From the NCBI RefSeq assembly GCF_037203705.1, contig NZ_JBBCAT010000001.1, positions 1,895,418 through 1,959,417 of the forward strand: a stretch of DNA of 64,000 nucleotides. Direction: 5' to 3'. A program made the position numbers and the translations under genes. This DNA is from Prosthecomicrobium sp. N25. Its GTDB lineage: Bacteria > Pseudomonadota > Alphaproteobacteria > Rhizobiales > Ancalomicrobiaceae. Below, one piece after another: positions 1-64,000 of this stretch (its first letter is position 1; the number at the start of each line of letters is the position of its first letter). Under the pieces are notes generated by a model, which was given only the letters and a program-made list of their open reading frames with translations, was not told where the DNA came from and did no database searches.

Positions 1-401
1 GCGAAGAGCTCGTCGTAGTCCTGCAGGTCGTAGCCGAAGAGCGGGAAGGACTCGATGAACGAGCCGCGCCCCGCCATGATCTCGGCGCGCCCGCCGGAGA
101 TCAGGTCGAGCGTCGCGAAGTCCTGGAACACCCGCACCGGATCGTCGGAACTCAGCACCGTCACGGCGCTCGTCAGCCGGATCCTCCGGGTGATCGCGGC
201 CGCCGCCGCCAGCACCACGGCGGGCGCCGAGACCACGTAGTCGGCCCGGTGGTGCTCGCCGATCCCGAACACGTCGAGCCCGACCTCGTCGGCGAGCCGG
301 ATCTCCTCCATCAGGTTGGCGAGCCGGTCGCGCGGGGAGATCGTGGCGCCCGTCGTCGGGTCCGGCGTCGCCTCCACGAAGCTGTAGATGCCGAGTTCCA
401 T
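1..401 (-). CDS. LLM-class flavin-dependent oxidoreductase (partial)
   Basis: This is the N-terminal 133 or so codons of a gene that continues beyond the left edge of the window. The protein begins [10 protein letters not shown] and contains the luciferase-like signature [15 protein letters not shown] followed by a TIM-barrel strand rich in alanine and [21 protein letters not shown]. This pattern is typical of bacterial luciferase-like monooxygenases that use reduced FMN supplied by a separate reductase. A GGGAGG ribosome-binding site lies four bases before the ATG. The gene lies 23 bp downstream of the D-threonine aldolase-like gene on the same strand, so the two are probably co-transcribed. 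The family assignment is strong; the substrate cannot be inferred. Confidence 0.85.
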
Positions 402-424
402 GCCGCCTCCCGTCCGCGCCGGCC

Positions 425-1507
425 TCAGGTGAGGCGGCCGCGCGCCTCCGCGGCGACCGACCCGACGATCTCCCCGCCACGCACCAGCACCATCTCGCCG
501 ACCACGTTCACCGTGACGCAGACGTGGTTGGGGATCACCTGCACGATCTCGCCGACGACGGGCCGCTCGTTGGAGCGGGCGAGGTCCAGCATCCCGTGCT
601 CCTCCGAGAAGCGCGCCAGCCGGGCGGCCGGATACTCGATCAGCTGGCCGTACCCGTCGAGGCCCCAGCCCGTGTCGCTCGTGAAGACCTTGGAGCCGGC
701 ATCCAGGATGCCGCGCTCCGGCGCAGCGCGGCTGACGACCGTGGTCAGCACGGTCAGCGCGCAGTCCTCGAGCCCCGCCCAGCCGACCGCCATCATCATC
801 CGGTCGTTGAAGATGGACGTCCCCGCCCGGTGCTCGGTCACGCCCCGGAGGGTGCCGAGGGTCAGCAGGTTGGGCGTGCCCCCGGTCGAGACGATGCGCG
901 GCGCTAGGCCGTGGGCGGCCAGGCCCTCGACCGTCTCATCCAGGAACCGCTGCGTCTCGGCGAGCCGGTCCTCGGGCGGGTAGAGCATCAGCCCAGCGAA
1001 TTCGAGCGCGGGCCGGGCCGCGATGTCGCGAGCGAGCGCCACGGCCTCGCCCGGCGAAACCACCCCGGCGCGCTCCCGCCCCGTGTCGCATTCGACCACC
1101 ACCGGCAGCGGCCGGCCTGCGATCTCGCCGGCGCGCACGAGCCCCGCCACCGTGACCGGATTGTCGGCCGCGACCGTCACGTCGGTCCGCGCGAGCAGCG
1201 CGCCCAGCCGCTCCGTCTTCTCCTCGCCGAGGATGTTGTAGCTGATCAGGATGTCCGACAGGCCGCCGTCCGCCATCACCTCGGCCTCGCCGAGCTTCTG
1301 GCACGTGATGCCACGCGCCCCGGAGCGGACCTGGAGACGGGCCAGTTCTACGCATTTGTGGGTCTTCACGTGCGGCCGGTTGGCGACCCTTTTGGCGTCG
1401 CAGAGCGCCTGCACCCGCCCGATGTTGCGCTCGACCACGTCCATGTCGACGACGAGCGCGGGCGTCCCGAAGGTCCTGGCGATCTCCTGCTTCAGCGACC
1501 CGTTCAT
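425..1507 (-). CDS. D-threonine aldolase / D-serine dehydratase-like PLP enzyme
   Basis: This 360-residue protein belongs to the fold-type III PLP family that groups D-threonine aldolase with eukaryotic-type D-serine dehydratase. The N-terminal alanine-racemase-like barrel carries the motif RPHVKTHK, whose first lysine (K48) is the expected Schiff-base residue. The C-terminal domain has PNHVCVTVN, which places His328 and Cys330 as a metal pair. A His-x-Cys pair is what I know from zinc-dependent D-serine dehydratases, whereas D-threonine aldolases have His-x-Asp, so dehydratase-like chemistry is slightly favoured. The product would act on a D-hydroxy amino acid in the cytoplasm. It is followed on the same strand by the flavin oxidoreductase. 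The start is the ATG at 1507; no better internal start is evident. Confidence 0.8.
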
Positions 1508-1604
1508 GTGCCCCCCGCGCGTTGCCGTCCGGGCTCGGGTCTATCGCATTCGCCGGCGGAACGGGAGACCTCGCATCGCGGGGCAGGGGCCATCCGCGCC
1601 GTCC

Positions 1605-1715
1605 CCACGCCTGCTTCAGGGTATCGGAGGGCTTTTCGGCGAAAAGCGCCCGGTAGGCCGTCGCGAAACGGCCGAGATGGAAGAAGCCCCAGGCAAAAGA
1701 CGCGGGCGATTGCGA
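1605..1715 (-). pseudogene. Remnant of an AraC-family regulator C-terminus
   Basis: Reading the minus strand from about 1700 gives a recognisable AraC/XylS C-terminal HTH tail: WGFFHLGRFATAYRALF followed by AEKPSDTLKQAW. This is the standard second-helix region (WGFxHLGRFA-YR-LFGE-PSETL) of that family. Upstream of it the same frame gives only a short unrelated stretch, and the rest of the expected protein of about 300 residues is absent. The 280 bp between the aldolase-like gene and the amine dehydrogenase operon therefore holds the stump of a deleted regulator, possibly one that once controlled the amine dehydrogenase genes. The promoter of the downstream operon must lie in the last 70 or so bases before 1788. 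Confidence 0.75.
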
Positions 1716-1787
1716 AAAGAGGATAGACCGACTTCGGGCCCCGCCGTACCCTCTTATCCGTGGTTGACGGGCTCAGGCGAGGGGACC

Positions 1788-2942
1788 ATGGCACATCGAA
1801 TGCGGCTCCATCACTCCATCCCGGCTCTTCTGGCCGTCGCGCTGCTTCCGGCCGCCGGGTCGGCCCAGGAGATCAAGGTCGAGAAGGTCGCCGTCGCGAA
1901 GCTCGATCCCGCCCAGCCGCGCCTCTATGCGGTCGACATCGCCATCAACCACATCGTCGACGGGCGCGCCTATGTGCTCAACCCCGAGACGCTCGAGATG
2001 ATGGGCCTGATCGGCACCGGCTTCGCCGGGCTCTTCTACGCGCCCAAGGACCGCGGCGAGGTCTATGTCGCCACGACCTATTATCCCAAGCTCACCCGCG
2101 GCGACCGCTCCGACTGGCTGGAGGTCTACGACACCGCGACGCTCGAGCTGAAGCGCGAGATCCGCCTGACCCCGAAGCGCGCCCAGGCGCTCAACTACCG
2201 CCCGCTCATGCAGGGCTCCGCGGACGGCCGCTTCGTCTTCGTCCAGAACGCCACGCCCGCCACCTCGATCTCGGTCGTCGACCTCAAGACGAACCGGCAG
2301 TCCGGCGAGATCCCGAACCCCGGCTGCTACGGCATCTATCCGTCCGCCACGAACCCGTCCGTCTTCTCGACCCTCTGCGGCGACGGCGCGATGCGCACCT
2401 ACGTGCTCGACAAGTCGGCCGGCAAGGCCACCCAGAAGGCGAGCGCGAAGTTCTTCGACGCCGACAAGGACGCGCTCTTCTCCCATGCCGAGCGCGACGG
2501 CGACACGCTGTGGTTCGCCTCCTTCACCGGCAACCTCTACCGCGTCTCGATCGCCGGGGAGACGGCCGCCCTCGAGGAGAAGATCCCGCTGGCCGACGGC
2601 ATCGAGGGAGACTGGCGCCCCGGCGGCTATCAGACCCACGCCTTCGACGCCAAGGCGGGGATCATGTACCTGCTGATGCACAAGGGCGGCGCCGAAGGCA
2701 GCCACAAGAACCCCGGCGAGGAGATCTGGGCCTTCGACGTCAAGGCCAAGAAGCTGCTCGGCCGCTCGCCGACCCCGCCCGCGACGTCGCTGACGATCCT
2801 CGGAGGCGACAAGCCCGCGCTCTTCGCCGTCAACCCGGTCGAGGCCACGGTCATCCGCTTCGACGTCGAGGCCGGTGGAACCGTTAGGGAAGCGAAGTCG
2901 GCCAAGGTCGGCGAGGCCGTCCTGCAACTCGAGGCGAAGTGA
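1788..2942 (+). CDS. aauB/mauB-like: TTQ amine dehydrogenase large (heavy) subunit
   Basis: This 384-residue protein is the beta-propeller large subunit of a tryptophan-tryptophylquinone amine dehydrogenase. It starts with a Sec signal peptide (hydrophobic LLAVALLPAAGSAQE) and then shows the family's DIAINHIVDGRAYVLNP and LFYAPKDRGEVYVATTYYPK segments. It would form an alpha2-beta2 periplasmic enzyme with the MauA-type subunit encoded at 4159 and oxidise a primary amine to an aldehyde plus ammonia. The ATG at 1788 is preceded by GAGGGG. It is the first gene of a six-gene operon in the order B-E-D-A-cytochrome-cytochrome. The order fits both methylamine (mau) and aromatic amine (aau) clusters. 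The lack of mauF, mauG and amicyanin genes makes it more like aau. Confidence 0.9.
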   Translation: MAHRMRLHHSIPALLAVALLPAAGSAQEIKVEKVAVAKLDPAQPRLYAVDIAINHIVDGRAYVLNPETLEMMGLIGTGFAGLFYAPKDRGEVYVATTYYPKLTRGDRSDWLEVYDTATLELKREIRLTPKRAQALNYRPLMQGSADGRFVFVQNATPATSISVVDLKTNRQSGEIPNPGCYGIYPSATNPSVFSTLCGDGAMRTYVLDKSAGKATQKASAKFFDADKDALFSHAERDGDTLWFASFTGNLYRVSIAGETAALEEKIPLADGIEGDWRPGGYQTHAFDAKAGIMYLLMHKGGAEGSHKNPGEEIWAFDVKAKKLLGRSPTPPATSLTILGGDKPALFAVNPVEATVIRFDVEAGGTVREAKSAKVGEAVLQLEAK

Positions 2943-2943
2943 G

Positions 2944-3501
2944 ATGGCGGGGCTGTCGGTCCCCCTCGACCCCCTGGCGACCGCGGCCGCGGTCGGGCTC
3001 CTCGTCCTCGTCTTCGCCCGCGCGCTCCTGCACAAGGCGGCCGACTTCGCCGCCTTCCGCCAGTCCGTGGAGGACTACCGGGTCGTCCCGGCATCCGTCG
3101 CCGGCCCCGCCGCCCTGGCGCTCGGGGCCGCCGAGCTCGCCGTCACGCTCGGCCTGCTCCTGCCCGCCACCCGGGTCCCGGCCGCCCTCGGCGCGATCGG
3201 GCTCCTCGCCCTCTATGCCGGGGCGATGGCGGCGAACCTGCTGCGCGGCCGCACCGCCATCGACTGCGGCTGCGGCGGCCCCGGCCAGCCGATCGGCTGG
3301 ATCCTGGTCGGCCGCAACGCGGTCCTGGCCGCGGCCGCCGCGCTGGTGCTGCTGCCCGTCGCGCCCCGGTCGCTCGGGATCCTGGACATGATCGCCGTGC
3401 CCGTCATGGTGCTCGCCACCTGGCTGGTCATCCTCGCCGTCGAACAGCTCGCCCGCAGCTTCGCCCATATCCGCCACATGCGCGAAAGCGGTATCGAATG
3501 A
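2944..3501 (+). CDS. mauE/aauE: Methylamine/aromatic amine utilization protein MauE
   Basis: This is a 185-residue polytopic membrane protein with about four or five hydrophobic segments. It has the conserved MauE features HKAADFAAFRQSVEDYRVVP near residues 30-50 and a cysteine motif IDCGCGG near residue 108. MauE works with MauD in export, folding and disulfide formation of the cysteine-rich small subunit. The ATG lies one base after the heavy-subunit stop codon, so translation is probably coupled. The C-terminus (HIRHMRESGIE) is cytoplasmic in a simple hydropathy model. Assignment is firm because of the B-E-D-A context. Confidence 0.9.
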   Translation: MAGLSVPLDPLATAAAVGLLVLVFARALLHKAADFAAFRQSVEDYRVVPASVAGPAALALGAAELAVTLGLLLPATRVPAALGAIGLLALYAGAMAANLLRGRTAIDCGCGGPGQPIGWILVGRNAVLAAAAALVLLPVAPRSLGILDMIAVPVMVLATWLVILAVEQLARSFAHIRHMRESGIE

Positions 3502-3526
3502 CCGGACCCTCGAGGGAGTTCGCGTG

Positions 3527-4120
3527 ATGGAAGGTCTCGTCGTCGCCGTCGCCCTCCTGTGGGTGCTCGTCATCGTGCTGGCGGTGGTGGTCTTCGCCCT
3601 TGCCCGCCAGGTCGGCGTCCTGTTCGAGCGCGTCGCCCCGATGGGCGCGCTGATGACCGACGCCGGCCCGAAGGTCGGCGAGGCAGCTCCGCGGCTGGAC
3701 CTGCTGACGCTCACCGGAGGCCATGTCCACCTCGGCAGCCCGTCGGCGCGCTCCACCCTGGTCTTCTTCCTGTCGCCGACCTGCCCGGTCTGCAAGAAGC
3801 TGCTGCCCGTCCTGAAGTCGGCGCGCGCCGCCGAGGCGCCCTGGCTCGACATCGTGCTGGCGAGCGACGGCGACCGTCCGGCCCACGACGTCTTCGTGCG
3901 CGAGAAGGGCCTGGAGTCCTTCCCCTATGTGCTCTCCACCGAGCTCGGCATGGCCTTCCGCGTCAGCCGGCTCCCCTTCGCCATCCTGGTCGACGGCGGC
4001 GGCGTGGTCCGCGCCAAGGGCCTGATCAACAACCGCGAACAGCTCGAGAGCCTGTTCAACGCCAAGGAACTCGCCGTCCCGTCCATCCAGGACTACCTGG
4101 ATCGCCCGGCCGTCTCCTGA
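3527..4120 (+). CDS. mauD/aauD: Thioredoxin-like amine dehydrogenase maturation protein MauD
   Basis: This 197-residue protein has an N-terminal membrane anchor (residues 1-27) followed by a periplasmic thioredoxin-like domain with the active-site motif CPVC at residues 86-89. MauD is needed for correct disulfide formation in the TTQ small subunit, which contains many cysteines. A GTG three bases upstream is possible, but the ATG at 3527 has the better spacing from AGGGAG at 3513-3518. The gene sits between mauE and the small-subunit gene, as in all known clusters of this type. Confidence 0.9.
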   Translation: MEGLVVAVALLWVLVIVLAVVVFALARQVGVLFERVAPMGALMTDAGPKVGEAAPRLDLLTLTGGHVHLGSPSARSTLVFFLSPTCPVCKKLLPVLKSARAAEAPWLDIVLASDGDRPAHDVFVREKGLESFPYVLSTELGMAFRVSRLPFAILVDGGGVVRAKGLINNREQLESLFNAKELAVPSIQDYLDRPAVS

Positions 4121-4158
4121 CCCGTCCTCACCGCCCGCACCGCCCGGAGGCCCGCTCC

Positions 4159-4698
4159 ATGCTCGGTATCTTCGATCGTCTCCTCTCCGCTCTCGACGGC
4201 GCCTCCGAGATCGTGGTGCGCCGCTCCGCCCAGGTGCACGGCCGGCGCAGCGCGCTCGCCCAGATCGGCAAGGTGCTGGTCGGCGGCGCCGCCCTGCCGA
4301 TGCTGCCCTTCGATCGCTCCGACGGCCTGCGCGCCCATGCGGCGGATGCCGAGCCGACCGACCAGGCCTGCGAATACTGGCGCTACTGCGCCCTCGACGG
4401 CTTCCTCTGCACCTGCTGCGGCGGGTCGGTGTCGAGCTGTCCGCCCGGCGCCTCGGTCTCCAAGGTGACCTGGGTCGGCACCTGCCAGAACCCGAAGGAC
4501 AACAAGTCCTACCTGATCAGCTACAACGACTGTTGCGGCAAGACCTCCTGCGGCCGCTGCCTCTGTAACTTCAACCTGCGCGAACGGCCCGGCTACCGCA
4601 TGGGCGTCCACAACGACATCAACTGGTGCATGGCCGAGAAGCACGGCATGTACCACTGCACCGTCGCGGCCGTGGTCGGGATCTCCCAGAGTGGCTGA
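4159..4698 (+). CDS. aauA/mauA-like: TTQ amine dehydrogenase small (light) subunit
   Basis: This 179-residue precursor carries the TTQ cofactor. The long leader with RRSALAQIG and VGGAALPMLPF is typical of the exported small subunit. The two tryptophans that are cross-linked into TTQ are visible as VTWVGTC (W105) and NDINWC (W156). The mature part contains 14 cysteines, in line with the heavily disulfide-bonded fold; the Paracoccus methylamine dehydrogenase subunit has 12 as I recall it. CEYWRYCALDG and SYNDCCGK are strongly family-like. The gene is followed with an 8 bp overlap by a c-type cytochrome, its likely electron acceptor. The amine substrate is not settled by sequence; the cluster layout favours an aromatic amine dehydrogenase type. 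Confidence 0.9.
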   Translation: MLGIFDRLLSALDGASEIVVRRSAQVHGRRSALAQIGKVLVGGAALPMLPFDRSDGLRAHAADAEPTDQACEYWRYCALDGFLCTCCGGSVSSCPPGASVSKVTWVGTCQNPKDNKSYLISYNDCCGKTSCGRCLCNFNLRERPGYRMGVHNDINWCMAEKHGMYHCTVAAVVGISQSG

Positions 4699-5143
4699 CC
4701 GTCGCATCCCCGCGTCCGCGGCCGGCCTCGTTCTCGCCGCCATGGCCGCCGGTCCCGCGGCCGGCGCCGACGGCAAGGCCCTCTATGCGGAGATCTGCCA
4801 GGCCTGCCACCAGGAGGGCGGCAAGGGCGCGCTCGGCGTCGCCCCGCCCGTCGCCTCGCGGCTCGTCAAGGCCGCGGCCCGGCAGGCGAAGGACTACGTC
4901 CCCCTCGTGCTGCTGAACGGCCTGAACGGCGCGATCGAGATCGAAGGCCAGACCTTCCAGTCGGTCATGCCGGCGCAGGCGCATCTCTCCGATGCCGACC
5001 TCGCCGCGGTGGCCACCTACGTGTACGGCGTCCTCAACGGCGAGCGCGGCGCGAAGGTCGACGCCAAGGCCGTGGCGGCCCTGCGCGCAACGCCGAAGTC
5101 GGCCCCCGAACTCCTCGACCTGCGCAAGAGGATCTCACCATGA
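4691..5143 (+). CDS. Periplasmic mono-haem c-type cytochrome
   Basis: This 150-residue class I cytochrome c has a signal peptide, one haem site CQACH (C36, C39, H40) and a probable distal methionine in SVMPAQ (M93). The start is GTG at 4691 inside the end of the small-subunit gene, giving an 8 bp overlap and strong evidence of translational coupling. Its position directly behind the small subunit matches the small periplasmic cytochrome gene (orf-2) described behind aauA in Alcaligenes faecalis. The likely role is to take electrons from the TTQ enzyme and pass them to the respiratory chain, replacing a blue copper protein, for which no gene is seen here. Confidence 0.85.
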   Translation: MADRRIPASAAGLVLAAMAAGPAAGADGKALYAEICQACHQEGGKGALGVAPPVASRLVKAAARQAKDYVPLVLLNGLNGAIEIEGQTFQSVMPAQAHLSDADLAAVATYVYGVLNGERGAKVDAKAVAALRATPKSAPELLDLRKRISP

Positions 5144-5589
5144 CCCGCCGGGCGATGGCCGTCGCCGCGCTCCTGGCCGGCCTGGCCCCGGGCCTCCCGG
5201 CGGCGGCCGGCGAGGACCCGCCGCGGACACTCTTCCTGCTGCACTGCTCGGGCTGCCACCTGCCGGACGGCACCGGCTCGAAGATCGGCGGCATCCCGCC
5301 CTTCCCGAACACGGTCGGCAAGCACCTGCGCCACCCCGACGGCCGCCGCTACCTCGCCAACGTTCCCGGCGTGATTAATTCCGGCCTCGGCGACGCCGAC
5401 ACGGCCCGGCTCCTGAACTGGATCCTCGACACCTGGGGCGCCGCCGACCGCCCGCCCGGAGCCCCGCCCTTCACCGCCGAGGAGATCGGCCGCCTGCGCG
5501 GCAAGACCGTCGACGACATCTTCGCGCTGCGCACCCGCATCTCAGCCGACCTCCGCCGCAAGGGGATCGACGTCGGCCGCTACCCGTAG
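5140..5589 (+). CDS. Second c-type cytochrome of the amine dehydrogenase operon
   Basis: This 149-residue protein has a signal peptide (LLAGLAPGLPAAAGE) and one haem-binding motif CSGCH (C36, C39, H40). It overlaps the previous cytochrome gene by four bases (ATGA). The mature protein contains no methionine at all, so the sixth haem ligand cannot be the usual Met; H62 or H65 in KHLRHPDGRR are candidates. Either a bis-His haem or an open coordination site would make it unlike a simple electron carrier. It ends the operon and converges with the GGDEF/EAL gene 28 bp later. The cytochrome call is firm; whether it carries electrons or takes part in cofactor maturation is unknown. Confidence 0.8.
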   Translation: MTRRAMAVAALLAGLAPGLPAAAGEDPPRTLFLLHCSGCHLPDGTGSKIGGIPPFPNTVGKHLRHPDGRRYLANVPGVINSGLGDADTARLLNWILDTWGAADRPPGAPPFTAEEIGRLRGKTVDDIFALRTRISADLRRKGIDVGRYP

Positions 5590-5617
5590 CGACGCGCGGA
5601 GCGGGGAGGGTCGCCCA

Positions 5618-7579
5618 TCACGCGGCCTCGGTCCGCCAGACCGGCTGCGCGTCGCGGCGCATCCATTCGGCGAGCGCCGCGGCCGGCATGGGCGTGGCGA
5701 ACAGGTAACCCTGGCCCTTCGTGCAGCCCGTCGCCATGACCAGCGCCGCCTGGCGCTCGGTCTCGATCCCTTCGGCGACGACCGAGAGGCCGAGGCTGCG
5801 GCCGAGGCTCACGATCGTCTGCACGATCGCGGCGCTCTCCAGTTCCTCGTCGAGCCCGAGCACGAAGGACCGGTCGATCTTCAGTTCGTCGAAGCCGAAG
5901 CCGCGCAGGTAGGAGAGCGACGAATAGCCGGTCCCGAAGTCGTCGAGCGAGACCCGGACGCCCATCTGGCGCAACTGGGCGACCAGCTGCCGGCTGCGCG
6001 CCTCGTCGCGCATCATGACCGATTCCGTGATCTCCAGCTTGAGCCGGCTCGGCGGAATGCCCGCGGCGGCGAGGCTCTCCGACACGAGGCGCGGCACGTC
6101 GGTCCGGATCAACTGGACGGTCGAGAGGTTGACCGCCACCGGCACGGGCAGCGCGAACGCGGCGGCGTCGCGGCAGGCCTTCTCGAGCACGATCCGGCCG
6201 ATGTCGACGATCCGCCCCGAACTCTCCGCCGCCGGGATGAACTGGCCGGGAAGGACGATGCCGCGCGTCGGGTGGCACCAGCGCGCCAGGGCCTCCACCC
6301 CGACGATCTCACCGGACACCAGGTCGACCACCGGCTGGTAGAACGGCTCGAATTCGCCGCGTGTGACAGCCACGGCGAGCTCCGCCTCCAGCCGCCGCCG
6401 CGCTTCGATCTCCGCGCTCATGTCCGGCTCGTAGACGGCGATCATGCCCTTGCCGGCGACCTTGGCACGGTTGAGGGCGAGGTCCGCCTGCATCAGGAGG
6501 TTCTCGGCCCGGTCCGTCTCCGGGCCCCACAGAGCGAGCCCGATGGTGGCGTCCACCACCATGCGCTGGCCGTCGAGATCGTGCGGCCGGCGCAGCGCGT
6601 CGAGCACCGCCGCGGCGCGCTCCCGGGCGTCCTCGAGCCCCGTGACGTCGGCGAGCAGGACGAAGAATTCGTCGCCGCCGAACCGGGAGGCGACATTGCC
6701 CGGATGGCTGGCGATGGCGGCCGCCAGCCGCTGGCCGACGGACATCAGGAGCGCGTCGCCCATCAGGTGGCCGAGGGTGTCGTTGATCGGCTTGAAGCCG
6801 TCGAGGTCGATCGCCAGCACCGCGACGTGTCCCCCTTGCGCGGCCGCGAGCCGGGCGCGGAACGTCGCCCGGTTGGGCAACTGGGTCAGGATGTCGTGGG
6901 CGGCCACGAAGGCGTAGCGGTCCGACACGGCCTTCTGGTCGGCGTTGGACTGGCGCAACATCCGATTCTGCACCACCAGGAGCGCGACGAGAAGGAAGCC
7001 GCAGCTGAGCAGGCCGAAGATCAGCACCTGCTGAAGTCTCTGGAGCTGCAGAAGGTCCGCCCGGGTCTTTGCGATCTCGTCGTTGCTGTACGAGAAGGCG
7101 TCTGTGGCGACGCGGTCCACCAGGATTTCGGCTTCAGCCAGGAGCGGGCGCAACCCTTCGACGGCTCCCGGCTTCGCCAGGTCGGAGACCGGCGCCTCCA
7201 TCGCGTCCACGAGGGTGGAAAGGCGCTCGACGGCGGCCGCGCGCTTTGGACCGGCCCTGACGAAGCTGCCGAAACTTCCGGTCCGCCAGGTCGTCACGCG
7301 GCTGACCAGGATCTGGTGGAACAGGGAGGCGGCCTCCTGGTCCGCGGGATTGCCGTCGAGAGCGAAGCCGAGGACATGGGCCCTGAGCGCGGACAGCTCC
7401 TCCCGCCCATGCGCGCCGGTCCAGGCCACGTCGTGACGGGTCGTCCGTTCCACCACGGCCTCGCTGCGCACCAGCACGGCCGGGACCGCCATTGCGGCGA
7501 CCCCGAGAAACGGGATCAGGACCGCAAGGACGAACCGCAGCACGAACAGGCGGCTGTTCGGTTCCAAAAAGCGCCGCAT
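5618..7579 (-). CDS. Membrane GGDEF/EAL cyclic di-GMP enzyme
   Basis: This 653-residue protein has a transmembrane helix at about 12-36, a periplasmic helical region to about 183, and a second helix at about 184-205. These are followed by a GGDEF domain (GGDEF at 301-305) and an EAL domain (EAL at 429-431). The GGDEF motif is intact, but I see no RxxD inhibitory site just before it. The EAL domain retains the expected catalytic pattern: VNLS, EITES, DDFGTGYSS, KIDRSF, AEGIE and GQGYLF. It can therefore be predicted to break down c-di-GMP, with possible synthesis as well. The periplasmic segment is probably the sensor. The gene lies 45 bp downstream of a small periplasmic protein gene on the same strand, a likely regulator of that sensor segment. 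Confidence 0.9.
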   Translation of the reverse strand: MRRFLEPNSRLFVLRFVLAVLIPFLGVAAMAVPAVLVRSEAVVERTTRHDVAWTGAHGREELSALRAHVLGFALDGNPADQEAASLFHQILVSRVTTWRTGSFGSFVRAGPKRAAAVERLSTLVDAMEAPVSDLAKPGAVEGLRPLLAEAEILVDRVATDAFSYSNDEIAKTRADLLQLQRLQQVLIFGLLSCGFLLVALLVVQNRMLRQSNADQKAVSDRYAFVAAHDILTQLPNRATFRARLAAAQGGHVAVLAIDLDGFKPINDTLGHLMGDALLMSVGQRLAAAIASHPGNVASRFGGDEFFVLLADVTGLEDARERAAAVLDALRRPHDLDGQRMVVDATIGLALWGPETDRAENLLMQADLALNRAKVAGKGMIAVYEPDMSAEIEARRRLEAELAVAVTRGEFEPFYQPVVDLVSGEIVGVEALARWCHPTRGIVLPGQFIPAAESSGRIVDIGRIVLEKACRDAAAFALPVPVAVNLSTVQLIRTDVPRLVSESLAAAGIPPSRLKLEITESVMMRDEARSRQLVAQLRQMGVRVSLDDFGTGYSSLSYLRGFGFDELKIDRSFVLGLDEELESAAIVQTIVSLGRSLGLSVVAEGIETERQAALVMATGCTKGQGYLFATPMPAAALAEWMRRDAQPVWRTEAA

Positions 7580-7624
7580 CGCCGCACCCGTTCGGGCTGG
7601 AGGATCTGCCGGGGGCCTGTCGGC

Positions 7625-8128
7625 TCACTCCACGGTGATGCTGCGCACCTGCCAGACCGCGCGGCCATAGTATTGCTCGGTCTTCAGCTCGGGGCGGTCG
7701 TCGAAGGGATAGATGACGAAGAGCGGTCCCTTGTCCTTGACCTGCAGGTATTCCCCGCCGCGCTTGAGCGCCAGGATCGGCCGGAACTGCTCGAAATCGG
7801 CGACCGGGATTGCGCTCCGGTAGCGGTTGAGCGCCGTCACCTCGACGGTCTCGCCGCGGGCCTTGGCGACTTGCATGAGTCGGCTGAGCTCGACGCCCTC
7901 GAACACCTGGACGCCGTCGTGCCAGGGGGTTGCGGTCCGGATCGTGGTGAGCCCGAGCTTCTCCAGGTCGGCACGGCTGAACTCCAGCCTGCCTCCCTCG
8001 AGCTTGCCGTCGATCTGCAGGATGATGCGCCCGTCACCTTCGGCCGCGCCGGACGGGCCGGCGAGCGGGAGGAGGGCGAGGGCGGCCCCGGCAAGGAGAA
8101 GGCGGCGAGAGATCATGTCCGGTTCCAT
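7625..8128 (-). CDS. Periplasmic molybdopterin-oxidoreductase-fold protein
   Basis: This 167-residue protein has a Tat/Sec-like leader (MISRRLLLAGAALALLPLAG) and a domain resembling the molybdopterin-binding fold of sulfite oxidase/YedY-type proteins. Visible segments are FEGVELSRLMQVAKA, VTALNRYRSAIPVADFEQFRPILALKRGG and PLFVIYPFDD. The mature protein contains no cysteine, so the usual molybdenum ligand is missing and enzymatic molybdenum chemistry is unlikely. Such stand-alone domains often neighbour GGDEF/EAL genes, as here, which suggests a ligand-sensing partner of the membrane protein encoded downstream. Two starts are possible (8128 or 8116); neither has a convincing ribosome-binding site. 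Confidence 0.65.
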   Translation of the reverse strand: MEPDMISRRLLLAGAALALLPLAGPSGAAEGDGRIILQIDGKLEGGRLEFSRADLEKLGLTTIRTATPWHDGVQVFEGVELSRLMQVAKARGETVEVTALNRYRSAIPVADFEQFRPILALKRGGEYLQVKDKGPLFVIYPFDDRPELKTEQYYGRAVWQVRSITVE

Positions 8129-8188
8129 ACGTTTCTGGTGTGGAGCCCATGATCTTCAGGAAGTGACAAGGTCCGGTTGGGATGACGG

Positions 8189-8200
8189 CTAAAATTTTAG
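8189..8200. promoter_or_regulatory. 12-bp perfect palindrome in divergent upstream region
   Basis: CTAAAATTTTAG is a perfect palindrome. It stands out because the surrounding DNA is very GC-rich. It lies about 60 bp upstream of the periplasmic protein gene at 8128 and could be an operator or promoter core. Nothing more can be said from sequence alone. Confidence 0.35.
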
Positions 8201-8263
8201 AGACCGCTCCGAATCCCGCTGTTGCTCAAGCCGAATCGGCCTCGGCCCCGCGGTCGTCCGCCC

Positions 8264-8557
8264 TCACTCGTCGTTGGAGGCGTTGAGCTGGTCGGGCCGA
8301 AGCCCCTCCGCGCGGGCGAGCGGGCCGGCGAGGCGTACCCCGGGACCGTTGCCGTCCTCGTCGAGGAAGACGATCCCCGCCTTCTCGAGCGCGCCCAAGA
8401 TCCGCTCGGCCGATCCAGCGGACGGCGTTCCCGGTCCCTCGGCGTCCTTCACCGCCCCTTCGTCGAGACCCGCGGCGGCGGCGAGGTCGCCCTCCGACCA
8501 GCCGAGGAGGGCGCGGGCGGCGGCGATGCGGCGGGGTTCTGTGCGGCTTCTGTTCAT
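8264..8557 (-). CDS. Small XRE-type helix-turn-helix regulator
   Basis: This 97-residue protein has a Cro/C1-type HTH in its first 50 residues (RRIAAARALLGWSEGDLAAAAGLDEGAVKDAE in outline). It ends with a segment KAGIVFLDEDGNGPGVRL that is characteristic of a common family of small alphaproteobacterial XRE regulators. The ATG at 8557 is supported by AGGAGAG five bases upstream. It is a single-domain DNA-binding protein with no ligand or protease domain. It is divergent from the secreted protein gene at 8709, with 150 bp between them, so it may regulate that gene or itself. Confidence 0.8.
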   Translation of the reverse strand: MNRSRTEPRRIAAARALLGWSEGDLAAAAGLDEGAVKDAEGPGTPSAGSAERILGALEKAGIVFLDEDGNGPGVRLAGPLARAEGLRPDQLNASNDE

Positions 8558-8708
8558 GGCGCTCTCCTGCATCTTCATCGAGTGACAACGCGCTGGCACG
8601 GCAGAGGTTTCGCTTCGTCCCGCTGCGGACGCTTCATCCCGCCGCGGCGAGGAACAGCCGTGGCGACCATGCGTTCTTGCTGCAGTCGAACACCCGAGGA
8701 GGAACCCC

Positions 8709-9164
8709 ATGATCACTCTGAAGACCACCCTGGCCGGCGCCGCCATCGCGCTTCTCACCACCACCGCTGCCATGGCCGAATGCATGGACAAGAGCGCCTC
8801 CGGCAGCACCGGCTCGGGCTCCGTGACCATGAACGCCCCCCATGGTGGCACTGGCAGTGTCGGCGGCACCCGCGCAGACGGCAGCGCCGCCGGGACGAAC
8901 CGGGTGTCGAAGGACGGTACCATGGCGCCGCTGCAGACCGACAAGTCCGGCTCGACCACGATGGGCGCCACCGGATCCGGCAGCGCGGCCACCGGCGCGA
9001 CCGGCACCGGCAGTGCGCAGGGCCGCGTCGCCAAGGACGGCTCGAACATGCCGCTCGCCGGCCAGAACGGCGGAAGCCCGGACGTGGCGACCTCCGGCCA
9101 GGACGTCCAGTCCCAGCAGCATGGCGGCAAGACCGCCGCCCAGGCCGGCCGAACCGACTGCTGA
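8709..9164 (+). CDS. Secreted Gly/Ser/Thr-rich protein of unknown function
   Basis: This 151-residue protein has a clear signal peptide (residues 1-22, ending AAMAE). The mature chain is low in complexity and dominated by glycine, serine, threonine and alanine. Two imperfect repeats are visible, VSKDGTMAPLQ and VAKDGSNMPLAG, each preceded by a GSG-rich spacer. One cysteine lies near each end (C25 and the C-terminal residue). AGGAGG stands seven bases before the ATG, indicating good expression. I do not recognise a characterised family. The composition suggests an unstructured periplasmic or envelope protein. Confidence 0.65.
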   Translation: MITLKTTLAGAAIALLTTTAAMAECMDKSASGSTGSGSVTMNAPHGGTGSVGGTRADGSAAGTNRVSKDGTMAPLQTDKSGSTTMGATGSGSAATGATGTGSAQGRVAKDGSNMPLAGQNGGSPDVATSGQDVQSQQHGGKTAAQAGRTDC

Positions 9165-9289
9165 CCATCAATGCCGACGGCGGGACCGGGCGACCCCCGG
9201 GCCCGCCGCGCGAAAGCACCGCGCCCGCCGCCGAGGCTGGCCGGGGCGGAACGCTGTGCTAGGATCGGGCGCACCAGCGGAGGCGCCCC

Positions 9290-10120
9290 ATGAAGACGAT
9301 CCTTGTCCCCGTCGAACCGAATCCCGCCGTCTATCCGCTGCTCGACGTGGCCCTCATTCTCGCCGAGACCCTGGGCGCCTATGTCGAGGGCCGGCTGTCC
9401 ACCTTCGACATGCCCGCCGTCGTCACCGAGATCGCCGGCACCTGGCCGATCCCCGAAGAGGTGCTGACGACCGGCCAGGTCGAGGGCGCCCGCAACCTCT
9501 TCACCACCTACATGAGTTCGCGCGGCCTCGCCGAGGCGACCGATACGTCGGAGGGCGCCGGCTGGCGCTGGGGCGGCGACAAGCCGCTGCGCGACGGAGA
9601 GGTCGGCGCCCTCGGGCGCATCTTCGACGCGATCGTGGTCGGCCGGCCCGACCCGGCCGGCGGCTACCCGCGCAACCTCACTTTCGAATCGGCCCTGTTC
9701 GAGAGCGGCCGCCCGCTCTTCGTGGCGCCGCCCATCCCGCCCACGACGATCGGCCGCACCATCACGATCGCCTGGAACGGCTCGACCGAGACCGCCCGCG
9801 CCGTCGCCTTCGCGATGCCGCTCCTCGCCAAGGCCGATCGCGTCATGGTGCTGACCGTGGAGGGCGCAACGGTGGACGGGCCGTCCGGCCGGCAGCTCGC
9901 TCGCATGCTCCGGCGCAACGGCATCCCCGCCGAGCCGGTAAGCCGCGAGGGCACGGCCCGCAGCAATGGCGAGATCATCCTCGACTACGCCATGAGCACG
10001 AACACCGACCTGCTCATCAAGGGTGCCTACACGCAGAGCCGCCTGCGCCAGATGATCTTCGGCGGCGCCACGCGCCACATCCTGGAAAACGCCCGCCTCG
10101 TGGTCTTCATGGCCCACTGA
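9290..10120 (+). CDS. Tandem-domain universal stress protein (UspA family)
   Basis: This 276-residue protein begins MKTILVPVEP, the usual first strand of a Usp domain. The second half begins TITIAWNGSTETARAVAFAMP. The C-terminal half keeps the nucleotide-binding signature GAYTQSRLRQMIFGGATRHIL, which fits G-2x-G-9x-G(S/T) loosely. The N-terminal half is more diverged. Such proteins are cytoplasmic ATP-binding stress factors. GCGGAGG precedes the ATG. The gene stands alone between the secreted protein and the candidate small RNA. Confidence 0.85.
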   Translation: MKTILVPVEPNPAVYPLLDVALILAETLGAYVEGRLSTFDMPAVVTEIAGTWPIPEEVLTTGQVEGARNLFTTYMSSRGLAEATDTSEGAGWRWGGDKPLRDGEVGALGRIFDAIVVGRPDPAGGYPRNLTFESALFESGRPLFVAPPIPPTTIGRTITIAWNGSTETARAVAFAMPLLAKADRVMVLTVEGATVDGPSGRQLARMLRRNGIPAEPVSREGTARSNGEIILDYAMSTNTDLLIKGAYTQSRLRQMIFGGATRHILENARLVVFMAH

Positions 10121-10221
10121 GAGCGCGGGCTCTCGGCCCACTGCGACCCTGCCGCAACACGCAATTCCTCTTGCCGCAGCTGACCCGCGCGCCGTGCGCG
10201 GCAGCCTTGCAGGATATTGCG

Positions 10222-10250
10222 TTGCGATCTCGCACCGCAGCATCCTAAAT
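10222..10250 (+). promoter_or_regulatory. Probable promoter of the small RNA
   Basis: TTGCGA at 10222-10227 and CTAAAT at 10245-10250 are separated by 17 bases, the expected spacing for a sigma-70-type promoter. Transcription would start at about 10256-10258, exactly at the first stem of the predicted small RNA. The match is partial, so the call rests mainly on position. Confidence 0.45.
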
Positions 10251-10255
10251 AGCCC

Positions 10256-10338
10256 TTGTGCGGTTCGCCGCACATGCCCTCCTTGGGCGTTTCCTCCCTA
10301 TAGACTTGGACCGTCGGTTTGCCGGCGGTCTTTTTTTT
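10256..10338 (+). ncRNA. Candidate trans-acting small RNA with anti-SD motifs
   Basis: Three stems follow one another in 81 bases. Stem 1 is a perfect 6-bp stem, GTGCGG/CCGCAC at 10258-10273, closed by a TTCG tetraloop. Stem 2 is GCCC/GGGC at 10276-10288 with the pyrimidine loop TCCTT. Stem 3 is a Rho-independent terminator. Between stems 2 and 3 lies an unpaired GTTTCCTCCCTATAGACTTG (10289-10308) whose TTTCCTCCC is complementary to ribosome-binding sites. A promoter-like element precedes it. This layout resembles the alphaproteobacterial anti-SD small RNAs, especially the AbcR (alpha-r15) and alpha-r14 families, but I cannot assign it to one by eye. It lies between convergent genes and contains no plausible coding frame. 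Confidence 0.7.
10309..10338 (+). terminator. Rho-independent terminator
   Basis: GACCGTCGG (10309-10317), a TTTG loop and CCGGCGGTC (10322-10330) form a 9-bp stem with one G-T wobble, followed by eight T residues. It is one of the few textbook intrinsic terminators in the window and would end the small RNA. It may also stop read-through from the stress protein gene. Confidence 0.85.
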
Positions 10339-10350
10339 GGCCGGACGGGT

Positions 10351-10932
10351 TCAGACGTCGAAGAACACCGTCTCGTCGTCGCCCTGCATGGCGATGTCGA
10401 AGTGGTAGAGCCCGCCCCCGAGCGCCCGGGCGACGAGGGTGCCGCGCCGCTCCTCCGGCACCAGCGCCAGCACCGGGTCCGCGGCGTTCGCCTCCTCCTC
10501 GTCCGCGAAGTAGATGCGCGTGTAGGCATGCAGGAGCAGCCCCCGCATCATCACGCAGACGTTGAGGTGCGGCGCCTCGCCGTCGTGGCCGCCGGGCTTG
10601 ATGGTGTCGAAGACGAAGCGGAGGCTCGGGTCCGCGCCGGTCCCGCAGCGGCCGACCCCATGAAAGGCACCGCGGTCGGCGAAGTCGGCCTCATCGGGGT
10701 AGCGCCCGCTGGCGTCGGCCTGCCAGATCTCGATCATGGCGTCGTCGACGGGCGCGCCCGCTCCGTCGAAGACCTGGCCGAAGACGCGGATGCGTGGCCC
10801 CGGCGTGTCGTCGCGCGCAATCCGCCCGTCGGCGAGCTGGTCCCAGTCGTAGCCGTACTGGCGCGCCGTCAGTCCGTAGGCGAAATAGGGGCCGACGGTC
10901 TGCGACGGCGTCTGCGGCATGCGGTTGGTCAT
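10351..10932 (-). CDS. pcaG: Protocatechuate 3,4-dioxygenase alpha subunit
   Basis: This 193-residue protein is the alpha subunit of the non-haem iron intradiol dioxygenase that opens the ring of protocatechuate to 3-carboxy-cis,cis-muconate. The N-terminus (TPSQTVGPYFAYGL) and the segment IEIWQADASGRYPD are typical of the PcaG fold, and the length matches the family. The alpha subunit does not hold the iron, which is bound by PcaH. The gene starts four bases after the pcaH stop codon. It is the last gene of a pcaC-pcaH-pcaG operon on the minus strand. Confidence 0.92.
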   Translation of the reverse strand: MTNRMPQTPSQTVGPYFAYGLTARQYGYDWDQLADGRIARDDTPGPRIRVFGQVFDGAGAPVDDAMIEIWQADASGRYPDEADFADRGAFHGVGRCGTGADPSLRFVFDTIKPGGHDGEAPHLNVCVMMRGLLLHAYTRIYFADEEEANAADPVLALVPEERRGTLVARALGGGLYHFDIAMQGDDETVFFDV

Positions 10933-10936
10933 CGGG

Positions 10937-11632
10937 TCAGTCCTCCATCGGCGTGGCGTCGCGCCCGCGCAGCACGATGTCCCAACGATAGCCGAGCGCC
11001 CATTCCGGCTCGGTCGTGTCGATGTCGAAGTCGGCGATCATCAGCTCCCGCGAGCCGGGCGGCGCGCTGTTGTAGATCGGGTCGAGCGCCAGCAGCGGAT
11101 CGCCGGGGAAGTACATCTGAGTGACCAGCCGGCTCGCGAAGCCCGGGCCGAAGAGCGAGAAGTGGATGTGATTCGGCCGCCAGGCATTGTGGTGGTTCCG
11201 CCAGGGATAGGCCCCGGGCTTGACCGACAGGAACCGGTAGCGGCCCTCATCGTCGGTCACGCAGCGTCCCGATCCCCGGAAGTTCGGATCGATCGGCGCG
11301 TCGTGCTGGTCGCGCTTGTGGATGTAGCGGCCGGCCGCGTTCGCCTGCCAGACCTCCACCACCGTGTTGCGCACCGGACGGCCGAAATCGTCGAGCACCC
11401 GTCCGGTGACGATGATCCGCTCGCCCAGCGGCTCGCCGTTGACCCGGCCGTTCCGGGTCAGGTCCGTATCGAGCGGCCCGACCCAGTCCTGCCCGAACCG
11501 TGGCCCGGCCAGTTCGCCCCGGCCGAGCGGAATGCGGACGAGCGGCTTCGTCGGCCCGCGCAGCCCCGTCGACTTGTAGCCCTCGTCGATCCATTTCGGC
11601 TGGCCCGCATAGTCCCTGGGCGTGAACGTCAT
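10937..11632 (-). CDS. pcaH: Protocatechuate 3,4-dioxygenase beta subunit
   Basis: This 231-residue protein is the iron-binding beta subunit. The ligand set expected for intradiol dioxygenases is visible as tyrosines in GRYIHKRD and AYPWRNH and the histidine pair in PNHIHFSLFG. VVEVWQANAAGRY matches the family. The start at 11632 (MTFTPRDYAG) overlaps the pcaC stop by four bases (ATGA) and has GGAGGG in the upstream gene. An in-frame start 24 bp further upstream is less likely. Together with PcaG it performs the entry step of the protocatechuate branch of the beta-ketoadipate pathway. Confidence 0.93.
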   Translation of the reverse strand: MTFTPRDYAGQPKWIDEGYKSTGLRGPTKPLVRIPLGRGELAGPRFGQDWVGPLDTDLTRNGRVNGEPLGERIIVTGRVLDDFGRPVRNTVVEVWQANAAGRYIHKRDQHDAPIDPNFRGSGRCVTDDEGRYRFLSVKPGAYPWRNHHNAWRPNHIHFSLFGPGFASRLVTQMYFPGDPLLALDPIYNSAPPGSRELMIADFDIDTTEPEWALGYRWDIVLRGRDATPMED

Positions 11633-12045
11633 GGCGTGTCCCCTCCCTCCGGCCAAGTCCGGCCGAGATCCGCATAGACCTTCTTGGCGATCTTGATGGC
11701 CGTGTTCGCCGCCGGCACGCCCGCGTAGATCGCCACGTGCAAGAGCGCCTCGCGCACGTCCTCCGGCGTCGCGCCCGTGTTGGCCGTGGCGCGGACATGC
11801 ATGGCGAGCTCGTCATGGTGGCCGAGCGCGGCCAGGAGCGCGATGGTGACGATCGACCGCTCACGCAGGGTGAACTCCGGCCGGCTCCAGACCGTCCCCC
11901 AGGCCGCGCGCGTGATCAGGGTCTGGAACGGCTCGTCGAAGGCAGTCGTCGATGCCTGCGCCCGGTCCACGTGCGCGTCGCCCAGCACGCGGCGGCGGAC
12001 CGCTTCTCCCGTCTTCTCGAGCGCACCCGGCGGGTCGTCCCCCAT
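11629..12045 (-). CDS. pcaC: 4-carboxymuconolactone decarboxylase
   Basis: This 138-residue protein is of the AhpD-like carboxymuconolactone decarboxylase family. Visible family segments are AFDEPFQTLITRAAWGTVWSR, LRERSIVTIALLAALGHHDEL and ATANTGATPEDVREALLHVAIYAG. It converts 4-carboxymuconolactone to beta-ketoadipate enol-lactone. The ATG at 12045 was chosen because GGGAGGA lies six bases upstream and the length then matches the usual 130-140 residues. An upstream in-frame extension to 12132 lacks such a site. It heads the pcaCHG operon. The pcaB, pcaD and pcaQ genes are not in this window. Confidence 0.9.
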   Translation of the reverse strand: MGDDPPGALEKTGEAVRRRVLGDAHVDRAQASTTAFDEPFQTLITRAAWGTVWSRPEFTLRERSIVTIALLAALGHHDELAMHVRATANTGATPEDVREALLHVAIYAGVPAANTAIKIAKKVYADLGRTWPEGGDTP

Positions 12046-12127
12046 GCCGATCCTCCCATTGTTTTCGGGCACTGTGCGGCCCGGGACGGTGATCTGCAAT
12101 GCCTCTCCCGGCGGCACTGCCACGCTA

Positions 12128-12139
12128 CGCAATATTGCG
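12128..12139. promoter_or_regulatory. Palindrome in the pcaC/yeiH divergent region
   Basis: CGCAATATTGCG is a perfect 12-bp palindrome between the divergent pcaC and YeiH-like genes (199 bp apart). It is a candidate operator for either operon. It does not match the PcaQ-type site I know, so the regulator is open. Confidence 0.35.
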
Positions 12140-12243
12140 GGCGCTCACGCGACGGACCCCGTGCAGTCGCGCCCGGTTTCGGGTTATGGCTTCGGCAAGA
12201 GCCGGGTCCGGACGAGCGTCGGCCGGCAGCGACGGGGGGGAGC

Positions 12244-13350
12244 ATGACGACGGACAGGGTGGACGCCGGCCGGCGCGTGTCGATGGAGGCCTCCTTCGAC
12301 AGCATGGAGGGCGTGTTCTACCAGGCCCCGCCGCCGTCGCGCGCGACCTGGCTGGACAGGCTGCCCCGGGCGGCCCTCCTCCGCGCCGTCTACCCGGGCG
12401 TCCTGACGGCCGGCACCATCGCGCTCGCCGCGACATGGCTCTCCCAGCACTACGCCACGCCCGTGATGCTCTTCGCCCTCCTGATCGGCATGGCCTTCCA
12501 CTTCCTGCACGAGGAGGGGCGCTGCGTCGCGGGCATCGAGTTCTCGTCCCGCACGATCCTTCGCCTCGGCGTCGCGCTCCTCGGCGTGCGCGTCACCTTC
12601 GGCGAGATCGCCAGCCTCGGCCTGCAGCCGGTCCTGACGGTCGTGGTCGGCGTGGCGTCGACGATCCTGATCGGCCTGGCGGTCGCCCGCGCCTTCGGGC
12701 TCCGGCCCTGGTTCGGCATCCTCTCCGGCGGCTCGGTCGCCATCTGCGGCGCCTCCGCGGCGCTCGCCGTTGCCTCCGTTCTGCCCGACCGGGAGCGCGA
12801 CGACCGGGACACGATCCTGACCGTCGTCACCGTCACGGCGCTCTCGACCATCGCCATGGTGGTCTACCCGGCCATCGTGGCCGCGCTCGGCTTCAACCAC
12901 ACGCAGGCCGGCATCTTCCTCGGGGGCACGATCCACGACGTCGCCCAGGTGGTCGGCGCCGGCTACATGGTGTCCAACGAGACCGGCGACGTGGCGACCT
13001 ACGTGAAGCTCCTGCGGGTCGCCATGCTGCTGCCCGTCGTCTTCGCCATCGGCCTCTACGTCGCCCGCACCGGGGCCGGCGGCGGGACCGGACGGGCACC
13101 CCTCCCGACCTTCCTGTTCGGCTTCGCGGCCCTGATGGTGGTCAACTCCTTCGGCTTCATCCCGCCGGTCCTGGGGGCGATCATCACCGAGCTCTCCCGC
13201 TGGTGCCTGGTCGTCGCCATCGCGGCGCTCGGCATGAAGACCTCCTTCAAGAAGCTCCTCGCCGTCGGCTGGCGGCCGATCGGCCTCATGGTCATCGAGA
13301 CCGTCTGGATCGCCGTCCTGGTCTTCGCCTCGGTCGCGCTGTTCACCTGA
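12244..13350 (+). CDS. YeiH/UPF0324-family membrane transporter (putative anion exporter)
   Basis: This 368-residue protein has about ten transmembrane segments after a 50-residue cytoplasmic N-terminus. The family signatures are GVALLGVRVTFGEI, LSGGSVAICGASAALAVASV and GTIHDVAQVVGAG. Members are annotated as putative sulfate exporters, but the substrate is not well established. The ATG at 12244 follows a run of G residues that can serve as a ribosome-binding site. It is divergent from pcaC and could share its control region, though no functional link is known. Confidence 0.85.
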   Translation: MTTDRVDAGRRVSMEASFDSMEGVFYQAPPPSRATWLDRLPRAALLRAVYPGVLTAGTIALAATWLSQHYATPVMLFALLIGMAFHFLHEEGRCVAGIEFSSRTILRLGVALLGVRVTFGEIASLGLQPVLTVVVGVASTILIGLAVARAFGLRPWFGILSGGSVAICGASAALAVASVLPDRERDDRDTILTVVTVTALSTIAMVVYPAIVAALGFNHTQAGIFLGGTIHDVAQVVGAGYMVSNETGDVATYVKLLRVAMLLPVVFAIGLYVARTGAGGGTGRAPLPTFLFGFAALMVVNSFGFIPPVLGAIITELSRWCLVVAIAALGMKTSFKKLLAVGWRPIGLMVIETVWIAVLVFASVALFT

Positions 13351-13391
13351 CGTCCTGTCCGATTTCGGTCATTTGAACGAGCGCTCTTGCT

Positions 13392-13430
13392 ATGTAACCG
13401 GTTTCATGGCATCGATGTAACCGGTTACAT
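13392..13430. promoter_or_regulatory. Two LacI-type operators upstream of lacI-family gene
   Basis: ATGTAACCGGTTACAT at 13415-13430 is a perfect 16-bp palindrome. ATGTAACCGGTTTCAT at 13392-13407 is a one-mismatch copy of it. Their centres are 23 bp apart, about two helical turns. Both have the central CCGG/CG typical of LacI/GalR-family sites. They lie 11-50 bp before the regulator's ATG, so the protein most likely represses its own operon by binding both. Confidence 0.85.
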
Positions 13431-13441
13431 CGGGGGAGACG

Positions 13442-14458
13442 ATGGCTGGCCTCAGGGACCTCGCACGTTCGCTCGGATTGTCGGTCGCGACCGTGTCGCG
13501 GGCGCTCGACGGGCAGGACACCGTCGCGCCGGCCACGCGCGAGCGGGTGCTCGCCGCCGCCCGGGCCGCCAACTACAGCCCGAACGCCGCCGCCCGGCGC
13601 CTGTCCAAGGGGCGCAGCGAAGTCGTCTCGCTCGTCCTGCCCACGGCCGTCGGCCAGTTCAACGAGCCGCTCTACATCCAGCTCCTGTCGCTGATCGGCC
13701 TCGCCCTGTCGAAACGCGGCTACGACCTCAGCCTCTTCGCCGCCCCGCCGGGGGAGGAGGAGGCCGCCCTCTACCGCCGCATCGTCGAGAGCCGCCGGGC
13801 CGACGGGCTCATCATCGTCCGCACCCGGCGCGACGACCCGCGCGTCCGCTACCTCCAGGACGTCGGATTCCCCTTCGTCTGCATGGGGCGCACGGACAGC
13901 GACCGTCCCTACGCCTATGTCGACGCCGACGGCGAGAAGGCGCTCCACGACGCCACCCGCCGGGTGATCGCGCTGGGCCACCGGCGCATCCTGCATCTCG
14001 CCGCGCCCTCCGCCTTCTCCTTCGCGGGCCATCGCCGGCGCGGCTACCTGCGCGCCATGGCGGAGGCGGGCCTGGAGCCGCAGGTCGTCGAATGCGTCGC
14101 CGACGAGGCGCACGGCCACGACGCCGCCCGCTCGAGTCTTGCCGGCCCCGGCCGCCCGACCGCCATCCTGGCCGCCACCGACCGGCAGGCGCACGGCGTC
14201 CTCCACGCCGCCCGGGAGGCGGGGCTCGTGGTTCCGCGCGACCTCTCGGTGCTCGGCTACGACAACCTGACGGCCTCCGCCTACACCGATCCGCCGCTCT
14301 CCAGTCTCGAGCTGCCGCTGGCCGACGCCTCGCGCAAGCTCGCCGACTTCGTCCTCGCCCGCATCGACGGCGTGCCGGCCGAGGATCTCCAGGCCGTCCT
14401 CGACGTCGTCGCGATCGACCGCGGCAGCGTCGGCCCGCCCCCTTCAGAGGGCGCTTGA
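13442..14458 (+). CDS. LacI/GalR-family transcriptional regulator
   Basis: This 338-residue protein has the LacI headpiece at residues 4-25 (DLARSLGLSVATVSRAL), the hinge NYSPNAAARRLSKGRS, and a periplasmic-binding-protein-like effector domain from about residue 60. The effector domain contains VPRDLSVLGYDNLTASAYTDPPLSSLELP. It is the first gene of the operon and is preceded by two operator palindromes. The genes behind it encode an ABC importer and a glycoside hydrolase, so the effector is probably the imported glycoside or its product. The ATG at 13442 is the only start that keeps the headpiece intact. Confidence 0.92.
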   Translation: MAGLRDLARSLGLSVATVSRALDGQDTVAPATRERVLAAARAANYSPNAAARRLSKGRSEVVSLVLPTAVGQFNEPLYIQLLSLIGLALSKRGYDLSLFAAPPGEEEAALYRRIVESRRADGLIIVRTRRDDPRVRYLQDVGFPFVCMGRTDSDRPYAYVDADGEKALHDATRRVIALGHRRILHLAAPSAFSFAGHRRRGYLRAMAEAGLEPQVVECVADEAHGHDAARSSLAGPGRPTAILAATDRQAHGVLHAAREAGLVVPRDLSVLGYDNLTASAYTDPPLSSLELPLADASRKLADFVLARIDGVPAEDLQAVLDVVAIDRGSVGPPPSEGA

Positions 14459-14497
14459 AGACCCGGAATCGAAGCATCGAAAACAAGGAGGAAAGCC

Positions 14498-15790
14498 ATG
14501 GGAGTCCACACGAATTTCCGTATCGCCGCGCTCGGTGCGGCCGCCTTCGCCGGCCTCCTGGCGGCAACCGCCGCGCCGGTCCGCGCCCAGGAGGTGGTCT
14601 TCCTGTCCACCCAGCTCCGCCCGATCGAGGAGGCCCAGAAGGTCCGCGGCGCGATCCTCAAGGGCGGCCCGAAGACCGCCTACGTCACCGAGGAGCCCGC
14701 GCCCTTCGTGGTCCGCGCCCGCGCCGAGCAGCAGGCCGGCAAGGTGTCGGCGAGCCTCTACGGCGCCGGCCACGGCGAGATGGCCCCGCTCGCCGGCACG
14801 CTCGAGCCGCTCGACGACGTGGTCGCCAAGCTCAAGGACCGTGGCTTCCCGCAGGGCCTGGTCGACGCCGGCAAGTTCGGCACCGGCAACGTCCTGATGA
14901 TCCCCTGGATGCAGGCGAGCTACGTGCTCGTCGTCAACAAGCAGGCGCTGCCCTTCCTGCCCGCCGGCGCCAACGTCGAGGCGCTGACCTTCGACCAGCT
15001 CGCCCAGTGGGGCAAGGCGATCCAGGAGAAGACCGGCAAGCGCATGCTGGGCTTCCCGGCCGGCCCCAAGGGCCTGATGAATCGCTTCCTGCAGGGCAGC
15101 CTCGTGCCCGCCTACGCCGCCTCGACCGTCACCGAGTTCCGCTCCGCCGAGGCCGAGAAGGGCTGGACCGACCTGAAGGCGCTCTGGGCCTCCGTGAACC
15201 CGAACTCGACCTCCTACGACTTCATGCAGGAGCCGCTGCTCGCCGGCGACGTGTGGATCGCCTGGGACCACGTCGCCCGCGTCAAGGAGGCGCTGACGGC
15301 CGCCCCCAACGACTACGTGGTCGTGCCGAGCCCGGCCGGACCGAAGGGCCGCGGCGCCATGGTGGTGCTCGCCGGCCTCTCGATCCCCAAGGGCGCTCCG
15401 GACCGCGCCGGCGCGGTCGCCCTGATCGAGCACCTGACCAAGCCCGAGACCCAGGCGATCACGGCCGCCGAGGTCGGCTTCTTCCCCGTGGTCTCCGCCA
15501 AGCTCCCCGGCGACCTGCCTCCGGGCGTCAAGCTGATCGCCGACGGCCTCGCCAAGACGCAGGCCTCCAAGGACCTCGTCAACGTGCTGCTCCCGGTCGG
15601 CCTCGGCGACAAGGGCGGCGAGTTCAACAAGGTCTACATCGACACCTTCCAGCGCGTCGTCCTCAAGGGCGAGCCGGTCCGCGCCGTGCTCGACAGCCAG
15701 GCGGAGGCCCTCAAGGCCGTCATCGCCGCCTCCAAGGCGCCCTGCTGGGCCCCCGACGCCGCCTCGGACGGTCCCTGCCCGGTGAAGTGA
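14498..15790 (+). CDS. ABC transporter extracellular solute-binding protein
   Basis: This 430-residue protein is a family 1 type carbohydrate/osmolyte-binding protein with a cleavable leader (residues 1-31, ending PVRAQE). AAGGAGG lies six bases before the ATG, the strongest ribosome-binding site in the operon. The domain shows the usual alternation of LTFDQLAQWGKAIQEKTGK and VWIAWDHVARVKEAL segments. It delivers the substrate to the permeases encoded at 16325 and 17173. It is separated from them by 534 bp holding two copies of a dispersed repeat, an arrangement that can raise binding-protein output over permease output. The substrate is inferred from the GH63-like hydrolase in the same operon. 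Confidence 0.88.
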   Translation: MGVHTNFRIAALGAAAFAGLLAATAAPVRAQEVVFLSTQLRPIEEAQKVRGAILKGGPKTAYVTEEPAPFVVRARAEQQAGKVSASLYGAGHGEMAPLAGTLEPLDDVVAKLKDRGFPQGLVDAGKFGTGNVLMIPWMQASYVLVVNKQALPFLPAGANVEALTFDQLAQWGKAIQEKTGKRMLGFPAGPKGLMNRFLQGSLVPAYAASTVTEFRSAEAEKGWTDLKALWASVNPNSTSYDFMQEPLLAGDVWIAWDHVARVKEALTAAPNDYVVVPSPAGPKGRGAMVVLAGLSIPKGAPDRAGAVALIEHLTKPETQAITAAEVGFFPVVSAKLPGDLPPGVKLIADGLAKTQASKDLVNVLLPVGLGDKGGEFNKVYIDTFQRVVLKGEPVRAVLDSQAEALKAVIAASKAPCWAPDAASDGPCPVK

Positions 15791-15851
15791 CGGCAGGTGC
15801 AGGGAGGGGCACACCCTCTCCCTGCCAGACGAAGGGAGAGGGCACCCCTCT

Positions 15852-15986
15852 CCCCGGCATCCCCGGACAAGGGCGCCTTGCGCCCGCAGATCCAGGGTCC
15901 AGCGCTGGCCACAGGGGCACGCCTGTGCCCCGACCCCCGCGCTGGCTCCCGGCTCTCCGCTCCGCTTCGGCCGGGAATGCGGGCGG
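15852..15986 (+). repeat. Dispersed intergenic repeat, copy 1
   Basis: This is a GC-rich element of about 135 bp running from CCCCGGCATCCCCGGACAAGG to CGGCCGGGAATGCGGGCGG. It contains internal inverted pairs such as GGGCGCCTTGCGCCC and GGGGCACGCCTGTGCCCC. A second copy starts 131 bp downstream in the same orientation, and further copies lie at 34513 (opposite strand) and 53882. The first 60 bases of the gap (15791-15851) contain short GGAGAGGG/CCCTCTCC inverted repeats. No coding potential is evident. Confidence 0.8.
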
Positions 15987-16116
15987 CGGGTTCGGAGCAG
16001 CAGGGGAGGGGCCAGGTTTCTGCGTGGCGAGAACCCGGAGGAGAGGGCATCCCCTCTCCCCCACACCGAGGGAGCGGCACCCCTCTCCTAACGGGGAGCT
16101 AAAAGGCACTCCCTCT

Positions 16117-16250
16117 CCCCGCATCCCCGGACAAGGGCGCCTTGCGCCCGCAGATCCGGGGTCCAGCGCTGGCCGCAGGGGCACGCTCGTGCCCCGACCC
16201 CCGCGCTGGCTCCCGGCTCTCCGCTCCGCTCCGGCCGCGAATGCGGGCGG
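16117..16250 (+). repeat. Dispersed intergenic repeat, copy 2
   Basis: This copy is nearly identical to the one at 15852-15986 and has the same orientation. It differs at a handful of positions (for example CGTGCCCC for TGTGCCCC in the central hairpin). The 130 bp between the two copies carry more GGAGAGGG/CCCTCTCC short inverted repeats. Together they fill the 534-bp gap between the binding-protein and permease genes. Confidence 0.8.
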
Positions 16251-16324
16251 AGAGGGTGTGCCGTGACCCGAGCCCAAGTTCCAGACCGCGTCACCCGCCG
16301 TCAACCCGGAGGCATGACCTTCCG

Positions 16325-17176
16325 ATGACCACGTCCCGCTTTCTGCCCTACGTGCTGATCGGCCCCGCCGTTCTGTTCCTGGCGGTGCTGTTCCTCGTGC
16401 CGCTGGTCCAGACCTTCGTGCTGTCGCTGACCGCCGAGGGCGGCGGCGTGTCGCTGGAGGCGTACCGGCGCATGGTGACGGACCTCAACTTCGCGGCCGC
16501 CGTGCGCAACACCTTCCTGCTCGTGGCCGTGGTGGTCCCCCTGCAGATCGCGCTCGCCCTCGGCATGGGGCTGATGCTGCAGAAGATGAGCGTCGGCCGC
16601 GACGTCGTCCTCTGGATCTGGACCATCCCGCTCGGCGTCTCCGACCTGGCGGCCGGGCTCGTCTGGCTCGCCATCCTGTCCGACGCCGGCTACCTGAACA
16701 GCGCGCTCGCGGCCCTCGGCGTGATCGAGGGGCGCACCTCCTGGCTCTCCTACGAGACGCCCGCCACCCTCTTCCTCGGCGTCGTGCTCGCGGAGGTCTG
16801 GCGGGCGACCGCGCTCGTCCTGGTGGTCCTGGTCGCCGGCCTCCAGCTCATCCCAAAGGAATACGCCGAGGCCGCCGAGGTCTTCGGAGCCGGCCCCTGG
16901 ACGCGCTTCCGCCGGATCACCCTGCCGCTCCTGAAGCCGAGCCTGCAGTCGGCCCTGATCCTGCGCACGGTTCTCGCCTTCGAGGTCTTCGGCGTCGTCT
17001 ACGCGCTCGGCGGCAAGAACCTGCCGGTGCTCGTCGGCGAGGCCTACCTCTGGCAGAACGAGAACCAGAACTACGCCGTGGCGGCCGCCTACGCGGTCCT
17101 GATCATGGCGATCTCGCTCACCGCCACCGCCGTCTACATCCGTCTCCTGCGCACGCCCCCGGAGGCCCGGCCATGA
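16325..17176 (+). CDS. ABC sugar/osmolyte transporter permease 1 (MalF-like)
   Basis: This 283-residue protein has six predicted membrane helices. It carries the EAA loop typical of MalF-type permeases, AEAAEVFGAGPWTRFRRITLPLLKPSL near residues 178-205. The N-terminus FLPYVLIGPAVLFLAVLFLVPLVQTF matches the first helix of the family. It overlaps the second permease gene by four bases. It would form the membrane pore with that partner and be energised by the ATPase encoded at 17990. Confidence 0.9.
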   Translation: MTTSRFLPYVLIGPAVLFLAVLFLVPLVQTFVLSLTAEGGGVSLEAYRRMVTDLNFAAAVRNTFLLVAVVVPLQIALALGMGLMLQKMSVGRDVVLWIWTIPLGVSDLAAGLVWLAILSDAGYLNSALAALGVIEGRTSWLSYETPATLFLGVVLAEVWRATALVLVVLVAGLQLIPKEYAEAAEVFGAGPWTRFRRITLPLLKPSLQSALILRTVLAFEVFGVVYALGGKNLPVLVGEAYLWQNENQNYAVAAAYAVLIMAISLTATAVYIRLLRTPPEARP

Positions 17177-17979
17177 CCGCCGCCCGCCGTCTCGTCTACG
17201 TCACCGGCGTCCTGACCCTCTGCGTCTGGATCCTGCTGCCCATCTACATGATCGGCCTCGGCGCCCTCGGGGGCCGGGCCGGCGCCTTCCGCTGGCCGAA
17301 GACGCTCTGGCCCGCGAACCTCTCCTTCGCCCAGTTGCAGACCTTCCTGGAGATCGAGGGGGTCTGGAACGCCGCGCTCAACTCGGTGATCGCCGCCGGG
17401 CTCACCATGCTGTTCTCGATCGCGCTCGGCGCCCCCGCCGGATACGCGCTCGCCCGCTACGACTTCCGCGGCCAGAACGCCTTCCGGCTCCTCGTCCTGA
17501 TGACGCGCGCCTTCCCGCTCGCCATCCTGGCCCTGCCGCTGACGGTGAGCTTCATCCGCGTCGGCCTCTACGACACGCCGCTCGGCGTCTCGCTGATCCA
17601 CACCGCGCTGGCGCTGCCCTTCGCGGTCCTGGTGCTGGCGAGCCTCTTCCAGGGCATCCCGCGCGAGCTCGAGGAGGCCGCCTGGGTGTTCGGCGCCTCG
17701 CGCTGGCAGGCCATCCTCAAGGTGGTGGTCCCGCTCGCCGCCCCGGGCCTCGCGGCGGCCGGCATCTTCGCCTTCGTGATCTCCTGGAACGAGGTCTTCG
17801 CCGCCAGCGTGCTGACCGTGCGCGAGCGGACGCTGACCGCCTACTTGCTCTCGGTCCTCTCCGAGAGCCCGCTCCACTACCGATTTGCCGGCGGCTTCGT
17901 GCTGATCGTGCCGTCGGTCGTCTTCATCTTCGCCGTGCGTCGCTACCTTTTCGCGATGTGGGGCATCGGCAACCGCTGA
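17173..17979 (+). CDS. ABC sugar/osmolyte transporter permease 2 (MalG-like)
   Basis: This 268-residue protein has six membrane helices and the second EAA loop ELEEAAWVFGASRWQAILKVVVPLAAPG. It starts in the ATGA overlap with the first permease gene and is followed 10 bp later by the ATPase gene, so the three are one transcript. The sequence ISWNEVFAASVL is the usual MalG-type motif. Confidence 0.9.
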   Translation: MTAARRLVYVTGVLTLCVWILLPIYMIGLGALGGRAGAFRWPKTLWPANLSFAQLQTFLEIEGVWNAALNSVIAAGLTMLFSIALGAPAGYALARYDFRGQNAFRLLVLMTRAFPLAILALPLTVSFIRVGLYDTPLGVSLIHTALALPFAVLVLASLFQGIPRELEEAAWVFGASRWQAILKVVVPLAAPGLAAAGIFAFVISWNEVFAASVLTVRERTLTAYLLSVLSESPLHYRFAGGFVLIVPSVVFIFAVRRYLFAMWGIGNR

Positions 17980-17989
17980 GGGATCCAAC

Positions 17990-19039
17990 ATGGCAGGCAT
18001 CGTCATCGACCGGATCGCAAAGAACTTCGGCGCCGCCGTGGCGCTGGAGGAGATCAGCCTGGAGATCGCCGACGGCGAGTTCGTCGCCCTGCTCGGGCCC
18101 TCCGGCTGCGGCAAGACCACGCTTCTGCGCATCATCGCGGGCCTGGAGACCCGCTCCTCGGGCCGGGTCCTGATCGGCGGGCGCGACGTCTCCGACCTGA
18201 AGCCCATGCACCGCGGCCTCGCCATGGTGTTCCAGAACTACGCGGTGTTCCCGCACATGACGGTCTACGAGAACGTCGCCTTCGGGCTGCGGATGCAGAA
18301 ACAGCCCGACGAGGTGGTCCGCCGCCAGGTCGACAAGGCGGCGCGGCTCCTGCACATCGAGCCCTACCTCGACCGCTACCCCGCCAAGCTTTCCGGCGGC
18401 CAGCGCCAGCGCGTCGCCGTCGCCCGTGCGCTCGCGGTCGAGCCGGCGGTGCTCCTGATGGACGAGCCGCTCTCCAACCTCGACGCCCTCCTGCGCCTCG
18501 AAATGCGCTCGGAGCTGAAGGCCGTCCTGCGCGAGGCCGGCACCACGACCGTCTACGTCACCCACGACCAGACCGAGGCCATGGGTCTCGCCGACCGCAT
18601 CGCCGTGATGCACAAGGGCCGCATCGTCCAGTGCGAGCCGCCGACATCGGTCTACACCACGCCCGCCACCCGCTTCGTCGGCGGCTTCGTCGGCTCGCCG
18701 CCCATGAACTTCGTCGCCGCCGAGGCGCGCGGCGGGCGCGTCCGCCTGGGGGCCGCCGAGTTCGCCGCCCCGCGCGACGGCGCCATCGTGGTCGGCTTCC
18801 GCGGCGAGGACGCCGGTCTGCTGCCGGCCGGAGAGGGGGTTCCGTTCCGGGTCCGCGTCGCCGAGCCGATGGGCTCCCACCTGCTCCTGACGGGCACCGT
18901 CGGCGACGACCTCGCCCGCGTGGTCGCTCCGCCGACCGCCGCCGTGCGCGGCGGCGAGGTGATCGGCCTCGCGCTCGATCCCGCCCGACTGGTCTTCATC
19001 GATCCCGCCACCGAGGTGGCGATCCGGAGTGCAGCCTGA
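17990..19039 (+). CDS. ABC transporter ATPase (MalK/UgpC type)
   Basis: This 349-residue nucleotide-binding subunit has Walker A GPSGCGKTT, Q-loop VFQNYAVFPHMTVYENV, signature LSGGQRQRVAVARAL, Walker B VLLMDEPLSNLDALLR and the switch His in YVTHDQTEAM. A C-terminal TOBE-type regulatory domain follows from about residue 240. It drives the importer made of the two preceding permeases. Its stop overlaps the ATG of the hydrolase gene by one base (TGATG). Confidence 0.93.
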   Translation: MAGIVIDRIAKNFGAAVALEEISLEIADGEFVALLGPSGCGKTTLLRIIAGLETRSSGRVLIGGRDVSDLKPMHRGLAMVFQNYAVFPHMTVYENVAFGLRMQKQPDEVVRRQVDKAARLLHIEPYLDRYPAKLSGGQRQRVAVARALAVEPAVLLMDEPLSNLDALLRLEMRSELKAVLREAGTTTVYVTHDQTEAMGLADRIAVMHKGRIVQCEPPTSVYTTPATRFVGGFVGSPPMNFVAAEARGGRVRLGAAEFAAPRDGAIVVGFRGEDAGLLPAGEGVPFRVRVAEPMGSHLLLTGTVGDDLARVVAPPTAAVRGGEVIGLALDPARLVFIDPATEVAIRSAA

Positions 19040-20340
19040 TGCCCGCCCAGACCGTCCGCGCCATCCTCGCCGCCAATGACCGCGGCGGCTACACGGTCCC
19101 CAACAACCGGGTCTACCCGTTCCAGTGGAACTGGGATTCCGCCTTCGTCGCCATGGGCTTCGCCCTTCTCGACGAGGACCGCGCCTTCACCGAGCTCGAG
19201 CGCCTGTTCGAGGCCCAGTGGCCGGACGGCATGGTCCCGCACATCGTCTTCCACGTCGACGCCGAGGGCTACTACCCGGGCCCGGAGCACTGGGGCACGC
19301 CCGCCACCGCGCCGCGCAGCTCCGGCATCACCCAGCCCCCGGTCGCCGCCTCCGCGGCCTGGCGCATTGTCGAAGCGGCGCGCGACCGCGTCGCCGCCGA
19401 GGCGCGCGCGCGGGCGCTGCTGCCGAAGCTGTTCGCCTCCCATGCCTGGTGGCACGAGGTGCGCGACCCGGACGGCTCCGGCCTCGTCCGCGTCGTCAAC
19501 CCGTGGGAGACCGGGCGCGACAACTCCCCCGAATGGGACGCCCCGCTCGCCGCCGTGGTGCCCACGGTGAGCGTCGGCCACCTCCGCCAGGACAACAAGC
19601 GCGTCGACCCGAAGGAACGTCCGACCGACGACTTCTACAATCGCGTCATGACCCTGGTGACCGCCGCCCGCGCGACCGGCTGGGACAACCGCCGCATCGC
19701 CGTGGAGTCCGCCTTCCGGGTCTGCGACATCGGCATCCAGTCGATCCTGATCCGCGCCGACCGGGACCTCGCCGCGCTCGCCCGCGCGCTCGCAGAGCCC
19801 GGGATGGCGGCGCGCCTGGAGGCCTGGGCGGACCGATCCGCCGCCGCCCTCGCGGGCCTCGTCGCCCCGGACGGGAGCTGGCGCTCGAAGGACCTCGTCT
19901 CCGGCCGCCTCGCCGACGCCTCCGTCTCGGCGGGCTTCCTCCCGCTCTACGCGCGGGCCGCGAGCCAGGCCGAGGCGGACGCGGCGGCGGCGCGCTTCCG
20001 CGCCTGGGCCGGCCGGGTCGCCCGCATGGTCCCGTCGACCGATCCCGGCGACCCGCGCTTCGACCCCCACCGCTACTGGCGCGGGCCGGTCTGGTCCGTC
20101 GTGAACTTCATGATCGCGGACGGCTTCGCCCACTACGGGCATGACGACATCGCCGCGCGCATCCGCCGCGATACCGGGCAACTCACCACCCGGCACGGCT
20201 TCGCCGAGTATTTCGATCCGGTCACCGGGGCGCCGCTCGGCGGTCGCGACTTCTCCTGGACGGCCGCGATCGCGCTGCTCTGGAACCTGGTCGGCGTCGA
20301 CCAGCCGGTCGGCGGAGAGTCGGATCCGCCCGCGGCCTGA
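19039..20340 (+). CDS. GH63-like glycoside hydrolase (mannosyl-/glucosylglycerate hydrolase type)
   Basis: This 433-residue protein has the (alpha/alpha)6-barrel signatures of GH63 and mannosylglycerate hydrolase-like enzymes: WNWDSAFVAMG, GITQPPVAAS, NPWETGRDNSPEWD, YWRGPVWSVVNFMI and FSWTAA. By analogy with glucosylglycerate hydrolases, the likely acid/base pair is Asp161 (GRDNS) and Glu390 (EYFDP). There is no signal peptide, so it acts in the cytoplasm on whatever the ABC importer brings in. Translation is coupled to the ATPase gene. The size and context fit hydrolysis of a glycosylglycerate-type compatible solute; a trehalose- or oligosaccharide-type substrate is the main alternative. 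Confidence 0.8.
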   Translation: MPAQTVRAILAANDRGGYTVPNNRVYPFQWNWDSAFVAMGFALLDEDRAFTELERLFEAQWPDGMVPHIVFHVDAEGYYPGPEHWGTPATAPRSSGITQPPVAASAAWRIVEAARDRVAAEARARALLPKLFASHAWWHEVRDPDGSGLVRVVNPWETGRDNSPEWDAPLAAVVPTVSVGHLRQDNKRVDPKERPTDDFYNRVMTLVTAARATGWDNRRIAVESAFRVCDIGIQSILIRADRDLAALARALAEPGMAARLEAWADRSAAALAGLVAPDGSWRSKDLVSGRLADASVSAGFLPLYARAASQAEADAAAARFRAWAGRVARMVPSTDPGDPRFDPHRYWRGPVWSVVNFMIADGFAHYGHDDIAARIRRDTGQLTTRHGFAEYFDPVTGAPLGGRDFSWTAAIALLWNLVGVDQPVGGESDPPAA

Positions 20341-20359
20341 GCCGCGGACGGACCTGCGC

Positions 20360-20388
20360 GTCGGCGGCCCTCGGGGCGGGCCGCCGAC
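20360..20388. terminator. Strong hairpin between convergent operons
   Basis: GTCGGCGGCCC (20360-20370), loop TCGGGGC and GGGCCGCCGAC (20378-20388) form a perfect 11-bp stem. It lies 20 bp after the hydrolase stop codon and 25 bp after the dctM stop on the other strand, so it can act for both. There is no T-tract, so Rho assistance or mRNA 3'-end protection is likely. Confidence 0.55.
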
Positions 20389-20412
20389 ATGCCGTCTTCG
20401 GCCACTTGCGGG

Positions 20413-21672
20413 TCAGTAGAGCGTCAGGGCCGGCACGTAGCTGAGCGCCGCCAGCAGGGCGAGCGCCACGAAGAAGAAGGGCCAGAGCTCGCGCGTCGTG
20501 TCGCTGAGACTGGATTTCGCGATCGAGGCGGAGATGAAGAGCGTGGTCCCGATCGGCGGCGTGTAGAGCCCGATGCCCAGGTTCAGCACCATGACCAGGC
20601 CGAGCTGGACCGGGTCCATGCCGATCTGCTGGGCGATCGGCACGAAGATCGGCCCGAGCAGCAGGATCGCGGGCGGCAGGTCGAGCGGCATGCCGACGAC
20701 CAGCATGAGCACGTTCATCGCCATGATGATCGCCCAGGGGTTCGTGATCGTCTCGGCCACCCAGGTCGAGAAGCGCAGCGGGATCTGGTCGAAGGTCAGG
20801 ATCCAGCCGCACACGGCGCTGCCCATGATGACCAGCATCACCACCCCGGTCGCCTGTCCGGCCTCGATCATGGCCTCGACGAAGCGGCCCGGGGTGAGGT
20901 CGCGGTAGAGGAAGACGCTGAGCACGATGGCGTAGAGGACCGCCAGCACTGCCATCTCGGTCGGCGTCGCGAAGCCGAAGCGCAGGCCCACCAGGATCAG
21001 GACCGGCATGGCGAGGGCGGGCGACGAGCGGAGCGCCAGGCGCCCGAGGTCGGCCCGGCTGACGATCGTTTCGCTGTGCCGGTAGCCCCGCTTCTTGGAG
21101 ATGAACCAGCAGACCGCGATGAACCCCGCCGCCATGAGGATGCCGGGCAGCACGCCGGCGACGAAGAGGTCGGCGACGCTCGTCCCGCTGACGAGCGAGT
21201 AGAGGATCATCGGGATCGACGGCGGGATCAGGATGTCGATCACCGCCGAGGTCGAGTTGTTGGCCGCGCAGAGGGGCGCCGGATAGCCGCGCTTGACCTG
21301 CCAGGGGATCAGCACCGAGCCGAGCGCCGAGGCGTTGGCGACGGCACTGCCCGAGACCCCGCCGAACACGCAGGAGGCGACCACGGTGGTGGAGAGCTCG
21401 CCGCCCGTCCAGCGCTTCATGCCCTCCGAGGCGAAGTGCAGAAGGTCCTGCCCGAGCCGCCCGCCCATCATGAGGCTGCCGGCGAGCATGAAGAAGGGCA
21501 GCGCCAGCATGGGGAAGGACTGGGTCTGCTGGAACATCTGCTGGACGACGATCAGGGGCGGCAGCGTGCCGTCCCACAGGATGGCGGCCGCGGACGCGAT
21601 GACGAGCCCGTGCCCGACCGGGACGGCCAGGACCATGAGCACGCAGAAGGCCAGGACCAGGATCGTGCTCAC
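20413..21672 (-). CDS. dctM-like: TRAP transporter large permease (DctM)
   Basis: This 419-residue protein is a 12-helix TRAP-T large permease. Family segments are GSAVANASALGSVLIP, LIPPSIPMILYSLVSGTSVADLF and NLGIGLYTPPIGTTLF. It uses an ion gradient to import a carboxylate or other polar solute bound by the DctP-type protein. It lies three bases after dctQ and is the last gene of a six-gene minus-strand operon (SDR, transketolase N, transketolase C, DctP, DctQ, DctM). Confidence 0.93.
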   Translation of the reverse strand: MSTILVLAFCVLMVLAVPVGHGLVIASAAAILWDGTLPPLIVVQQMFQQTQSFPMLALPFFMLAGSLMMGGRLGQDLLHFASEGMKRWTGGELSTTVVASCVFGGVSGSAVANASALGSVLIPWQVKRGYPAPLCAANNSTSAVIDILIPPSIPMILYSLVSGTSVADLFVAGVLPGILMAAGFIAVCWFISKKRGYRHSETIVSRADLGRLALRSSPALAMPVLILVGLRFGFATPTEMAVLAVLYAIVLSVFLYRDLTPGRFVEAMIEAGQATGVVMLVIMGSAVCGWILTFDQIPLRFSTWVAETITNPWAIIMAMNVLMLVVGMPLDLPPAILLLGPIFVPIAQQIGMDPVQLGLVMVLNLGIGLYTPPIGTTLFISASIAKSSLSDTTRELWPFFFVALALLAALSYVPALTLY

Positions 21673-21675
21673 GGG

Positions 21676-22254
21676 TCAGACGTCCCTGTAGGTGAGGGAA
21701 TAGCGCGCCTCCAGGCCGCGGGCCCGGATGCGCAGGCTCGAGGCGATCGCCACGACGGCGAGCAGGACGCAGCCGGCCGCGATCGCCCAGTAGCCGTGGC
21801 TGCCCGGGAGCTCGAGAACGGGGCTCTTTTCGATGGCGGCAATGTCGGCGAGCTTGAGCGCCTCGCCCGCCAGGAACAGGTAGGAGCCGGCCACGATCGC
21901 ATGCACGACGTGGATGAGGATCTCCTTTCCCCGGATCCCGAGCCGGTCGAGCAAACTGTCGACCGACATGTGCCCGCCGCCCTGAGCGGCAAGAACGATT
22001 CCGGCCACGATGAACCAGGGGAACAGCCGTTCCGGCAGCTCGTCGAAGGCCTTGATGCTCCCGCTCGCCAGCACGTAGCGGGCGAGCACGTTGACCGACA
22101 GAATGACGGTCAGCGCGATCCCGGTCGCCACGACCACGAGCTTGCAGATGCCGCTGATCGCCCGGTCCGCCAGGGTGGCGGCGCCGAGCAGGGCGGAACG
22201 GCCTTCCGCCGTCCCGCCGCCGTTGCCGCCTCCCGCGGCCGAAGCTCCGGACAT
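21676..22254 (-). CDS. dctQ-like: TRAP transporter small permease (DctQ)
   Basis: This 192-residue protein has four membrane helices after a Gly/Ala-rich cytoplasmic N-terminus of about 30 residues. VLARYVLASGSIKAFDELPERLFPW and AQGGGHMSVDSLLDRL match the DctQ pattern (arginine, then E/W-rich loop). It pairs with the large permease encoded directly downstream. The ATG lies 14 bases after the dctP stop codon. Confidence 0.88.
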   Translation of the reverse strand: MSGASAAGGGNGGGTAEGRSALLGAATLADRAISGICKLVVVATGIALTVILSVNVLARYVLASGSIKAFDELPERLFPWFIVAGIVLAAQGGGHMSVDSLLDRLGIRGKEILIHVVHAIVAGSYLFLAGEALKLADIAAIEKSPVLELPGSHGYWAIAAGCVLLAVVAIASSLRIRARGLEARYSLTYRDV

Positions 22255-22268
22255 GGGACCCGTCCGGC

Positions 22269-23261
22269 TCAGGCCGCGGCCGAGGCGATGCGGCCGACGA
22301 AATCGCCGAACGGCTTCTTCTTCCAGCTCTCGACGACGCCCTCGGTCGCCTTGCGGAAGGACGCCAAGTCGGCCTGGTTCACGGCCACGGCCGGGTTGGC
22401 CTTGTAGGCCTCGAGCAGCTTGACGTCGGACTCCAGCATGAGCTGGCGTTGCAGCACGCCGGCCTCCTTGGCGGCCGCCTTCACGACCGCGAGGTCGGCC
22501 CCGACCTTGCCGACCGAGATCTTCGACATCAGGAAGGGCGTCGATTCCCACTTGTGGCCCGACAGGGTGATGAACTTGTTCACTTCGTGCAGCTTGGCCG
22601 ACGAGATGTTGGCCAGCGGGTTCTCCTGCCCGTCCACCACACCCTGCTGCAGCGCCACGTAGAGCTCGCCGAAGGCGATCTGGGCCGTCGAGGCGCCGAG
22701 CGCGGTGAAGATGTCGACCGTCATCGGATCGGCCGGCGTGCGCATCTTCAGGCCCTTCAGGTCGTCCGGCACGTTGATGGCGCGCTTGGAGTTGGTGATG
22801 TGCCGGATGCCGTTGTCCCACCAGTCGAGCGGGACGATGCCGACCGCGTCGAGCCGCTTCTCGAGCTCCGCGCCGATGTCGCCCTGCATCACCTTGTTGG
22901 CCGCCACGTTGTCCTTGAACAGGAACGGCAGCCCGAGCGCGGCCAATTCCGGCAGTACCGCCGAGGTGGCGCCCTGGCTGTTGGCCGTGAGGTCGAGCGC
23001 CCCGGTGCGCAGCAAGGTCAGCATCGCGCTGTCGTTGCCGAGTTGCTCGGACCCGGCGATCTTGACCGTGATGCGGCCGGCGGTCTTGTCCGCCACCGCC
23101 TTGGCGAAGGCCTCGGCCGCGACGGTGCGCGGGTTGCCGGGCGCGGCGCCGTGGCCGAGGGTCAGCGACACGGCCGCGAAGGCCGAGCGCACGATGGCGG
23201 GCGTGGCCAGCACGGCGCCGGAGCCGGCGAGGAGCGTGCGACGGGTAAGGCTGAGGGTCAT
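22269..23261 (-). CDS. dctP-like: TRAP transporter substrate-binding protein (DctP)
   Basis: This 330-residue periplasmic protein begins with a twin-arginine-like leader (TRRTLLAGSGAVLATPAIVRSAFA). The body has DctP features: GNPRTVAAEAFAKAVADKTAGRITVKI, the GLPFLFKD segment, and DDLKGLKMRTPADPMT. The usual ligand-gripping Arg would be in KMRTP. GGGAGGA lies about eight bases before the ATG. The neighbouring split transketolase and SDR suggest a sugar-, polyol- or keto-acid-like ligand, not a classical C4-dicarboxylate. Confidence 0.9.
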   Translation of the reverse strand: MTLSLTRRTLLAGSGAVLATPAIVRSAFAAVSLTLGHGAAPGNPRTVAAEAFAKAVADKTAGRITVKIAGSEQLGNDSAMLTLLRTGALDLTANSQGATSAVLPELAALGLPFLFKDNVAANKVMQGDIGAELEKRLDAVGIVPLDWWDNGIRHITNSKRAINVPDDLKGLKMRTPADPMTVDIFTALGASTAQIAFGELYVALQQGVVDGQENPLANISSAKLHEVNKFITLSGHKWESTPFLMSKISVGKVGADLAVVKAAAKEAGVLQRQLMLESDVKLLEAYKANPAVAVNQADLASFRKATEGVVESWKKKPFGDFVGRIASAAA

Positions 23262-23356
23262 GAGGGGTCCTCCCGAGGGTTCGTGGGCTTGCGCGACTTC
23301 TTGTCCGCCGCTTGTGGGTGTGCGGCGGTTGCGGCATTCCGGGCAGGGTGGCTCGT

Positions 23357-24403
23357 TCAGAGCCAGCCCTTGACGCTGTGCACGACCGCGCGTGTCGACA
23401 GGCCGTAGCGATCGTGCAGGGTGGGCAGGGCGCCGGCGTCCAGGAAGGCGTCGGGCAGGCCGATCTGCCGGAAGCGCGGGGCGACGCCGGCCCGGAGCAG
23501 GGCCGCCGCTGTGGCCTCGCCGAGGCCGCCGACGATCGTGTGGTTCTCGGCGACGACCACCAGCCGCCCGCCCTTCCCGCATTCGCGCACGATCGTCTCG
23601 GCGTCGAAGGGCTTCAGCGTCGGCACGTGCAGGATGCCGGCGTCGATGCCGTCCGCCTTCAGCGCGTCGGCCGCCTCGATGGCCCGCATCGTCATCAGGC
23701 CGGTCGAGACGAAGAGCACGTCCTTCCCGTCCTGCAGGAGCTTGGCCTTGCCGATCTCGAAGCGATAGTCCGGGTAGCGGTCGAGCACGAGGGGCACGTT
23801 CCCGCGCAGGAGCCGCATGTAGACCGGGCCCTCGTGGGCCGCGATCGCCGGCGTCGCCTGCGCGATGTCGAGCGCGTCGCAGGGGTCGATCACGGTCATG
23901 TTCGGCAGGCCGCGGAAGATCGCCAGGTCCTCGGTGGCCTGGTGCGAGGGGCCGTAGCCGGTCGTCAGCCCCGGCAGCGCACAGACGATCTTGACGTTGA
24001 GCGCCTCCTCGGCGATCGCCATGCAGATGAAGTCGTAGGCGCGTCGGGAGGCGAAGACCGCGTAGGTGGTGACGAAGGGCAGGAAGCCCTCCCGCGCCAT
24101 GCCGGCCGCCGCGCTCATCAGCACCTGCTCGGCCATGCCCATCTGGTAGAAGCGGTCCGGGAAGGCCTGCGCGAAGACGTAGAGGTCGGTGTACTTGGAG
24201 AGGTCGGCCGTCATGCCGACGATCTCGGGCCGAGTCTTCGCCAGCTCGACCAGCGCATGGCCGAACGGCGCCGGCCGGGTCGCCTGGCCCTCGGCGGCGA
24301 TCGAGGCGATCATCGCGGAGGTCTTGAGCCGCGTCCGCTCCTCGCCGGGCGCGAGCGGCTTCGGCTTCAGGGCTTCGTGGCGGAATTTCCCATGGGCGGT
24401 CAT
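23357..24403 (-). CDS. Transketolase-like protein, C-terminal subunit
   Basis: This 348-residue protein corresponds to the pyrimidine-binding and C-terminal domains of transketolase. The catalytic Glu of the TPP site is in MGMAEQVLMSAAAGMA. The aromatic pocket segment FVTTYAVFASRRAYDF and the loop TTGYGPSHQATEDLA are also present. It pairs with the N-terminal subunit encoded immediately upstream (ATGA overlap) to form a split transketolase. Such split enzymes serve specialised ketose catabolism more often than the pentose phosphate pathway. The donor and acceptor sugars are unknown. Confidence 0.88.
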   Translation of the reverse strand: MTAHGKFRHEALKPKPLAPGEERTRLKTSAMIASIAAEGQATRPAPFGHALVELAKTRPEIVGMTADLSKYTDLYVFAQAFPDRFYQMGMAEQVLMSAAAGMAREGFLPFVTTYAVFASRRAYDFICMAIAEEALNVKIVCALPGLTTGYGPSHQATEDLAIFRGLPNMTVIDPCDALDIAQATPAIAAHEGPVYMRLLRGNVPLVLDRYPDYRFEIGKAKLLQDGKDVLFVSTGLMTMRAIEAADALKADGIDAGILHVPTLKPFDAETIVRECGKGGRLVVVAENHTIVGGLGEATAAALLRAGVAPRFRQIGLPDAFLDAGALPTLHDRYGLSTRAVVHSVKGWL

Positions 24404-25251
24404 GCGGGCCTCCCGGCGTCCAGGACCTCGAGGGCGAGCGACCACTCGTGCGGCTCGACGCGGATGAAGTGGGTGATGTCGCGGGTCTCCAGGAACGGCA
24501 CGCCCTTGCACATCCGGGTGTCGCAGACGATGACGCGCGGTTGCGGCCAAGGATGAGCCTTCGCGGCGTCGAAAGCCCGGACGAGCGCGTCGATGTCGTT
24601 GCCGTCGACCCGCTGGGCGAACCAGCCGAACGCCTCCCACTTCGGCACCAGCGGCTCGAAGCTCAACATCTTGGTGGACGGCCCGTCGGCCTGCTGGTTG
24701 TTGACGTCGACCACCGTGATCAGGTTGTCGAGCTTCCAGTGGGCAGCCGACATTGCGGCCTCCCAGGTCGAGCCCTCGTCGAGCTCGCCGTCCGACATCA
24801 TGTTGTAGACCCAGGCCTTCGAGCCCTTGCGCTTCAGCCCGAGCGCCATCCCGACCGTGACGCCGAGCCCCTGGCCGAGCGAGCCGCCCGTGATCTCCAT
24901 GCCGGGCGTGTAGGCCGCCATGCCGGACATCGGCAGCCGGCTGTCGTCGCCGCCGTAGGTCATCATCTCGTCCTCCGGGATGATCCCGGCCTCGACGAGG
25001 GCGGCGTAGAGCGCGATGGCGTAGTGGCCGATCGACAGGCAGAAGCGGTCGCGGCCCTCCCAGTAGGGATCGTCCGGCCGATAGGTGAGCGCGTGGAAAT
25101 AGGATACGGCGAGCACGTCGGCGACGCCGAGCGCCTGGCCGATGTAGCCCTGTCCCTGGACCTCGCCCATCCTCAGGGCGTTGCGGCGGATCCGGTAGGC
25201 CCGTTCCGCGAGGCTGACGTTGGTGAGGGCCTGAGCCCCGATGGCGTTCAT
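24400..25251 (-). CDS. Transketolase-like protein, N-terminal (TPP-binding) subunit
   Basis: This 283-residue protein carries the diphosphate-binding half of transketolase. The TPP/metal motif reads SDGELDEGSTWEAAMSAAHWKLDNLITVVDVNNQQ in outline, with Asp and Asn in the usual places and SDG replacing the more common GDG. GGSLGQGLGVTVGMAL and CLSIGHYAIALYAAL are family landmarks. The gene overlaps the C-terminal subunit gene by four bases and lies about 100 bp downstream of the SDR gene on the same strand. Confidence 0.88.
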   Translation of the reverse strand: MNAIGAQALTNVSLAERAYRIRRNALRMGEVQGQGYIGQALGVADVLAVSYFHALTYRPDDPYWEGRDRFCLSIGHYAIALYAALVEAGIIPEDEMMTYGGDDSRLPMSGMAAYTPGMEITGGSLGQGLGVTVGMALGLKRKGSKAWVYNMMSDGELDEGSTWEAAMSAAHWKLDNLITVVDVNNQQADGPSTKMLSFEPLVPKWEAFGWFAQRVDGNDIDALVRAFDAAKAHPWPQPRVIVCDTRMCKGVPFLETRDITHFIRVEPHEWSLALEVLDAGRPA

Positions 25252-25348
25252 CGTTTTCGATCTTCCTTCGGCCGCCGGCCCGGCCCGCGGAGCGCTGGGT
25301 CGGGGGAGGAACGCGGAGCGGGTCCGGCGGCGGTGTGCGGGATGGACG

Positions 25349-26098
25349 TCAGTGGATCAGCATGCCGCCGTTCACGTCGATGACGGCGCCGGTCACGTAG
25401 GCGGAGAGATCGGAGGCGAGGAACGTGTAGATGCCCGCCACGTCCTCGGCCGTGCCGAGGCGCGCGAGGGGGATCCCCTCGATGATCTTGGCCTTCAGCT
25501 CGTCGGTGAGCTTGCCGCCCGTGATGTCGGTGGCGATCAGGCCCGGGGTCACGCAGTTGACCCGGATCCCGTCCGGCCCGAGCTCGCGCGCCATCGCCTT
25601 GGCGAGGCCGAGCACGCCGGCCTTGGCCGAGGAATAGTGCGGGCCGCCGAAGATGCCGCCGCCGCGCTGCGCCGAGACCGAGGACATGCAGGCGATCGAG
25701 CCGGACTTCCGCGCCCGCATGTGTGGCACGAAGGCCTGCGACAGGTAGAGCACGCCGTCGAGGTTCACGGCCTGGATCCGCCGCCAGTCCTCAGGGGTGA
25801 TCTCCATGAACTTGACCGGCTGCGTGATGCCGGCGTTGTTGATCAGCACGTCGACATGCCCGAAGGCTTCCAGCACCCGCGCCGCGGCCGCCTCGCAGGA
25901 GGCCTTGTCGGCGACGTTGCAGGCGAGGCCGATGTGGCTCGGCCCGAGCGACGCCGCGGCCTCCGCGGCCGCCGGCCCGTCGATGTCCAGGATGGCGATC
26001 CGCGCGCCCTCGGCGGCGAAGCGCCGGGCCGTGGCGAGGCCGATGCCCCGCTTCGACGCGGCTCCCGAAATGACCGCGGTCTTGCCCTGCAGCAGCAT
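25349..26098 (-). CDS. SDR-family NAD(P)-dependent dehydrogenase
   Basis: This 249-residue classical short-chain dehydrogenase has the cofactor loop SGAASKRGIGLATA, NNAG, the catalytic Ser in CMSSVSAQRG, YxxxK as YSSAKAG, and the substrate-side CVTPGLIATDI. Asp in DIDGPAA after the second strand suggests NAD over NADP. The ATG at 26098 is preferred because AGGAAG lies seven to eight bases upstream. It is the first gene of the transketolase-TRAP operon and probably oxidises an imported polyol, or reduces a ketose, before or after the transketolase step. Confidence 0.88.
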   Translation of the reverse strand: MLLQGKTAVISGAASKRGIGLATARRFAAEGARIAILDIDGPAAAEAAASLGPSHIGLACNVADKASCEAAAARVLEAFGHVDVLINNAGITQPVKFMEITPEDWRRIQAVNLDGVLYLSQAFVPHMRARKSGSIACMSSVSAQRGGGIFGGPHYSSAKAGVLGLAKAMARELGPDGIRVNCVTPGLIATDITGGKLTDELKAKIIEGIPLARLGTAEDVAGIYTFLASDLSAYVTGAVIDVNGGMLIH

Positions 26099-26186
26099 CG
26101 TGCGACTTCCTCCCGATGACATCGTCCGTTGCCGGGACGATGCCTGCGTGAGGGACCCGGCACAAACGCGGATTTGTCACGGACCG

Positions 26187-26201
26187 GTGAATCTGGTTCA
26201 C
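26187..26201. promoter_or_regulatory. LysR-type operator in the divergent region
   Basis: GTGAA-TCTGG-TTCAC is an exact inverted repeat with a T-N11-A core (TGAATCTGGTTCA), the standard LysR recognition form. It lies only 8 bp before the LysR gene and 88 bp before the SDR gene, suiting both autoregulation and control of the divergent operon. Confidence 0.75.
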
Positions 26202-26208
26202 TCAACCC

Positions 26209-27105
26209 ATGTTGGAGACTGTCCCGATTTCCTCGATCCGCGCCTTCGAGGCGGCTGCGCGCACCGGCTCCTTTCGCGGTGCAGCAAACGAGCTTCACCT
26301 GACGCCGAGTGCGGTCAGCCATGCCATCCGCAAGCTGGAGGCTTCCCTCGGCACGCCGCTCTTCGAGCGAGGCGCGCGCACCGTCCACCTGACGCCGGCG
26401 GGGGAGGGACTGATGCGCCATGTCGGGCTCGCCTTCGAGGAACTGCGCCGCGGCCTGGAGGGCGTGGCCCGCCGGGGCCGTCACGTGCTTCGCCTGCACT
26501 GCGCGCCGAGCTTCGCGGCCCAATGGCTCGCCCCGCGCCTGCCGCGCTTCCTGGCCGCCGAGGCCGGCGTGGAGGTGCGGCTCGCGGCCGGGACCGACTA
26601 CGCGCGCTTCACCAACGACGACTTCGACGCCGACATCGTCTACGGCCAGCCGCGCGGCGACGGCGTGGAGGTGGTGCCCCTCGGCGAGGAGACCGTGACG
26701 CCGCTCTGCGCGCCGGCCCTGGCCGGTTCGATCCGCACGCCCGCCGACCTCTTCGGCCAGGTCCTCATCCAGAGCGACAGCAAGCAGGTGCGTTGGCGCG
26801 ACTGGTTCGCCGTCAACGGCCTGACCGCCCCGCCGCCGCACGGCATGAGCTTCGACCGGTCCTTCCTGGCGATCGCGACCGCCGCGGACGGTTTGGGCGT
26901 CGCGCTGGAATCGACCCGCCTCGCCGAGCGCGAGATCGCCGGGGGACGACTGGTCGCGCCACTCGCGGGCCGGGCGGCCGACGTCCGCTATGTCGGCCAC
27001 CGCCTCGTCTTTCCACGAACCTCTCGACAGAGACGGGTCGTGCGGGCCTTCGCGGACTGGATCCTGGCCGAACTCGGCGTCGCCGGGCGGGTCGACGGCG
27101 GCTGA
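26209..27105 (+). CDS. LysR-family regulator (GcvA-like)
   Basis: This 298-residue protein has the HTH at residues 9-45 (FEAAARTGSFRGAANELHLTPSAVSHAI in outline) followed by a GcvA-type effector domain with LHCAPSFAAQWLAPRLPRF and FDADIVYGQ. It is divergent from the SDR-transketolase-TRAP operon and is very likely its activator. The operator candidate at 26187-26201 supports this. The ATG at 26209 is the only start upstream of the HTH. Confidence 0.92.
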   Translation: MLETVPISSIRAFEAAARTGSFRGAANELHLTPSAVSHAIRKLEASLGTPLFERGARTVHLTPAGEGLMRHVGLAFEELRRGLEGVARRGRHVLRLHCAPSFAAQWLAPRLPRFLAAEAGVEVRLAAGTDYARFTNDDFDADIVYGQPRGDGVEVVPLGEETVTPLCAPALAGSIRTPADLFGQVLIQSDSKQVRWRDWFAVNGLTAPPPHGMSFDRSFLAIATAADGLGVALESTRLAEREIAGGRLVAPLAGRAADVRYVGHRLVFPRTSRQRRVVRAFADWILAELGVAGRVDGG

Positions 27106-27108
27106 CCC

Positions 27109-27747
27109 TCAGACGAGGAGCCGGCCCCAGACGTCCTTGGCCACCGCATAGGCCTCCGCGGCCGCCTTGCTGCCGCGGTCGGATTCCAGAACGGTCAGGC
27201 CCGAGCCCATGCTCGCCGCGAAGGCGACCCGGTTGCCGAGCCGCGGCTCCGCCAGGGTGGCGCCGAACTGCGCGATGGCGTCCGTCATCTCGGCCGTCAG
27301 GGAGGTGCGCGGGGGCACGCGGTTCAGAACCAGCAGGGCAGGGCGGCCTTCCTTCGCAGCCATCTCCAGCGTCGCCCGCGTCGCCCACAGGTCGAGCGGG
27401 CTCGGCTGGATCGGCACCACCACGAGGGTTGCCTCCTCCAGGCTGTAGCGCGTGTCGGAATCGGCTTTCGGCGGCGTGTCGACGACCACCACGTCGTAAT
27501 CCCTGGCGAGCGCGCGCGCCTCTCGCTTGGCGCCCCAGCCGCTCGCGGTGGTGAAGCGCAGGCCCGTCGCCTGCTCGCCGAGCGTCCGTTCGCGCCGCTC
27601 GTACCACTCCCCGAGGCTACCCTGCGGATCGACGTCCAGGATCGCCACCTTGAGCCCGGGCGAGAGCGCCACGGCGAGGTGCGCCGCGAGGGTCGTCTTT
27701 CCCGACCCGCCCTTCTGCTGACTGACGGTGACGATCTTCCCGCTCAT
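27109..27747 (-). CDS. ParA/MinD-family ATPase (orphan)
   Basis: This 212-residue protein has the deviant Walker A KGGSGKTT near residues 12-19, Walker A' ILDVDPQGSLGEW, and Walker B VVVVDTPPKADSD. The size fits small ParA/Soj or plasmid-type partition ATPases and cargo-positioning ParA homologues. There is no parB-like gene or visible centromere-like repeat nearby, so it is an orphan. Its stop codon is three bases from the LysR stop on the other strand. Function in chromosome, plasmid or protein-cluster positioning cannot be decided. Confidence 0.88.
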   Translation of the reverse strand: MSGKIVTVSQQKGGSGKTTLAAHLAVALSPGLKVAILDVDPQGSLGEWYERRERTLGEQATGLRFTTASGWGAKREARALARDYDVVVVDTPPKADSDTRYSLEEATLVVVPIQPSPLDLWATRATLEMAAKEGRPALLVLNRVPPRTSLTAEMTDAIAQFGATLAEPRLGNRVAFAASMGSGLTVLESDRGSKAAAEAYAVAKDVWGRLLV

Positions 27748-27833
27748 GCTCCGGCTCCGTCGTCGACGAGGGGCGTATTGAGCCGAACCCGGTGCCGGCA
27801 GGCTCGACCGCCATATTCAATATCGAAGTTGTC

Positions 27834-27860
27834 GCAGTGCCACCAGCGATTTTGCACTGC
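27834..27860. promoter_or_regulatory. Inverted repeat upstream of the DUF1428 gene
   Basis: GCAGTGC (27834-27840) and GCACTGC (27854-27860) form perfect 7-bp arms 13 bases apart. A second small palindrome, ATATTCAATAT, lies at 27813-27823. Both are in the 209-bp gap between divergent parA and DUF1428 genes, where promoters for both must lie. This region is lower in GC than its surroundings. Confidence 0.4.
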
Positions 27861-27956
27861 AACATGCGGTTCCGACGGAAGTCTGAGGCCGGAGGACCTG
27901 TCGGGAACGGCCGGCGCCCGGCGTCCTTGTCCTGCAACCGAACAGGAGGAGAGCCC

Positions 27957-28313
27957 ATGTCCTACATCGACGGTTTCGTGCTCGCGGTCCCCAAGGCGCG
28001 GCTCGAGGACTACAAGACCCTCGCCCGCACGGCCTCGCAGGTCTGGCGGGAACACGGGGCGCTCGAATACCTGGAAGCCGTCGCGGACGACGTGCCGGTC
28101 GGCGAGCTGACCTCCTTCCCGCGCGCCGTCCAGCTGAAGGACGACGAGGTCGTCGTCTTTGCCTGGGTGATCTACGCCTCCCGCGCCGATCGCGACGCGA
28201 CCATGGCCAAGGTGATGGCCGACCCGCGCATCGAGATGGAGCCTGCCGCCCTGCCTTTCGACGGCAAGCGCATGATCTGGGGCGGGTTCGTCCCCTTCGT
28301 GCACGCGCGGTAG
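27957..28313 (+). CDS. DUF1428 family protein
   Basis: This 118-residue protein matches the DUF1428 (YbaA-like) family. It has MSYIDGFVLAVPKARLEDYK, a central WREHGALEYLE segment and the C-terminal KRMIWGGFVPFV. These are small ferredoxin-like alpha/beta barrel proteins of unknown biochemical role, often stress-related. AGGAGGAG precedes the ATG by about six bases. It stands alone, converging with the histidine kinase gene after six bases. Confidence 0.88.
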   Translation: MSYIDGFVLAVPKARLEDYKTLARTASQVWREHGALEYLEAVADDVPVGELTSFPRAVQLKDDEVVVFAWVIYASRADRDATMAKVMADPRIEMEPAALPFDGKRMIWGGFVPFVHAR

Positions 28314-28319
28314 CGGGCC

Positions 28320-29675
28320 TCAGCCGGCCGGCCCGGCCTCGATGCGGGCGAGCAGGCCGCCGAGCTCCGACCGGGCGAGCACCAGCCGGTGGCCGTAGAG
28401 CCCGGCGACGTCCCGCACGATGGCGAGCCCGAGGCCCGACCCGGGCCCCGTCTCGTCGAGGCGGCCGCCGCGCTCGAGCGCCTTGGCGCGGTCCGCCTCG
28501 GCGATGCCGGGCCCGTCGTCCTCGACCGTGAGCGCCCCGCCGCCGGGGCCCGGCGCATAGCGGATCCGCACCATGCCGGCCGCGTGCCGGGCGGCGTTCT
28601 CGACGAGGTTGCCGGTCATCTCGATGAGGTCGTCCCGCTCGAACGGGGCGACCGCGTCGGCCGGGATGTCCACCGCGAAGTCGACGCGCTCCCCGTCCGG
28701 CGTCCGCCGCAGCGTGTCGATCAGCGGCGCGAGGGTGGCGGCCACCGGGGTACCCGCCGCTCGGCCCCGACGCACCGGCCGGGGCCGGGCCCGCGCGAGC
28801 TCGCGGTCGACGTGCCGCCGCATGGCGACAGCCACCGCCTCGATCTGGTCGGCGATCAGGGTCTGCCCCATGCCGCGCAGCCGCTCCGCGTCGCCGGTGA
28901 GGGCGGACAGGGGCGTCTTCAGGCCGTGGGCCAGATCGGCTGCGCGCCGTTGCGCCTCCTCGACCTCGCGGTCGCGCAGGGCGATCAGTCCGTTCAGCTC
29001 CTCCACGAGCGGGCCGACCTCCTCGACGACCTCCCCCTCGACGAGCCTGGCCTCGCCGGCGCGCACCCTGGCGATGGCGTCCCGCAGCCAGGCGAGCGGC
29101 TTCAGCCCGAGCGCGATCTGCGCCCAGCCCGCCGCCGCGAGCACGAGCCCCAGGAGCCCCAGTCCGGGAACGAGGTCGGCGATGAAGGCGTCGCGGTCCT
29201 CCTGGACGGTCCGTTTGTCCGCCGCCACCGCCGCGCGGAAGCGGAGCCGGCCCTCGGGCCCGAGCCGCAGGAGACGCTCGGCCACGATCAGCCGCGCGCC
29301 GTCCGGCCCCGATACCTCGTGATGGTCGACCGACCCCTCCGCCGGCGTGTCGTCGGGAAGATCGAGCTGCTGGTCCCACAGGGATCGCGAACGCATCAGC
29401 TCCCCCGCCGGCGTGCCGATCTGCCAGTAGAGGCCGGAGAGCGGGGTCCCGAAGCGCGGGTCGGCCGGCGGGCGCTCCAGGGTGGCGGTGCCGTCCGGCG
29501 CCACCACGAGACCGCCCGCGATCTGGCGCAGGGTAACGTCCAGGTCTTCGGCGAGCCGCCGGGCGGCGTGCCGTTCGAAAAGCAGTCCCATCCCCAGGCC
29601 CGCCACCGCCAGCGCGACCAGGATCGCGAAGGTCCCGCCCGCCGCGAGCCGGAGGCGGAGCGACCGGATCGTCAA
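28320..29675 (-). CDS. Sensor histidine kinase (PhoQ/QseC-like)
   Basis: This 451-residue membrane kinase has helix 1 at about 10-32, a periplasmic domain to about 165, helix 2 at about 167-190, then HAMP-like and kinase domains. The H-box is DLAHGLKTPLSAL, the N-box GNLVENAARHA, and the G-boxes DDGPGI and GSGLGLAIV. The gene overlaps the response regulator by four bases. The periplasmic domain has no recognisable ligand fold. The neighbouring PepSY genes suggest that it senses envelope or metal/redox conditions. Confidence 0.92.
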   Translation of the reverse strand: MTIRSLRLRLAAGGTFAILVALAVAGLGMGLLFERHAARRLAEDLDVTLRQIAGGLVVAPDGTATLERPPADPRFGTPLSGLYWQIGTPAGELMRSRSLWDQQLDLPDDTPAEGSVDHHEVSGPDGARLIVAERLLRLGPEGRLRFRAAVAADKRTVQEDRDAFIADLVPGLGLLGLVLAAAGWAQIALGLKPLAWLRDAIARVRAGEARLVEGEVVEEVGPLVEELNGLIALRDREVEEAQRRAADLAHGLKTPLSALTGDAERLRGMGQTLIADQIEAVAVAMRRHVDRELARARPRPVRRGRAAGTPVAATLAPLIDTLRRTPDGERVDFAVDIPADAVAPFERDDLIEMTGNLVENAARHAAGMVRIRYAPGPGGGALTVEDDGPGIAEADRAKALERGGRLDETGPGSGLGLAIVRDVAGLYGHRLVLARSELGGLLARIEAGPAG

Positions 29676-30346
29676 CCCTCCTCCTCCTCCTCCTCGGGAA
29701 CGATGTACCCGAAGCCGCGCCGGGTCTCGATGGCGTCGTTGCCGATCTTGCGCCGGATCCGGCCGACCAGGACCTCGATCGCGTTCGACTCGCGCTCCCA
29801 GTCCTGCGAATAGACGTGCTCGGTCAGCTCGTGCTGCGAGACGACGCGCCCGCGGTTGCGGGCGAGGTGGCTGAAAAGCCGGTATTCCAGCGGCGTCAGC
29901 GCGATCGGGACGCCGTTGCGCATGACCCGCATCTGGCGCTCGTCCAGCACGAGCCCGCCGATCCGCATCACCGAGGAGGCCTGCCCGGAGGCGCGGCGCA
30001 CGATCGCGCGCAGCCGCGCCAGCAGCTCCTCCGTCCGGAACGGCTTCGGCAGGTAGTCGTCCGCCCCCGCGTCGATTCCCTCCACCCGCTCCGGCCAGGA
30101 GCCGCGTGCGGTCAGAATCAGAACCGGCGTCTTCCGCCCCGCCTCGCGCAGGCGCTTCAGCACCGACAGCCCGTCGAGCTTGGGCAGGCCGAGGTCGAGC
30201 ACGATCGCGTCGTAGTCCTCCGTCTCGCCCCGGTACCAGGCTTCCTCGCCGTCGCTGACCGCCTCGACGAGGTTCCCGGCGGTCTCCAGGGTGCGCCCGA
30301 TGTCCGCGGAGAGCCGCGGATCGTCTTCGACGAGCAGGATGCGCAT
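29672..30346 (-). CDS. OmpR-family response regulator
   Basis: This 224-residue regulator has the phospho-acceptor Asp51 in IVLDLGLPKLDG, the lysine in YLPKPF, and a winged-helix DNA-binding domain ending in EVLVGRIRRKIG and TRRGFGYIVPEE. The C-terminus is a run of glutamates. It overlaps the kinase gene by four bases and the PepSY gene by one base, so PepSY, regulator and kinase form one operon. Its likely targets include the divergent PepSY-cytochrome b genes. Confidence 0.93.
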   Translation of the reverse strand: MRILLVEDDPRLSADIGRTLETAGNLVEAVSDGEEAWYRGETEDYDAIVLDLGLPKLDGLSVLKRLREAGRKTPVLILTARGSWPERVEGIDAGADDYLPKPFRTEELLARLRAIVRRASGQASSVMRIGGLVLDERQMRVMRNGVPIALTPLEYRLFSHLARNRGRVVSQHELTEHVYSQDWERESNAIEVLVGRIRRKIGNDAIETRRGFGYIVPEEEEEEG

Positions 30347-30678
30347 CACTCGCCCTTCCGTTTCAGGATCCGGCCGTCGCGGGCATCGACATAGATCTCG
30401 CGCCGTCGGCCGACCGGGTCGAGGACCCGGATCTCGTAGACCCACCGGCCGTCCTCGCGTTCGAACTCGACGCCCACAATCTCCCCGCCGGCCTGCGCGG
30501 CCACGGCCGGCAGGATCTCGGCGAGCGGCTTCGCCTCGCCGCGCTCCACCGCCCGCCGCGCTGTCTCGTGGTCGGCATGCCGCTCGGCGGCCGCCGCGGC
30601 CGGGCCGGCGACGCCGATCAGCAGCGCCAGGAGGGCGCCGGTCGGGAACGCGGGGGGGATAGGGCGGGGGTTGTGCAT
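30346..30678 (-). CDS. PepSY domain protein co-transcribed with the two-component system
   Basis: This 110-residue protein has a signal peptide (LLALLIGVAGPAAAAAE) and one PepSY domain: AVERGEAKPLAEILPAV, GGEIVGVEFE, WVYEIRVLDPVGRRREIYVDARDGRIL. It is the first gene of the operon with the response regulator and kinase; its stop overlaps the regulator's ATG by one base. PepSY proteins in this setting are thought to modulate the sensor kinase in the periplasm, as an inhibitor or ligand-binding partner. That role is inferred here. Confidence 0.85.
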   Translation of the reverse strand: MHNPRPIPPAFPTGALLALLIGVAGPAAAAAERHADHETARRAVERGEAKPLAEILPAVAAQAGGEIVGVEFEREDGRWVYEIRVLDPVGRRREIYVDARDGRILKRKGE

Positions 30679-30744
30679 GACTGTCTCAGCAGGGTCCGCG
30701 CACGGAGACCAAAGTCAAGTCTCGACCCGCGCAGCTGAAGAAAC

Positions 30745-30774
30745 GCTGACGCCGCCCGACCGGAGTTCGTCAGC
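30745..30774. promoter_or_regulatory. Inverted repeat between divergent PepSY genes
   Basis: GCTGACG (30745-30751) and CGTCAGC (30768-30774) are perfect 7-bp arms separated by 16 bases, in the 167-bp gap between the two divergent PepSY genes. It is a candidate binding region for the response regulator, though OmpR-type regulators more often use direct repeats. Confidence 0.4.
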
Positions 30775-30845
30775 GGCACCAGGGCAGGATGCGCTTCGTC
30801 AGACGGGCCGACCTGACCGGCCCCTCCGGAACAGAAGGACTTCCG

Positions 30846-31118
30846 ATGTCGAAAGCCGTCGCCTCCGCCGCCTTCGCGGCCCTCGTGCTCGCCGCCGCCC
30901 CCGCCCTCGCCGCGGAAGCCTGCACCAAGGAACCCAAGTCCGCCTGGATGACCCAGGACGCCGCGAAGGCCAAGGCCGTTGCCCTCGGCTACACGCCCTC
31001 CAAGGTCAAGGAGGAGGACGCCTGCTGGGAGGTCTACGCCAAGGACGCCAAGGGCGACCGCTGGGAGCTGTTCCTCAATCCCGTTTCCGGAGAGCTCGTC
31101 CGCAAGAAGGCGAACTGA
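30846..31118 (+). CDS. Periplasmic PepSY domain protein
   Basis: This 90-residue protein has a signal peptide ending ALAAEA. A PepSY-type domain follows, with two cysteines, SAWMTQDAAKAKAVALGYTP, ACWEVYAKDAKGDRWELFLNPVSGELV. Cys26 and the Cys in DACWE are the only cysteines and could form a disulfide. AGAAGGA lies seven bases before the ATG. Small PepSY proteins of this type are commonly encoded next to a cytochrome b561-like gene, as here. Confidence 0.82.
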   Translation: MSKAVASAAFAALVLAAAPALAAEACTKEPKSAWMTQDAAKAKAVALGYTPSKVKEEDACWEVYAKDAKGDRWELFLNPVSGELVRKKAN

Positions 31119-31253
31119 GCCCCGTCCAAGACCCGCCGACGGCTCCGTGGCTTTCCGCCCATTGACACGGATCCTGACGCGGCCCGGACCGGCGTCCTCG
31201 CGGGCGCCGGTCCGGATTTCGTTCGGCCGCCCCCATCATCGGAGCTTCCCCCC

Positions 31254-31805
31254 GTGACCGATATCGCCGATGTCTCCCTGCCGGTCCAGGAGACCGTGAA
31301 GGTCTGGGATCCCTTCGTCCGCGTCTTCCACTGGAGTGTCGTCGCCGGATTCGCGGCCGCCTTCGCCACGGGCGACGAGCTGACCCGCCTCCACATCGCC
31401 GTCGGCTACGCGGTCGCGGCCCTCGTCGCCCTGCGGGTCGTCTGGGGCTTCGTCGGTCCGCTCCACGCCCGCTTCTCCGACTTTGTCCGCGGGCCCCGTA
31501 CGGTGCTCGCCTACATCACCGCCGCGCTCGCCTTCCGCGCCCCCCGCTTCCTCGGCCACAACCCGGCCGGCGGCGCCATGGTGGTGGTGCTCCTCGTGAT
31601 GCTCTCGGCCGTCTCGCTGTCCGGCTGGGCGCTGACGCTCGACGCCTTCTGGGGCGACGAGGCCATGGAGGAACTTCACGAACTGCTGGTCTACATGGCC
31701 CTCGGCATGGTGGTCCTGCACGTCGCCGGCGTCCTCTTCGCCTCCGTCGAGCATGGCGAGAACCTGATCCGCGCCATGGTCACCGGGATGAAGCGCGCCC
31801 GCTGA
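31254..31805 (+). CDS. Cytochrome b/b6-type membrane protein (cytochrome b561-like)
   Basis: This 183-residue membrane protein has four helices and paired histidines typical of the Ni/Fe-hydrogenase b-type/cytochrome b561 family: RVFHWSV, RLHIAVGY, LHELLVYM and LHVAGVLF. It begins VWDPFVRVFHW after a short leader, the usual start of this family. The start codon is GTG at 31254 with GGAGC eight bases upstream. It would carry electrons between quinone and a periplasmic partner, perhaps the PepSY protein encoded upstream or a soluble cytochrome. Confidence 0.88.
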   Translation: MTDIADVSLPVQETVKVWDPFVRVFHWSVVAGFAAAFATGDELTRLHIAVGYAVAALVALRVVWGFVGPLHARFSDFVRGPRTVLAYITAALAFRAPRFLGHNPAGGAMVVVLLVMLSAVSLSGWALTLDAFWGDEAMEELHELLVYMALGMVVLHVAGVLFASVEHGENLIRAMVTGMKRAR

Positions 31806-31898
31806 CGTCCCCTGGCACATCGGTTGCTAAGATACGGCCGCCGCCTTCTCCCGGGGGTGGCCGTCCCGGGCTCCGCTCCCCGGGCGGAGCCGCCAGCC

Positions 31899-32120
31899 AT
31901 GAACGAGCGCGTCCGCCTCGACCTCGACATCCGCCTCCTGCGGACCCTGCACCTGCTCCTGACCGAGAGCAGCGTCTCGCGTGTCGCCCGCATCCTCGGC
32001 CAGACCCAGCCCGCCGTCAGCGCCTCCCTGAAGCGCCTGCGCGAGACCTTCGGCGACCCGCTGCTCGTCCGCTCCGTTGCGGTGATGACCCCTATCAGCG
32101 GCCGGGCATTCCCAAGGTGA
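31899..32120 (+). pseudogene. Truncated LysR-family regulator
   Basis: The first 60 or so codons encode a normal LysR HTH (LLTESSVSRVARILGQTQPAVSASLKRL, then FGDPLLVRS). After about 32080 the sequence changes abruptly to unrelated residues and stops at 32120. The 230-residue effector domain is missing. The breakpoint is followed by sequence with no recognisable gene and a long inverted repeat at 32150-32179. This looks like a deletion or insertion scar. A truncated protein might still bind DNA but could not respond to a ligand. Confidence 0.82.
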
Positions 32121-32149
32121 GCCGCCTCCGGCAGACTGCGTATGAGGCC

Positions 32150-32179
32150 GGAACAGGCAGCTCTAATTTTGCCTGTTCC
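32150..32179. repeat. Perfect 10-bp inverted repeat at a breakpoint
   Basis: GGAACAGGCA (32150-32159) and TGCCTGTTCC (32170-32179) flank a 10-base AT-rich loop. The element sits between the truncated LysR gene and the ligase gene. No T-tract follows. It could be a terminator for Rho-dependent ending, an operator, or the end of a lost mobile element. Confidence 0.5.
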
Positions 32180-32217
32180 CTGCGCAGTTGCCCTGCTCGC
32201 CGGCAGGCCGCCGAGGG

Positions 32218-33756
32218 ATGTCGCACGCCATGCTGATGCACCAGCTGCTTCTCGACGGAGCCGACCGCACCCCCGACAAGCTCTGCTTCCGCTGGGTCGA
32301 CCGTGATCGCACGCTCACCTACGCCGAGGCGGTGGTCCAGATGGAGCGCATGGCCGGCGCGCTCCATCATCTCGGGGTTCGCAAGGGCGACCGGGTCGGC
32401 CTCTTCGCCCACAACGGGATGGACTACCTCGCCGCCATGCTGGGCGCCTGGCGCCTCGGCGCCATCGCGGCGCTGGTCAACGTGAAGTTCGCCGACGAGC
32501 TCGAATATTATTGGGGCGACCACGAGCCGAAGGTGGTCGTCTACACCCACGACATGCTGCCGGCCGTGGCCCGCGCCCGCGCCGCCTGCCCCTCGGTCGA
32601 GCACATCGTCTGCATGGACGGACCCCAGGAAGGCGCCCACTCGCTACCCGAACTGATGGCCGCCGCCCTGCCGCCGCCGCCCGACCCCTGGGACGAGCGC
32701 GCGACCGCTCACCTGTCCTACACCTCCGGCACGACCGGCAAGCCCAAGGGCGCCTGCCTCGCCCACGAGCCGACCGTGACCGCCGCCCGCTGCATCGGCG
32801 AACGGCTGCGCATCGGTCCGGCGGACGCCTCCTTCGGGCCCACGGCGCTGTCGAGCTCCTACCAGCTGGTCGCCAACCTGCTGCCGCCGCTCGCCCGCAT
32901 GGCGACCATCAACGTCATGGGCCGCTGGACGCAAGCCACCGGCTGGGACGCCATCGACCGGACCGGCGCCACCGTCTTCGTCGGCAACCCGACCGTGCTC
33001 GACGAGATCCTGGTCGAGAGCCGCGCCCGCGGCCGGTCGCCGGGCCGGATCCGCCTGGCGCTGACGGGCGGCGGCCCGCTGCCCCCGACCCTGAAGGCCG
33101 CCTGGCGCGACGAACTCGGCCTGCCGATCGTGGAGAGCTACGGCCAGAGCGAGCTCGGCGGCTTCGTCGCGCTCGGCTTTCCCGAATTGGTCCCGCCCGG
33201 CGCGGACCTTGTCCGCATCGGCCCGGCGCTGCCCGACAAGGAGGTCCGCATCGTCGGCCCCGACGATCGGCCTCTGCCGCTCGGAGAGGTCGGCGATATC
33301 GTGCTGCGCGGCGGCTTCATGGCCGGCTACTGGGGCAAGCCCGAGAAGACCGCCGAGGCCACCCGCGGCGGCTGGCTGAGGACCGGCGACCTCGGCGTCA
33401 TGGACGCCGACGGCTTCGTCACACTGCGCAGCCGCAAGGCCGAGCTCCTCACCGTGGCGGGCGTCGACTGGTATCCGCGCGACGTGGAGGAGGCGCTCTG
33501 CCGGCAGCCCGGTATCCGCCAGGCCGCCCTGATCGGCCTTGCCCACCCCGATCTCGGCCAGACCCCGACCGCCTTCGTCACCCTGCATCCCGGCGCCGCC
33601 GTGGACCCCGCGACGCTGGCCGCCGCGATCCGCCCGGAGGTGCCCTACGACCTCGCCCCGCTCGTCGTGAAGGCGGTGCCCGAACTCCCCATGACGCCGA
33701 CCGGCAAGATCTCGAAGGGCGACCTCGCCGCCCTCGTCGCCGCCGGCCGGATCTGA
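32218..33756 (+). CDS. AMP-dependent acyl-CoA synthetase/ligase
   Basis: This protein of about 512 residues is of the adenylate-forming (ANL) superfamily. It has the P-loop-like A3 motif YTSGTTGKPKG, the A5 segment ESYGQSELGG, the A7/A8 hinge GDLGVMDADGFVTLRSRKAELL, and the C-terminal A10 lysine in MTPTGKISKGDLA. It activates a carboxylic acid to its CoA thioester. It most resembles the crotonobetaine/carnitine and medium-chain acyl-CoA ligases, but the acid cannot be read from sequence. The ATG at 32218 was chosen over the one 12 bp downstream on the basis of the GAGGG just before it; the choice is not firm. Confidence 0.85.
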   Translation: MSHAMLMHQLLLDGADRTPDKLCFRWVDRDRTLTYAEAVVQMERMAGALHHLGVRKGDRVGLFAHNGMDYLAAMLGAWRLGAIAALVNVKFADELEYYWGDHEPKVVVYTHDMLPAVARARAACPSVEHIVCMDGPQEGAHSLPELMAAALPPPPDPWDERATAHLSYTSGTTGKPKGACLAHEPTVTAARCIGERLRIGPADASFGPTALSSSYQLVANLLPPLARMATINVMGRWTQATGWDAIDRTGATVFVGNPTVLDEILVESRARGRSPGRIRLALTGGGPLPPTLKAAWRDELGLPIVESYGQSELGGFVALGFPELVPPGADLVRIGPALPDKEVRIVGPDDRPLPLGEVGDIVLRGGFMAGYWGKPEKTAEATRGGWLRTGDLGVMDADGFVTLRSRKAELLTVAGVDWYPRDVEEALCRQPGIRQAALIGLAHPDLGQTPTAFVTLHPGAAVDPATLAAAIRPEVPYDLAPLVVKAVPELPMTPTGKISKGDLAALVAAGRI

Positions 33757-33779
33757 ATCGAACGACAAGGACTTGCGCC

Positions 33780-34081
33780 ATGAGCCTCGGACGTCTCCTG
33801 AAGGGCTTCACGGCCGGCTTCATCGCCGCCGCCCTCGCCGCCGCCCCGTCGGCGGCCGCCGACAAGATCGCCTTCCTGACCAGCTTGTTCGCCCAGGCCG
33901 AGCAAGGCGGCTACTACCAGGCCAAGGCGACCGGCCTCTACGAGAAGGCCGGCCCGGACGTGACCATCCGCATGGGCGGCCCGGAGGTGAACGGCATGCA
34001 GCGCCTGCTCGCCAGCGAGGTCGTCGTCATGGTCGGCTACGCAAGGACAAGTTCGTGAAGGGCCTGAAGATCGGCACGTGA
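33780..34081 (+). pseudogene. Internally deleted ABC substrate-binding protein (NMT1/SsuA-like)
   Basis: The first 82 or so codons encode a normal start of a family member: a signal peptide ending SAAADK, then FLTSLFAQAEQGGYYQAKATGLYEKAG and [11 protein letters not shown]. The reading then jumps to [12 protein letters not shown], the expected C-terminus, in another frame. Roughly 240 residues are missing, so the gene is dead. It lies 23 bp after the ligase gene and 92 bp before a truncated ATPase gene, showing that a complete ABC transporter once stood here. Confidence 0.85.
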
Positions 34082-34173
34082 AGGGTAGGGCAGGGCGGCC
34101 GGGGCTGCCGGTCGCAGGTCGCCCCCGGAGCCTCCGCGCCCACGCGCCCGACGAGGGAAGGACCGCCGTCTCC

Positions 34174-34398
34174 ATGAATGCTGTCCCGCAAGGCCTCACC
34201 CCCGCCGACCCGGTCGTCGAGGTCCTTTCGGCCGACAAGGTCTTCCCTGGCGGAACGCGCGCGCTCGCGCCCATCGACCTGACCATCCGCGGGGGCGAGT
34301 TCCTGACCCTGATCGGCCCCTCGGGCCGCGGCAAGTCCACGCTCCTGAAGCTCGTCGCCAACCTGATCGAGCCCACGGACGGGCGGCACTCGTCATGA
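34174..34398 (+). pseudogene. Truncated ABC transporter ATPase
   Basis: The 74 codons encode only the start of a nitrate/sulfonate-type ABC ATPase (SsuB/TauB-like): [23 protein letters not shown], a Walker A reading GPSGRGKST, and [13 protein letters not shown]. Everything after the Walker A helix is lost. The Walker A itself has Arg where these proteins normally have Cys or Ala, a further sign of decay. No permease gene is left. It belongs with the deleted binding-protein gene upstream. Confidence 0.85.
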
Positions 34399-34841
34399 TC
34401 CCGCAATTCCCATTCGAGCAACCGGTCCCGGACGGCAACGCGAAGGCGTTCCGCCCCCAGGCGAAGTACGGCTCCGTCCGGGTCGCCCTGGAGGAGCCGA
34501 TCTCCGACTTCCCCCACTTCCGCGTTCCCGGCCGGAGCGAAGCGGAGGGCCGGGATCCAGCGCCCTCCATCCTCCGCAGGACTGCGGATCGTCGCCCGCG
34601 CTGGCACCCGGATCGGCGGCGCGTGCCGCGCCTTGTCCGGGGTTGCGGGGGAAGGGGCTGTGCCCGGCATCCGCGCGGGTGCCGGCGGCGCCCTTTGGCT
34701 CCCGGATCGGGGGCGCGTTCCGCAAGACGTCCGCCGTGGCGACCGCATTCGGGCGACGAAAGGTCCCGGCACCCGATACCCCTCCGCATCCATGTGATTT
34801 CAGCGTAGCGTGATCCGACCGAACCCGACGAGGCTCTCCCG
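34399..34841. other. Non-coding gap holding gene debris and a repeat copy
   Basis: This 443-bp stretch follows the truncated ATPase. The first 110 bases have no recognisable product in any frame. Bases 34513-34652 are a diverged copy of the dispersed repeat in reverse orientation. The rest contains short GC-rich inverted repeats (for example CGGCATCCGCGCGGGTGCCG near 34655). The promoter for the FAD oxidoreductase gene must lie near 34780-34830, where the sequence is less GC-rich. Confidence 0.6.
34513..34652 (-). repeat. Dispersed intergenic repeat, copy 3 (reverse orientation)
   Basis: On the minus strand this reads from CCGCAACCCCGGACAAGGCGC to CTTCGCTCCGGCCGGGAACGC, the same two ends as the copies at 15852 and 16117. 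The middle is diverged, with its own hairpin in place of theirs. It lies in the debris zone behind the truncated ATPase gene. Confidence 0.7.
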
Positions 34842-36212
34842 ATGACCGCCGCCGCCCCAAAGCTCCGTGATCCGTCCGCCCTCGACGCCTTCCTGGCCGA
34901 GATCGACGGGGTCCCGACCGTCCTCGACCCCGTGGTGGTCCGCCGCCGCTCGCGCGACTTCTTCTGGTACAGCCCCGTCCTCAACGCCGAGCTGAAGGAC
35001 AAGGCCGCCGACGTCATGGTCTCGCCCAGGGACGAGGCGGAGGTGATCCGCGTGGCCGCCGCCGCGGCCCGCCACCGGATCCCGATCACCCCGCGCGGCG
35101 GCGCGACGGGCAACTACGGCCAGGCCGTGCCGCTCGCCGGCGGCATCCTCCTCGACATGCTCGCCCTCGACCGCATCGCATGGTCGAAGCCGGGCATCGT
35201 CCGCGTCGAGCCCGGCGCCAAGATGCACGACATCGACGCCGCCCTGCGCCCCACCGGCTGGGAACTGCGCATGCACCCCTCGACCAAGCGCACCGCCACC
35301 ATCGGCGGCTTCGTCGCGGGCGGATCGGGCGGGGTCGGGTCGGTGACCTACGGCGGCCTGCGCGAGCCCGGCAACATCCTGGCGGCGCGGGTGGTGACCG
35401 TGGAGGAGACCCCGCGCGTGATCGAACTGCGCGGCGACGCCGCCCAGAAGATCAACCGCGCCTACGGGACCACCGGCATCATCACCATGCTGGAGATGCC
35501 GCTCGCCCCGGCCTGGCCCTGGGTGGACGTGATCCTCGCCTGCGACACCTTCGAGGCCGCCTTCGCGGCGGGCAAGGCAGTGGCCCGCGCGGACGGGGTC
35601 GTCAAGAAGCTGCTGACCCCCATCGACACCCCGATCCCGGACTATTTCGGGCCGCTGAAGCCCGCCTGTCCGGCCGGCAAGGCCGTGCTCCTGGCCATGA
35701 TCGCCGAGCCGTCGCTCGAGGTCTTCCGCGACATCGTCGCCCCCTTCGGCACCATCACCCACGAGGAGCCGACCGACGAGGGCGCCGGCAAGGTGCCGCT
35801 CTACGAATATGCCTGGAACCACACCACCCTCCAGTGGCTGAAGGCCGACCGCTCCGTCACCTATCTGCAGTGCCTCTTCCCGCCGGACCGGCTGGAGGAG
35901 ACCGTCTTCGCCATGCGCGAGCGCTTCGCCGAGGATCTCGTCGCCCATTGCGAATTCATCCGCTTTGCCGGCAGCGTGACCTGCTCGGCGCTGCCGGTCG
36001 TCCGCTACACCACGAAGGAGCGCCTCGACGAGATGATCGCCGTCCACGAGGCGAACGGTGTGCTGATCGCCAACCCGCACGTGGTGACGCTGGAGGACGG
36101 CAGCCGCCACAAGCGCGCCGACGCCGACCAGATCGGCTTCAAGGCCGAGGTCGACCCCTACGGCCTGCTCAACCCCGGCAAGATGCGGACCTACGTGCCG
36201 CGGGCGGGGTAG
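34842..36212 (+). CDS. FAD-binding oxidoreductase (GlcD/D-lactate dehydrogenase type)
   Basis: This 456-residue flavoenzyme has the PCMH-type FAD domain near residues 40-215: DVMVSPRDEAEVIRVAAAA, ITPRGGATGNYGQAVPLAGGILLDM, and the TIGGFVAGGSGGVGSVTYG loop. The C-terminal FAD-oxidase domain follows and ends DPYGLLNPGKM, the standard end of the family. It would oxidise a 2-hydroxy acid or similar alcohol. It is 48 bp upstream of the creatininase-like gene and may be the first gene of that operon. Confidence 0.87.
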   Translation: MTAAAPKLRDPSALDAFLAEIDGVPTVLDPVVVRRRSRDFFWYSPVLNAELKDKAADVMVSPRDEAEVIRVAAAAARHRIPITPRGGATGNYGQAVPLAGGILLDMLALDRIAWSKPGIVRVEPGAKMHDIDAALRPTGWELRMHPSTKRTATIGGFVAGGSGGVGSVTYGGLREPGNILAARVVTVEETPRVIELRGDAAQKINRAYGTTGIITMLEMPLAPAWPWVDVILACDTFEAAFAAGKAVARADGVVKKLLTPIDTPIPDYFGPLKPACPAGKAVLLAMIAEPSLEVFRDIVAPFGTITHEEPTDEGAGKVPLYEYAWNHTTLQWLKADRSVTYLQCLFPPDRLEETVFAMRERFAEDLVAHCEFIRFAGSVTCSALPVVRYTTKERLDEMIAVHEANGVLIANPHVVTLEDGSRHKRADADQIGFKAEVDPYGLLNPGKMRTYVPRAG

Positions 36213-36260
36213 CGGCCCCGCCTGAATCGATCGGTGAGCCTCCGAGGAAAGGCCCCTGAC

Positions 36261-37079
36261 ATGACTCGCAAATCACGCTTCTGGTGGGACTGGTCCGTCC
36301 GAGACTTCGCCGAGGCGGACATGGGCGCCATGGTGGCGATCCAGCCGGTCGGCGCCGTCGAGAGCCACGGGCCTCACCTGCCGGTGCGTGTCGACGCGGC
36401 CATCAACGCCGGGGTCGTCGCGCGCGCGCTCGACCACCTGCCGGACGACGTGCCGGCCCTGGTCCTGCCCATGATGCCGGTCGGAAAGTCGAACGAGCAC
36501 AACGCCTTCCCGGGAACTCTGACCTTCACGTACGAGACGCTGGCCCGTATGTGGATCGAGCTCGGCGAGAGCGTCCTGCGCGCCGGCTGCCGCCGGATCC
36601 TCTACCTCAACTCCCACGGCGGCCAGCCGCAGGTGATGGAGATCGTCTGCCGCGAATTGCGGGTCCGGCACGGGATGTTCGCGGTCGGCGCCTCCTGGTT
36701 CCGCATGACGAAGAAGGACGACCTCTTCTCCGCCGCCGAGCTGAAGCACGGCATCCACGGCGGCGAGGTCGAGACCAGCGTCATGCTGCATCTCCACCCG
36801 GAGCTGGTGGCCATGGAGCATGCGGCCGACTTCGCGCCGCTCTCCATCGAGTTGGAACGCTCCGGCGGCATCCTCGTCCCCGAGGGCGGCGTCGGCTTCG
36901 GCTGGCAGACGCAGGACCTGCATCCCTCCGGCGCCTGCGGCAACGCGGCGGCGGCCGACGGCGCTCGCGGCGCCGAGGTCGTCGACCGCGCCGGCCGGTC
37001 GCTCGCGCGGCTGATCGCGGAGATCGCCGCCTATCCGCTCGACCGGATCACGCAACGGACGCTCTATGACCGCATCTGA
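36261..37079 (+). CDS. Creatininase family amidohydrolase
   Basis: This 272-residue protein has the metal-binding pattern of the creatininase/formamide hydrolase (ArfB, MftE) family: VESHGPHLPVRVD (Glu, His, Asp), NSHGGQP (His) and HGGEVETS (Glu). It would open a cyclic amide, or hydrolyse a formamide or other amide, using two metal ions. GAGGAAAGG lies ahead of the ATG. The gene overlaps the following hydrolase gene by 14 bp. Together with that hydrolase and the ABC importer it suggests breakdown of an amide- or lactam-containing compound. Confidence 0.85.
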   Translation: MTRKSRFWWDWSVRDFAEADMGAMVAIQPVGAVESHGPHLPVRVDAAINAGVVARALDHLPDDVPALVLPMMPVGKSNEHNAFPGTLTFTYETLARMWIELGESVLRAGCRRILYLNSHGGQPQVMEIVCRELRVRHGMFAVGASWFRMTKKDDLFSAAELKHGIHGGEVETSVMLHLHPELVAMEHAADFAPLSIELERSGGILVPEGGVGFGWQTQDLHPSGACGNAAAADGARGAEVVDRAGRSLARLIAEIAAYPLDRITQRTLYDRI

Positions 37080-38778
37080 CGGGACGGGCAGGGACCTTTT
37101 CGCCGCCGCGCCGCCCCGGCCCGCGCGCGAGCTTCTGCCCGTGTCCAGGCCGCAGGAGGCCGTCCTCCGCCTTGCCGACGGGGTCCGGCTGGTCGCCGAC
37201 GTCTACCGCCCCGAGGCCCCGGGCCGCTTCCCCGTCCTCCTCATGCGCCAGCCCTACGGCCGCCGCATCGCCTCCACGGTGGTGCTCGCCCACCCCGCCT
37301 GGTACGCGGCCCACGGCTACGTCGTGGTGGTCCAGGACGTGCGCGGCCGCGGGGACTCGGAGGGCCGCTTCGCCCCGCTCGAGGCCGAGGAGGCGGACGG
37401 CGTCGCGACGCTCGACTGGGCGGCCGACCTGTCCGGCTCGGACGGCCGGGTCGCCACCTACGGCTTCAGCTACCAGGCCATGACCCAGCTCCTGGCGCTC
37501 GCCGGCGCCGGCCGGGCCGGCTCGAAGCGCCCGGACGCCGTCGTGCCGATCATGGGCGCCTGGGACGTCCGCGACCACTGGGTCTTCGAGGGGGACGCCT
37601 TCCGGCTCGGCCTCAATCAGCTCTGGGCCGCCCAGATGGCCGCCGAGCAGGCGCGGCTCGCCGGCGACGCCGAGGCCCACGCCGCGCTTGCCGCCGCGGC
37701 CCAGCAGGGCATGGCGGGCGGCTTGCGCCCCTCGCGCCCCGACGTGCTGGCCCGGCACGGAACCTACGGCCACTACGACGCTTGGCTCGCCGACGATCCG
37801 GCGCTCTGGGCCCGCCTCTCGCCCGCCCGCCGCCTCGCCGGCCGGCGCCTCGACGTCCCGGGCCTCTTCGTCGGCGGCTGGCTGGACATCATGGTCGAGG
37901 GCACCCTCGCCATGCACCGCGCCTTCGCGGCCGGGCCGGCGCCGCAGCGCCTCGTCATGACCCCCTGGCCGCACATCCCCTGGGGCCGGCGCGCGGCCGG
38001 CACGGATCTCGGCCCCGCGGCGGCCTTCGACGTCGACCGCGCCACGATCGCCGTCCTGGACGAGGCCCTCCACGGTCGCCCCGACCCGTCGCCCCGGGTC
38101 CGGCTCTTCGACGTCGGCCTGCGCGCCTGGCGCGGCTTCGACGCCTGGCCGGAGACCGCGCCGCTGACGCTCCATCTCGCCTCGGGCGGCCTTGCCGCGA
38201 CCACCGCCACGGACGGTGCCCTCGTGCCCGACCCCGGCGTGCCGGCGGTCGACCGGATCGTCCACGATCCCTGGCGCCCGGCACCCGCCGTCGGCGGCGC
38301 CCTCGGAACCCCGACGGGCTACGTCGACCGCGCCGCCGTGGACGACCGCTCGGACGTCGCCGTCTACACCTCCGCGCCGCTCGCCCGCCCGCTCACCCTG
38401 TGCGGCGCCCCCGAGGTCGCCCTCGATCTCGCCTGCGACCGGCTGGGCCACGGCCTCGCCGCGGTCCTGTCGATCGTCCACCCCGACGGTCGCGCCATCC
38501 ACCTCACCGACGCCTATCGGCGCAGGGCCGGCCCGGTCGAATCGCCACTCCGCCTGCGCCTCAAGACGACCTTCGCGACGGTCCCGCCCGGCTGCGCCCT
38601 TCGCCTGTCGATCCAGGCCGCCGCCTGGCCGGCCTTCGCGGTCGAGCCCGGCGACGGCCGCGACCCCGCGCAGGCGACCCGCGCCGACGCGCTGGTGACC
38701 ACCCTTGCGATCCGCCACGGCGGCGCATGGCCCTCCACCATCACCCTCCCGATCCTTCCCGGCCAGGAGCCCGCATGA
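37066..38778 (+). CDS. CocE/NonD-family (X-Pro dipeptidyl-peptidase-like) hydrolase
   Basis: This 570-residue alpha/beta hydrolase has the S15 peptidase/cocaine esterase layout. The N-terminal catalytic domain has RGRGDSEG and the nucleophile Ser in TYGFSYQAMTQ. A helical cap follows, then the catalytic His in TPWPHIPWG near residue 305 and a C-terminal jelly-roll from about 340 (DRSDVAVYTSAPL). It has no signal peptide, so it acts in the cytoplasm on an ester or amide. The gene overlaps the creatininase gene by 14 bp and the ABC ATPase gene by four. Confidence 0.87.
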   Translation: MTASDGTGRDLFAAAPPRPARELLPVSRPQEAVLRLADGVRLVADVYRPEAPGRFPVLLMRQPYGRRIASTVVLAHPAWYAAHGYVVVVQDVRGRGDSEGRFAPLEAEEADGVATLDWAADLSGSDGRVATYGFSYQAMTQLLALAGAGRAGSKRPDAVVPIMGAWDVRDHWVFEGDAFRLGLNQLWAAQMAAEQARLAGDAEAHAALAAAAQQGMAGGLRPSRPDVLARHGTYGHYDAWLADDPALWARLSPARRLAGRRLDVPGLFVGGWLDIMVEGTLAMHRAFAAGPAPQRLVMTPWPHIPWGRRAAGTDLGPAAAFDVDRATIAVLDEALHGRPDPSPRVRLFDVGLRAWRGFDAWPETAPLTLHLASGGLAATTATDGALVPDPGVPAVDRIVHDPWRPAPAVGGALGTPTGYVDRAAVDDRSDVAVYTSAPLARPLTLCGAPEVALDLACDRLGHGLAAVLSIVHPDGRAIHLTDAYRRRAGPVESPLRLRLKTTFATVPPGCALRLSIQAAAWPAFAVEPGDGRDPAQATRADALVTTLAIRHGGAWPSTITLPILPGQEPA

Positions 38779-39809
38779 CGGAGCGCGCCCCCCACCTCGT
38801 CTTGGAGAAGGTCTCCGCCACCTACGGCGACACCGTCGCGGTCACCGACCTCGACCTGACGGTCGGCCGCGGCGAACTGGTCGCCCTGCTCGGACCCTCC
38901 GGCTGCGGCAAGACCACGACCCTTCGGATGGTGGCCGGCTTCGTCGCCCCGAGCGCCGGCCGCATCCGCCTCGACGGCAAGGATCTCGTCCGCCTGCCGG
39001 CCCACCGCCGCAACATCGGCGTCGTCTTCCAGTCCTACGCGCTCTTCCCGCACCTGACCGTGCTCGAGAATGTCGGCTTCGGCCTGCGCATGCGCCATGT
39101 CGCGCGCGAGGAACGGGCCGGCCGCGCCCGCGCGGCGCTCGCCATGGTGGGCCTCGACAAGCTCGCCGACCGCTACCCCGGCCAGCTCTCCGGCGGCCAG
39201 CAGCAGCGCGTCGCGCTCGCCCGCGCCCTCGTCATCGAACCCGCCGTCCTGCTCCTCGACGAGCCCCTGTCGAACCTCGATGCGGGGCTGCGCGCCGACA
39301 TGCGCGCCGAGATCCGCGCCCTGCAGCAGCGCCTGTCCATCACCACGCTGTTCGTCACCCACGACCAGCAGGAGGCCCTCGCCATGTCGGACCGGGTTGC
39401 CGTCATGGACCACGGCCGCCTGGTGGAGGTGGGCACGCCGCTCGCGCTCTGCGATCGCCCCGCCCACGCGCACACGGCCGCCTTTCTCGGCGCCCGCACC
39501 GTCATCGAGGGGACCAGCGCGGACGGCACCTTCCGCGCCCCCGGCCTCGCCTGCGCGGGCGCGCCGGACGGGGCCACGCGCCTCGTCCTGCGTGCCGCCC
39601 GCCTTCGCTTCTCGACGAGCGGGGAGGGCGGTCTCGATCTTGCAGGGACCGTCACCGCGACCGCCTTCCTTGACGACGTTTACGAGGCCGAGGTCGCGAC
39701 GCCGGCCGGCCCCGTCCGCGTCGTCGTGCCGTCCGATCTGCCGCCGCCTCCGCCCGGCTCCGCCTGCCGCCTCGCCGCGCTGCCCGGCGCCGCTCATTTC
39801 ATCGCCTGA
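38775..39809 (+). CDS. ABC transporter ATPase (PotA/FbpC type)
   Basis: This 344-residue ATP-binding subunit has Walker A GPSGCGKTT, Q-loop VFQSYALFPHLTVLENV, signature LSGGQQQRVALARAL, Walker B VLLLDEPLSNLD and switch His FVTHDQQEAL. A TOBE domain follows from about residue 265. The gene overlaps the CocE-type hydrolase gene by four bases, tying import to hydrolysis. It powers the importer with the binding protein encoded at 39834 and the fused permease encoded at 40970. Confidence 0.92.
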   Translation: MTERAPHLVLEKVSATYGDTVAVTDLDLTVGRGELVALLGPSGCGKTTTLRMVAGFVAPSAGRIRLDGKDLVRLPAHRRNIGVVFQSYALFPHLTVLENVGFGLRMRHVAREERAGRARAALAMVGLDKLADRYPGQLSGGQQQRVALARALVIEPAVLLLDEPLSNLDAGLRADMRAEIRALQQRLSITTLFVTHDQQEALAMSDRVAVMDHGRLVEVGTPLALCDRPAHAHTAAFLGARTVIEGTSADGTFRAPGLACAGAPDGATRLVLRAARLRFSTSGEGGLDLAGTVTATAFLDDVYEAEVATPAGPVRVVVPSDLPPPPPGSACRLAALPGAAHFIA

Positions 39810-39833
39810 CGCCCCTCAAGAAGGAGACCAGCC

Positions 39834-40880
39834 ATGACCCTCTCCCGTCGCACCTTCGGCAAGCTCGTGCTCGGCGCCGGCGCCGTCGCGCCCTTCGGCT
39901 TCGTCCGCACCGCGATCGCCCAGCCGAAAGCGGGCGACGAGTTGGTGGTCGGGATCTGGGGCGGCGCGCAGGAGCGCATCGTCAAGGAATTCGTCGAGAA
40001 GCCGCTCCTCGCCAAGTACCCGGGCGTGAAGGTCTCCTACGTGCTCGGCGGCACCACCGAGCGCCGCGCCCGCGCCTACCAGGAGCGCGGCCGGCCGAGC
40101 TTCGACGTCCTCTACCTGAACATCTTCGAGAGCCGGCAGGCCGTGAAGGACGGCGTCACCCAGGCTCCGACCGATGCCGTCCCGCAGTTCGCCAACCTCT
40201 ACGATCTCGCCAAGCTCGGCGGCTACGGCGTCGCCTTCAACCCGGTCACCATCATCTACGACAAGCGCAAGGCCTCGAAGCCGGTCACCAGCTGGAAGGA
40301 CATCTGGAACCCCGAGTGGAAGGGCCGGATCGCCTGGCCGGTCTACCCCGGCGCCCAGGGCACCGCCGGTCTCCTGATGGCCGCCAAGGTCTGGGGCGGG
40401 TCCGAGAAGGCGATCGACATCGGCTTCGAGAAGGTCAAGGAACTGAAGCCCTTCGCGGCCATCCAGGGCAGCCAGGACCAGGTCTTCCAGATGTTCGACC
40501 AGGGCGTCTGCGACCTGTCGATCGAGTTCGGCAGCTTCTCGCGAAAGTATGCCGAGACCCGCAACCCGAACCTCGAGATCGCCGCGCCGGTCGAGGGCCA
40601 GGCCGCGGCCATGAACGTCGCCTGTATCACGGTCGGCACCAAGAACCAGAAGCTCGCCGAGGAGTGGGTGAACCTGCACCTCTCCGAGCCCTGCATGCTC
40701 GCCTACGCCAACGAGATCTACTACGCCCCGACCGTGAAGAACCTCAACATCCCCGCCGAGCTGAAGTCCAAGCTCGTGCTCGGCGAGGACGTCGGCAGGA
40801 TGGTCGACTTCGACTGGGACCATGTCATCAAGAGCCAGCCCGCCTGGACCAGCCGGTTCAACCGCGAGATCGCCGGCTGA
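39834..40880 (+). CDS. ABC substrate-binding protein (PotD/spermidine-type)
   Basis: This 348-residue protein has a twin-arginine leader with SRRTFGK and a cleavage region ending RTAIAQ. The mature part has the polyamine/iron-type binding-protein features VVGIWGGAQERIVKEFVEKP, FNPVTIIYDK, SWKDIWNPEWKGRI and LSIEFGSFSRKYAE. AGGAG lies about nine bases before the ATG. The ligand is unknown. The operon context suggests an amide, oligopeptide-like or polyamine-like compound that the two hydrolases then process. Confidence 0.88.
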   Translation: MTLSRRTFGKLVLGAGAVAPFGFVRTAIAQPKAGDELVVGIWGGAQERIVKEFVEKPLLAKYPGVKVSYVLGGTTERRARAYQERGRPSFDVLYLNIFESRQAVKDGVTQAPTDAVPQFANLYDLAKLGGYGVAFNPVTIIYDKRKASKPVTSWKDIWNPEWKGRIAWPVYPGAQGTAGLLMAAKVWGGSEKAIDIGFEKVKELKPFAAIQGSQDQVFQMFDQGVCDLSIEFGSFSRKYAETRNPNLEIAAPVEGQAAAMNVACITVGTKNQKLAEEWVNLHLSEPCMLAYANEIYYAPTVKNLNIPAELKSKLVLGEDVGRMVDFDWDHVIKSQPAWTSRFNREIAG

Positions 40881-40969
40881 CGCGCTGATCCGCGCAGCCT
40901 GCCTCACGGGCGGAGCGGCGGGCCGACCCGCCGCCCGCCCCCTAACGGCCCTCCGGCAGTCCTCATGGT

Positions 40970-42673
40970 ATGATCCGCACCGTCTCAGCCCGTCTCGCCG
41001 GACCCGCGCTGGCCGCGCCCGTGACCCTCTGGCTCCTCGCGACCTTCGCGGCGCCCTTCCTCGTCGTCGTGCTCCTCTCCTGGCAGGAGTTCGCCGACCC
41101 CTTCGCGGAGCTTTCCCTCGTCCCGGACGCGACGCAGTTCCGCACCCTGCTCGGCGACCCCTTCTACATCCGCGTCATCCTGGAGACCCTGGCGCTCGGC
41201 GCGGGCGTCACGCTGCTGACCGTCCTCCTCGGCTTCCCCGTCGCGCTGTGGCTCGTCCGCCTGCCGGCGCGCTGGCGGCCCATCGGCTTCGCGGTCGTCC
41301 TCATCCCGCTCCTGACGAACGTCGTCGTCCGCTCGCTCGGCATCGTGCTCCTCATCGCGCCGGACGGGCTCGTCAACCAGGTCCTGGCCCTGTTCGGCCT
41401 GCCCAGGATCCAGGGCATGCTCTACACACACGGCGCGGTCGCGCTCGCGCTCGCCCAGGTCTTCATGCCCTTCATGGTGCTCGCCCTCTTCGACGTCCTG
41501 CAGGCGACCTCGCCGCGCGTCCACGAGGCCGCCGCGAGCCTCGGCGCCTCGCCCGCCTTGCGCTTCCTGGCCGTCCAGCTCCCGCTGGCGATCCCCGGGC
41601 TCAGGTCGGGCATCGTGATCGTCTTCCTGATGTCCTCGACCGCCTATGTGTCGGCGACCCTGCTCGGCGGCCGCAAGGTCTGGACCACCGGCATGCTGGT
41701 CTGGCAGGAGGCGCTGCAGAACCTCAACGCCCCACTCGCCTCCGCGCTCGCCCTGATCATGACGCTCGCGAGCACGCTCTTTGCCGTCCTCGCCTGGTGG
41801 ATCGCCCGCCGGGCCATGCCCTGGTCGACCGGCCGCCCCGCGGGGACGATCGACCTGCCGGCCGTCGTCGTCCGCGTCGCCGACCTCGTCGGTCCCTGGC
41901 TCGGCCGGCTGCTCCTGGCCGCCGCGATCCTGCTCCTGCTCCTGCCCCTCGTGCTCGTCGCCGTCCAGAGTTTCAACGACGTGCCTCAGGCGACCGTCGC
42001 CGGCTTCCGCGCCTTCACGACGAAGTGGTACGGGGCGGTTCTCCTCGGGGGCGCCTACGGCCAGTCCTTCTGGGTCTCGGTGCAACTGGCCCTCGCCGCC
42101 GCCGCGACCGCCATCGCGCTGGCGCTGCCCGCCGCCTTCGCACTCGCCCGCCACCGCTTCCCCGGCCTGCCCGCCGTCGCGGCCTTCTGGATGCTGCCCC
42201 TGTCGCTCCCCCATGTGGCGATCGGCGTCGGCATGCTCCGCCTCCTGCAGGTCTACACGGCGCTGCCGCCCTTCCTGGGGCTCATGATGGTGCACGTGGT
42301 GCTGATCCTGCCCTTCGCCGTCAACCTGCTGCACGCCTCCGTGGAGGGCCTCGACCGGGCGCAGGAGGAGGCCGCCCAGAGCCTCGGCGCCGGACCGGTG
42401 CGCCGCTTCCTGCTGGTCGTCCTGCCCGGCCTCGCCCCGGGCATGGTCGCCGCCGCCATCATGAGTTTCCTGATCAGCTTCGGCGAGGTCACGGTGACGA
42501 GCTTCCTCACCACCGCGCGCATGACCACCCTGCCGGTCCGCATCTACGCCGAGGCGACCTTCAGCCTGGAGCCGACCGTCCACGCGGTCTCGACCCTGCT
42601 GATCGCCGCCACGATCCTGGCGCTCCTCGCGGTGAACCGCCTCGTCCGCCTCGACCGGCTCTATGCCCGCTGA
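40970..42673 (+). CDS. Fused two-domain ABC permease (PotB-PotC fusion type)
   Basis: This 567-residue protein is about twice the length of a single permease. It contains two complete transmembrane domains, each with an EAA loop: HEAAASLGASPALRFLAVQLPLAIPG and EAAQSLGAGPVRRFLLVVLPGLAPGM. The first half runs from residue 1 to about 275 and the second from about 300, with a short cytoplasmic linker. Such fusions are known in iron(III) and thiamine importers (FbpB, ThiP). The gene follows the binding-protein gene by 89 bp. Its end overlaps the convergent MurJ-like gene by 13 bp. Confidence 0.9.
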   Translation: MIRTVSARLAGPALAAPVTLWLLATFAAPFLVVVLLSWQEFADPFAELSLVPDATQFRTLLGDPFYIRVILETLALGAGVTLLTVLLGFPVALWLVRLPARWRPIGFAVVLIPLLTNVVVRSLGIVLLIAPDGLVNQVLALFGLPRIQGMLYTHGAVALALAQVFMPFMVLALFDVLQATSPRVHEAAASLGASPALRFLAVQLPLAIPGLRSGIVIVFLMSSTAYVSATLLGGRKVWTTGMLVWQEALQNLNAPLASALALIMTLASTLFAVLAWWIARRAMPWSTGRPAGTIDLPAVVVRVADLVGPWLGRLLLAAAILLLLLPLVLVAVQSFNDVPQATVAGFRAFTTKWYGAVLLGGAYGQSFWVSVQLALAAAATAIALALPAAFALARHRFPGLPAVAAFWMLPLSLPHVAIGVGMLRLLQVYTALPPFLGLMMVHVVLILPFAVNLLHASVEGLDRAQEEAAQSLGAGPVRRFLLVVLPGLAPGMVAAAIMSFLISFGEVTVTSFLTTARMTTLPVRIYAEATFSLEPTVHAVSTLLIAATILALLAVNRLVRLDRLYAR

Positions 42674-44022
42674 TCCGGGCCGTCCGCAATCTCCCGCTCC
42701 ATCCGGCGGGAGAGGAGGAAGAGGATCGCCAGGTTGCACCAGGCCGCCGCCGAGGTGGCGAGCGCCAGGCCCTGCACGTCGATGACGCCCGTCAGCGCGA
42801 TCTTCAGCCCGACGTTGACGATCAGCACCCCGAGCGCGACGAGCATCGGCGTGCGCGTGTCGCCGCGCGCGTGGAAGCCGGCCACCACCGGCCGCAGCAT
42901 GACGACCGCCATCAGCCCGAGCCCGTAGGCCTGCAGCGTGTCGCCGGCCCGGTCCGCCGCCTCCTTCCGGAACGCGCCGTGCGCGAAGACGAGGCGGATG
43001 AGCTCGTCGCCGAACAGCGTGAAGACCGCCACGAAGGGCAGGGTGACGACCGCCGCCGCGATCAGCGCCCGCCGCCGCGCCGCCCGCGCCCCCGACACGT
43101 CGCCCTTGGCGAAGCGCTCGGAGAGCTCCGGCAGCAGCACGGTCCCGAGCGCGACCGCGATGACCCCCACGGGCAGCTGGTAGAGCCGGTCCGCGTAGTA
43201 GAGCGCCGAGACCGCGCCGACCGGCAGGGACGCCGCCAGGATGGTGTCCGCCAGCATGGCGATCTGCGACGCGCCCGACCCGATCACCGCCGGCCCGACG
43301 CGCCTGAGGAAGGTTCGGACCGCCGGGTCGAGCGCGGGGGCGACCGGCCGCGGCATGATCCCGGCCCGGGCCGCCGCGACCCATACGAGCGCGATTTCGG
43401 CGAGCCCCGCCACCGCCACGCCCGTCGCCGCGGCATGGGCGGGCGTCGGGAAATAGGGGGCGGCGAACAGCCCCGCCACGATCCCGGCGTTGAAGAGGAT
43501 CGGCGCCGCCGCCACCGCCGCGAAGCGCTGGTGCGCGTTGAGCACCGCCCCGATCGCCGTCACCAGCGTCACGGCGGCGAGGTACGGGAAAGTAATCCGG
43601 GTGAGCGTGACGGTGGTCGTCGCGATGTCGCCGGCCTTGGCGAAGTCCGGCGTGAGCAGGACCAGGAACTCCCGCGTCCAGACCTCCGCGGCGACGAGGA
43701 TGACGAGTTGCAGCACCATCAGGGCCGCGATGATCCGTCCCGCCGCCGCCTGCGCGGAGGGGAAGCCCTCCCGCGCCAGCGTCCCCGCATAGGTCGGCAC
43801 GAAGGCGGCGTTGAAGGCCCCTTCCGCGAAGATCGCCCGGAAGTGGTTCGGCAGGCGGAGCGCGATGAAGAAGGCATCCGCCAGCACGCCGTTGCCGAGC
43901 ACGCCCGCGATGACGATGTCGCGCAGGAACCCGGTGACGCGCGACAGGAGCGTCATGCCGGACACGATCCCGACCCGGCCCAGAAAGGCGGCGGCCCGTC
44001 CCTTCGGCAGCTTCGACAGCAT
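42661..44022 (-). CDS. murJ-like: MurJ/MviN-family lipid flippase, short form
   Basis: This 453-residue membrane protein has about 12 helices. Family landmarks include GFLRDIVIAGVLG, ADAFFIALRLPNHFRAIFAEGAFNAAFVP and VALGTVLLPELSERF. The conserved Arg residues of the central cavity appear to be kept in the N-terminal half. MurJ proteins are usually about 510-530 residues with 14 helices, so the last two helices are missing here. It may be an accessory polysaccharide or lipid flippase, not the essential peptidoglycan MurJ. It stands alone on the minus strand; its start region borders the stump of a binding-protein gene. Confidence 0.85.
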   Translation of the reverse strand: MLSKLPKGRAAAFLGRVGIVSGMTLLSRVTGFLRDIVIAGVLGNGVLADAFFIALRLPNHFRAIFAEGAFNAAFVPTYAGTLAREGFPSAQAAAGRIIAALMVLQLVILVAAEVWTREFLVLLTPDFAKAGDIATTTVTLTRITFPYLAAVTLVTAIGAVLNAHQRFAAVAAAPILFNAGIVAGLFAAPYFPTPAHAAATGVAVAGLAEIALVWVAAARAGIMPRPVAPALDPAVRTFLRRVGPAVIGSGASQIAMLADTILAASLPVGAVSALYYADRLYQLPVGVIAVALGTVLLPELSERFAKGDVSGARAARRRALIAAAVVTLPFVAVFTLFGDELIRLVFAHGAFRKEAADRAGDTLQAYGLGLMAVVMLRPVVAGFHARGDTRTPMLVALGVLIVNVGLKIALTGVIDVQGLALATSAAAWCNLAILFLLSRRMEREIADGPDQRA

Positions 44023-44056
44023 TCGGCCCTCGCTCGCCCGTTGCGCCGGCTCTCCT

Positions 44057-44230
44057 TTACGGGAGTCGGCGCCCTGGCGAAAGCGACGGCTCAGCCGGGC
44101 ACCCCGATACGGCCGCGTTCCGCCTTTCCGGCGCCCTGCCGGCGGCTCGGCGGCCCGGTCCGGTCGGCAGCCCCGCGGCCGCGAGCGCCAGGAGACCGCC
44201 GCGCACGGTTCGACGGTTCACGTCTGACAT
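44057..44230 (-). pseudogene. Stump of a Tat-exported substrate-binding protein
   Basis: A good ribosome-binding site (AGGGGGAAG) and ATG at 44230 lead into MSDVNRRTVRGGLLALAAAG, a classic twin-arginine leader. After about 22 codons the reading becomes Arg/Pro-rich nonsense and stops at 44057 (57 codons). The gene is divergent from a HTH-PBP regulator. Such regulators usually face a molybdate/tungstate-type binding-protein gene, which has been deleted here except for its start. Confidence 0.7.
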
Positions 44231-44277
44231 GTCTTCCCCCTGGCCGGGTTCCCGTGCAGAATTCTGTCGCTGCTCCG

Positions 44278-44302
44278 CGACGTGTCACTGGCGGCCACGT
44301 CG
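44278..44302. promoter_or_regulatory. Inverted repeat in the HTH-PBP regulator promoter
   Basis: CGACGTG (44278-44284) and CACGTCG (44296-44302) are perfect 7-bp arms 11 bases apart, lying 20 bp before the regulator's ATG and within the divergent gap of 91 bp. It is the likely operator of the regulator and its former target. Confidence 0.5.
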
Positions 44303-44321
44303 TGCAACCGGGAACACATTC

Positions 44322-45209
44322 ATGCAGTCTGAACTTTTCACCACCGCCGAGGCGGCCGACTACCTTCGCCTGAAGGAGCGCAAGCTCTACGAACTCGTCT
44401 CCGAGGGCGCCATCCCCTGCACGAAGGTGACGGGCAAGTGGCTCTTCCCGAAGGCCGACCTGGACCGCTGGCTCGCCCGCGGCCTCGTGCGCCCGGCCGG
44501 CGTGGCGCGGCCGGAGCCGCCGCCCATCCTCGGTGGCAGCCACGATCCGCTGATCGAATGGGCGCTGCGCGAATCCGGATCGGGGCTCGCGAGCCTGCCG
44601 GAGGGCAGCGAGCGCGGCCTCGTCCGCTTCGAGGCCGGCGAGGTGGCGGCCGCGGCGATCCACCTGCACGCGCTAGGCGACGTCGAGGACGCCAACGTGG
44701 CGACGGTGGCGTCGAAGCCGGGCTACATCGACGCCGTGATGATCGGCCTCGTGCGGCGCGAGCAGGGCCTGCTGGTCGCGGAGGGCAACCCGCTCCGGAT
44801 CGCCGACCTGCCCGGCGCGATCCAGGCCGGCGCTACCTTCGCGCTCCGGCCGGCCGGCGCCGGCGCCCAGCTCCTCCTGCTCAAGCTCCTCGCCGCCGCC
44901 GGATCGCGCTTCGACGACCTCCGCCGTCTGCAGCCGCTGTGCCCGACCGGCCCCGACCTCGCCCAGGCGATCCGCAGCGGCCGGGCCGACGTCGGCATCG
45001 CCACCCGTTCGGTCGCGGTGGCCGCCGGTCTCGGCTTCGTGCCGTTGATCTGGGAGGATTTCGACCTCGTGCTGCGCCAGCGCCAGTATTTCACCCCGCC
45101 GTTCCAGGCGCTCGCCGCCTTCCTGGCCAGCGGGCGCTTCCGCGAGCGCGCCGCCGAGATGACCGGCTACGATACGTCCATGACCGGCCGCGTCCGCTGG
45201 CTCGGCTGA
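44322..45209 (+). CDS. Excisionase-type HTH regulator with PBP-like sensor domain
   Basis: This 295-residue protein starts with a MerR/excisionase-like winged HTH (TTAEAADYLRLKERKLYELVSEGAIPCTKVTGKWLFPKADLDRWL in outline, residues 6-52). A periplasmic-binding-protein-like domain follows, with RPAGAGAQLLLLKLLAAAG and SGRADVGIATRSVA. This architecture is known for regulators of molybdate or tungstate uptake, in which the PBP domain senses the oxyanion. The transporter it would control is gone from this site, leaving only the Tat leader on the other strand. It may act on genes elsewhere. Confidence 0.82.
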   Translation: MQSELFTTAEAADYLRLKERKLYELVSEGAIPCTKVTGKWLFPKADLDRWLARGLVRPAGVARPEPPPILGGSHDPLIEWALRESGSGLASLPEGSERGLVRFEAGEVAAAAIHLHALGDVEDANVATVASKPGYIDAVMIGLVRREQGLLVAEGNPLRIADLPGAIQAGATFALRPAGAGAQLLLLKLLAAAGSRFDDLRRLQPLCPTGPDLAQAIRSGRADVGIATRSVAVAAGLGFVPLIWEDFDLVLRQRQYFTPPFQALAAFLASGRFRERAAEMTGYDTSMTGRVRWLG

Positions 45210-45219
45210 GGCCGGCCGC

Positions 45220-46209
45220 TCACATCCCCCAGCGCAAGGCGGCGGTGTGGACCCGGGCGTCCCAGAGCCGCGACATCTCGTCGTCGAGCAGCGTCAGCGT
45301 GATCGAGCAGCCCGCCATGTCGAGCGAGGTCACGTAGTTGCCGACCGCCGAGCGGGCGATGCGCACGCCCTCCCGCTCCAGCACGCGCGCGGCGTTGTCG
45401 TACATCAGGTAGAGCTCCATGGCGGGCGTCCCGCCGAAGCCGTTGACGAGTAGCAGCGCGGGACGGCCCGACGCATTGCCGAGGTCGCGCAAGATCGCGC
45501 CCGTCATCTCCTCGGCGATCTCCATGGCGGGCGCGAGCTTCACGCGTCGCCGGCCGGGCTCCCCGTGGATGCCGACGCCCATCTCCATCTCGTCCTCGCC
45601 GATGGCGAAGGTCGGCCGGCCCGCGGCCGGGACCGTGCAACTCGTCAGCGCCACGCCCATCGACCGCGTCTCGGCATTGACCCGGTCGCCGAGCGCCTTG
45701 CAGGCCTCGAGGTCGTAGCCGGCCTCAGCGGCGGCGCCGACGATCTTCTCGACCACCAGGGTGCCGGCCACCCCGCGCCGCCCGGTCGACCAGGTCGAGC
45801 TCTCCACCGCCACGTCGTCGTCCGTCAGCACGCGGGCGACCGGTCCGGCGGCCATCTCGGCCGCCATCTCGAAGTTCATGACGTCGCCCTCATAGTTCTT
45901 CACGATGAAGAGGGTACCGGCCCCGCCGTCGACCGCCTCGGCGGCCGCGAGCATCTGGTCGGGCGTCGGCGACGTGAAGACCTGCCCGGGGCAGGCCGCG
46001 TCCAGCATGCCGTGCCCGACGAAGCCCGCATGCAGCGGCTCGTGGCCGGCGCCGCCGCCGGAGATCAGCGCAACCTTGCCCTTCTGGACATGCCGCCGCC
46101 GGACGAACTTGCCCTCGTCCCCCAGGACGACGATGTCCGCATGGGCGCGGACGAAGCCCGAGAGGCTCTCGGACAGGACGGTATCGACGCTGTTGATCAG
46201 CTTCTTCAT
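45220..46209 (-). CDS. dhaK: Dihydroxyacetone kinase subunit DhaK
   Basis: This 329-residue protein binds dihydroxyacetone covalently through a histidine; GVGIHGEPG places it at His215. GGGAGHEPLHAGFVG and VKNYEGDVMNFEMAAE are further family motifs. It hands the substrate to DhaL-bound ADP/ATP for phosphorylation to dihydroxyacetone phosphate. GGGAGG lies six bases before the ATG. It is the last gene of the minus-strand cluster. A 49-bp gap separates it from the HTH gene. Confidence 0.95.
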   Translation of the reverse strand: MKKLINSVDTVLSESLSGFVRAHADIVVLGDEGKFVRRRHVQKGKVALISGGGAGHEPLHAGFVGHGMLDAACPGQVFTSPTPDQMLAAAEAVDGGAGTLFIVKNYEGDVMNFEMAAEMAAGPVARVLTDDDVAVESSTWSTGRRGVAGTLVVEKIVGAAAEAGYDLEACKALGDRVNAETRSMGVALTSCTVPAAGRPTFAIGEDEMEMGVGIHGEPGRRRVKLAPAMEIAEEMTGAILRDLGNASGRPALLLVNGFGGTPAMELYLMYDNAARVLEREGVRIARSAVGNYVTSLDMAGCSITLTLLDDEMSRLWDARVHTAALRWGM

Positions 46210-46258
46210 GAACATCCTCCCTGGAGCGGTTGCCGGCCGGGCCGGCGCCGCCTCCTTC

Positions 46259-46684
46259 CTAGTCTTCCGCCAGTCCCGCGACGCGGGCCGCCAGATCGTG
46301 CAGCAGGTCGTCGAGAGCCTTGTTCTTCGCCGGGTCGCCGAGGTCCGGCACGCGCAGGCTGACGAGCCGGGTCTTCGGCGCATGATGGGCGAGCCGCGCC
46401 CGCCGCGGGTGCGCGGCCTCGTAGGCGGCCAGGAAGCGCGCCTTCTCGGCCGCCGAGAAATGGCAGATCTCCAGGATCGTCTCGATGTGGGCGACCGGGA
46501 TCGGCGTCGGGTAGGCGGGGTTGGTGATCTGGCTGACGAAGCTCGGGTTGCGGCCGAGCGCCTCGGCGAGGCGCCGGCGCATGCCTGAGGGCCGCCGCTC
46601 CAGCACCTCGCGCAGCACGGTCTTGTAGGCCGCCACGCCGGTCGGGACCGGATCCTCCGCCTTGCGCCCGATGCCGTCCGTCAT
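46259..46684 (-). CDS. Small HTH regulator inside the dha cluster
   Basis: This 141-residue protein has a Cro-like HTH at about residues 25-55 (VLERRPSGMRRRLAEALGRNPSFVSQITNP in outline) and a helical C-terminal region ending DLLHDLAARVAGLAED. I do not recognise a named family. It overlaps the EI gene by four bases (ATGA), so it is made together with the kinase relay. Because E. coli Dha kinase feeds into the regulator DhaR through DhaK and DhaL, a small regulator responding to the phosphorylation state of these subunits is a reasonable but unproven idea. Confidence 0.72.
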   Translation of the reverse strand: MTDGIGRKAEDPVPTGVAAYKTVLREVLERRPSGMRRRLAEALGRNPSFVSQITNPAYPTPIPVAHIETILEICHFSAAEKARFLAAYEAAHPRRARLAHHAPKTRLVSLRVPDLGDPAKNKALDDLLHDLAARVAGLAED

Positions 46685-48297
46685 CGCCCGCCCCAGGCTC
46701 GCACGGCCGCCTTGGCGCGCGGCACCGAGGCCGCCCCCATGGAGAAGGAGCGCAACCCGGCCTCGAGCAGGGCGGGAATCGCGGTCGGGTCGCCGCCTGC
46801 GTCGCCGCAGAGGCTGAGCGGCACCTCCAACTCGTCCGCCGCCTCCGCGACGATCCGGATCAGGCGCAGAACGGCCGGCGCGAGCGGGTCGGCGAGGTCG
46901 GCGACCGCCGCGGTGTCCCGTCCGGCCGCCATCAGGTACTGGACCAGGTCGTTGGAGCCGATGGAGACGAAATCCGCGTCGAAGAGATCGAGCGCGAGGG
47001 CCGCCGCCGGGACCTCCACCATCATGCCGAGCCGGGGCTGGCCGCGCGGCACCCCGGCCCGGTCGAGCGCCTGCGCCTCCTCCTCCAGGAGCCGCCGGCA
47101 TGCGTCGAGCTCGGCCGGGACGGTCACCATCGGGATCATGACCTGCAGCGGCCCGAGCGCCGCGGCGCGCAGCAGCGCGCGCAGCTGGACGCGGAACACC
47201 TCCGGGTGCGCCAGCGAGAGCCGGACGCCGCGCAGGCCGAGGAACGGATTGGTCTCGCGATCCGGGGTGTAGCCGGGAATCGGCTTGTCGCCGCCCGCGT
47301 CCAGCGTCCGGATGGTCACCGGGCGCCCGTCAGCCCATTCCAGGATGCGCGAATAGGCGTCGAACTGGGCCTCCTCGTCCGGCAGGGTGGCGAGCGTCCG
47401 CCCCTGCGCGAGGAACTCGGTCCGGACCAGCCCGATGCCGTCGGCGAGCCGGGGGTCGAGGCCGTTCAGGTCGTCCGGTCCGGCGATGTTGAGGAGGATC
47501 GACACCGGCTCGCCCGTTCGGGTGGACGCCGGTTCGAGCGCCAGCGTCCGGGCCTCCCGTTCCTCCTCGGTCCGGTGCGCGCGCAGCGAGGCGAAGCGCG
47601 AGCGCGCCGAGGAGTCCGGTCCGACCACGACCGTGCCGGCCTCCGCATCGAGCAGGACCTCCACCCCCTCCGGAACGCGGTCGACCGCGACACCGACCAG
47701 CATCGGGATCCCCCGCGCCCGGGCGAGGATCGCCGCATGCCCCGTGTGGCTGCCCTCCGCCAGGACGATGCCCTGGCCGATCCGCCAGGGGATTTCCAGA
47801 AATCGCGAGGGCGGCAGGTCGCGTGCGACCACGACCGCGTCGGCCGGCAGGTCCGTGGGGTCGTGCCTGGCCCCCGCCAGGTGCCGGAGCACGCGCACCC
47901 TGAGATCGTCGAGATCGGCGGACCGGGCGCGGAAATAATCGTCCTCGGCGGCCCGGTACCCCGCGATCTCGGCATCGAGCCGGTCGTTCCAGGCCCGGTC
48001 GGCCGGCCTGCCGGCCGCGACGGCGTCGAAGACCGGCCCGGTCAGCTCGTAGTCCTCCAGCAGGGCGATCTGGAATTCGAGGATCGCGACGGCCTCTTCG
48101 TCGTCCTGCGTCGAGGCGAGCCCGGCGAGGGCCAGGCCCGCGGCCGCGATGGCCGCCCGGAGCGCCTCGATCTCCTCCGCCTGCGTGCCCGGGACGCGGT
48201 CCTCCGTCCCGCCGTCGTGGAGGCGGACGGCCCAGCCCGCCGCATAGCCCGGCGCGGCGACGCGGCCCCTCAGCACGACCGGTCTCGGGTCTCCCAT
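46681..48297 (-). CDS. PEP-protein phosphotransferase (enzyme I-like) of the Dha system
   Basis: This 538-residue protein is enzyme I of a phosphotransferase system. The phospho-histidine is His187 in GSHTGHAAILAR. The PEP-binding barrel has GIGLVRTEFL, LDAGGDKPIPG, NPFLGLRGVR, GMMVEVPAA, SIGSNDLVQY and the catalytic Cys in LSLCGDAGGD. It takes phosphate from PEP and passes it to the HPr encoded by the preceding gene (four bases away). In E. coli the same function is fused into DhaM; here it is a separate protein dedicated to the Dha relay. Confidence 0.92.
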   Translation of the reverse strand: MGDPRPVVLRGRVAAPGYAAGWAVRLHDGGTEDRVPGTQAEEIEALRAAIAAAGLALAGLASTQDDEEAVAILEFQIALLEDYELTGPVFDAVAAGRPADRAWNDRLDAEIAGYRAAEDDYFRARSADLDDLRVRVLRHLAGARHDPTDLPADAVVVARDLPPSRFLEIPWRIGQGIVLAEGSHTGHAAILARARGIPMLVGVAVDRVPEGVEVLLDAEAGTVVVGPDSSARSRFASLRAHRTEEEREARTLALEPASTRTGEPVSILLNIAGPDDLNGLDPRLADGIGLVRTEFLAQGRTLATLPDEEAQFDAYSRILEWADGRPVTIRTLDAGGDKPIPGYTPDRETNPFLGLRGVRLSLAHPEVFRVQLRALLRAAALGPLQVMIPMVTVPAELDACRRLLEEEAQALDRAGVPRGQPRLGMMVEVPAAALALDLFDADFVSIGSNDLVQYLMAAGRDTAAVADLADPLAPAVLRLIRIVAEAADELEVPLSLCGDAGGDPTAIPALLEAGLRSFSMGAASVPRAKAAVRAWGGR

Positions 48298-48301
48298 GGC
48301 C

Positions 48302-48586
48302 TCAGGCGTCCTCCTCGGCGAAGTCCGTCTCGACGAGCCGCACGAGCGCCGCCACCGCGGCCTCCGCGTCGTCGCCACGGGCTCGGAAATGCAGCACCGT
48401 GTCCTTCGGCGCCTTGGTGGCCATCACCCGGACGATGCTCTTGGCGTCGATCCACGGCCCCTCGGCGCTGGTGGCGAGCTCGATCTGTGCCGCGAAGCCC
48501 TTGGCGAGCTTGGTCAGCTTGACCGACGGGCGCGCGTGCAGCCCGACGTCGTGGAAGAGCAGGACGGAGGCGGAGGCAGTGGTCAT
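48302..48586 (-). CDS. HPr-like phosphocarrier of the Dha system
   Basis: This 94-residue protein has the active-site motif GLHARPS with His17 and the FAAQIELATSAEGPWIDAKSIVRVM segment of HPr. It relays phosphate from the EI-like protein to DhaM. There is no obvious regulatory serine of the Gram-positive type. It lies between dhaM and the EI gene, with 4-10 bp spacers, so it is dedicated to this operon. Confidence 0.93.
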   Translation of the reverse strand: MTTASASVLLFHDVGLHARPSVKLTKLAKGFAAQIELATSAEGPWIDAKSIVRVMATKAPKDTVLHFRARGDDAEAAVAALVRLVETDFAEEDA

Positions 48587-48596
48587 CGGGTCCTCC

Positions 48597-48989
48597 TCAG
48601 GCGGGCGAGAGCTCTTCGGCGGTGCGGCGCACCTCCTCGAGGCTCGCGCCGCCCCAGGCTTCGGTCGCCGCCATCACGGCGCCCTCGACGATCGGCGCGT
48701 TGCATACCACCACGCGGTCGCGCCGCTCCTCGGGCAGGAGCTCGATCGCCATCTCGCTGTTCGATTCCGCGCCCCCGAGGTCGACCAGGATCGCGACGCC
48801 CCGGTCCGACCAGGCGTCGCCGATGGCGGCCATGATCCGCTCCACACTGGTCCCGAGCCCGCCGCCCGGGTCGCCGCCGGTCCAGGCGAGCGGCACGTCC
48901 GTGCCGACCATCTGGCGGACCATGTCCGCGGTGCCGCGCGCCACGTCGGGCGAATGGGACACGATGACGATCCCCACCTTGTCGTTCAT
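48597..48989 (-). CDS. dhaM: Dihydroxyacetone kinase phosphotransfer subunit DhaM (EIIA domain only)
   Basis: This 130-residue protein is the EIIA(Man)-like domain of DhaM. The phospho-histidine is His12 in VIVSHSPDVARG. GGDPGGGLGTSVERIMAAIGD and LVDLGGAESNSEMA are characteristic. It lacks the HPr and EI domains that are fused to it in E. coli; those are encoded by the next two genes. It phosphorylates the ADP held by DhaL. The gene overlaps dhaL by four bases. Confidence 0.93.
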   Translation of the reverse strand: MNDKVGIVIVSHSPDVARGTADMVRQMVGTDVPLAWTGGDPGGGLGTSVERIMAAIGDAWSDRGVAILVDLGGAESNSEMAIELLPEERRDRVVVCNAPIVEGAVMAATEAWGGASLEEVRRTAEELSPA

Positions 48990-49585
48990 GCCTTCGCCTC
49001 CAGGACGTCCAGGACCGCCTCGATCATGATCAGCGACGAGCGGGCGCCCGGGTCCATGTGCCCGATCGACCGGTCGCCCAGGAAGGAGGCCCGCCCGCGG
49101 ATCGCCTTCATGGGAACCGTCGCCGCGGCGGCCTCCGCGGCGATCCGGCGGAGCTCGGCGAGCGGAGCGCCGGCCGAGAGCGCGTCGGAGACCGGCATCA
49201 GCACGTCCAGCATGGTCTTCTGCCCCCGATCCGACTTGCCGCGCGCCCGGACGGCTTCGATCGCCCGCGCGAAGGCCCGCGCGGCGACCGCCCGGTCCAC
49301 GGGCCCGGGCAGTTCCTTGCCGAGCGTGATGAAGAGCGTCCCGTAGAGCGGGCCCGAGGCGCCGCCGACCTTCATGACGAGCTGCATGCCGGCCGCCTTG
49401 AGCGCCTCCCCCGGCGCCTGCGCGGCGATCTTGGGGAGTTCGGCCGCCACCGCCTCCATGCCGCGCTTCATGTTGACGCCGTGGTCGCCGTCGCCGATCG
49501 CCTGGTCGAGCGTGGTCAGTTCGTCCGCGGCCGCGACGATCCGGCTGGTGACGGCCTTGATCAGGGTCTCGAGAGTGTCGGACAT
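48986..49585 (-). CDS. dhaL: Dihydroxyacetone kinase ADP-binding subunit DhaL
   Basis: This 199-residue all-helical protein has the nucleotide/magnesium site AIGDGDHGVNMKRG (Asp32, Asp34, His35) and the GGASGPLYGTLF loop. ADP stays bound as a cofactor and is rephosphorylated by DhaM, then phosphorylates dihydroxyacetone on DhaK. The gene starts 12 bp after the second ABC ATPase gene and is the link between the transporter half and the kinase half of the cluster. Confidence 0.94.
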   Translation of the reverse strand: MSDTLETLIKAVTSRIVAAADELTTLDQAIGDGDHGVNMKRGMEAVAAELPKIAAQAPGEALKAAGMQLVMKVGGASGPLYGTLFITLGKELPGPVDRAVAARAFARAIEAVRARGKSDRGQKTMLDVLMPVSDALSAGAPLAELRRIAAEAAAATVPMKAIRGRASFLGDRSIGHMDPGARSSLIMIEAVLDVLEAKA

Positions 49586-49597
49586 TCTATTGCCTCT

Positions 49598-50608
49598 TCA
49601 CACGAGTCGTCGGCCGTCGGCGCCGAAGCAGAGCGGGTCGACGAGCGCGACGTCGACCGCGTCGTCGCGGCCGAGTTCGGTGTCGGGGTCGACGAGCGCC
49701 ACCAGCGTGTGGGCGCCGACCTCGACATGGATGTGGCTCTGGTCGCCCAGGTGCTCGATGCGCGCCACCCGGCCGCGCGCCTCACCGTTCGCCGCCGTCA
49801 CCCGGATGTGCTCGGTGCGCGCCCCGATGGTGCGGGTCCCCTCGCTGAGGCGGTTGGCGGGCAGCAGGTCGGCCGGCAGCAGGTTGATGGACGGCTGGCC
49901 GAGGCGCTGGGCGACGTAGGTGTCCACGGGGCTTTCGTAGATCTCACGCGGCGTTCCGACCTGGACGAGACGACCCCGGTCGATCACGCCGATTCGGGTG
50001 GCGAGGGTCATGGCTTCGATCTGGTCGTGGGTCACGTAGAGGATCGTGGCGCCGAGGTCCATCTGGATCCGCTTCAGTTCGAGCCGCAGGTCGGCACGCA
50101 GCTTCGCGTCGAGCGACGACAGCGGCTCGTCCATCAGATAGACGGCCGGCCGCCGCACGAGCGCGCGGCCGATCGCCACGCGCTGCATCTGTCCGCCCGA
50201 GAGCTGCGTGGCGCGGTTGCCGAGCTTGTCCTCGATCTGCAGGAGGCGCGCCAGGTCCTTGACAATGCGCTCGATCTCCGGCTCCGGCACTCGCCGGGTC
50301 GGCGAGCGGAGCGGGAAGGCGAGGTTGTCGTAGACGGAGAGATGCGGATAGAGCGAGTATTGCTGGAACACGAAGGTCACGTCCCGCGTGGCCGGCGGTT
50401 CCGCCGTCACGTCGCGCCCCGCGATGGAAATCCGCCCGGCATCCGGCCGCTCCAGCCCGGCCACGAGCCGGAGCAGCGTGGTCTTGCCGGCCCCCGTCGG
50501 GCCGAGGATCACGACGAATTCCCCGTCCCCGACCGTCAGCGACAGGTCCGCCACCGCCTGCGTCGCACCGAACCGCTTGGAGACGCCCTCGAGCCGCACC
50601 TCAGCCAT
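49598..50608 (-). CDS. ABC transporter ATPase 2 of the Dha-linked importer
   Basis: This 336-residue ATPase has Walker A GPTGAGKTT, Q-loop VFQQYSLYPHLSVYDNL, signature LSGGQMQRVAIGRAL, Walker B VYLMDEPLSSLDAKLR and switch His YVTHDQIEAM. A TOBE/MalK-like domain follows. The Walker A (PTGAGK) differs from the PSGCGK of its partner, and the two genes overlap by eight bases. This suggests a heterodimer of two distinct ATPases, as in glycerol importer GlpST. Confidence 0.92.
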   Translation of the reverse strand: MAEVRLEGVSKRFGATQAVADLSLTVGDGEFVVILGPTGAGKTTLLRLVAGLERPDAGRISIAGRDVTAEPPATRDVTFVFQQYSLYPHLSVYDNLAFPLRSPTRRVPEPEIERIVKDLARLLQIEDKLGNRATQLSGGQMQRVAIGRALVRRPAVYLMDEPLSSLDAKLRADLRLELKRIQMDLGATILYVTHDQIEAMTLATRIGVIDRGRLVQVGTPREIYESPVDTYVAQRLGQPSINLLPADLLPANRLSEGTRTIGARTEHIRVTAANGEARGRVARIEHLGDQSHIHVEVGAHTLVALVDPDTELGRDDAVDVALVDPLCFGADGRRLV

Positions 50609-51710
50609 GCCGACGCCCTCCCGTGCCGGCGACCGTCCAGGCCGTCCTGAGCGCCCGCCCGCTCGCCCTGTCGAACACCGACAGCCGCTCGGGCCTGAAG
50701 GTCAGCCGCACCGCCTCGCCGACCGTCGCCCGCGCCGAGGCCGGCAGCCGCGCCCTGACCTTGCCGACCCGCGTCGTCACGGTGACGATCTGGGTGGTGC
50801 CGAGGTATTCCGAGCCGAACACCTCGCCGGCCAAACCCTCGCCGTCCGACAGGACGACCTGCTCCGGCCGGACCCCGAGCACGAGGTCCCGGCTCGCGCT
50901 GCCGTCGAGGAGCGCCGGGATCGCCACGGACACGCCGTCGACGACGAGGCGCGTGGCGCCCGCCGCCGCCGGACCCGCCGCGGGCAGCAGGTTCATGGGC
51001 GGCGAGCCGATGAAGTCGGCGACGAAGAGCGTCGCCGGGCGGCCGTAGATCTCGTGCGGCGTGTCGAACTGCTCGATCAGGCCGCGGTTCATGACGGCGA
51101 TCTTGTCGGCCATCGCCATCGCCTCGAGCTGGTCGTGGGTGACGTAGATGGTCGTCGCCCCGAGCCGGTCGTGGAGGGCGCGCAGCTCCGTGATCATCGC
51201 CTCCCGCAATTCGGTGTCGAGCGCGCCGAGGGGCTCGTCCATCAGGAAGGCCTTGGGATCGCGGACGATCGCCCGGCCGAGCGCCACCCGCTGGCGGTCG
51301 CCGCCCGACAGGCCCGAGACCGACCGGTCGAGCAGGTCGGCGATGCGCAGCGTGCGCGCCGCCTCCTCCACGCGCGCCTTGATCTCGGCCTTCGGCACGC
51401 CCTGGTTCTTCAAGGGGTAGGCGATGTTCTGGCGCACGTTCATGTGCGGGTAGAGCGCGAAGAGCTGGAACACGAAGGCGATGTCGCGCGCCGAGGCCCT
51501 GAGCTGCGTGACCGTCTCGCCCCCGAGCCGGATCGCCCCGGAGGTCGGCAGTTCCAGGCCGGCGATCATCCTGAGCGTGGTGGTCTTGCCGCAGCCCGAC
51601 GGCCCGAGCATGACGAAGAACTCGCCGTTCTCCACCGTGAAGGTCGAATCCTTCACGGCGACGAAGTCGCCGAAGGACTTGTGCAGGTTCTCCACGCGGA
51701 TCTCGGCCAC
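50601..51710 (-). CDS. ABC transporter ATPase 1 of the Dha-linked importer
   Basis: This 369-residue ATPase has Walker A GPSGCGKTT, Q-loop VFQLFALYPHMNVRQNI, a signature reading LSGGDRQRVALGRAI (Asp in place of the usual Gln), Walker B AFLMDEPLGALDTELR and switch His YVTHDQLEAM. The start is GTG at 51710 with GGGGGAG about seven bases upstream. It probably pairs with the second ATPase encoded directly downstream. The unusual signature residue could make one composite ATP site weaker than the other. Confidence 0.92.
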   Translation of the reverse strand: MAEIRVENLHKSFGDFVAVKDSTFTVENGEFFVMLGPSGCGKTTTLRMIAGLELPTSGAIRLGGETVTQLRASARDIAFVFQLFALYPHMNVRQNIAYPLKNQGVPKAEIKARVEEAARTLRIADLLDRSVSGLSGGDRQRVALGRAIVRDPKAFLMDEPLGALDTELREAMITELRALHDRLGATTIYVTHDQLEAMAMADKIAVMNRGLIEQFDTPHEIYGRPATLFVADFIGSPPMNLLPAAGPAAAGATRLVVDGVSVAIPALLDGSASRDLVLGVRPEQVVLSDGEGLAGEVFGSEYLGTTQIVTVTTRVGKVRARLPASARATVGEAVRLTFRPERLSVFDRASGRALRTAWTVAGTGGRRHG

Positions 51711-51724
51711 CGTGCCACTCCCCC

Positions 51725-51925
51725 TTAGGCCGGGAACTTCGAGCCGACCACGAACAGCGCCGTACCGGCGAGCGTGACCGCGAAGGAATAGGTGTAGAGC
51801 GTGAGCGAGAACGGCTGCATCAGCATGAACACGCCCGCGACGATCAGGATTGTGGCGAGGGTCTCGGCGACCCCGCGCGGCGAGACGCGGCGGCGGGGCG
51901 GGCGAGGTGACGGGTTCGGGCTCAT
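51725..51925 (-). CDS. Small two-helix membrane protein of the importer operon
   Basis: This 66-residue protein has a basic N-terminus (SPRPPRRRVSPRG) followed by two hydrophobic helices (about 21-40 and 43-62). It overlaps the upstream permease gene by four bases (ATGA), and the ATPase gene follows after 14 bp, so it is a real translated gene. A small membrane protein in the same relative place, GlpU, occurs in Rhizobium glycerol importers, but I see no clear sequence similarity. It may be an assembly or stabilising subunit of the importer. Confidence 0.7.
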   Translation of the reverse strand: MSPNPSPRPPRRRVSPRGVAETLATILIVAGVFMLMQPFSLTLYTYSFAVTLAGTALFVVGSKFPA

Positions 51926-52869
51926 TTGCGGACCGCCCCGAAGGTGATGCCGCGCAGCAGGTGCTTCCGGAGCAGGATCGTGAAGACCACGATCGGGATC
52001 AGGAAGATGGTCGTGCCTGCCGCGACGGCGGGCCAGTCCTGGCCGCCCTCGCCGATGATGATGGGGATGAAGGGCGGCGCGGTCTGCGCCTCGCCGGAGG
52101 TGAGCAGCACCGCGAAGGCGTATTCGTTCCAGGCGAAGATCATGCAGAAGATCGCGGTGGCGGCGATGCCGGTGGCCGCCTGCGGCAGCACCACCTTGGC
52201 GAAGGCCTGCAGCCGCGTGTAGCCGTCGATCATGGCCGCCTCCTCGTACTCGCGCGGGATCTCGTCGATGAAGCCCTTGAGGAGCCAGACGGCGAGCGAC
52301 ACGTTGACGGCCGTGTAGAGCAGGATCATGCCGAGCCGCGTGTCGGACAGGCCGAGCTCGCGGTACATGAGGTAGATCGGGATCGCCACCGCGATCGGCG
52401 GCATCATCCGGGTCGACAGGATGAAGAAGAGCAGGTCGTCGGCGAGCGGCACCCGGAAGCGCGAGAAGCCGTAGGCCGCCATCGTGCCCAGCGCCACCGC
52501 GAGCACCGTCGAGCCGAACGCGATCACCACCGAGTTCCAGAAGCGCGGCAGGTAGTTGGACGGCCCGGCCACCGCCATGTTGCGCTCCCGCGCGATCTCC
52601 TCGCAGCGCCCCTGCGCCGGCGGCAGCGAGCGGATGTACTCCTCCGTCTGCCGCGAGCGCGTGGTGAAGAGGTTGCAGAAGCCCTCGAGCGACGGCGTGA
52701 ACACGATCTTGGGCGGATACGAGATCGAATCCGGCGGCGTCTTGAGCGCGGTCAGGAAGATCCAGACGAGCGGGATCATGGTGAGGAGCGCGTAGGCGAC
52801 GACCAGCGTCCCGGCGATCGCCTTGGTGCGCGCCGTGGGCTCGACGACGGAATGGGCGGACGTGCTCAT
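51922..52869 (-). CDS. ABC transporter permease 2 (MalG-like)
   Basis: This 315-residue permease has six helices and the EAA loop EYEEAAMIDGYTRLQAFAKVVLPQAATG. A periplasmic loop of about 75 residues between helices 1 and 2 (about residues 40-105) is longer than usual and contains two cysteines. The gene overlaps both neighbours by four bases. It forms the pore with the first permease. Confidence 0.9.
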   Translation of the reverse strand: MSTSAHSVVEPTARTKAIAGTLVVAYALLTMIPLVWIFLTALKTPPDSISYPPKIVFTPSLEGFCNLFTTRSRQTEEYIRSLPPAQGRCEEIARERNMAVAGPSNYLPRFWNSVVIAFGSTVLAVALGTMAAYGFSRFRVPLADDLLFFILSTRMMPPIAVAIPIYLMYRELGLSDTRLGMILLYTAVNVSLAVWLLKGFIDEIPREYEEAAMIDGYTRLQAFAKVVLPQAATGIAATAIFCMIFAWNEYAFAVLLTSGEAQTAPPFIPIIIGEGGQDWPAVAAGTTIFLIPIVVFTILLRKHLLRGITFGAVRK

Positions 52870-53825
52870 CGGCTCTTCACCCGGTTGAGCGCCTTCACGT
52901 AGATGTTGGCGAGGCCGAAGACGGTGACGAAGAGGATGATGGCGAAGGCCGAGGAATAGCCCGTCCGCCACTTCTCGAAGGCTTCCCGCTTCAAGGTGAT
53001 CGAGGCGACCTCCGTGGTCGAGCCCGGCCCGCCCGAGGTGAGCAGGTTGACCATGTCGAACATCTTGAAGTTCTCGATGCCGCGGAACAGCACCGCCAGC
53101 ATGATGAAGGGCAACGCCATCGGCAGCGTGATCGTCCAGAACTGGCGCCACGGCGAGGCGCGGTCCACCTCGGCCGCCTCGTAGATGTAGTCGGGGATCG
53201 AGCGCAGCCCGGCGAGGCAGATCAGGATCACGTAGGGCGTCCACATCCAGGTGTCGACGACGACGATGGACCAGGGCGCCAGGCTGACCGAGCCGAGCAT
53301 CTCGAAGGAGGAGGGCGGCACGCCGGTCACGGCCGAGATGCCGTAGTTGAACAGCCCGATCTGCGGCTGGTACAGGAAGCGCCAGAAGTTCCCGACGACC
53401 GCCGGCGACAGCATCATCGGAACCAGGATCACGGTCGTCCAGAAGCCGTGCCCGCGGAACTTGCGGTCGATCAGCCAGGCGAGCGAGAAGCCGAGCACCG
53501 TCTGGATCAGGATCGTCCAGATGACGAAATGCGCCGTCGCCTGCATGGGCTGCCAGACTTCCGGGTCGGTCAGGATCGACACGTAGTTGTCGATGCCGAC
53601 GTCGCGGACCAGCGCATTCGGCCGATTGGCGCGGTAGTTCGTGAAGGACAGCCGGATCGTCCAGATCAGCGGAAAGATGTTGATCGCGAGCAGGAGCAGG
53701 ATGGTCGGCGCGATGAAGATCCAGGCGATCGCCCGGTCCGACAGGCCGCGCACGCGGCGAGCGAGGCCCGCGGGTGTGGCAACAGCCGCGCGGTCGATGA
53801 GGTTCGGCTGCAGGGATTGGTTCAT
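52866..53825 (-). CDS. ABC transporter permease 1 (MalF-like)
   Basis: This 319-residue permease has helix 1 at about 33-55 (IAWIFIAPTILLLLAINIFPLIW) and the EAA loop YEAAEVDRASPWRQFWTITLPMALP. GGPGSTTEVASITLKREAFEKW near the C-terminus is typical of sugar-type permeases. The ribosome-binding site is weak. A 357-bp gap with a repeat element and a hairpin separates it from the binding-protein gene, so it is probably made in lower amounts than that protein. Confidence 0.9.
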   Translation of the reverse strand: MNQSLQPNLIDRAAVATPAGLARRVRGLSDRAIAWIFIAPTILLLLAINIFPLIWTIRLSFTNYRANRPNALVRDVGIDNYVSILTDPEVWQPMQATAHFVIWTILIQTVLGFSLAWLIDRKFRGHGFWTTVILVPMMLSPAVVGNFWRFLYQPQIGLFNYGISAVTGVPPSSFEMLGSVSLAPWSIVVVDTWMWTPYVILICLAGLRSIPDYIYEAAEVDRASPWRQFWTITLPMALPFIMLAVLFRGIENFKMFDMVNLLTSGGPGSTTEVASITLKREAFEKWRTGYSSAFAIILFVTVFGLANIYVKALNRVKSR

Positions 53826-53881
53826 GGCACGCCGATCCGAAATTCGGTGAGGCGAAGGCGGTCCGGAATTCCGGCCGCCCC

Positions 53882-54015
53882 CCATCCGCATCCCCGGACA
53901 AGGCCGCGCAGCGGCCGCAGATCCTGGGCCCAGGCCGTGCCGGCCGCGAGGCGGTGCCGCCCCGGAGGCGCCGGCTCCCGGCTCTCCGCTCCGCTTCGGC
54001 CGGGACTGCGGGGGG
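53882..54015 (+). repeat. Dispersed intergenic repeat, copy 4
   Basis: This copy runs from CCGCATCCCCGGACAAGG to CTTCGGCCGGGACTGCGGGGGG. The two ends match the copies at 15852 and 16117 closely, while the centre has different hairpin arms (GGCCGCGCAGCGGCC; GGCGGTGCCGCC). It lies between the binding-protein and permease genes of the minus-strand operon and is read antisense to copies 1 and 2 relative to the host operon. Confidence 0.75.
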
Positions 54016-54142
54016 AGGGGTATCGCTCTATTGGGGCGCCGGGCACGCGGGCGCCTCCCGCGGCGGCTCGGCAGAGGTGCGGTCCCCACATCGTCGCTGA
54101 CCGGAGTTGGAAGGGCTGCAGGATGGCCCGGATGTATCGGAC

Positions 54143-54172
54143 CCGCCCGCGGCTGGGAGACCGCGGGCGGGC
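54143..54172 (-). terminator. Strong stem-loop after the binding-protein gene
   Basis: CCCGCCCGCGG and CCGCGGGCGGG form a perfect 11-bp stem with an 8-base loop, starting 10 bases beyond the binding-protein stop codon. No T-tract follows, and the downstream permease genes must be read through it. It probably acts as a partial terminator or a 3'-end protector that raises binding-protein levels. Confidence 0.6.
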
Positions 54173-54182
54173 GCGGGCGACG

Positions 54183-55517
54183 TCAGAGCTTGCCGTCGTC
54201 CTTGAAGACCTTGGTCCAGTCCTTGACGAGCGCGTCGAGGGCCTCCTTGGCGGTGCCCTTGTCGGCGACCACGTAGTCATGGACGCGCTTCTGCTGGGCG
54301 AGCAGCAGCTGCGCGTAGGACGGGTCGGCCCAGAAGTCCTTGACCTCGCCCATGGCCTTCAGGAAGTCGGCCGCGAAGGGGGCGGAGGCGGCGAAGGACG
54401 GATCGTTCAGAACGCCCTTGTGGCACGTGTAGCCGCCGAGGGCCCACCACTTCTTCTGGACGTCCAGCGAAGCGAACCACTTGATGTACTGCAGCGCCTC
54501 GGTCTTGTTCGGCGAGTAGCTGACCACCGAGATGCCCTGGCCGCCGAGCTGAGAGGCCGAGACCTTCTCGCCCGGGTTCACGAAAAAGCCGATCTTCGAG
54601 CCGCCGACCTTCTCGTCCTTGTAGAGGCCCGGGAAGAAGGCGAACCAGTTCATCTGCATGGCGACCTGGCCGGACTTGAAGGCGTCGAGACCCTCCTGCA
54701 TGTAGGCGTCCGTGTAGCCCGGCGGCGTGCAGCACTTGTAGAGCGACTTGTAGAACTCCAGGCCCTTGACCGCGTCGGGCCCGTTGACGAAGCCTTCCAT
54801 CGCGTAGGGCTTCTTCGGATCCTGGTACTGGAAGCCGAAGGTGTAGAGCGCGTTGTTGACGCCCATCGTGATGCCTTCCGAGCCGCGCTCGGTGAAGATC
54901 GCGGCGCCATAGACCTTCTTGCCGTCGATCTCGCGGCCCTGGAAGAACTCGGCGATCTGCTTCAGCTCGGTCTGCGTCTTCGGCGGCGCGAGGTCGCGAT
55001 CGTACTTCTGCTTGAACGCGGCCTTGATCTCCGGCTTCTCGAACCAGTCCTTGCGGTAGGTCCAGCCGAGCGCGTCGCCCATGGCCGGCAGCGCCCAGTA
55101 GTTCGGCGTGCCCTTGGGCCATTCCGCGTAGCCGGTCACGGTCGCCGGCATGAAGTCGTCGATCTTGATGCCTTCCTTGGCGAAGAAGTCGTTGAGCTTC
55201 ACATAGTGGCCGTTTTCGGCCGACCCGCCGATCCACTGGCTGTCGCCGATCAGCAGGTCGCAGAGGCGGCCCTTGGAATTGAGCTCGTTCAGCATGCGGT
55301 CGGCGAAGTTCGGCCAGGGCACGAACTCGAACTTCATGTTGACGCCGCTCTTGGCGGTGAAGTCCTTGGACAGCTCGACGAGCGCGTTGGCCGGGTCCCA
55401 GGCCGCCCAGCAGAGGGTGATCGTCTTGCCCTGGGCGGTGGCCGGCGCCGTCGAGAGCGTGGTAGCGGCCAGCAGGGCGGCGGTCGCGAGACCCGCCGAG
55501 GCGAAGAACTTCCGCAT
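54183..55517 (-). CDS. ABC substrate-binding protein of the Dha-linked importer
   Basis: This 444-residue protein has a signal peptide (residues 1-29, ending APATAQG) and a sugar-type family 1 binding fold: CWAAWDPANALVELSKDFTAKSGVNMKFEFVPW, LCDLLIGDSQWIGG, AMGDALGWTYRKDWFEKP, and AMQMNWFAFFPGL. GGGAGGA lies six bases before the ATG. It is the first gene of the cluster that ends with dhaK. The ligand is probably dihydroxyacetone, glycerol or another short polyol, inferred only from the kinase genes. It is shorter than the GlpV glycerol-binding protein as I know it. Confidence 0.87.
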   Translation of the reverse strand: MRKFFASAGLATAALLAATTLSTAPATAQGKTITLCWAAWDPANALVELSKDFTAKSGVNMKFEFVPWPNFADRMLNELNSKGRLCDLLIGDSQWIGGSAENGHYVKLNDFFAKEGIKIDDFMPATVTGYAEWPKGTPNYWALPAMGDALGWTYRKDWFEKPEIKAAFKQKYDRDLAPPKTQTELKQIAEFFQGREIDGKKVYGAAIFTERGSEGITMGVNNALYTFGFQYQDPKKPYAMEGFVNGPDAVKGLEFYKSLYKCCTPPGYTDAYMQEGLDAFKSGQVAMQMNWFAFFPGLYKDEKVGGSKIGFFVNPGEKVSASQLGGQGISVVSYSPNKTEALQYIKWFASLDVQKKWWALGGYTCHKGVLNDPSFAASAPFAADFLKAMGEVKDFWADPSYAQLLLAQQKRVHDYVVADKGTAKEALDALVKDWTKVFKDDGKL

Positions 55518-55692
55518 GCGATGTCCTCCCTTGTTCGCGTGCTCCATCGTCCCGCGCGGCCGGGCCGTCAGCCCTCCGCCGGTCGACAGACACGCACCGT
55601 CCCGTCGCGCTTCTCCTCCCGAGAAGCCCGTGGAATCCGCCGAATTGTGTTGGAGGCGAGCGCCTCCTCCCGTGCCGCCCTCGTGTCGGGGC

Positions 55693-55731
55693 GTTTAGTG
55701 ATCGAGTTTAGTGAAACCCACTTCGCTAAAC
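55693..55731. promoter_or_regulatory. Operator cluster upstream of the importer-Dha operon
   Basis: GTTTAGTGAA (55706-55715) and TTCGCTAAAC (55722-55731) form a 10-bp inverted repeat with one mismatch and a 6-base spacer. A direct half-site, GTTTAGTGAT, lies 13 bp upstream at 55693. The site is 176 bp from the binding-protein ATG and 141 bp from the divergent YciE-like gene. It looks like a DeoR- or GntR-type operator. The rest of the 354-bp gap (55518-55871) shows no gene. Confidence 0.6.
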
Positions 55732-55871
55732 TTTGCAAGCGTGGATTCGTGACCACGCGATTGCTGCCTCCGCGCGCTTTCGGGGGAACGACGGCGCCGC
55801 CCGGGCGTTCAGGAAGGAGCCGCCGGACGACGCTCCGGCACGATCCCCCATGAAACAGAGAGGAGGAGCCG

Positions 55872-56378
55872 ATGGGTCTCTTCGCCAAGGACATCGCCAC
55901 GATGGACGACCTCTTCGTCCACCAGCTCAAGGACATCTACTACGCCGAGAAGCGCATCACGAAGTCGCTTCCGACGATGATCGAGAAGGCCACCTCGCCC
56001 GAGCTGAAGCAGGGCTTCCAGAAGCATCTCGGCGAGACGGAGAACCACGTCCGCCGCCTCGAGCAGGTCTTCCGCATGCACGGCGTCGAGCCGGCCGCGG
56101 TCACCTGCGCGGCGATCGACGGCATCCTCGAGGAGGCCGACGAGGTCGCCGGCGAGGTGAAGGACAAGGAGGTCCTGGACGCCGCGCTGGCGGCGGCCGC
56201 GCAGGCCGTGGAGCACTACGAGATCACCCGCTACGGCACCCTGATCGCCTGGGCGCGCGAACTCGGCCGCAGCGATTGCGCGGACGTGCTGAAGCAGACC
56301 CTCGACGAGGAAAAGGCGACCGACGCCAAGCTGACCCAGCTCGCCGAGAGCCGGATCAACCGCAAGGCCGCCGCCTGA
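55872..56378 (+). CDS. YciE/YciF-like ferritin-fold stress protein (DUF892)
   Basis: This 168-residue protein belongs to the YciE/YciF family of small four-helix ferritin-like proteins. MDDLFVHQLKDIYYAEKRI supplies the first Glu ligands, GETENHVRRLEQVF the Glu and His of helix 2, and AVEHYEITRYGTLIAWA those of helix 3. A dinuclear metal site is therefore likely. GAGGAGG precedes the ATG. Members are induced by osmotic or general stress. The gene stands before an MscS-type channel gene, which fits an osmotic-stress setting. Confidence 0.9.
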   Translation: MGLFAKDIATMDDLFVHQLKDIYYAEKRITKSLPTMIEKATSPELKQGFQKHLGETENHVRRLEQVFRMHGVEPAAVTCAAIDGILEEADEVAGEVKDKEVLDAALAAAAQAVEHYEITRYGTLIAWARELGRSDCADVLKQTLDEEKATDAKLTQLAESRINRKAAA

Positions 56379-56484
56379 CCTCATGACGCGCGCGGGGCGC
56401 GCCCCATCCGGGGTGCCCCCGTCCGCCGCGTGACGGCCCGTCCCGCCCGCGCTTCCCGGCGCGCCGCCCCGGACCCCCGATGCC

Positions 56485-57456
56485 ATGAACGTCGCCGAAG
56501 CCATCCAGCCGGCCCTCGACAAGATCGAGGCGATGATCCGGGGCTTCTTCTGGGTCCTGCCCAACCTCGCCATCGCGGCGGTGGTGCTGGCCGCCTTCTG
56601 GGGCGCGTCCTGGGTGGCGCGCCGGTCCGTGGCAGGCGTGTTGCACCGGCGCGGGCGCGAGGACTTCGGCCTCCTCCTCGGCGGTTTCGCCCGCTGGGGC
56701 ATGATCCTGTTCGGCGTGCTGGTCGCCGCCACCGTCGTCTTCCCCTCGATCAGCCCCGCGAACCTCCTGTCGACGCTCGGCATCGGCTCGGTCGCGCTCG
56801 GCTTCGCCTTCAAGGACATTTTGCAGAACTGGCTGTCGGGCCTCCTGATCCTCTACCGCCAGCCCTTCCGGGCCGGAGACCAGATCCGCTCCGGCGAGTT
56901 CGAGGGCACGGTCGAGCACATCGAGGCGCGCGCCACCCTGATCCGCACCTACGACGGCCAGCGCGTCGTCATCCCCAACGCCGACATCTACACCCGGGCC
57001 GTCACGGTCCGCACCGCCTTCGAGACGCGCCGCAGCGAGATCGAGGTCGGCATCGGCTATGGCGACGACGTGGAACGCGCCCGGCAGGTGATCCTGGACG
57101 CGATCGGCCGGGTCGACGGCGTCGAGCCCAAGCCGGCGCCGGACGCCATTCCCTGGGAGCTCTCCGGCTCGACCGTCAACCTGCGGGTCCGCTGGTGGTC
57201 CCGGTCCAAGCGGTCGGACGTGGTCGCCTCGCGCGGCCGGGTGCTCGCCGCCGTAAAGGCAGCCCTGACCGAGGCCGGAATCGACCTGCCGTTCCCGACC
57301 CGCACCGTCCTGCTCCACGACCAGACCGAGCCCGCCGACCGCGACCGCCGCCGCCACCGCGAGGGCTGGCCGCCGGCCGCCGGGTCGCCGCCGGAGCCCG
57401 GCCCCGAGGCGCACCGGGCCGACGACCGCGTCACGGCATCAGCTGCCCGCCGTTGA
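56485..57456 (+). CDS. Small-conductance mechanosensitive channel (MscS family)
   Basis: This 323-residue protein has three helices in the first 130 residues and the pore/beta-domain signature LSTLGIGSVALGFAFKDILQNWLSGLLI (residues about 95-120, in outline). It is followed by RQPFRAGDQIRSGEFEGTVEHIEARATLIRTYDGQRVVIPNA. The C-terminus after residue 280 is Arg/Pro-rich and probably disordered. It opens under membrane tension to release solutes. Its end overlaps the convergent SDR gene by 26 bp. Confidence 0.92.
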   Translation: MNVAEAIQPALDKIEAMIRGFFWVLPNLAIAAVVLAAFWGASWVARRSVAGVLHRRGREDFGLLLGGFARWGMILFGVLVAATVVFPSISPANLLSTLGIGSVALGFAFKDILQNWLSGLLILYRQPFRAGDQIRSGEFEGTVEHIEARATLIRTYDGQRVVIPNADIYTRAVTVRTAFETRRSEIEVGIGYGDDVERARQVILDAIGRVDGVEPKPAPDAIPWELSGSTVNLRVRWWSRSKRSDVVASRGRVLAAVKAALTEAGIDLPFPTRTVLLHDQTEPADRDRRRHREGWPPAAGSPPEPGPEAHRADDRVTASAARR

Positions 57457-58213
57457 CCTCCAGCACCTGGCCCGTCACGTAGCTCGACAGCATCGGCGAG
57501 GCGAGGAACAGGTAAGCGCCGACGCAGTCCTCCGGCACGCCCGCCCGCCCCATCGGCACGCTCGCCACCATGGCCTTCATGTGCTCCGGGGTCGAGTAGC
57601 GCTCGTGGAACGGGGTCGTGATCACGCCCGGCGCGACCGCGTTCACCCGGATCCCGGAGCCGACCAGTTCCTTGGCGAGCCCGCGCGTCAGATTGCTCAC
57701 GAAGGCCTTGGCGGCCGCGTAGAACACCGCCCCGTTGCCGCCGCCGTTGCGGGCCGCGATCGACGAGGTGTTGATGATCGACCCGCCGCCGCGCGCCCGG
57801 ATGTGGGGGATCGCCGCCCGGCTGGCCGCCACCACCTGGCGAACGTTGAGGTCCATCACCGCGTCGTAGATAGCCTCGTCGGAGTCCGCGATCGGCACCC
57901 GCTTCACGAGCGCGCCCGCGTTGTTGACGAGGATGTCGAGGCCGCCGAACTGCGCCGCCGCCGCCTCCACCACCCGCGCCGCCTCGCCCGTCCGCCCGAG
58001 GTCCCCGTGGATCGCCACGGCCTCGCCCCCGGCGCCGCGGATGTCCGCGACGATCGCCGAGGCGGCCTCCGCGCTCGCGTTGTAGTGGACGCCCACGCGC
58101 GCGCCCTGCGCCGCGAAGGCCCGCGCCACGGCGGCGCCGATGCCGGTGGAGGCCCCGGTGACGAGACATGCCCGGCCGGCGAGGTCGGGGATCTTCAGGC
58201 CGTCGAAACTCAT
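57431..58213 (-). CDS. SDR-family oxidoreductase
   Basis: This 260-residue classical SDR has the cofactor loop TGASTGIGAAVA, NNAG, catalytic Ser in NTSSIAARNG, YxxxK as YAAAKAF, and the NAVAPGVITTPF segment. The ATG at 58213 has GAGGG seven bases upstream. An upstream in-frame extension without such a site was set aside. It most resembles 3-oxoacyl-ACP reductase/glucose dehydrogenase-like SDRs; the substrate is unknown. It is monocistronic and divergent from the FabI-like gene. Confidence 0.87.
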   Translation of the reverse strand: MSFDGLKIPDLAGRACLVTGASTGIGAAVARAFAAQGARVGVHYNASAEAASAIVADIRGAGGEAVAIHGDLGRTGEAARVVEAAAAQFGGLDILVNNAGALVKRVPIADSDEAIYDAVMDLNVRQVVAASRAAIPHIRARGGGSIINTSSIAARNGGGNGAVFYAAAKAFVSNLTRGLAKELVGSGIRVNAVAPGVITTPFHERYSTPEHMKAMVASVPMGRAGVPEDCVGAYLFLASPMLSSYVTGQVLEVNGGQLMP

Positions 58214-58490
58214 GGTCGCCCTCATGCTCGAATTCGGATGCGTAGCCCGGCAGTCTAGCCGCCCCGCTCCCATTTGTCCGAGGTTTCCGCAACCGCAGGC
58301 GATCCCATGCCGGGGCGAGATCGATAAAATTTGAGCGGTCTCTACGCAATCATAGTTGTTGGAGAGATATTGGATCGTTTTAGCTCGCGCATCCTAAGTG
58401 CGACTACATATTCATCGTGTCACAGAGTCTTAAACCGACGTCCGTATTGTCGAGCCTCAAGAAGAGCAGAGCAAAGCCAGTGGGGACGTC
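58214..58490. promoter_or_regulatory. Divergent promoter region of low GC
   Basis: The 277 bp between the SDR and FabI-like genes are clearly richer in A and T than the rest of the window (for example GATAAAATTTGAG near 58323 and CTACATATTCATCG near 58404). I find no coding frame, no clear FNR or LysR site and no terminator. A transcriptional promoter for the FabI-Pta-Ack operon is the likely content. Confidence 0.5.
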
Positions 58491-59261
58491 ATGACACTGT
58501 TCGACCTTTCGGGCCGGCGCGCCCTCGTCGTCGGCATCGCCAACGATCATTCCATAGCGTACGGCGTGGCGCGGGCGTTGCGGCAGGCCGGCGCGGACCT
58601 CGCCGTGACATATCTCAACGCCCGGGCGGAGCCGCACGTGCGCCCGCTCGCCGAGGCGCTCGGCGCCGGGATCGTGATGCCGCTCGACGTGGCGGACGCG
58701 GAGCAGGAGGCGGCCCTCTTCGGCCGCATCGCCGACCAGTGGGGCCGCCTCGACGTCTTCGTCCACTCGATCGCCTTCGCGCCCCGCGACGACCTGCACG
58801 GCCGCGTGGTCGACACGACCGCGGCCGGCTTCGGCCAGGCCATGGACGTCTCCGTCCATTCCTTCCTGCGCCTGGCACGCCGGGCCGAGCCGCTGATGAC
58901 CGAGGGCGGCACCTGCATGACGATGAGCTTCTACGGCGCCGAGAAGGTCGTCTCGACCTACAACGTGATGGGCCCCGTGAAGGCCGCCCTCGAGGCGACC
59001 GTCCGGGAGCTCGCCACCGAGCTCGGCCCGAAGGACATCACGGTCAACACGCTGTCGCCGGGCACGATCGCGACCCGCGCCGCCGGCGGCCTCGACCACT
59101 TCGACGAGATGCTGCAGGAGGCCGCCGCGCGCGCGCCCATGCGCCGCCTCGCCACCATCGACGACGTCGGCGCCGCCGCGGTGTTCCTCGCCGGCCCGGG
59201 CGCCCGCAACATCACCGGCTCGACGCTCCACATCGACGCCGGCTTCCACGTCACGGCCTGA
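58491..59261 (+). CDS. Enoyl-ACP reductase FabI-like SDR
   Basis: This 256-residue protein has the FabI variant of the SDR fold: cofactor loop VGIANDHSIAYGVA, SIAFAPRDDL, and the active-site set Tyr148, Tyr157 and Lys164 (FYGAEKVVSTYNVMGPVKAAL). It reduces a trans-2-enoyl thioester with NADH. The bacterium surely has another fabI for fatty-acid synthesis. This copy, in an operon with MaoC-Pta and an acetate/butyrate kinase, probably works on short enoyl-CoA or enoyl-ACP. A 20-bp gap leads to the next gene. Confidence 0.88.
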   Translation: MTLFDLSGRRALVVGIANDHSIAYGVARALRQAGADLAVTYLNARAEPHVRPLAEALGAGIVMPLDVADAEQEAALFGRIADQWGRLDVFVHSIAFAPRDDLHGRVVDTTAAGFGQAMDVSVHSFLRLARRAEPLMTEGGTCMTMSFYGAEKVVSTYNVMGPVKAALEATVRELATELGPKDITVNTLSPGTIATRAAGGLDHFDEMLQEAAARAPMRRLATIDDVGAAAVFLAGPGARNITGSTLHIDAGFHVTA

Positions 59262-59281
59262 CGAACCCCGGGGGATTCTCA

Positions 59282-60703
59282 ATGTCCGATCTCATCCGCA
59301 ACACCACCTGGGACGACCTGCGCGTCGGCGCCTGGGCCGCTCTCGACCGGGTCTGCACGCCGCAGGACCTGCTCCTCTTCGCCCATGTCTCCGGCAACCT
59401 GAACCCGCTCGTCGTCCCGTCCGACGGCGAGCCCAAGGATCCGACCGTGGTGGCGCCCTCCATGTGGGTCGGCTCGATCATCTCCTCGGTGCTCGGCAAC
59501 GTCCTGCCCGGCCCCGGCACCCTCTACCGGATGCAGACACTGCGCTTCTCGCGCCGGGTCGCGATCGGCGAGCGGCTGATGGTGATGGTCACCTGCGTCG
59601 CCAAGGGCGACTGCCCCAAGGCGGTCTTCGAGACCCTCGTCGTCGACGCCGAGGGCGCGACCGTCTGCGAGGGCCTCGCGGAAGTGGACGCCCCGACCGT
59701 GCCGGTCGCGATGCCGGCCCGCGAGCTGCCGCACTTCCATCTCGACCACAAGGACCATTTCGCCCGACTGCTCGCCGCCGCGAAGGCGCGCCCCGCGATG
59801 CCGACCGCCGTGGTCTGCCCCGACGACCGCAACGCCCTCGGCGGCGCGCTCCTCGCCCGCGACGAGGGCCTGATCGAGCCCGTGCTGATCGGCGACCTCG
59901 AGGCGATCCGCCGGGCCGCGGCCGAGCGGGGCACCGACCTCGCCGGCATCCGCCTCGTCGCCGCCGAGGACCACCGCGACGCTGCCCGCCGGGCCGTCGC
60001 CATGGCGGCCGCCGGCGAGGTCGCCGCCATCATGAAGGGCAACCTTCATTCCGACGAGCTGCTCGCCGAGGTCGTCCGCAAGGACGCGGGCCTGCGCGGG
60101 ACGCGGCGCCTCAGCCACGTCTTCGTCATGAGCGTGCCCTCGCTCGACCACCCGCTCTTCATCTCGGACGCTGCGCTCAACATCGCCCCGGACCTCGTCA
60201 CCAAGGTCGACATCGTCCAGAACGCCATCGACCTGGCGATCGCCTGCGGGGTCGAGCGCCCGCGCGTCGGCGTCCTCGCCGCGGTCGAGACGGTCAACGT
60301 CAACATGCCGTCGACCCTCGATGCCGCGGCCCTCTCCAAGATGGCCGAGCGCGGCCAGATCCGGGGCGGCCTCGTCGACGGCCCGCTCGCCATGGACAAC
60401 GCTGTCGACCTGGAGGCCGCCCGCACCAAGGGCATCGCCTCGCTGGTCGCCGGCCGGGCCGACGTGCTGGTGGTGCCGAACCTCGAGGCCGGCAACATGC
60501 TCGCCAAGGAGCTGACCTTCGTGGCCCGGGCGGACGCCGCCGGCCTCGTCGTCGGGGCGCGCGTGCCGATCATCCTGACGAGCCGCGCCGACAACGACCG
60601 CGCCCGGGTCGCCTCCTGTGCGCTCGCCCAGCTCCACGACGCCTGGCGGCGGTCCGGCACGAGCCTGTTCGCCGCCGCGCCCCTCCTGGCCGCCGCGGAG
60701 TGA
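59282..60703 (+). CDS. Bifunctional enoyl-CoA hydratase / phosphate acyltransferase (MaoC-Pta)
   Basis: This 473-residue fusion has a MaoC-like hot-dog domain at 1-140 (FAHVSGNLNPL, VAPSMWVGSIISSVLG) and a phosphate acetyl/butyryltransferase domain from about 165. The latter has MKGNLHSDELL, RLSHVFVMSVP, MDNAVDLEAARTKGIAS and VPNLEAGNMLAKEL. The transferase half converts acyl-CoA plus phosphate to acyl phosphate and CoA. The hydratase half handles a 2-enoyl/3-hydroxyacyl-CoA. The stop overlaps the GTG start of the kinase gene (GTGA), so acyl phosphate is passed on by a coupled partner. Confidence 0.92.
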   Translation: MSDLIRNTTWDDLRVGAWAALDRVCTPQDLLLFAHVSGNLNPLVVPSDGEPKDPTVVAPSMWVGSIISSVLGNVLPGPGTLYRMQTLRFSRRVAIGERLMVMVTCVAKGDCPKAVFETLVVDAEGATVCEGLAEVDAPTVPVAMPARELPHFHLDHKDHFARLLAAAKARPAMPTAVVCPDDRNALGGALLARDEGLIEPVLIGDLEAIRRAAAERGTDLAGIRLVAAEDHRDAARRAVAMAAAGEVAAIMKGNLHSDELLAEVVRKDAGLRGTRRLSHVFVMSVPSLDHPLFISDAALNIAPDLVTKVDIVQNAIDLAIACGVERPRVGVLAAVETVNVNMPSTLDAAALSKMAERGQIRGGLVDGPLAMDNAVDLEAARTKGIASLVAGRADVLVVPNLEAGNMLAKELTFVARADAAGLVVGARVPIILTSRADNDRARVASCALAQLHDAWRRSGTSLFAAAPLLAAAE

Positions 60704-61908
60704 CGACCGTAGCCGAGTGCCTCCTGACCCTCAACGCGGGCTCCTCCTCGATCAAGTTCGCGCTCTTCGCCGCCGCCGGCGGGGAGCCCGCGCCGCTCGC
60801 GGCCGGCCAGGTCGAGGGGCTCGGCACCGCCCCCGTCTTCAAGGTTCGCCGGTCCGCCGCCCCCGGGCCGGTCGCGGTGCCGCTCCAGGCGGAGGGGCCG
60901 ATGTCCCACCGGGCCGCGCTCTCCGTGATCCTCGCCTGGATCGAGGCCACCTGCCCGGACGCTCGGATCGGCGCCGTCGGCCACCGGGTGGTTCACGGCG
61001 GCAGCCGCTTCGAGGCGCCGGTGGCCGTGGACGAGGGCGTCCTGGCCGCGCTCGAGGCCTATGTCCCGCTCGCCCCCCTGCATCAGCCGCACAACCTGTC
61101 GGGCATCCGCGCCGCCCAGGCGGCCTTTCCGGCTGCCCTGCAGGTCGCCTGCTTCGACACGGCGTTCCATCGCGGCCACCCCTACGTGGCCGATACCTTC
61201 GCGCTGCCGCGCTCGCTCTACGACGAGGGCCTGCGCCGCTACGGCTTCCACGGGCTCTCCTACGAGTATGTCGCCCGCCGTCTCGCCGAGGACCACCCCG
61301 CCCTCGCGGCCGGCAAGGTGGTCGTCGCCCATCTCGGCAATGGCGCCTCCATGTGCGCCCTGAACGCAGGGCGCTCGGTCGCCTCCACGATGGGCTTCAC
61401 GGCCCTCGACGGCCTGCCCATGGGCACCCGCTGCGGCCAGCTCGACCCGGGCGCCGTCCTCTACCTCATGCAGGAGAAGGGGATGACCGCCCAGGAGATC
61501 TCCGACCTCCTCTACAACCGCTCCGGCCTCAAGGGCCTGTCGGGCGTGTCGAGCGACATGCGCGACCTCGAGGCCTGCGACCGCCCCCAGGCCCGCCGGG
61601 CCATCGCCTATTTCGTCGACCGTATCCGCCACGAGCTCGGCGGCCTCGCCGCCGCGCTGTCCGGCCTGGACGCGCTCGTCTTCACCGGCGGCATCGGCGA
61701 GAACGCCTTCCGGGTGCGCGAGGCGGTGACCGCCGGCATGGACTGGCTCGGCATCGTCGTCGACCGCGACGCCAACGCCGGGAACGCCACCGTCGTCTCC
61801 ACCCCCTGGAGCCGGGTCCAGGTCCTCGTCCTGCCGACCGACGAGGAGGCCATGATCGCCCGCCATACCCTCGCGGCGGTCGCCGCCCGCAGTCCTGTCG
61901 CCGCCTGA
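60700..61908 (+). CDS. ackA-like: Acetate/propionate/butyrate-type kinase
   Basis: This 402-residue ASKHA-fold kinase has LTLNAGSSSIKFALF at the N-terminus, GHRVVHGGS, RRYGFHGLSYEYV, HLGNGASMCAL and FTGGIGENAFRVRE. These are the hallmarks of acetate kinase. It converts acyl phosphate plus ADP to the free acid and ATP. The start codon is GTG in a GTGA overlap with the MaoC-Pta gene. Together the two make ATP by substrate-level phosphorylation from an acyl-CoA. The kinase cannot be told apart from propionate or butyrate-type enzymes by eye. Confidence 0.93.
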   Translation: MTTVAECLLTLNAGSSSIKFALFAAAGGEPAPLAAGQVEGLGTAPVFKVRRSAAPGPVAVPLQAEGPMSHRAALSVILAWIEATCPDARIGAVGHRVVHGGSRFEAPVAVDEGVLAALEAYVPLAPLHQPHNLSGIRAAQAAFPAALQVACFDTAFHRGHPYVADTFALPRSLYDEGLRRYGFHGLSYEYVARRLAEDHPALAAGKVVVAHLGNGASMCALNAGRSVASTMGFTALDGLPMGTRCGQLDPGAVLYLMQEKGMTAQEISDLLYNRSGLKGLSGVSSDMRDLEACDRPQARRAIAYFVDRIRHELGGLAAALSGLDALVFTGGIGENAFRVREAVTAGMDWLGIVVDRDANAGNATVVSTPWSRVQVLVLPTDEEAMIARHTLAAVAARSPVAA

Positions 61909-61956
61909 GATCCGCGCGGGCGCTCGACGCTCCCTGCCAACCAAGCGAGAGTCCCC

Positions 61957-64000
61957 ATGACGCCGTCCTTCTTCACCGCTCCCTCGGATCAGGCGGTCGC
62001 CGGGGCCACGGCCCTGTCCGACCAGATGGACCTGATGGGCCAGGCGGCCGCCCGGCACGCCGAACGCCTCGGCCATGGCCATGCGGAACGGGCCCGGGAG
62101 TGGTTCCGGCGCGGGCAGGCGGTCATGGCGCGGCTCGGCGGCGCGGCCGCGGCCGGCACCCTGCCGGACCTCATCGCCGCCTATGCCCGCGACGCCGCCG
62201 AGCGCGGGGTCCTCACCCTCGATGCGCTGCGCGAGCGCGGCAACAACGACATCGCCCACCAGGCCGAGGGCACGCCGCCGGTGCTGGTCTACGACTACGA
62301 GACGGTCGTGGACGGCGCCGGGCTCCGCCGGCCGGTCAACTACATGCTGCTGCGGATCCTGCCGCCGGCGGGCGTCGAGGTGAACGACCGCAAGCGGCCC
62401 TACGTCATCATCGACCCACGCGCCGGTCACGGCGCCGGCATCGGCGGCTTCAAGGCCGACAGCCAGGTGGGAGTGGCGCTCCACGCCGGCCACCCGGTCT
62501 ATTTCGTCGCCTTCCGGCCCCATCCGGAGCCCGGCCAGACGCTCGCCGACGTGACCTTCGCGGAGGGCGAGTTCATCCGCACCATCGCGCGCCGCCACCC
62601 GGATTCGCCCAAGCCCATCGTGGTCGGCAATTGCCAGGGCGGCTGGGCGACCCTGCTCCTGGCCGCCACCAACCCGGACCTCACCGGGCCGCTGGTCATC
62701 AACGGCGCCCCTGTGGCGACATGGTCGGGCCGCATCGGCGAGAGCCCGATGCGATACAACGGCGGCCTGCTCGGCGGCGTGCTGCCGGCGCTCGTGCTGT
62801 CCGACCTTGGTGGCGGCGAGTTCGACGGCGCCCACCTCGTCTCGAACTTCGAGATGCTGAACCCCGCCCGAAACTACTTCGGGAAGTACTACGACCTCTA
62901 TGCCGACGTCGACGGCGCGCGCGAGAAATTCCTGGAGTTCGAGCGCTGGTGGGGCGGCTACCACTTCATGAACGAGGCCGAGATCCACTGGATCGTCGAA
63001 CAGCTCTTCGTCGGCAACCGGCTCGCCCGCGGCGAGGCCCGGCTCGAGCGCGGCCGCCCGGTCGACATCCGGCAGATCCGCTCGCCCATCATCGTCTTCG
63101 CCAGCCGCGGCGACAACATCACCCCGCCCCAGCAGGCCCTGAACTGGATCGCCGACGCCTACGCGGACGAGCACGAGATCAAGATCCGCGGCCAGCGCAT
63201 TGTCTACATGGTGCACGACAAGGTCGGTCACCTCGGCATCTTCGTCTCCTCGTCGATCGCCCGGCGCGAGCACACCGAGGTGACGTCGACCCTGCAGACC
63301 ATCGAGGCGCTCGCCCCCGGCCTTTACGAGATGCGCATCGACGACCAGGTCGGCGAGGGGATCCACGCGCATTTCACGGTCAGCTTCCACGAGCGCCGCA
63401 TGGAGGACGTCCGGCACATCGACGGAAGCCATCGCCGCGAGGAGGTCGCCTTCGCGGCGGTCGACCGGCTGAGCCGGCTCGGCGCGGAGGTCTACGACAT
63501 GGCGCTGCGCCCGGCGCGGCGCGCCGCCGTCACCCCGGTCTCCGTCGAGGCCTTCCGCGAACTGCATCCCGGCCGCGTCGGGCGACTCGCCTTCTCGGAC
63601 CGCAACCCGCTCGTCGGCCCGGTGGCGGCGGCGGCCGACCGGATCCGGGCGGAGCGCAAGCCCGTGCCGGCCGACCATCCCGTCCGCCAGATGGAACGGC
63701 TCTGGGCCGACGCCGTCGAGCAGTCGCTCGACCTCATGAGGGACGTCCGCGATGCGTGGTTCGAACTCGCCTTCCTCGGCCTGCACATGTCGCCCGTCAT
63801 GCAGATGCTCGGCCGCTCGCACAATCTCGAACGCACCCGTGCGGATTCGCGTGAGCTCCACCGCCTGCCCGAGGTCCAGACCATCCTCGCCGGCATCGAG
63901 CGCGGCGGCCTCGCGGAAGGCGTGATCCGCATGCTGGTCCTGCTGGCGCACGCCCGCGGATCGGTCCGTCGCGACCGGCTGGAGCGCTCCTCCGAGGTCA
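61957..64000 (+). CDS. DUF3141 PHA-synthase-like alpha/beta hydrolase (partial)
   Basis: At least 681 codons are present and the gene runs off the right edge. The protein resembles class I PHA synthases in its central domain. A lipase-like box with cysteine, VVGNCQGGWA (Cys226), is followed by Asp386 in SRGDNITPP and His425 in DKVGHLGIFVS. This gives the Cys-Asp-His triad of a polyester synthase and not a Ser hydrolase. The N-terminus (DLMGQAAARHAERLGHGHAERA) is helical, as in PhaC. It ends the FabI-Pta-Ack operon, 48 bp after the kinase gene. Members are annotated as DUF3141; whether they polymerise or transfer acyl groups is not established. Confidence 0.85.
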   Translation, partial: MTPSFFTAPSDQAVAGATALSDQMDLMGQAAARHAERLGHGHAERAREWFRRGQAVMARLGGAAAAGTLPDLIAAYARDAAERGVLTLDALRERGNNDIAHQAEGTPPVLVYDYETVVDGAGLRRPVNYMLLRILPPAGVEVNDRKRPYVIIDPRAGHGAGIGGFKADSQVGVALHAGHPVYFVAFRPHPEPGQTLADVTFAEGEFIRTIARRHPDSPKPIVVGNCQGGWATLLLAATNPDLTGPLVINGAPVATWSGRIGESPMRYNGGLLGGVLPALVLSDLGGGEFDGAHLVSNFEMLNPARNYFGKYYDLYADVDGAREKFLEFERWWGGYHFMNEAEIHWIVEQLFVGNRLARGEARLERGRPVDIRQIRSPIIVFASRGDNITPPQQALNWIADAYADEHEIKIRGQRIVYMVHDKVGHLGIFVSSSIARREHTEVTSTLQTIEALAPGLYEMRIDDQVGEGIHAHFTVSFHERRMEDVRHIDGSHRREEVAFAAVDRLSRLGAEVYDMALRPARRAAVTPVSVEAFRELHPGRVGRLAFSDRNPLVGPVAAAADRIRAERKPVPADHPVRQMERLWADAVEQSLDLMRDVRDAWFELAFLGLHMSPVMQMLGRSHNLERTRADSRELHRLPEVQTILAGIERGGLAEGVIRMLVLLAHARGSVRRDRLERSSEV

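Follow-up and report, generated by a model that had tools for sequence, protein, structure and literature searches.

The 64,000-nt stretch of DNA analysed here (the window) carries a predicted 81-nt small RNA that appears to be an extra copy of the known alpha-r8 (MmgR, suhB) family and not an AbcR RNA. The RNA is probably a PHB-status-controlled anti-Shine-Dalgarno RNA, in which PhaR would act at two operator cores and the seed would block ribosome sites. The family assignment, three stem-loops, the 10-mer, the terminator, the operator cores, a PhaR gene and cores at phasin loci can all be read from the genome sequence and argue for this. 

Fold and family of the small RNA

The initial annotation described an unannotated small RNA with anti-Shine-Dalgarno segments and its own terminator, consisting of a 6-bp stem capped by TTCG, another stem closing a pyrimidine loop, an unpaired segment and a U-tailed terminator. 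Both stems and the terminator are present (Table 1). The terminator stem spans 10308–10331 with eight T at 10331–10338, and it is the stronger of two terminator-like sites found in 9500–11000, where 0.5 are expected. The segment described as unpaired, the 10-mer, is exposed in the predicted fold except for its first base, U10290, which pairs with A10274 in the minimum-energy structure. The 81-nt sequence folds at −37.5 kcal/mol versus −21.8 kcal/mol for 200 dinucleotide shuffles (z = −5.44), none of which folds as well. The described elements are thus real; "unannotated" is true of the raw window, but the family exists in Rfam.

Table 1. Position, strand and basis of the features at the small RNA locus (window coordinates)
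Feature	Position	Strand	Basis
Universal stress protein (Usp) gene, upstream neighbour	9290..10120	+	PF00582
PhaR-type operator core 1, TGCGTTGCG, over −35 element	10218..10226	+	YGCRNYGCR letter match
Putative promoter TTGCGA-N17-CTAAAT	10222..10250	+	direct reading
PhaR-type operator core 2, CGCACCGCA, in promoter spacer	10231..10239	+	YGCRNYGCR letter match
alpha-r8 (MmgR/suhB) sRNA, predicted 81 nt	10258..10338	+	RF00519 match and fold; 5′ end inferred
Stem-loop 1, GTGCGG-TTCG-CCGCAC, UUCG loop	10258..10273	+	fold
Stem-loop 2, TGCCC-TCCTT-GGGCG, UCCUU loop	10275..10289	+	fold, Rfam model, alignment of relatives
alpha-r8 10-mer UUUCCUCCCU, putative anti-Shine-Dalgarno seed (sequence TTTCCTCCCT)	10290..10299	+	direct reading
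ATAGACTT, conserved GACTT stretch	10300..10307	+	alignment, pairing analysis
Rho-independent terminator with U tail	10308..10338	+	terminator scan, fold
Convergent pcaG	10351–10932	−	Pfam matches of region: PF00775, PF12391, PF02627
Convergent pcaH, start about 11632	within 10351..12132	−	Pfam matches of region: PF00775, PF12391, PF02627
Convergent carboxymuconolactone decarboxylase gene	11629–12132	−	Pfam matches of region: PF00775, PF12391, PF02627

RF00519 (suhB, MmgR, alpha-r8) matches positions 10269–10345 over the full model (1–77 of 77) with 71.1 bits against a cut-off of 41, and is the sole Rfam match above cut-off within the whole 64-kb window. A permissive scan of 10100–10450 with all 4227 families, which hides one lower-scoring match of the same clan, gave seven further families, all sub-threshold. 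Alpha-r8 is defined by a single-stranded UUUCCUCCCU after a weak hairpin (PMC12559287), and this hallmark 10-mer is present exactly in the window RNA. The covariance model, the exposed 10-mer and the Rho-independent terminator all agree with membership in alpha-r8; MmgR of Sinorhizobium meliloti likewise shows the family model match, the exact 10-mer and three stem-loops.

Membership in AbcR (alpha-r15) or alpha-r14, as first proposed, does not hold. The ar15/AbcR model (RF02345) gives 18.8 bits at the window RNA (cut-off 40, E = 0.5) and matches nowhere else in the genome at E ≤ 1; AbcR was rejected on this score against the 71.1 bits of RF00519. Alpha-r14 was rejected as well, being absent from the matches of 10100–10450 up to E = 5 in the 4227-family scan. 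What stands is a small RNA gene of the trans-acting type, having anti-Shine-Dalgarno segments, a terminator of its own and a likely promoter, together with the kinship to the AbcR group, alpha-r15 members being partially homologous to SuhB, RF00519 (PMC7143759). AbcR1/2 have anti-Shine-Dalgarno logic in common with the window RNA as well as this partial homology, and perhaps importer targets, but are 114–120 nt in length (PMC7143759).

The expected conservation in relatives is found for stem 2 and the 10-mer, and covariation for the terminator. The observation is more than chance: the stem 2/10-mer core is nearly invariant in 33 aligned relatives. Compensatory changes occur at 4 of 8 terminator pairs. 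The alignment holds 33 of the 37 extracted copies (L020, L036 and both L031 copies, with wrongly cut 3′ ends, were omitted). The 10-mer is exact in 85 of 86 family copies, which were picked by that same core. The sequence of stem 1 varies, and a hairpin is kept at the same place in relatives of unrelated sequence. The 31 nt before stem 2 show a mean fold z of −2.63 over 86 copies, 60 of them below −2, relative to shuffles that keep base composition only and not dinucleotides. A simple stem test is passed by 81 of the 86 copies, but also by 61% of 410 31-mers drawn at random from these loci. RNAalifold gave no stem-1 pairs on the MAFFT alignment, where stem 1 had been misaligned.

Copies and their genomic placement

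The genome contains four RF00519 copies above cut-off, the window copy being the best-scoring, plus eight lower-scoring hits with E no greater than 1. Matches above cut-off are found in 50 of 61 relatives and 86 of 190 class genomes. The usual place of alpha-r8 is beside an N-formylglutamate amidohydrolase gene, with one copy in most species (paralogues exempt). MmgR is single-copy in S. meliloti (PMC12559287), whereas the window RNA is one of four. The SisA-D RNAs of Caulobacter crescentus are sibling alpha-r8 copies that share this 10-mer and are dispersed among different loci, as in the window genome.

Copy L002 is at the usual place, between N-formylglutamate amidohydrolase and inositol-monophosphatase genes, and its flanks match those of many genomes of the order. 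The flanks of copies L003 and L004 match those of copies in both same-genus genomes. The window copy is not at the usual site; it is situated between the Usp gene and pcaCHG, its flanks match no locus of the compared relatives, and the RNA alone aligns. L127 and L131, from the two same-genus genomes, show a terminator similar to that of the window copy, with unlike flanks. A Usp search of the genome contigs found no relative, and in family genomes Usp is matched at 26–41% identity. PcaG is matched at 48–49% identity in the two same-genus genomes, and the closest named PcaG is that of Geminicoccus harenae (77%). In a synteny survey retaining 80 of 242 PcaG relatives, the small RNA was found at 0 of 80 pcaG loci by pattern and at 0 of 16 of those by Rfam, and the fetched family loci show no clear copy beside pcaG. 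The window copy would thus be a lineage-specific placement or a moved copy.

Three further loci display related features. Paralogue L003 also adjoins an intradiol-dioxygenase-like gene (PF00775; L003 1676–2215, + strand), which may be coincidence. L007 carries at about 1476–1775 (+ strand; G000:C4:174047 and 174234) two weak alpha-r8-like elements in tandem, scoring 29 and 23.6 bits, with no PhaR cores in the 120 nt upstream. An sRNA-like element in L005 (1501–1578, + strand; G000:C1:335614–335691) combines a strong terminator with two anti-Shine-Dalgarno segments, UUUCCUCCC and UCUCCUCCUC. It scores just 30.5 bits to suhB and its layout is more AbcR-like than that of the window RNA; L129 resembles it.

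Promoter and PhaR-type operator cores

The putative promoter consists of TTGCGA (10222–10227), 17 nt and CTAAAT (10245–10250), which resembles the alphaproteobacterial promoter consensus. It would plausibly start the RNA near 10258, at stem 1. The promoter claimed by the initial annotation is plausible to this extent, but an E. coli-type promoter scan of 9500–11000, using that type of consensus, found none.

Two matches to the PhaR operator core YGCRNYGCR (motif from PMC12542648) are found at this promoter, as in members of the PhaR regulon (Table 1). The S. meliloti PhaR protein (AniA) recognises a palindrome built around this core; its gel shift of the mmgR promoter is described as "efficient" and depends on the palindrome (PMC12542648). 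PhaR depletion in that species raises MmgR (PMC12542648, PMC12559287). The 12 bases of GCACCGCAGCAT (10232–10243), around core 2, also occur in the operator published for S. meliloti mmgR. MmgR is also NtrC-induced (PMC7143759), whereas the window promoter lacks an evident sigma-54 site, with only one unconvincing GG-N10-GC at 10212.

A core is found upstream of 73 of 87 alpha-r8 copies versus 6.6 expected, a count in which the copies are related and so not independent. Control motifs give 2–19 (other half-site spacings) and 2–8 (seven rearranged motifs). By group, cores precede 3 of the 4 copies in this genome, 28 of 33 from the order, 20 of 23 others from the family and 22 of 27 from the class. 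The count drew on 90 loci and kept the 87 copies fitting a pattern of at most two mismatches to the alpha-r8 core, then ACTT; these loci are best-scoring matches or family copies and thus non-random, and L218 of the class group belongs to the same order. Eleven loci were dropped by the pattern (L128, L129, L132, L133, L134, L151, L200, L201, L211, L219, L222), 5 with and 6 without a core, for a total of 78 of 98 copies with a core. With a single representative per family, and the window's own family set aside, a core-bearing copy occurs in 18 of 18 order genomes and at 18 of 23 class loci. Over its full length, the window contains 45 cores, fewer than the 109 of its shuffles. Gaps between successive cores are 19–22 bp in 25 of 43 cases, and 13 bp in the window. 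Own copy L004 is without a core.

PhaR is encoded in the genome and in 53 of 61 relatives, and two of the genome's four phasin loci carry cores upstream. PhaR control is the best reading of the window promoter from its sequence. The literature searched shows PhaR control for S. meliloti mmgR only. According to PMC12559287, sisA-D have no upstream motif in common, whereas the window genome shows a PhaR core at 3 of its 4 copies. At the phasin loci, L147 (G000:C1:2379405) displays three PhaR-type cores, all inside the roughly 65 nt that precede the most distant possible phasin start codon; L149 displays two.

Predicted pairing partners, proposed mechanism and alternatives

No MmgR target has been proven to be direct; in Caulobacter, SisA uses the 10-mer to repress mRNAs, including those of TonB-dependent receptors (PMC12559287). 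In the window genome 25 sites, GGGAGGAAA, are perfect 9-nt complements of the seed, and 13 of these were counted as ribosome sites of genes (ATG or TTG 2–7 nt on, open reading frame of at least 60 aa). Of the 12 dropped sites, three belong to alpha-r8 copies, one to the weak copy L005 and one to the ar9 RNA; two have GTG 11 nt on, four lack a start, and one resembles RNase P RNA. Six of the 13 genes encode solute-binding proteins (L225, L228, L233, L235, L240, L248) versus 2 among 19 controls (Fisher p = 0.031). If the doubtful control L276, an internal Met of a binding-protein gene, is included, the control count becomes 3 of 20 and p rises to 0.060. The controls derive from 77 AAGGAGG sites, 30 of which had loci, 20 with an open reading frame of at least 60 aa; one of them, L275, a binding-protein gene in the window, itself has an 8-nt seed complement. 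Importer mRNAs, the targets originally claimed, are suggested only weakly. Within the window, GGAGGAAAGCC-ATG (14487–14498, + strand) of a solute-binding protein gene is complementary to 8 nt of the seed; this gene follows a LacI-type regulator gene and is about 4 kb from the small RNA. Phasin ribosome sites pair unremarkably with the RNA.

One of the 25 seed-complement sites, at G000:C4:444884, is within an ar9 sRNA gene (RF02343, 50 bits, cut-off 45; L245 1374–1559, − strand). The Rfam ar9 consensus carries AAgUCuUGGGAgGA in a small hairpin with loop UGGGA; this segment can form two 7-bp blocks with the alpha-r8 core, with a single mismatch, and its complement spans the 10-mer and ATAGACTT. 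The consensus pairs with the alpha-r8 core at −25.1 kcal/mol (0 of 2000 shuffles as good). The own-genome ar9 pairs with the alpha-r8 consensus core at −26.2 kcal/mol, a value reached by 0 of 2000 shuffles and by 0 of 3410 other 186-nt segments (from 55 own-genome loci). Pairing is weaker for the window copy, in which the 10-mer is followed by two additional bases: −20.9 kcal/mol, equalled by 4 of 2000 shuffles and 6 of 3410 own-genome segments. This evidence comes from one ar9 sequence and the Rfam consensus; ar9 has no match in plasmids and no PhaR core upstream.

The pairing suggests that ar9 may be a sponge of alpha-r8, like CrfA in Caulobacter. Searches for alpha-r9, Smr9C and SmelC289 found no sponge role and no ar9 function in the literature covered; SmelC289/smrC9 is taken here to be alpha-r9. 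A table in PMC7143759 lists SmelC289/smrC9. CrfA counters SisA and has a G/A-rich second stem-loop (PMC12559287). The own-genome ar9 likewise offers a G/A-rich hairpin that can pair with the alpha-r8 core, a close parallel; ar9 is a differently named family. Parts of the PhaR and ar9 observations may already be in print.

In the proposed mechanism, a sigma-70-type promoter most likely starts the 81-nt RNA near 10258, and PhaR, the PHB-binding repressor, would bind the two operator cores over the −35 element and spacer. With little stored PHB, PhaR would hold the RNA low; stored PHB would titrate PhaR and release it. The RNA, probably with Hfq, would then pair UUUCCUCCC with G/A-rich ribosome sites and block translation. 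Transcription, PhaR binding at the window promoter, Hfq and targets are the inferred parts of this scheme.

Among the alternatives, it is unlikely that the RNA is a real alpha-r8 member but that another regulator, not PhaR, occupies its operator cores. The motif is matched by letters only and the lack of a common motif at sisA-D would fit such a regulator, but the palindrome-dependent shift of the mmgR promoter by S. meliloti PhaR, the same core at phasin loci of this genome and the PhaR genes of its relatives argue for PhaR. That an AbcR or alpha-r14 RNA represses ABC and TRAP importers has hardly any probability left. The C/U-rich anti-Shine-Dalgarno logic, the partial homology of alpha-r15 to SuhB and the six solute-binding protein genes agree with it, but the covariance scores given above do not.

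The unmatched flanks and the 2-nt insert after the 10-mer would also be expected if the copy, at a lineage-specific location, were silent or decaying; this is improbable against the top score of this copy in the genome and its intact seed, stems, terminator and operator cores. Quite improbable to a like degree is a mainly cis action on the convergent pcaCHG transcript, possibly running through the small RNA as antisense. The end of pcaG at 10351, a minus strand without a T-run after the shared hairpin, and the good pairing of the pcaH ribosome site among 95 start regions ranked without calibration speak for it, but the pcaH pairing is not a perfect seed complement, other copies have other neighbours, and the small RNA is missing from the pcaG loci surveyed. 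The PhaR-controlled alpha-r8 copy thus remains the preferred reading.

A broader proposal is possible but tentative: across much of the Alphaproteobacteria, PhaR, reporting PHB status at alpha-r8 promoters, and ar9 sponging via the seed and AGACUUGG would let the sibling RNAs pass stored-carbon status to importer translation. The AbcR reading of the window RNA is corrected to alpha-r8, and PhaR control, predicted for most alpha-r8 genes examined, hints at what this widespread family may sense. If the proposal is true, ar9 pairing would explain the invariance of bases beyond the anti-Shine-Dalgarno seed, and ar9 would be the counterpart of Caulobacter CrfA, gaining a directly testable role as an alpha-r8 antagonist.
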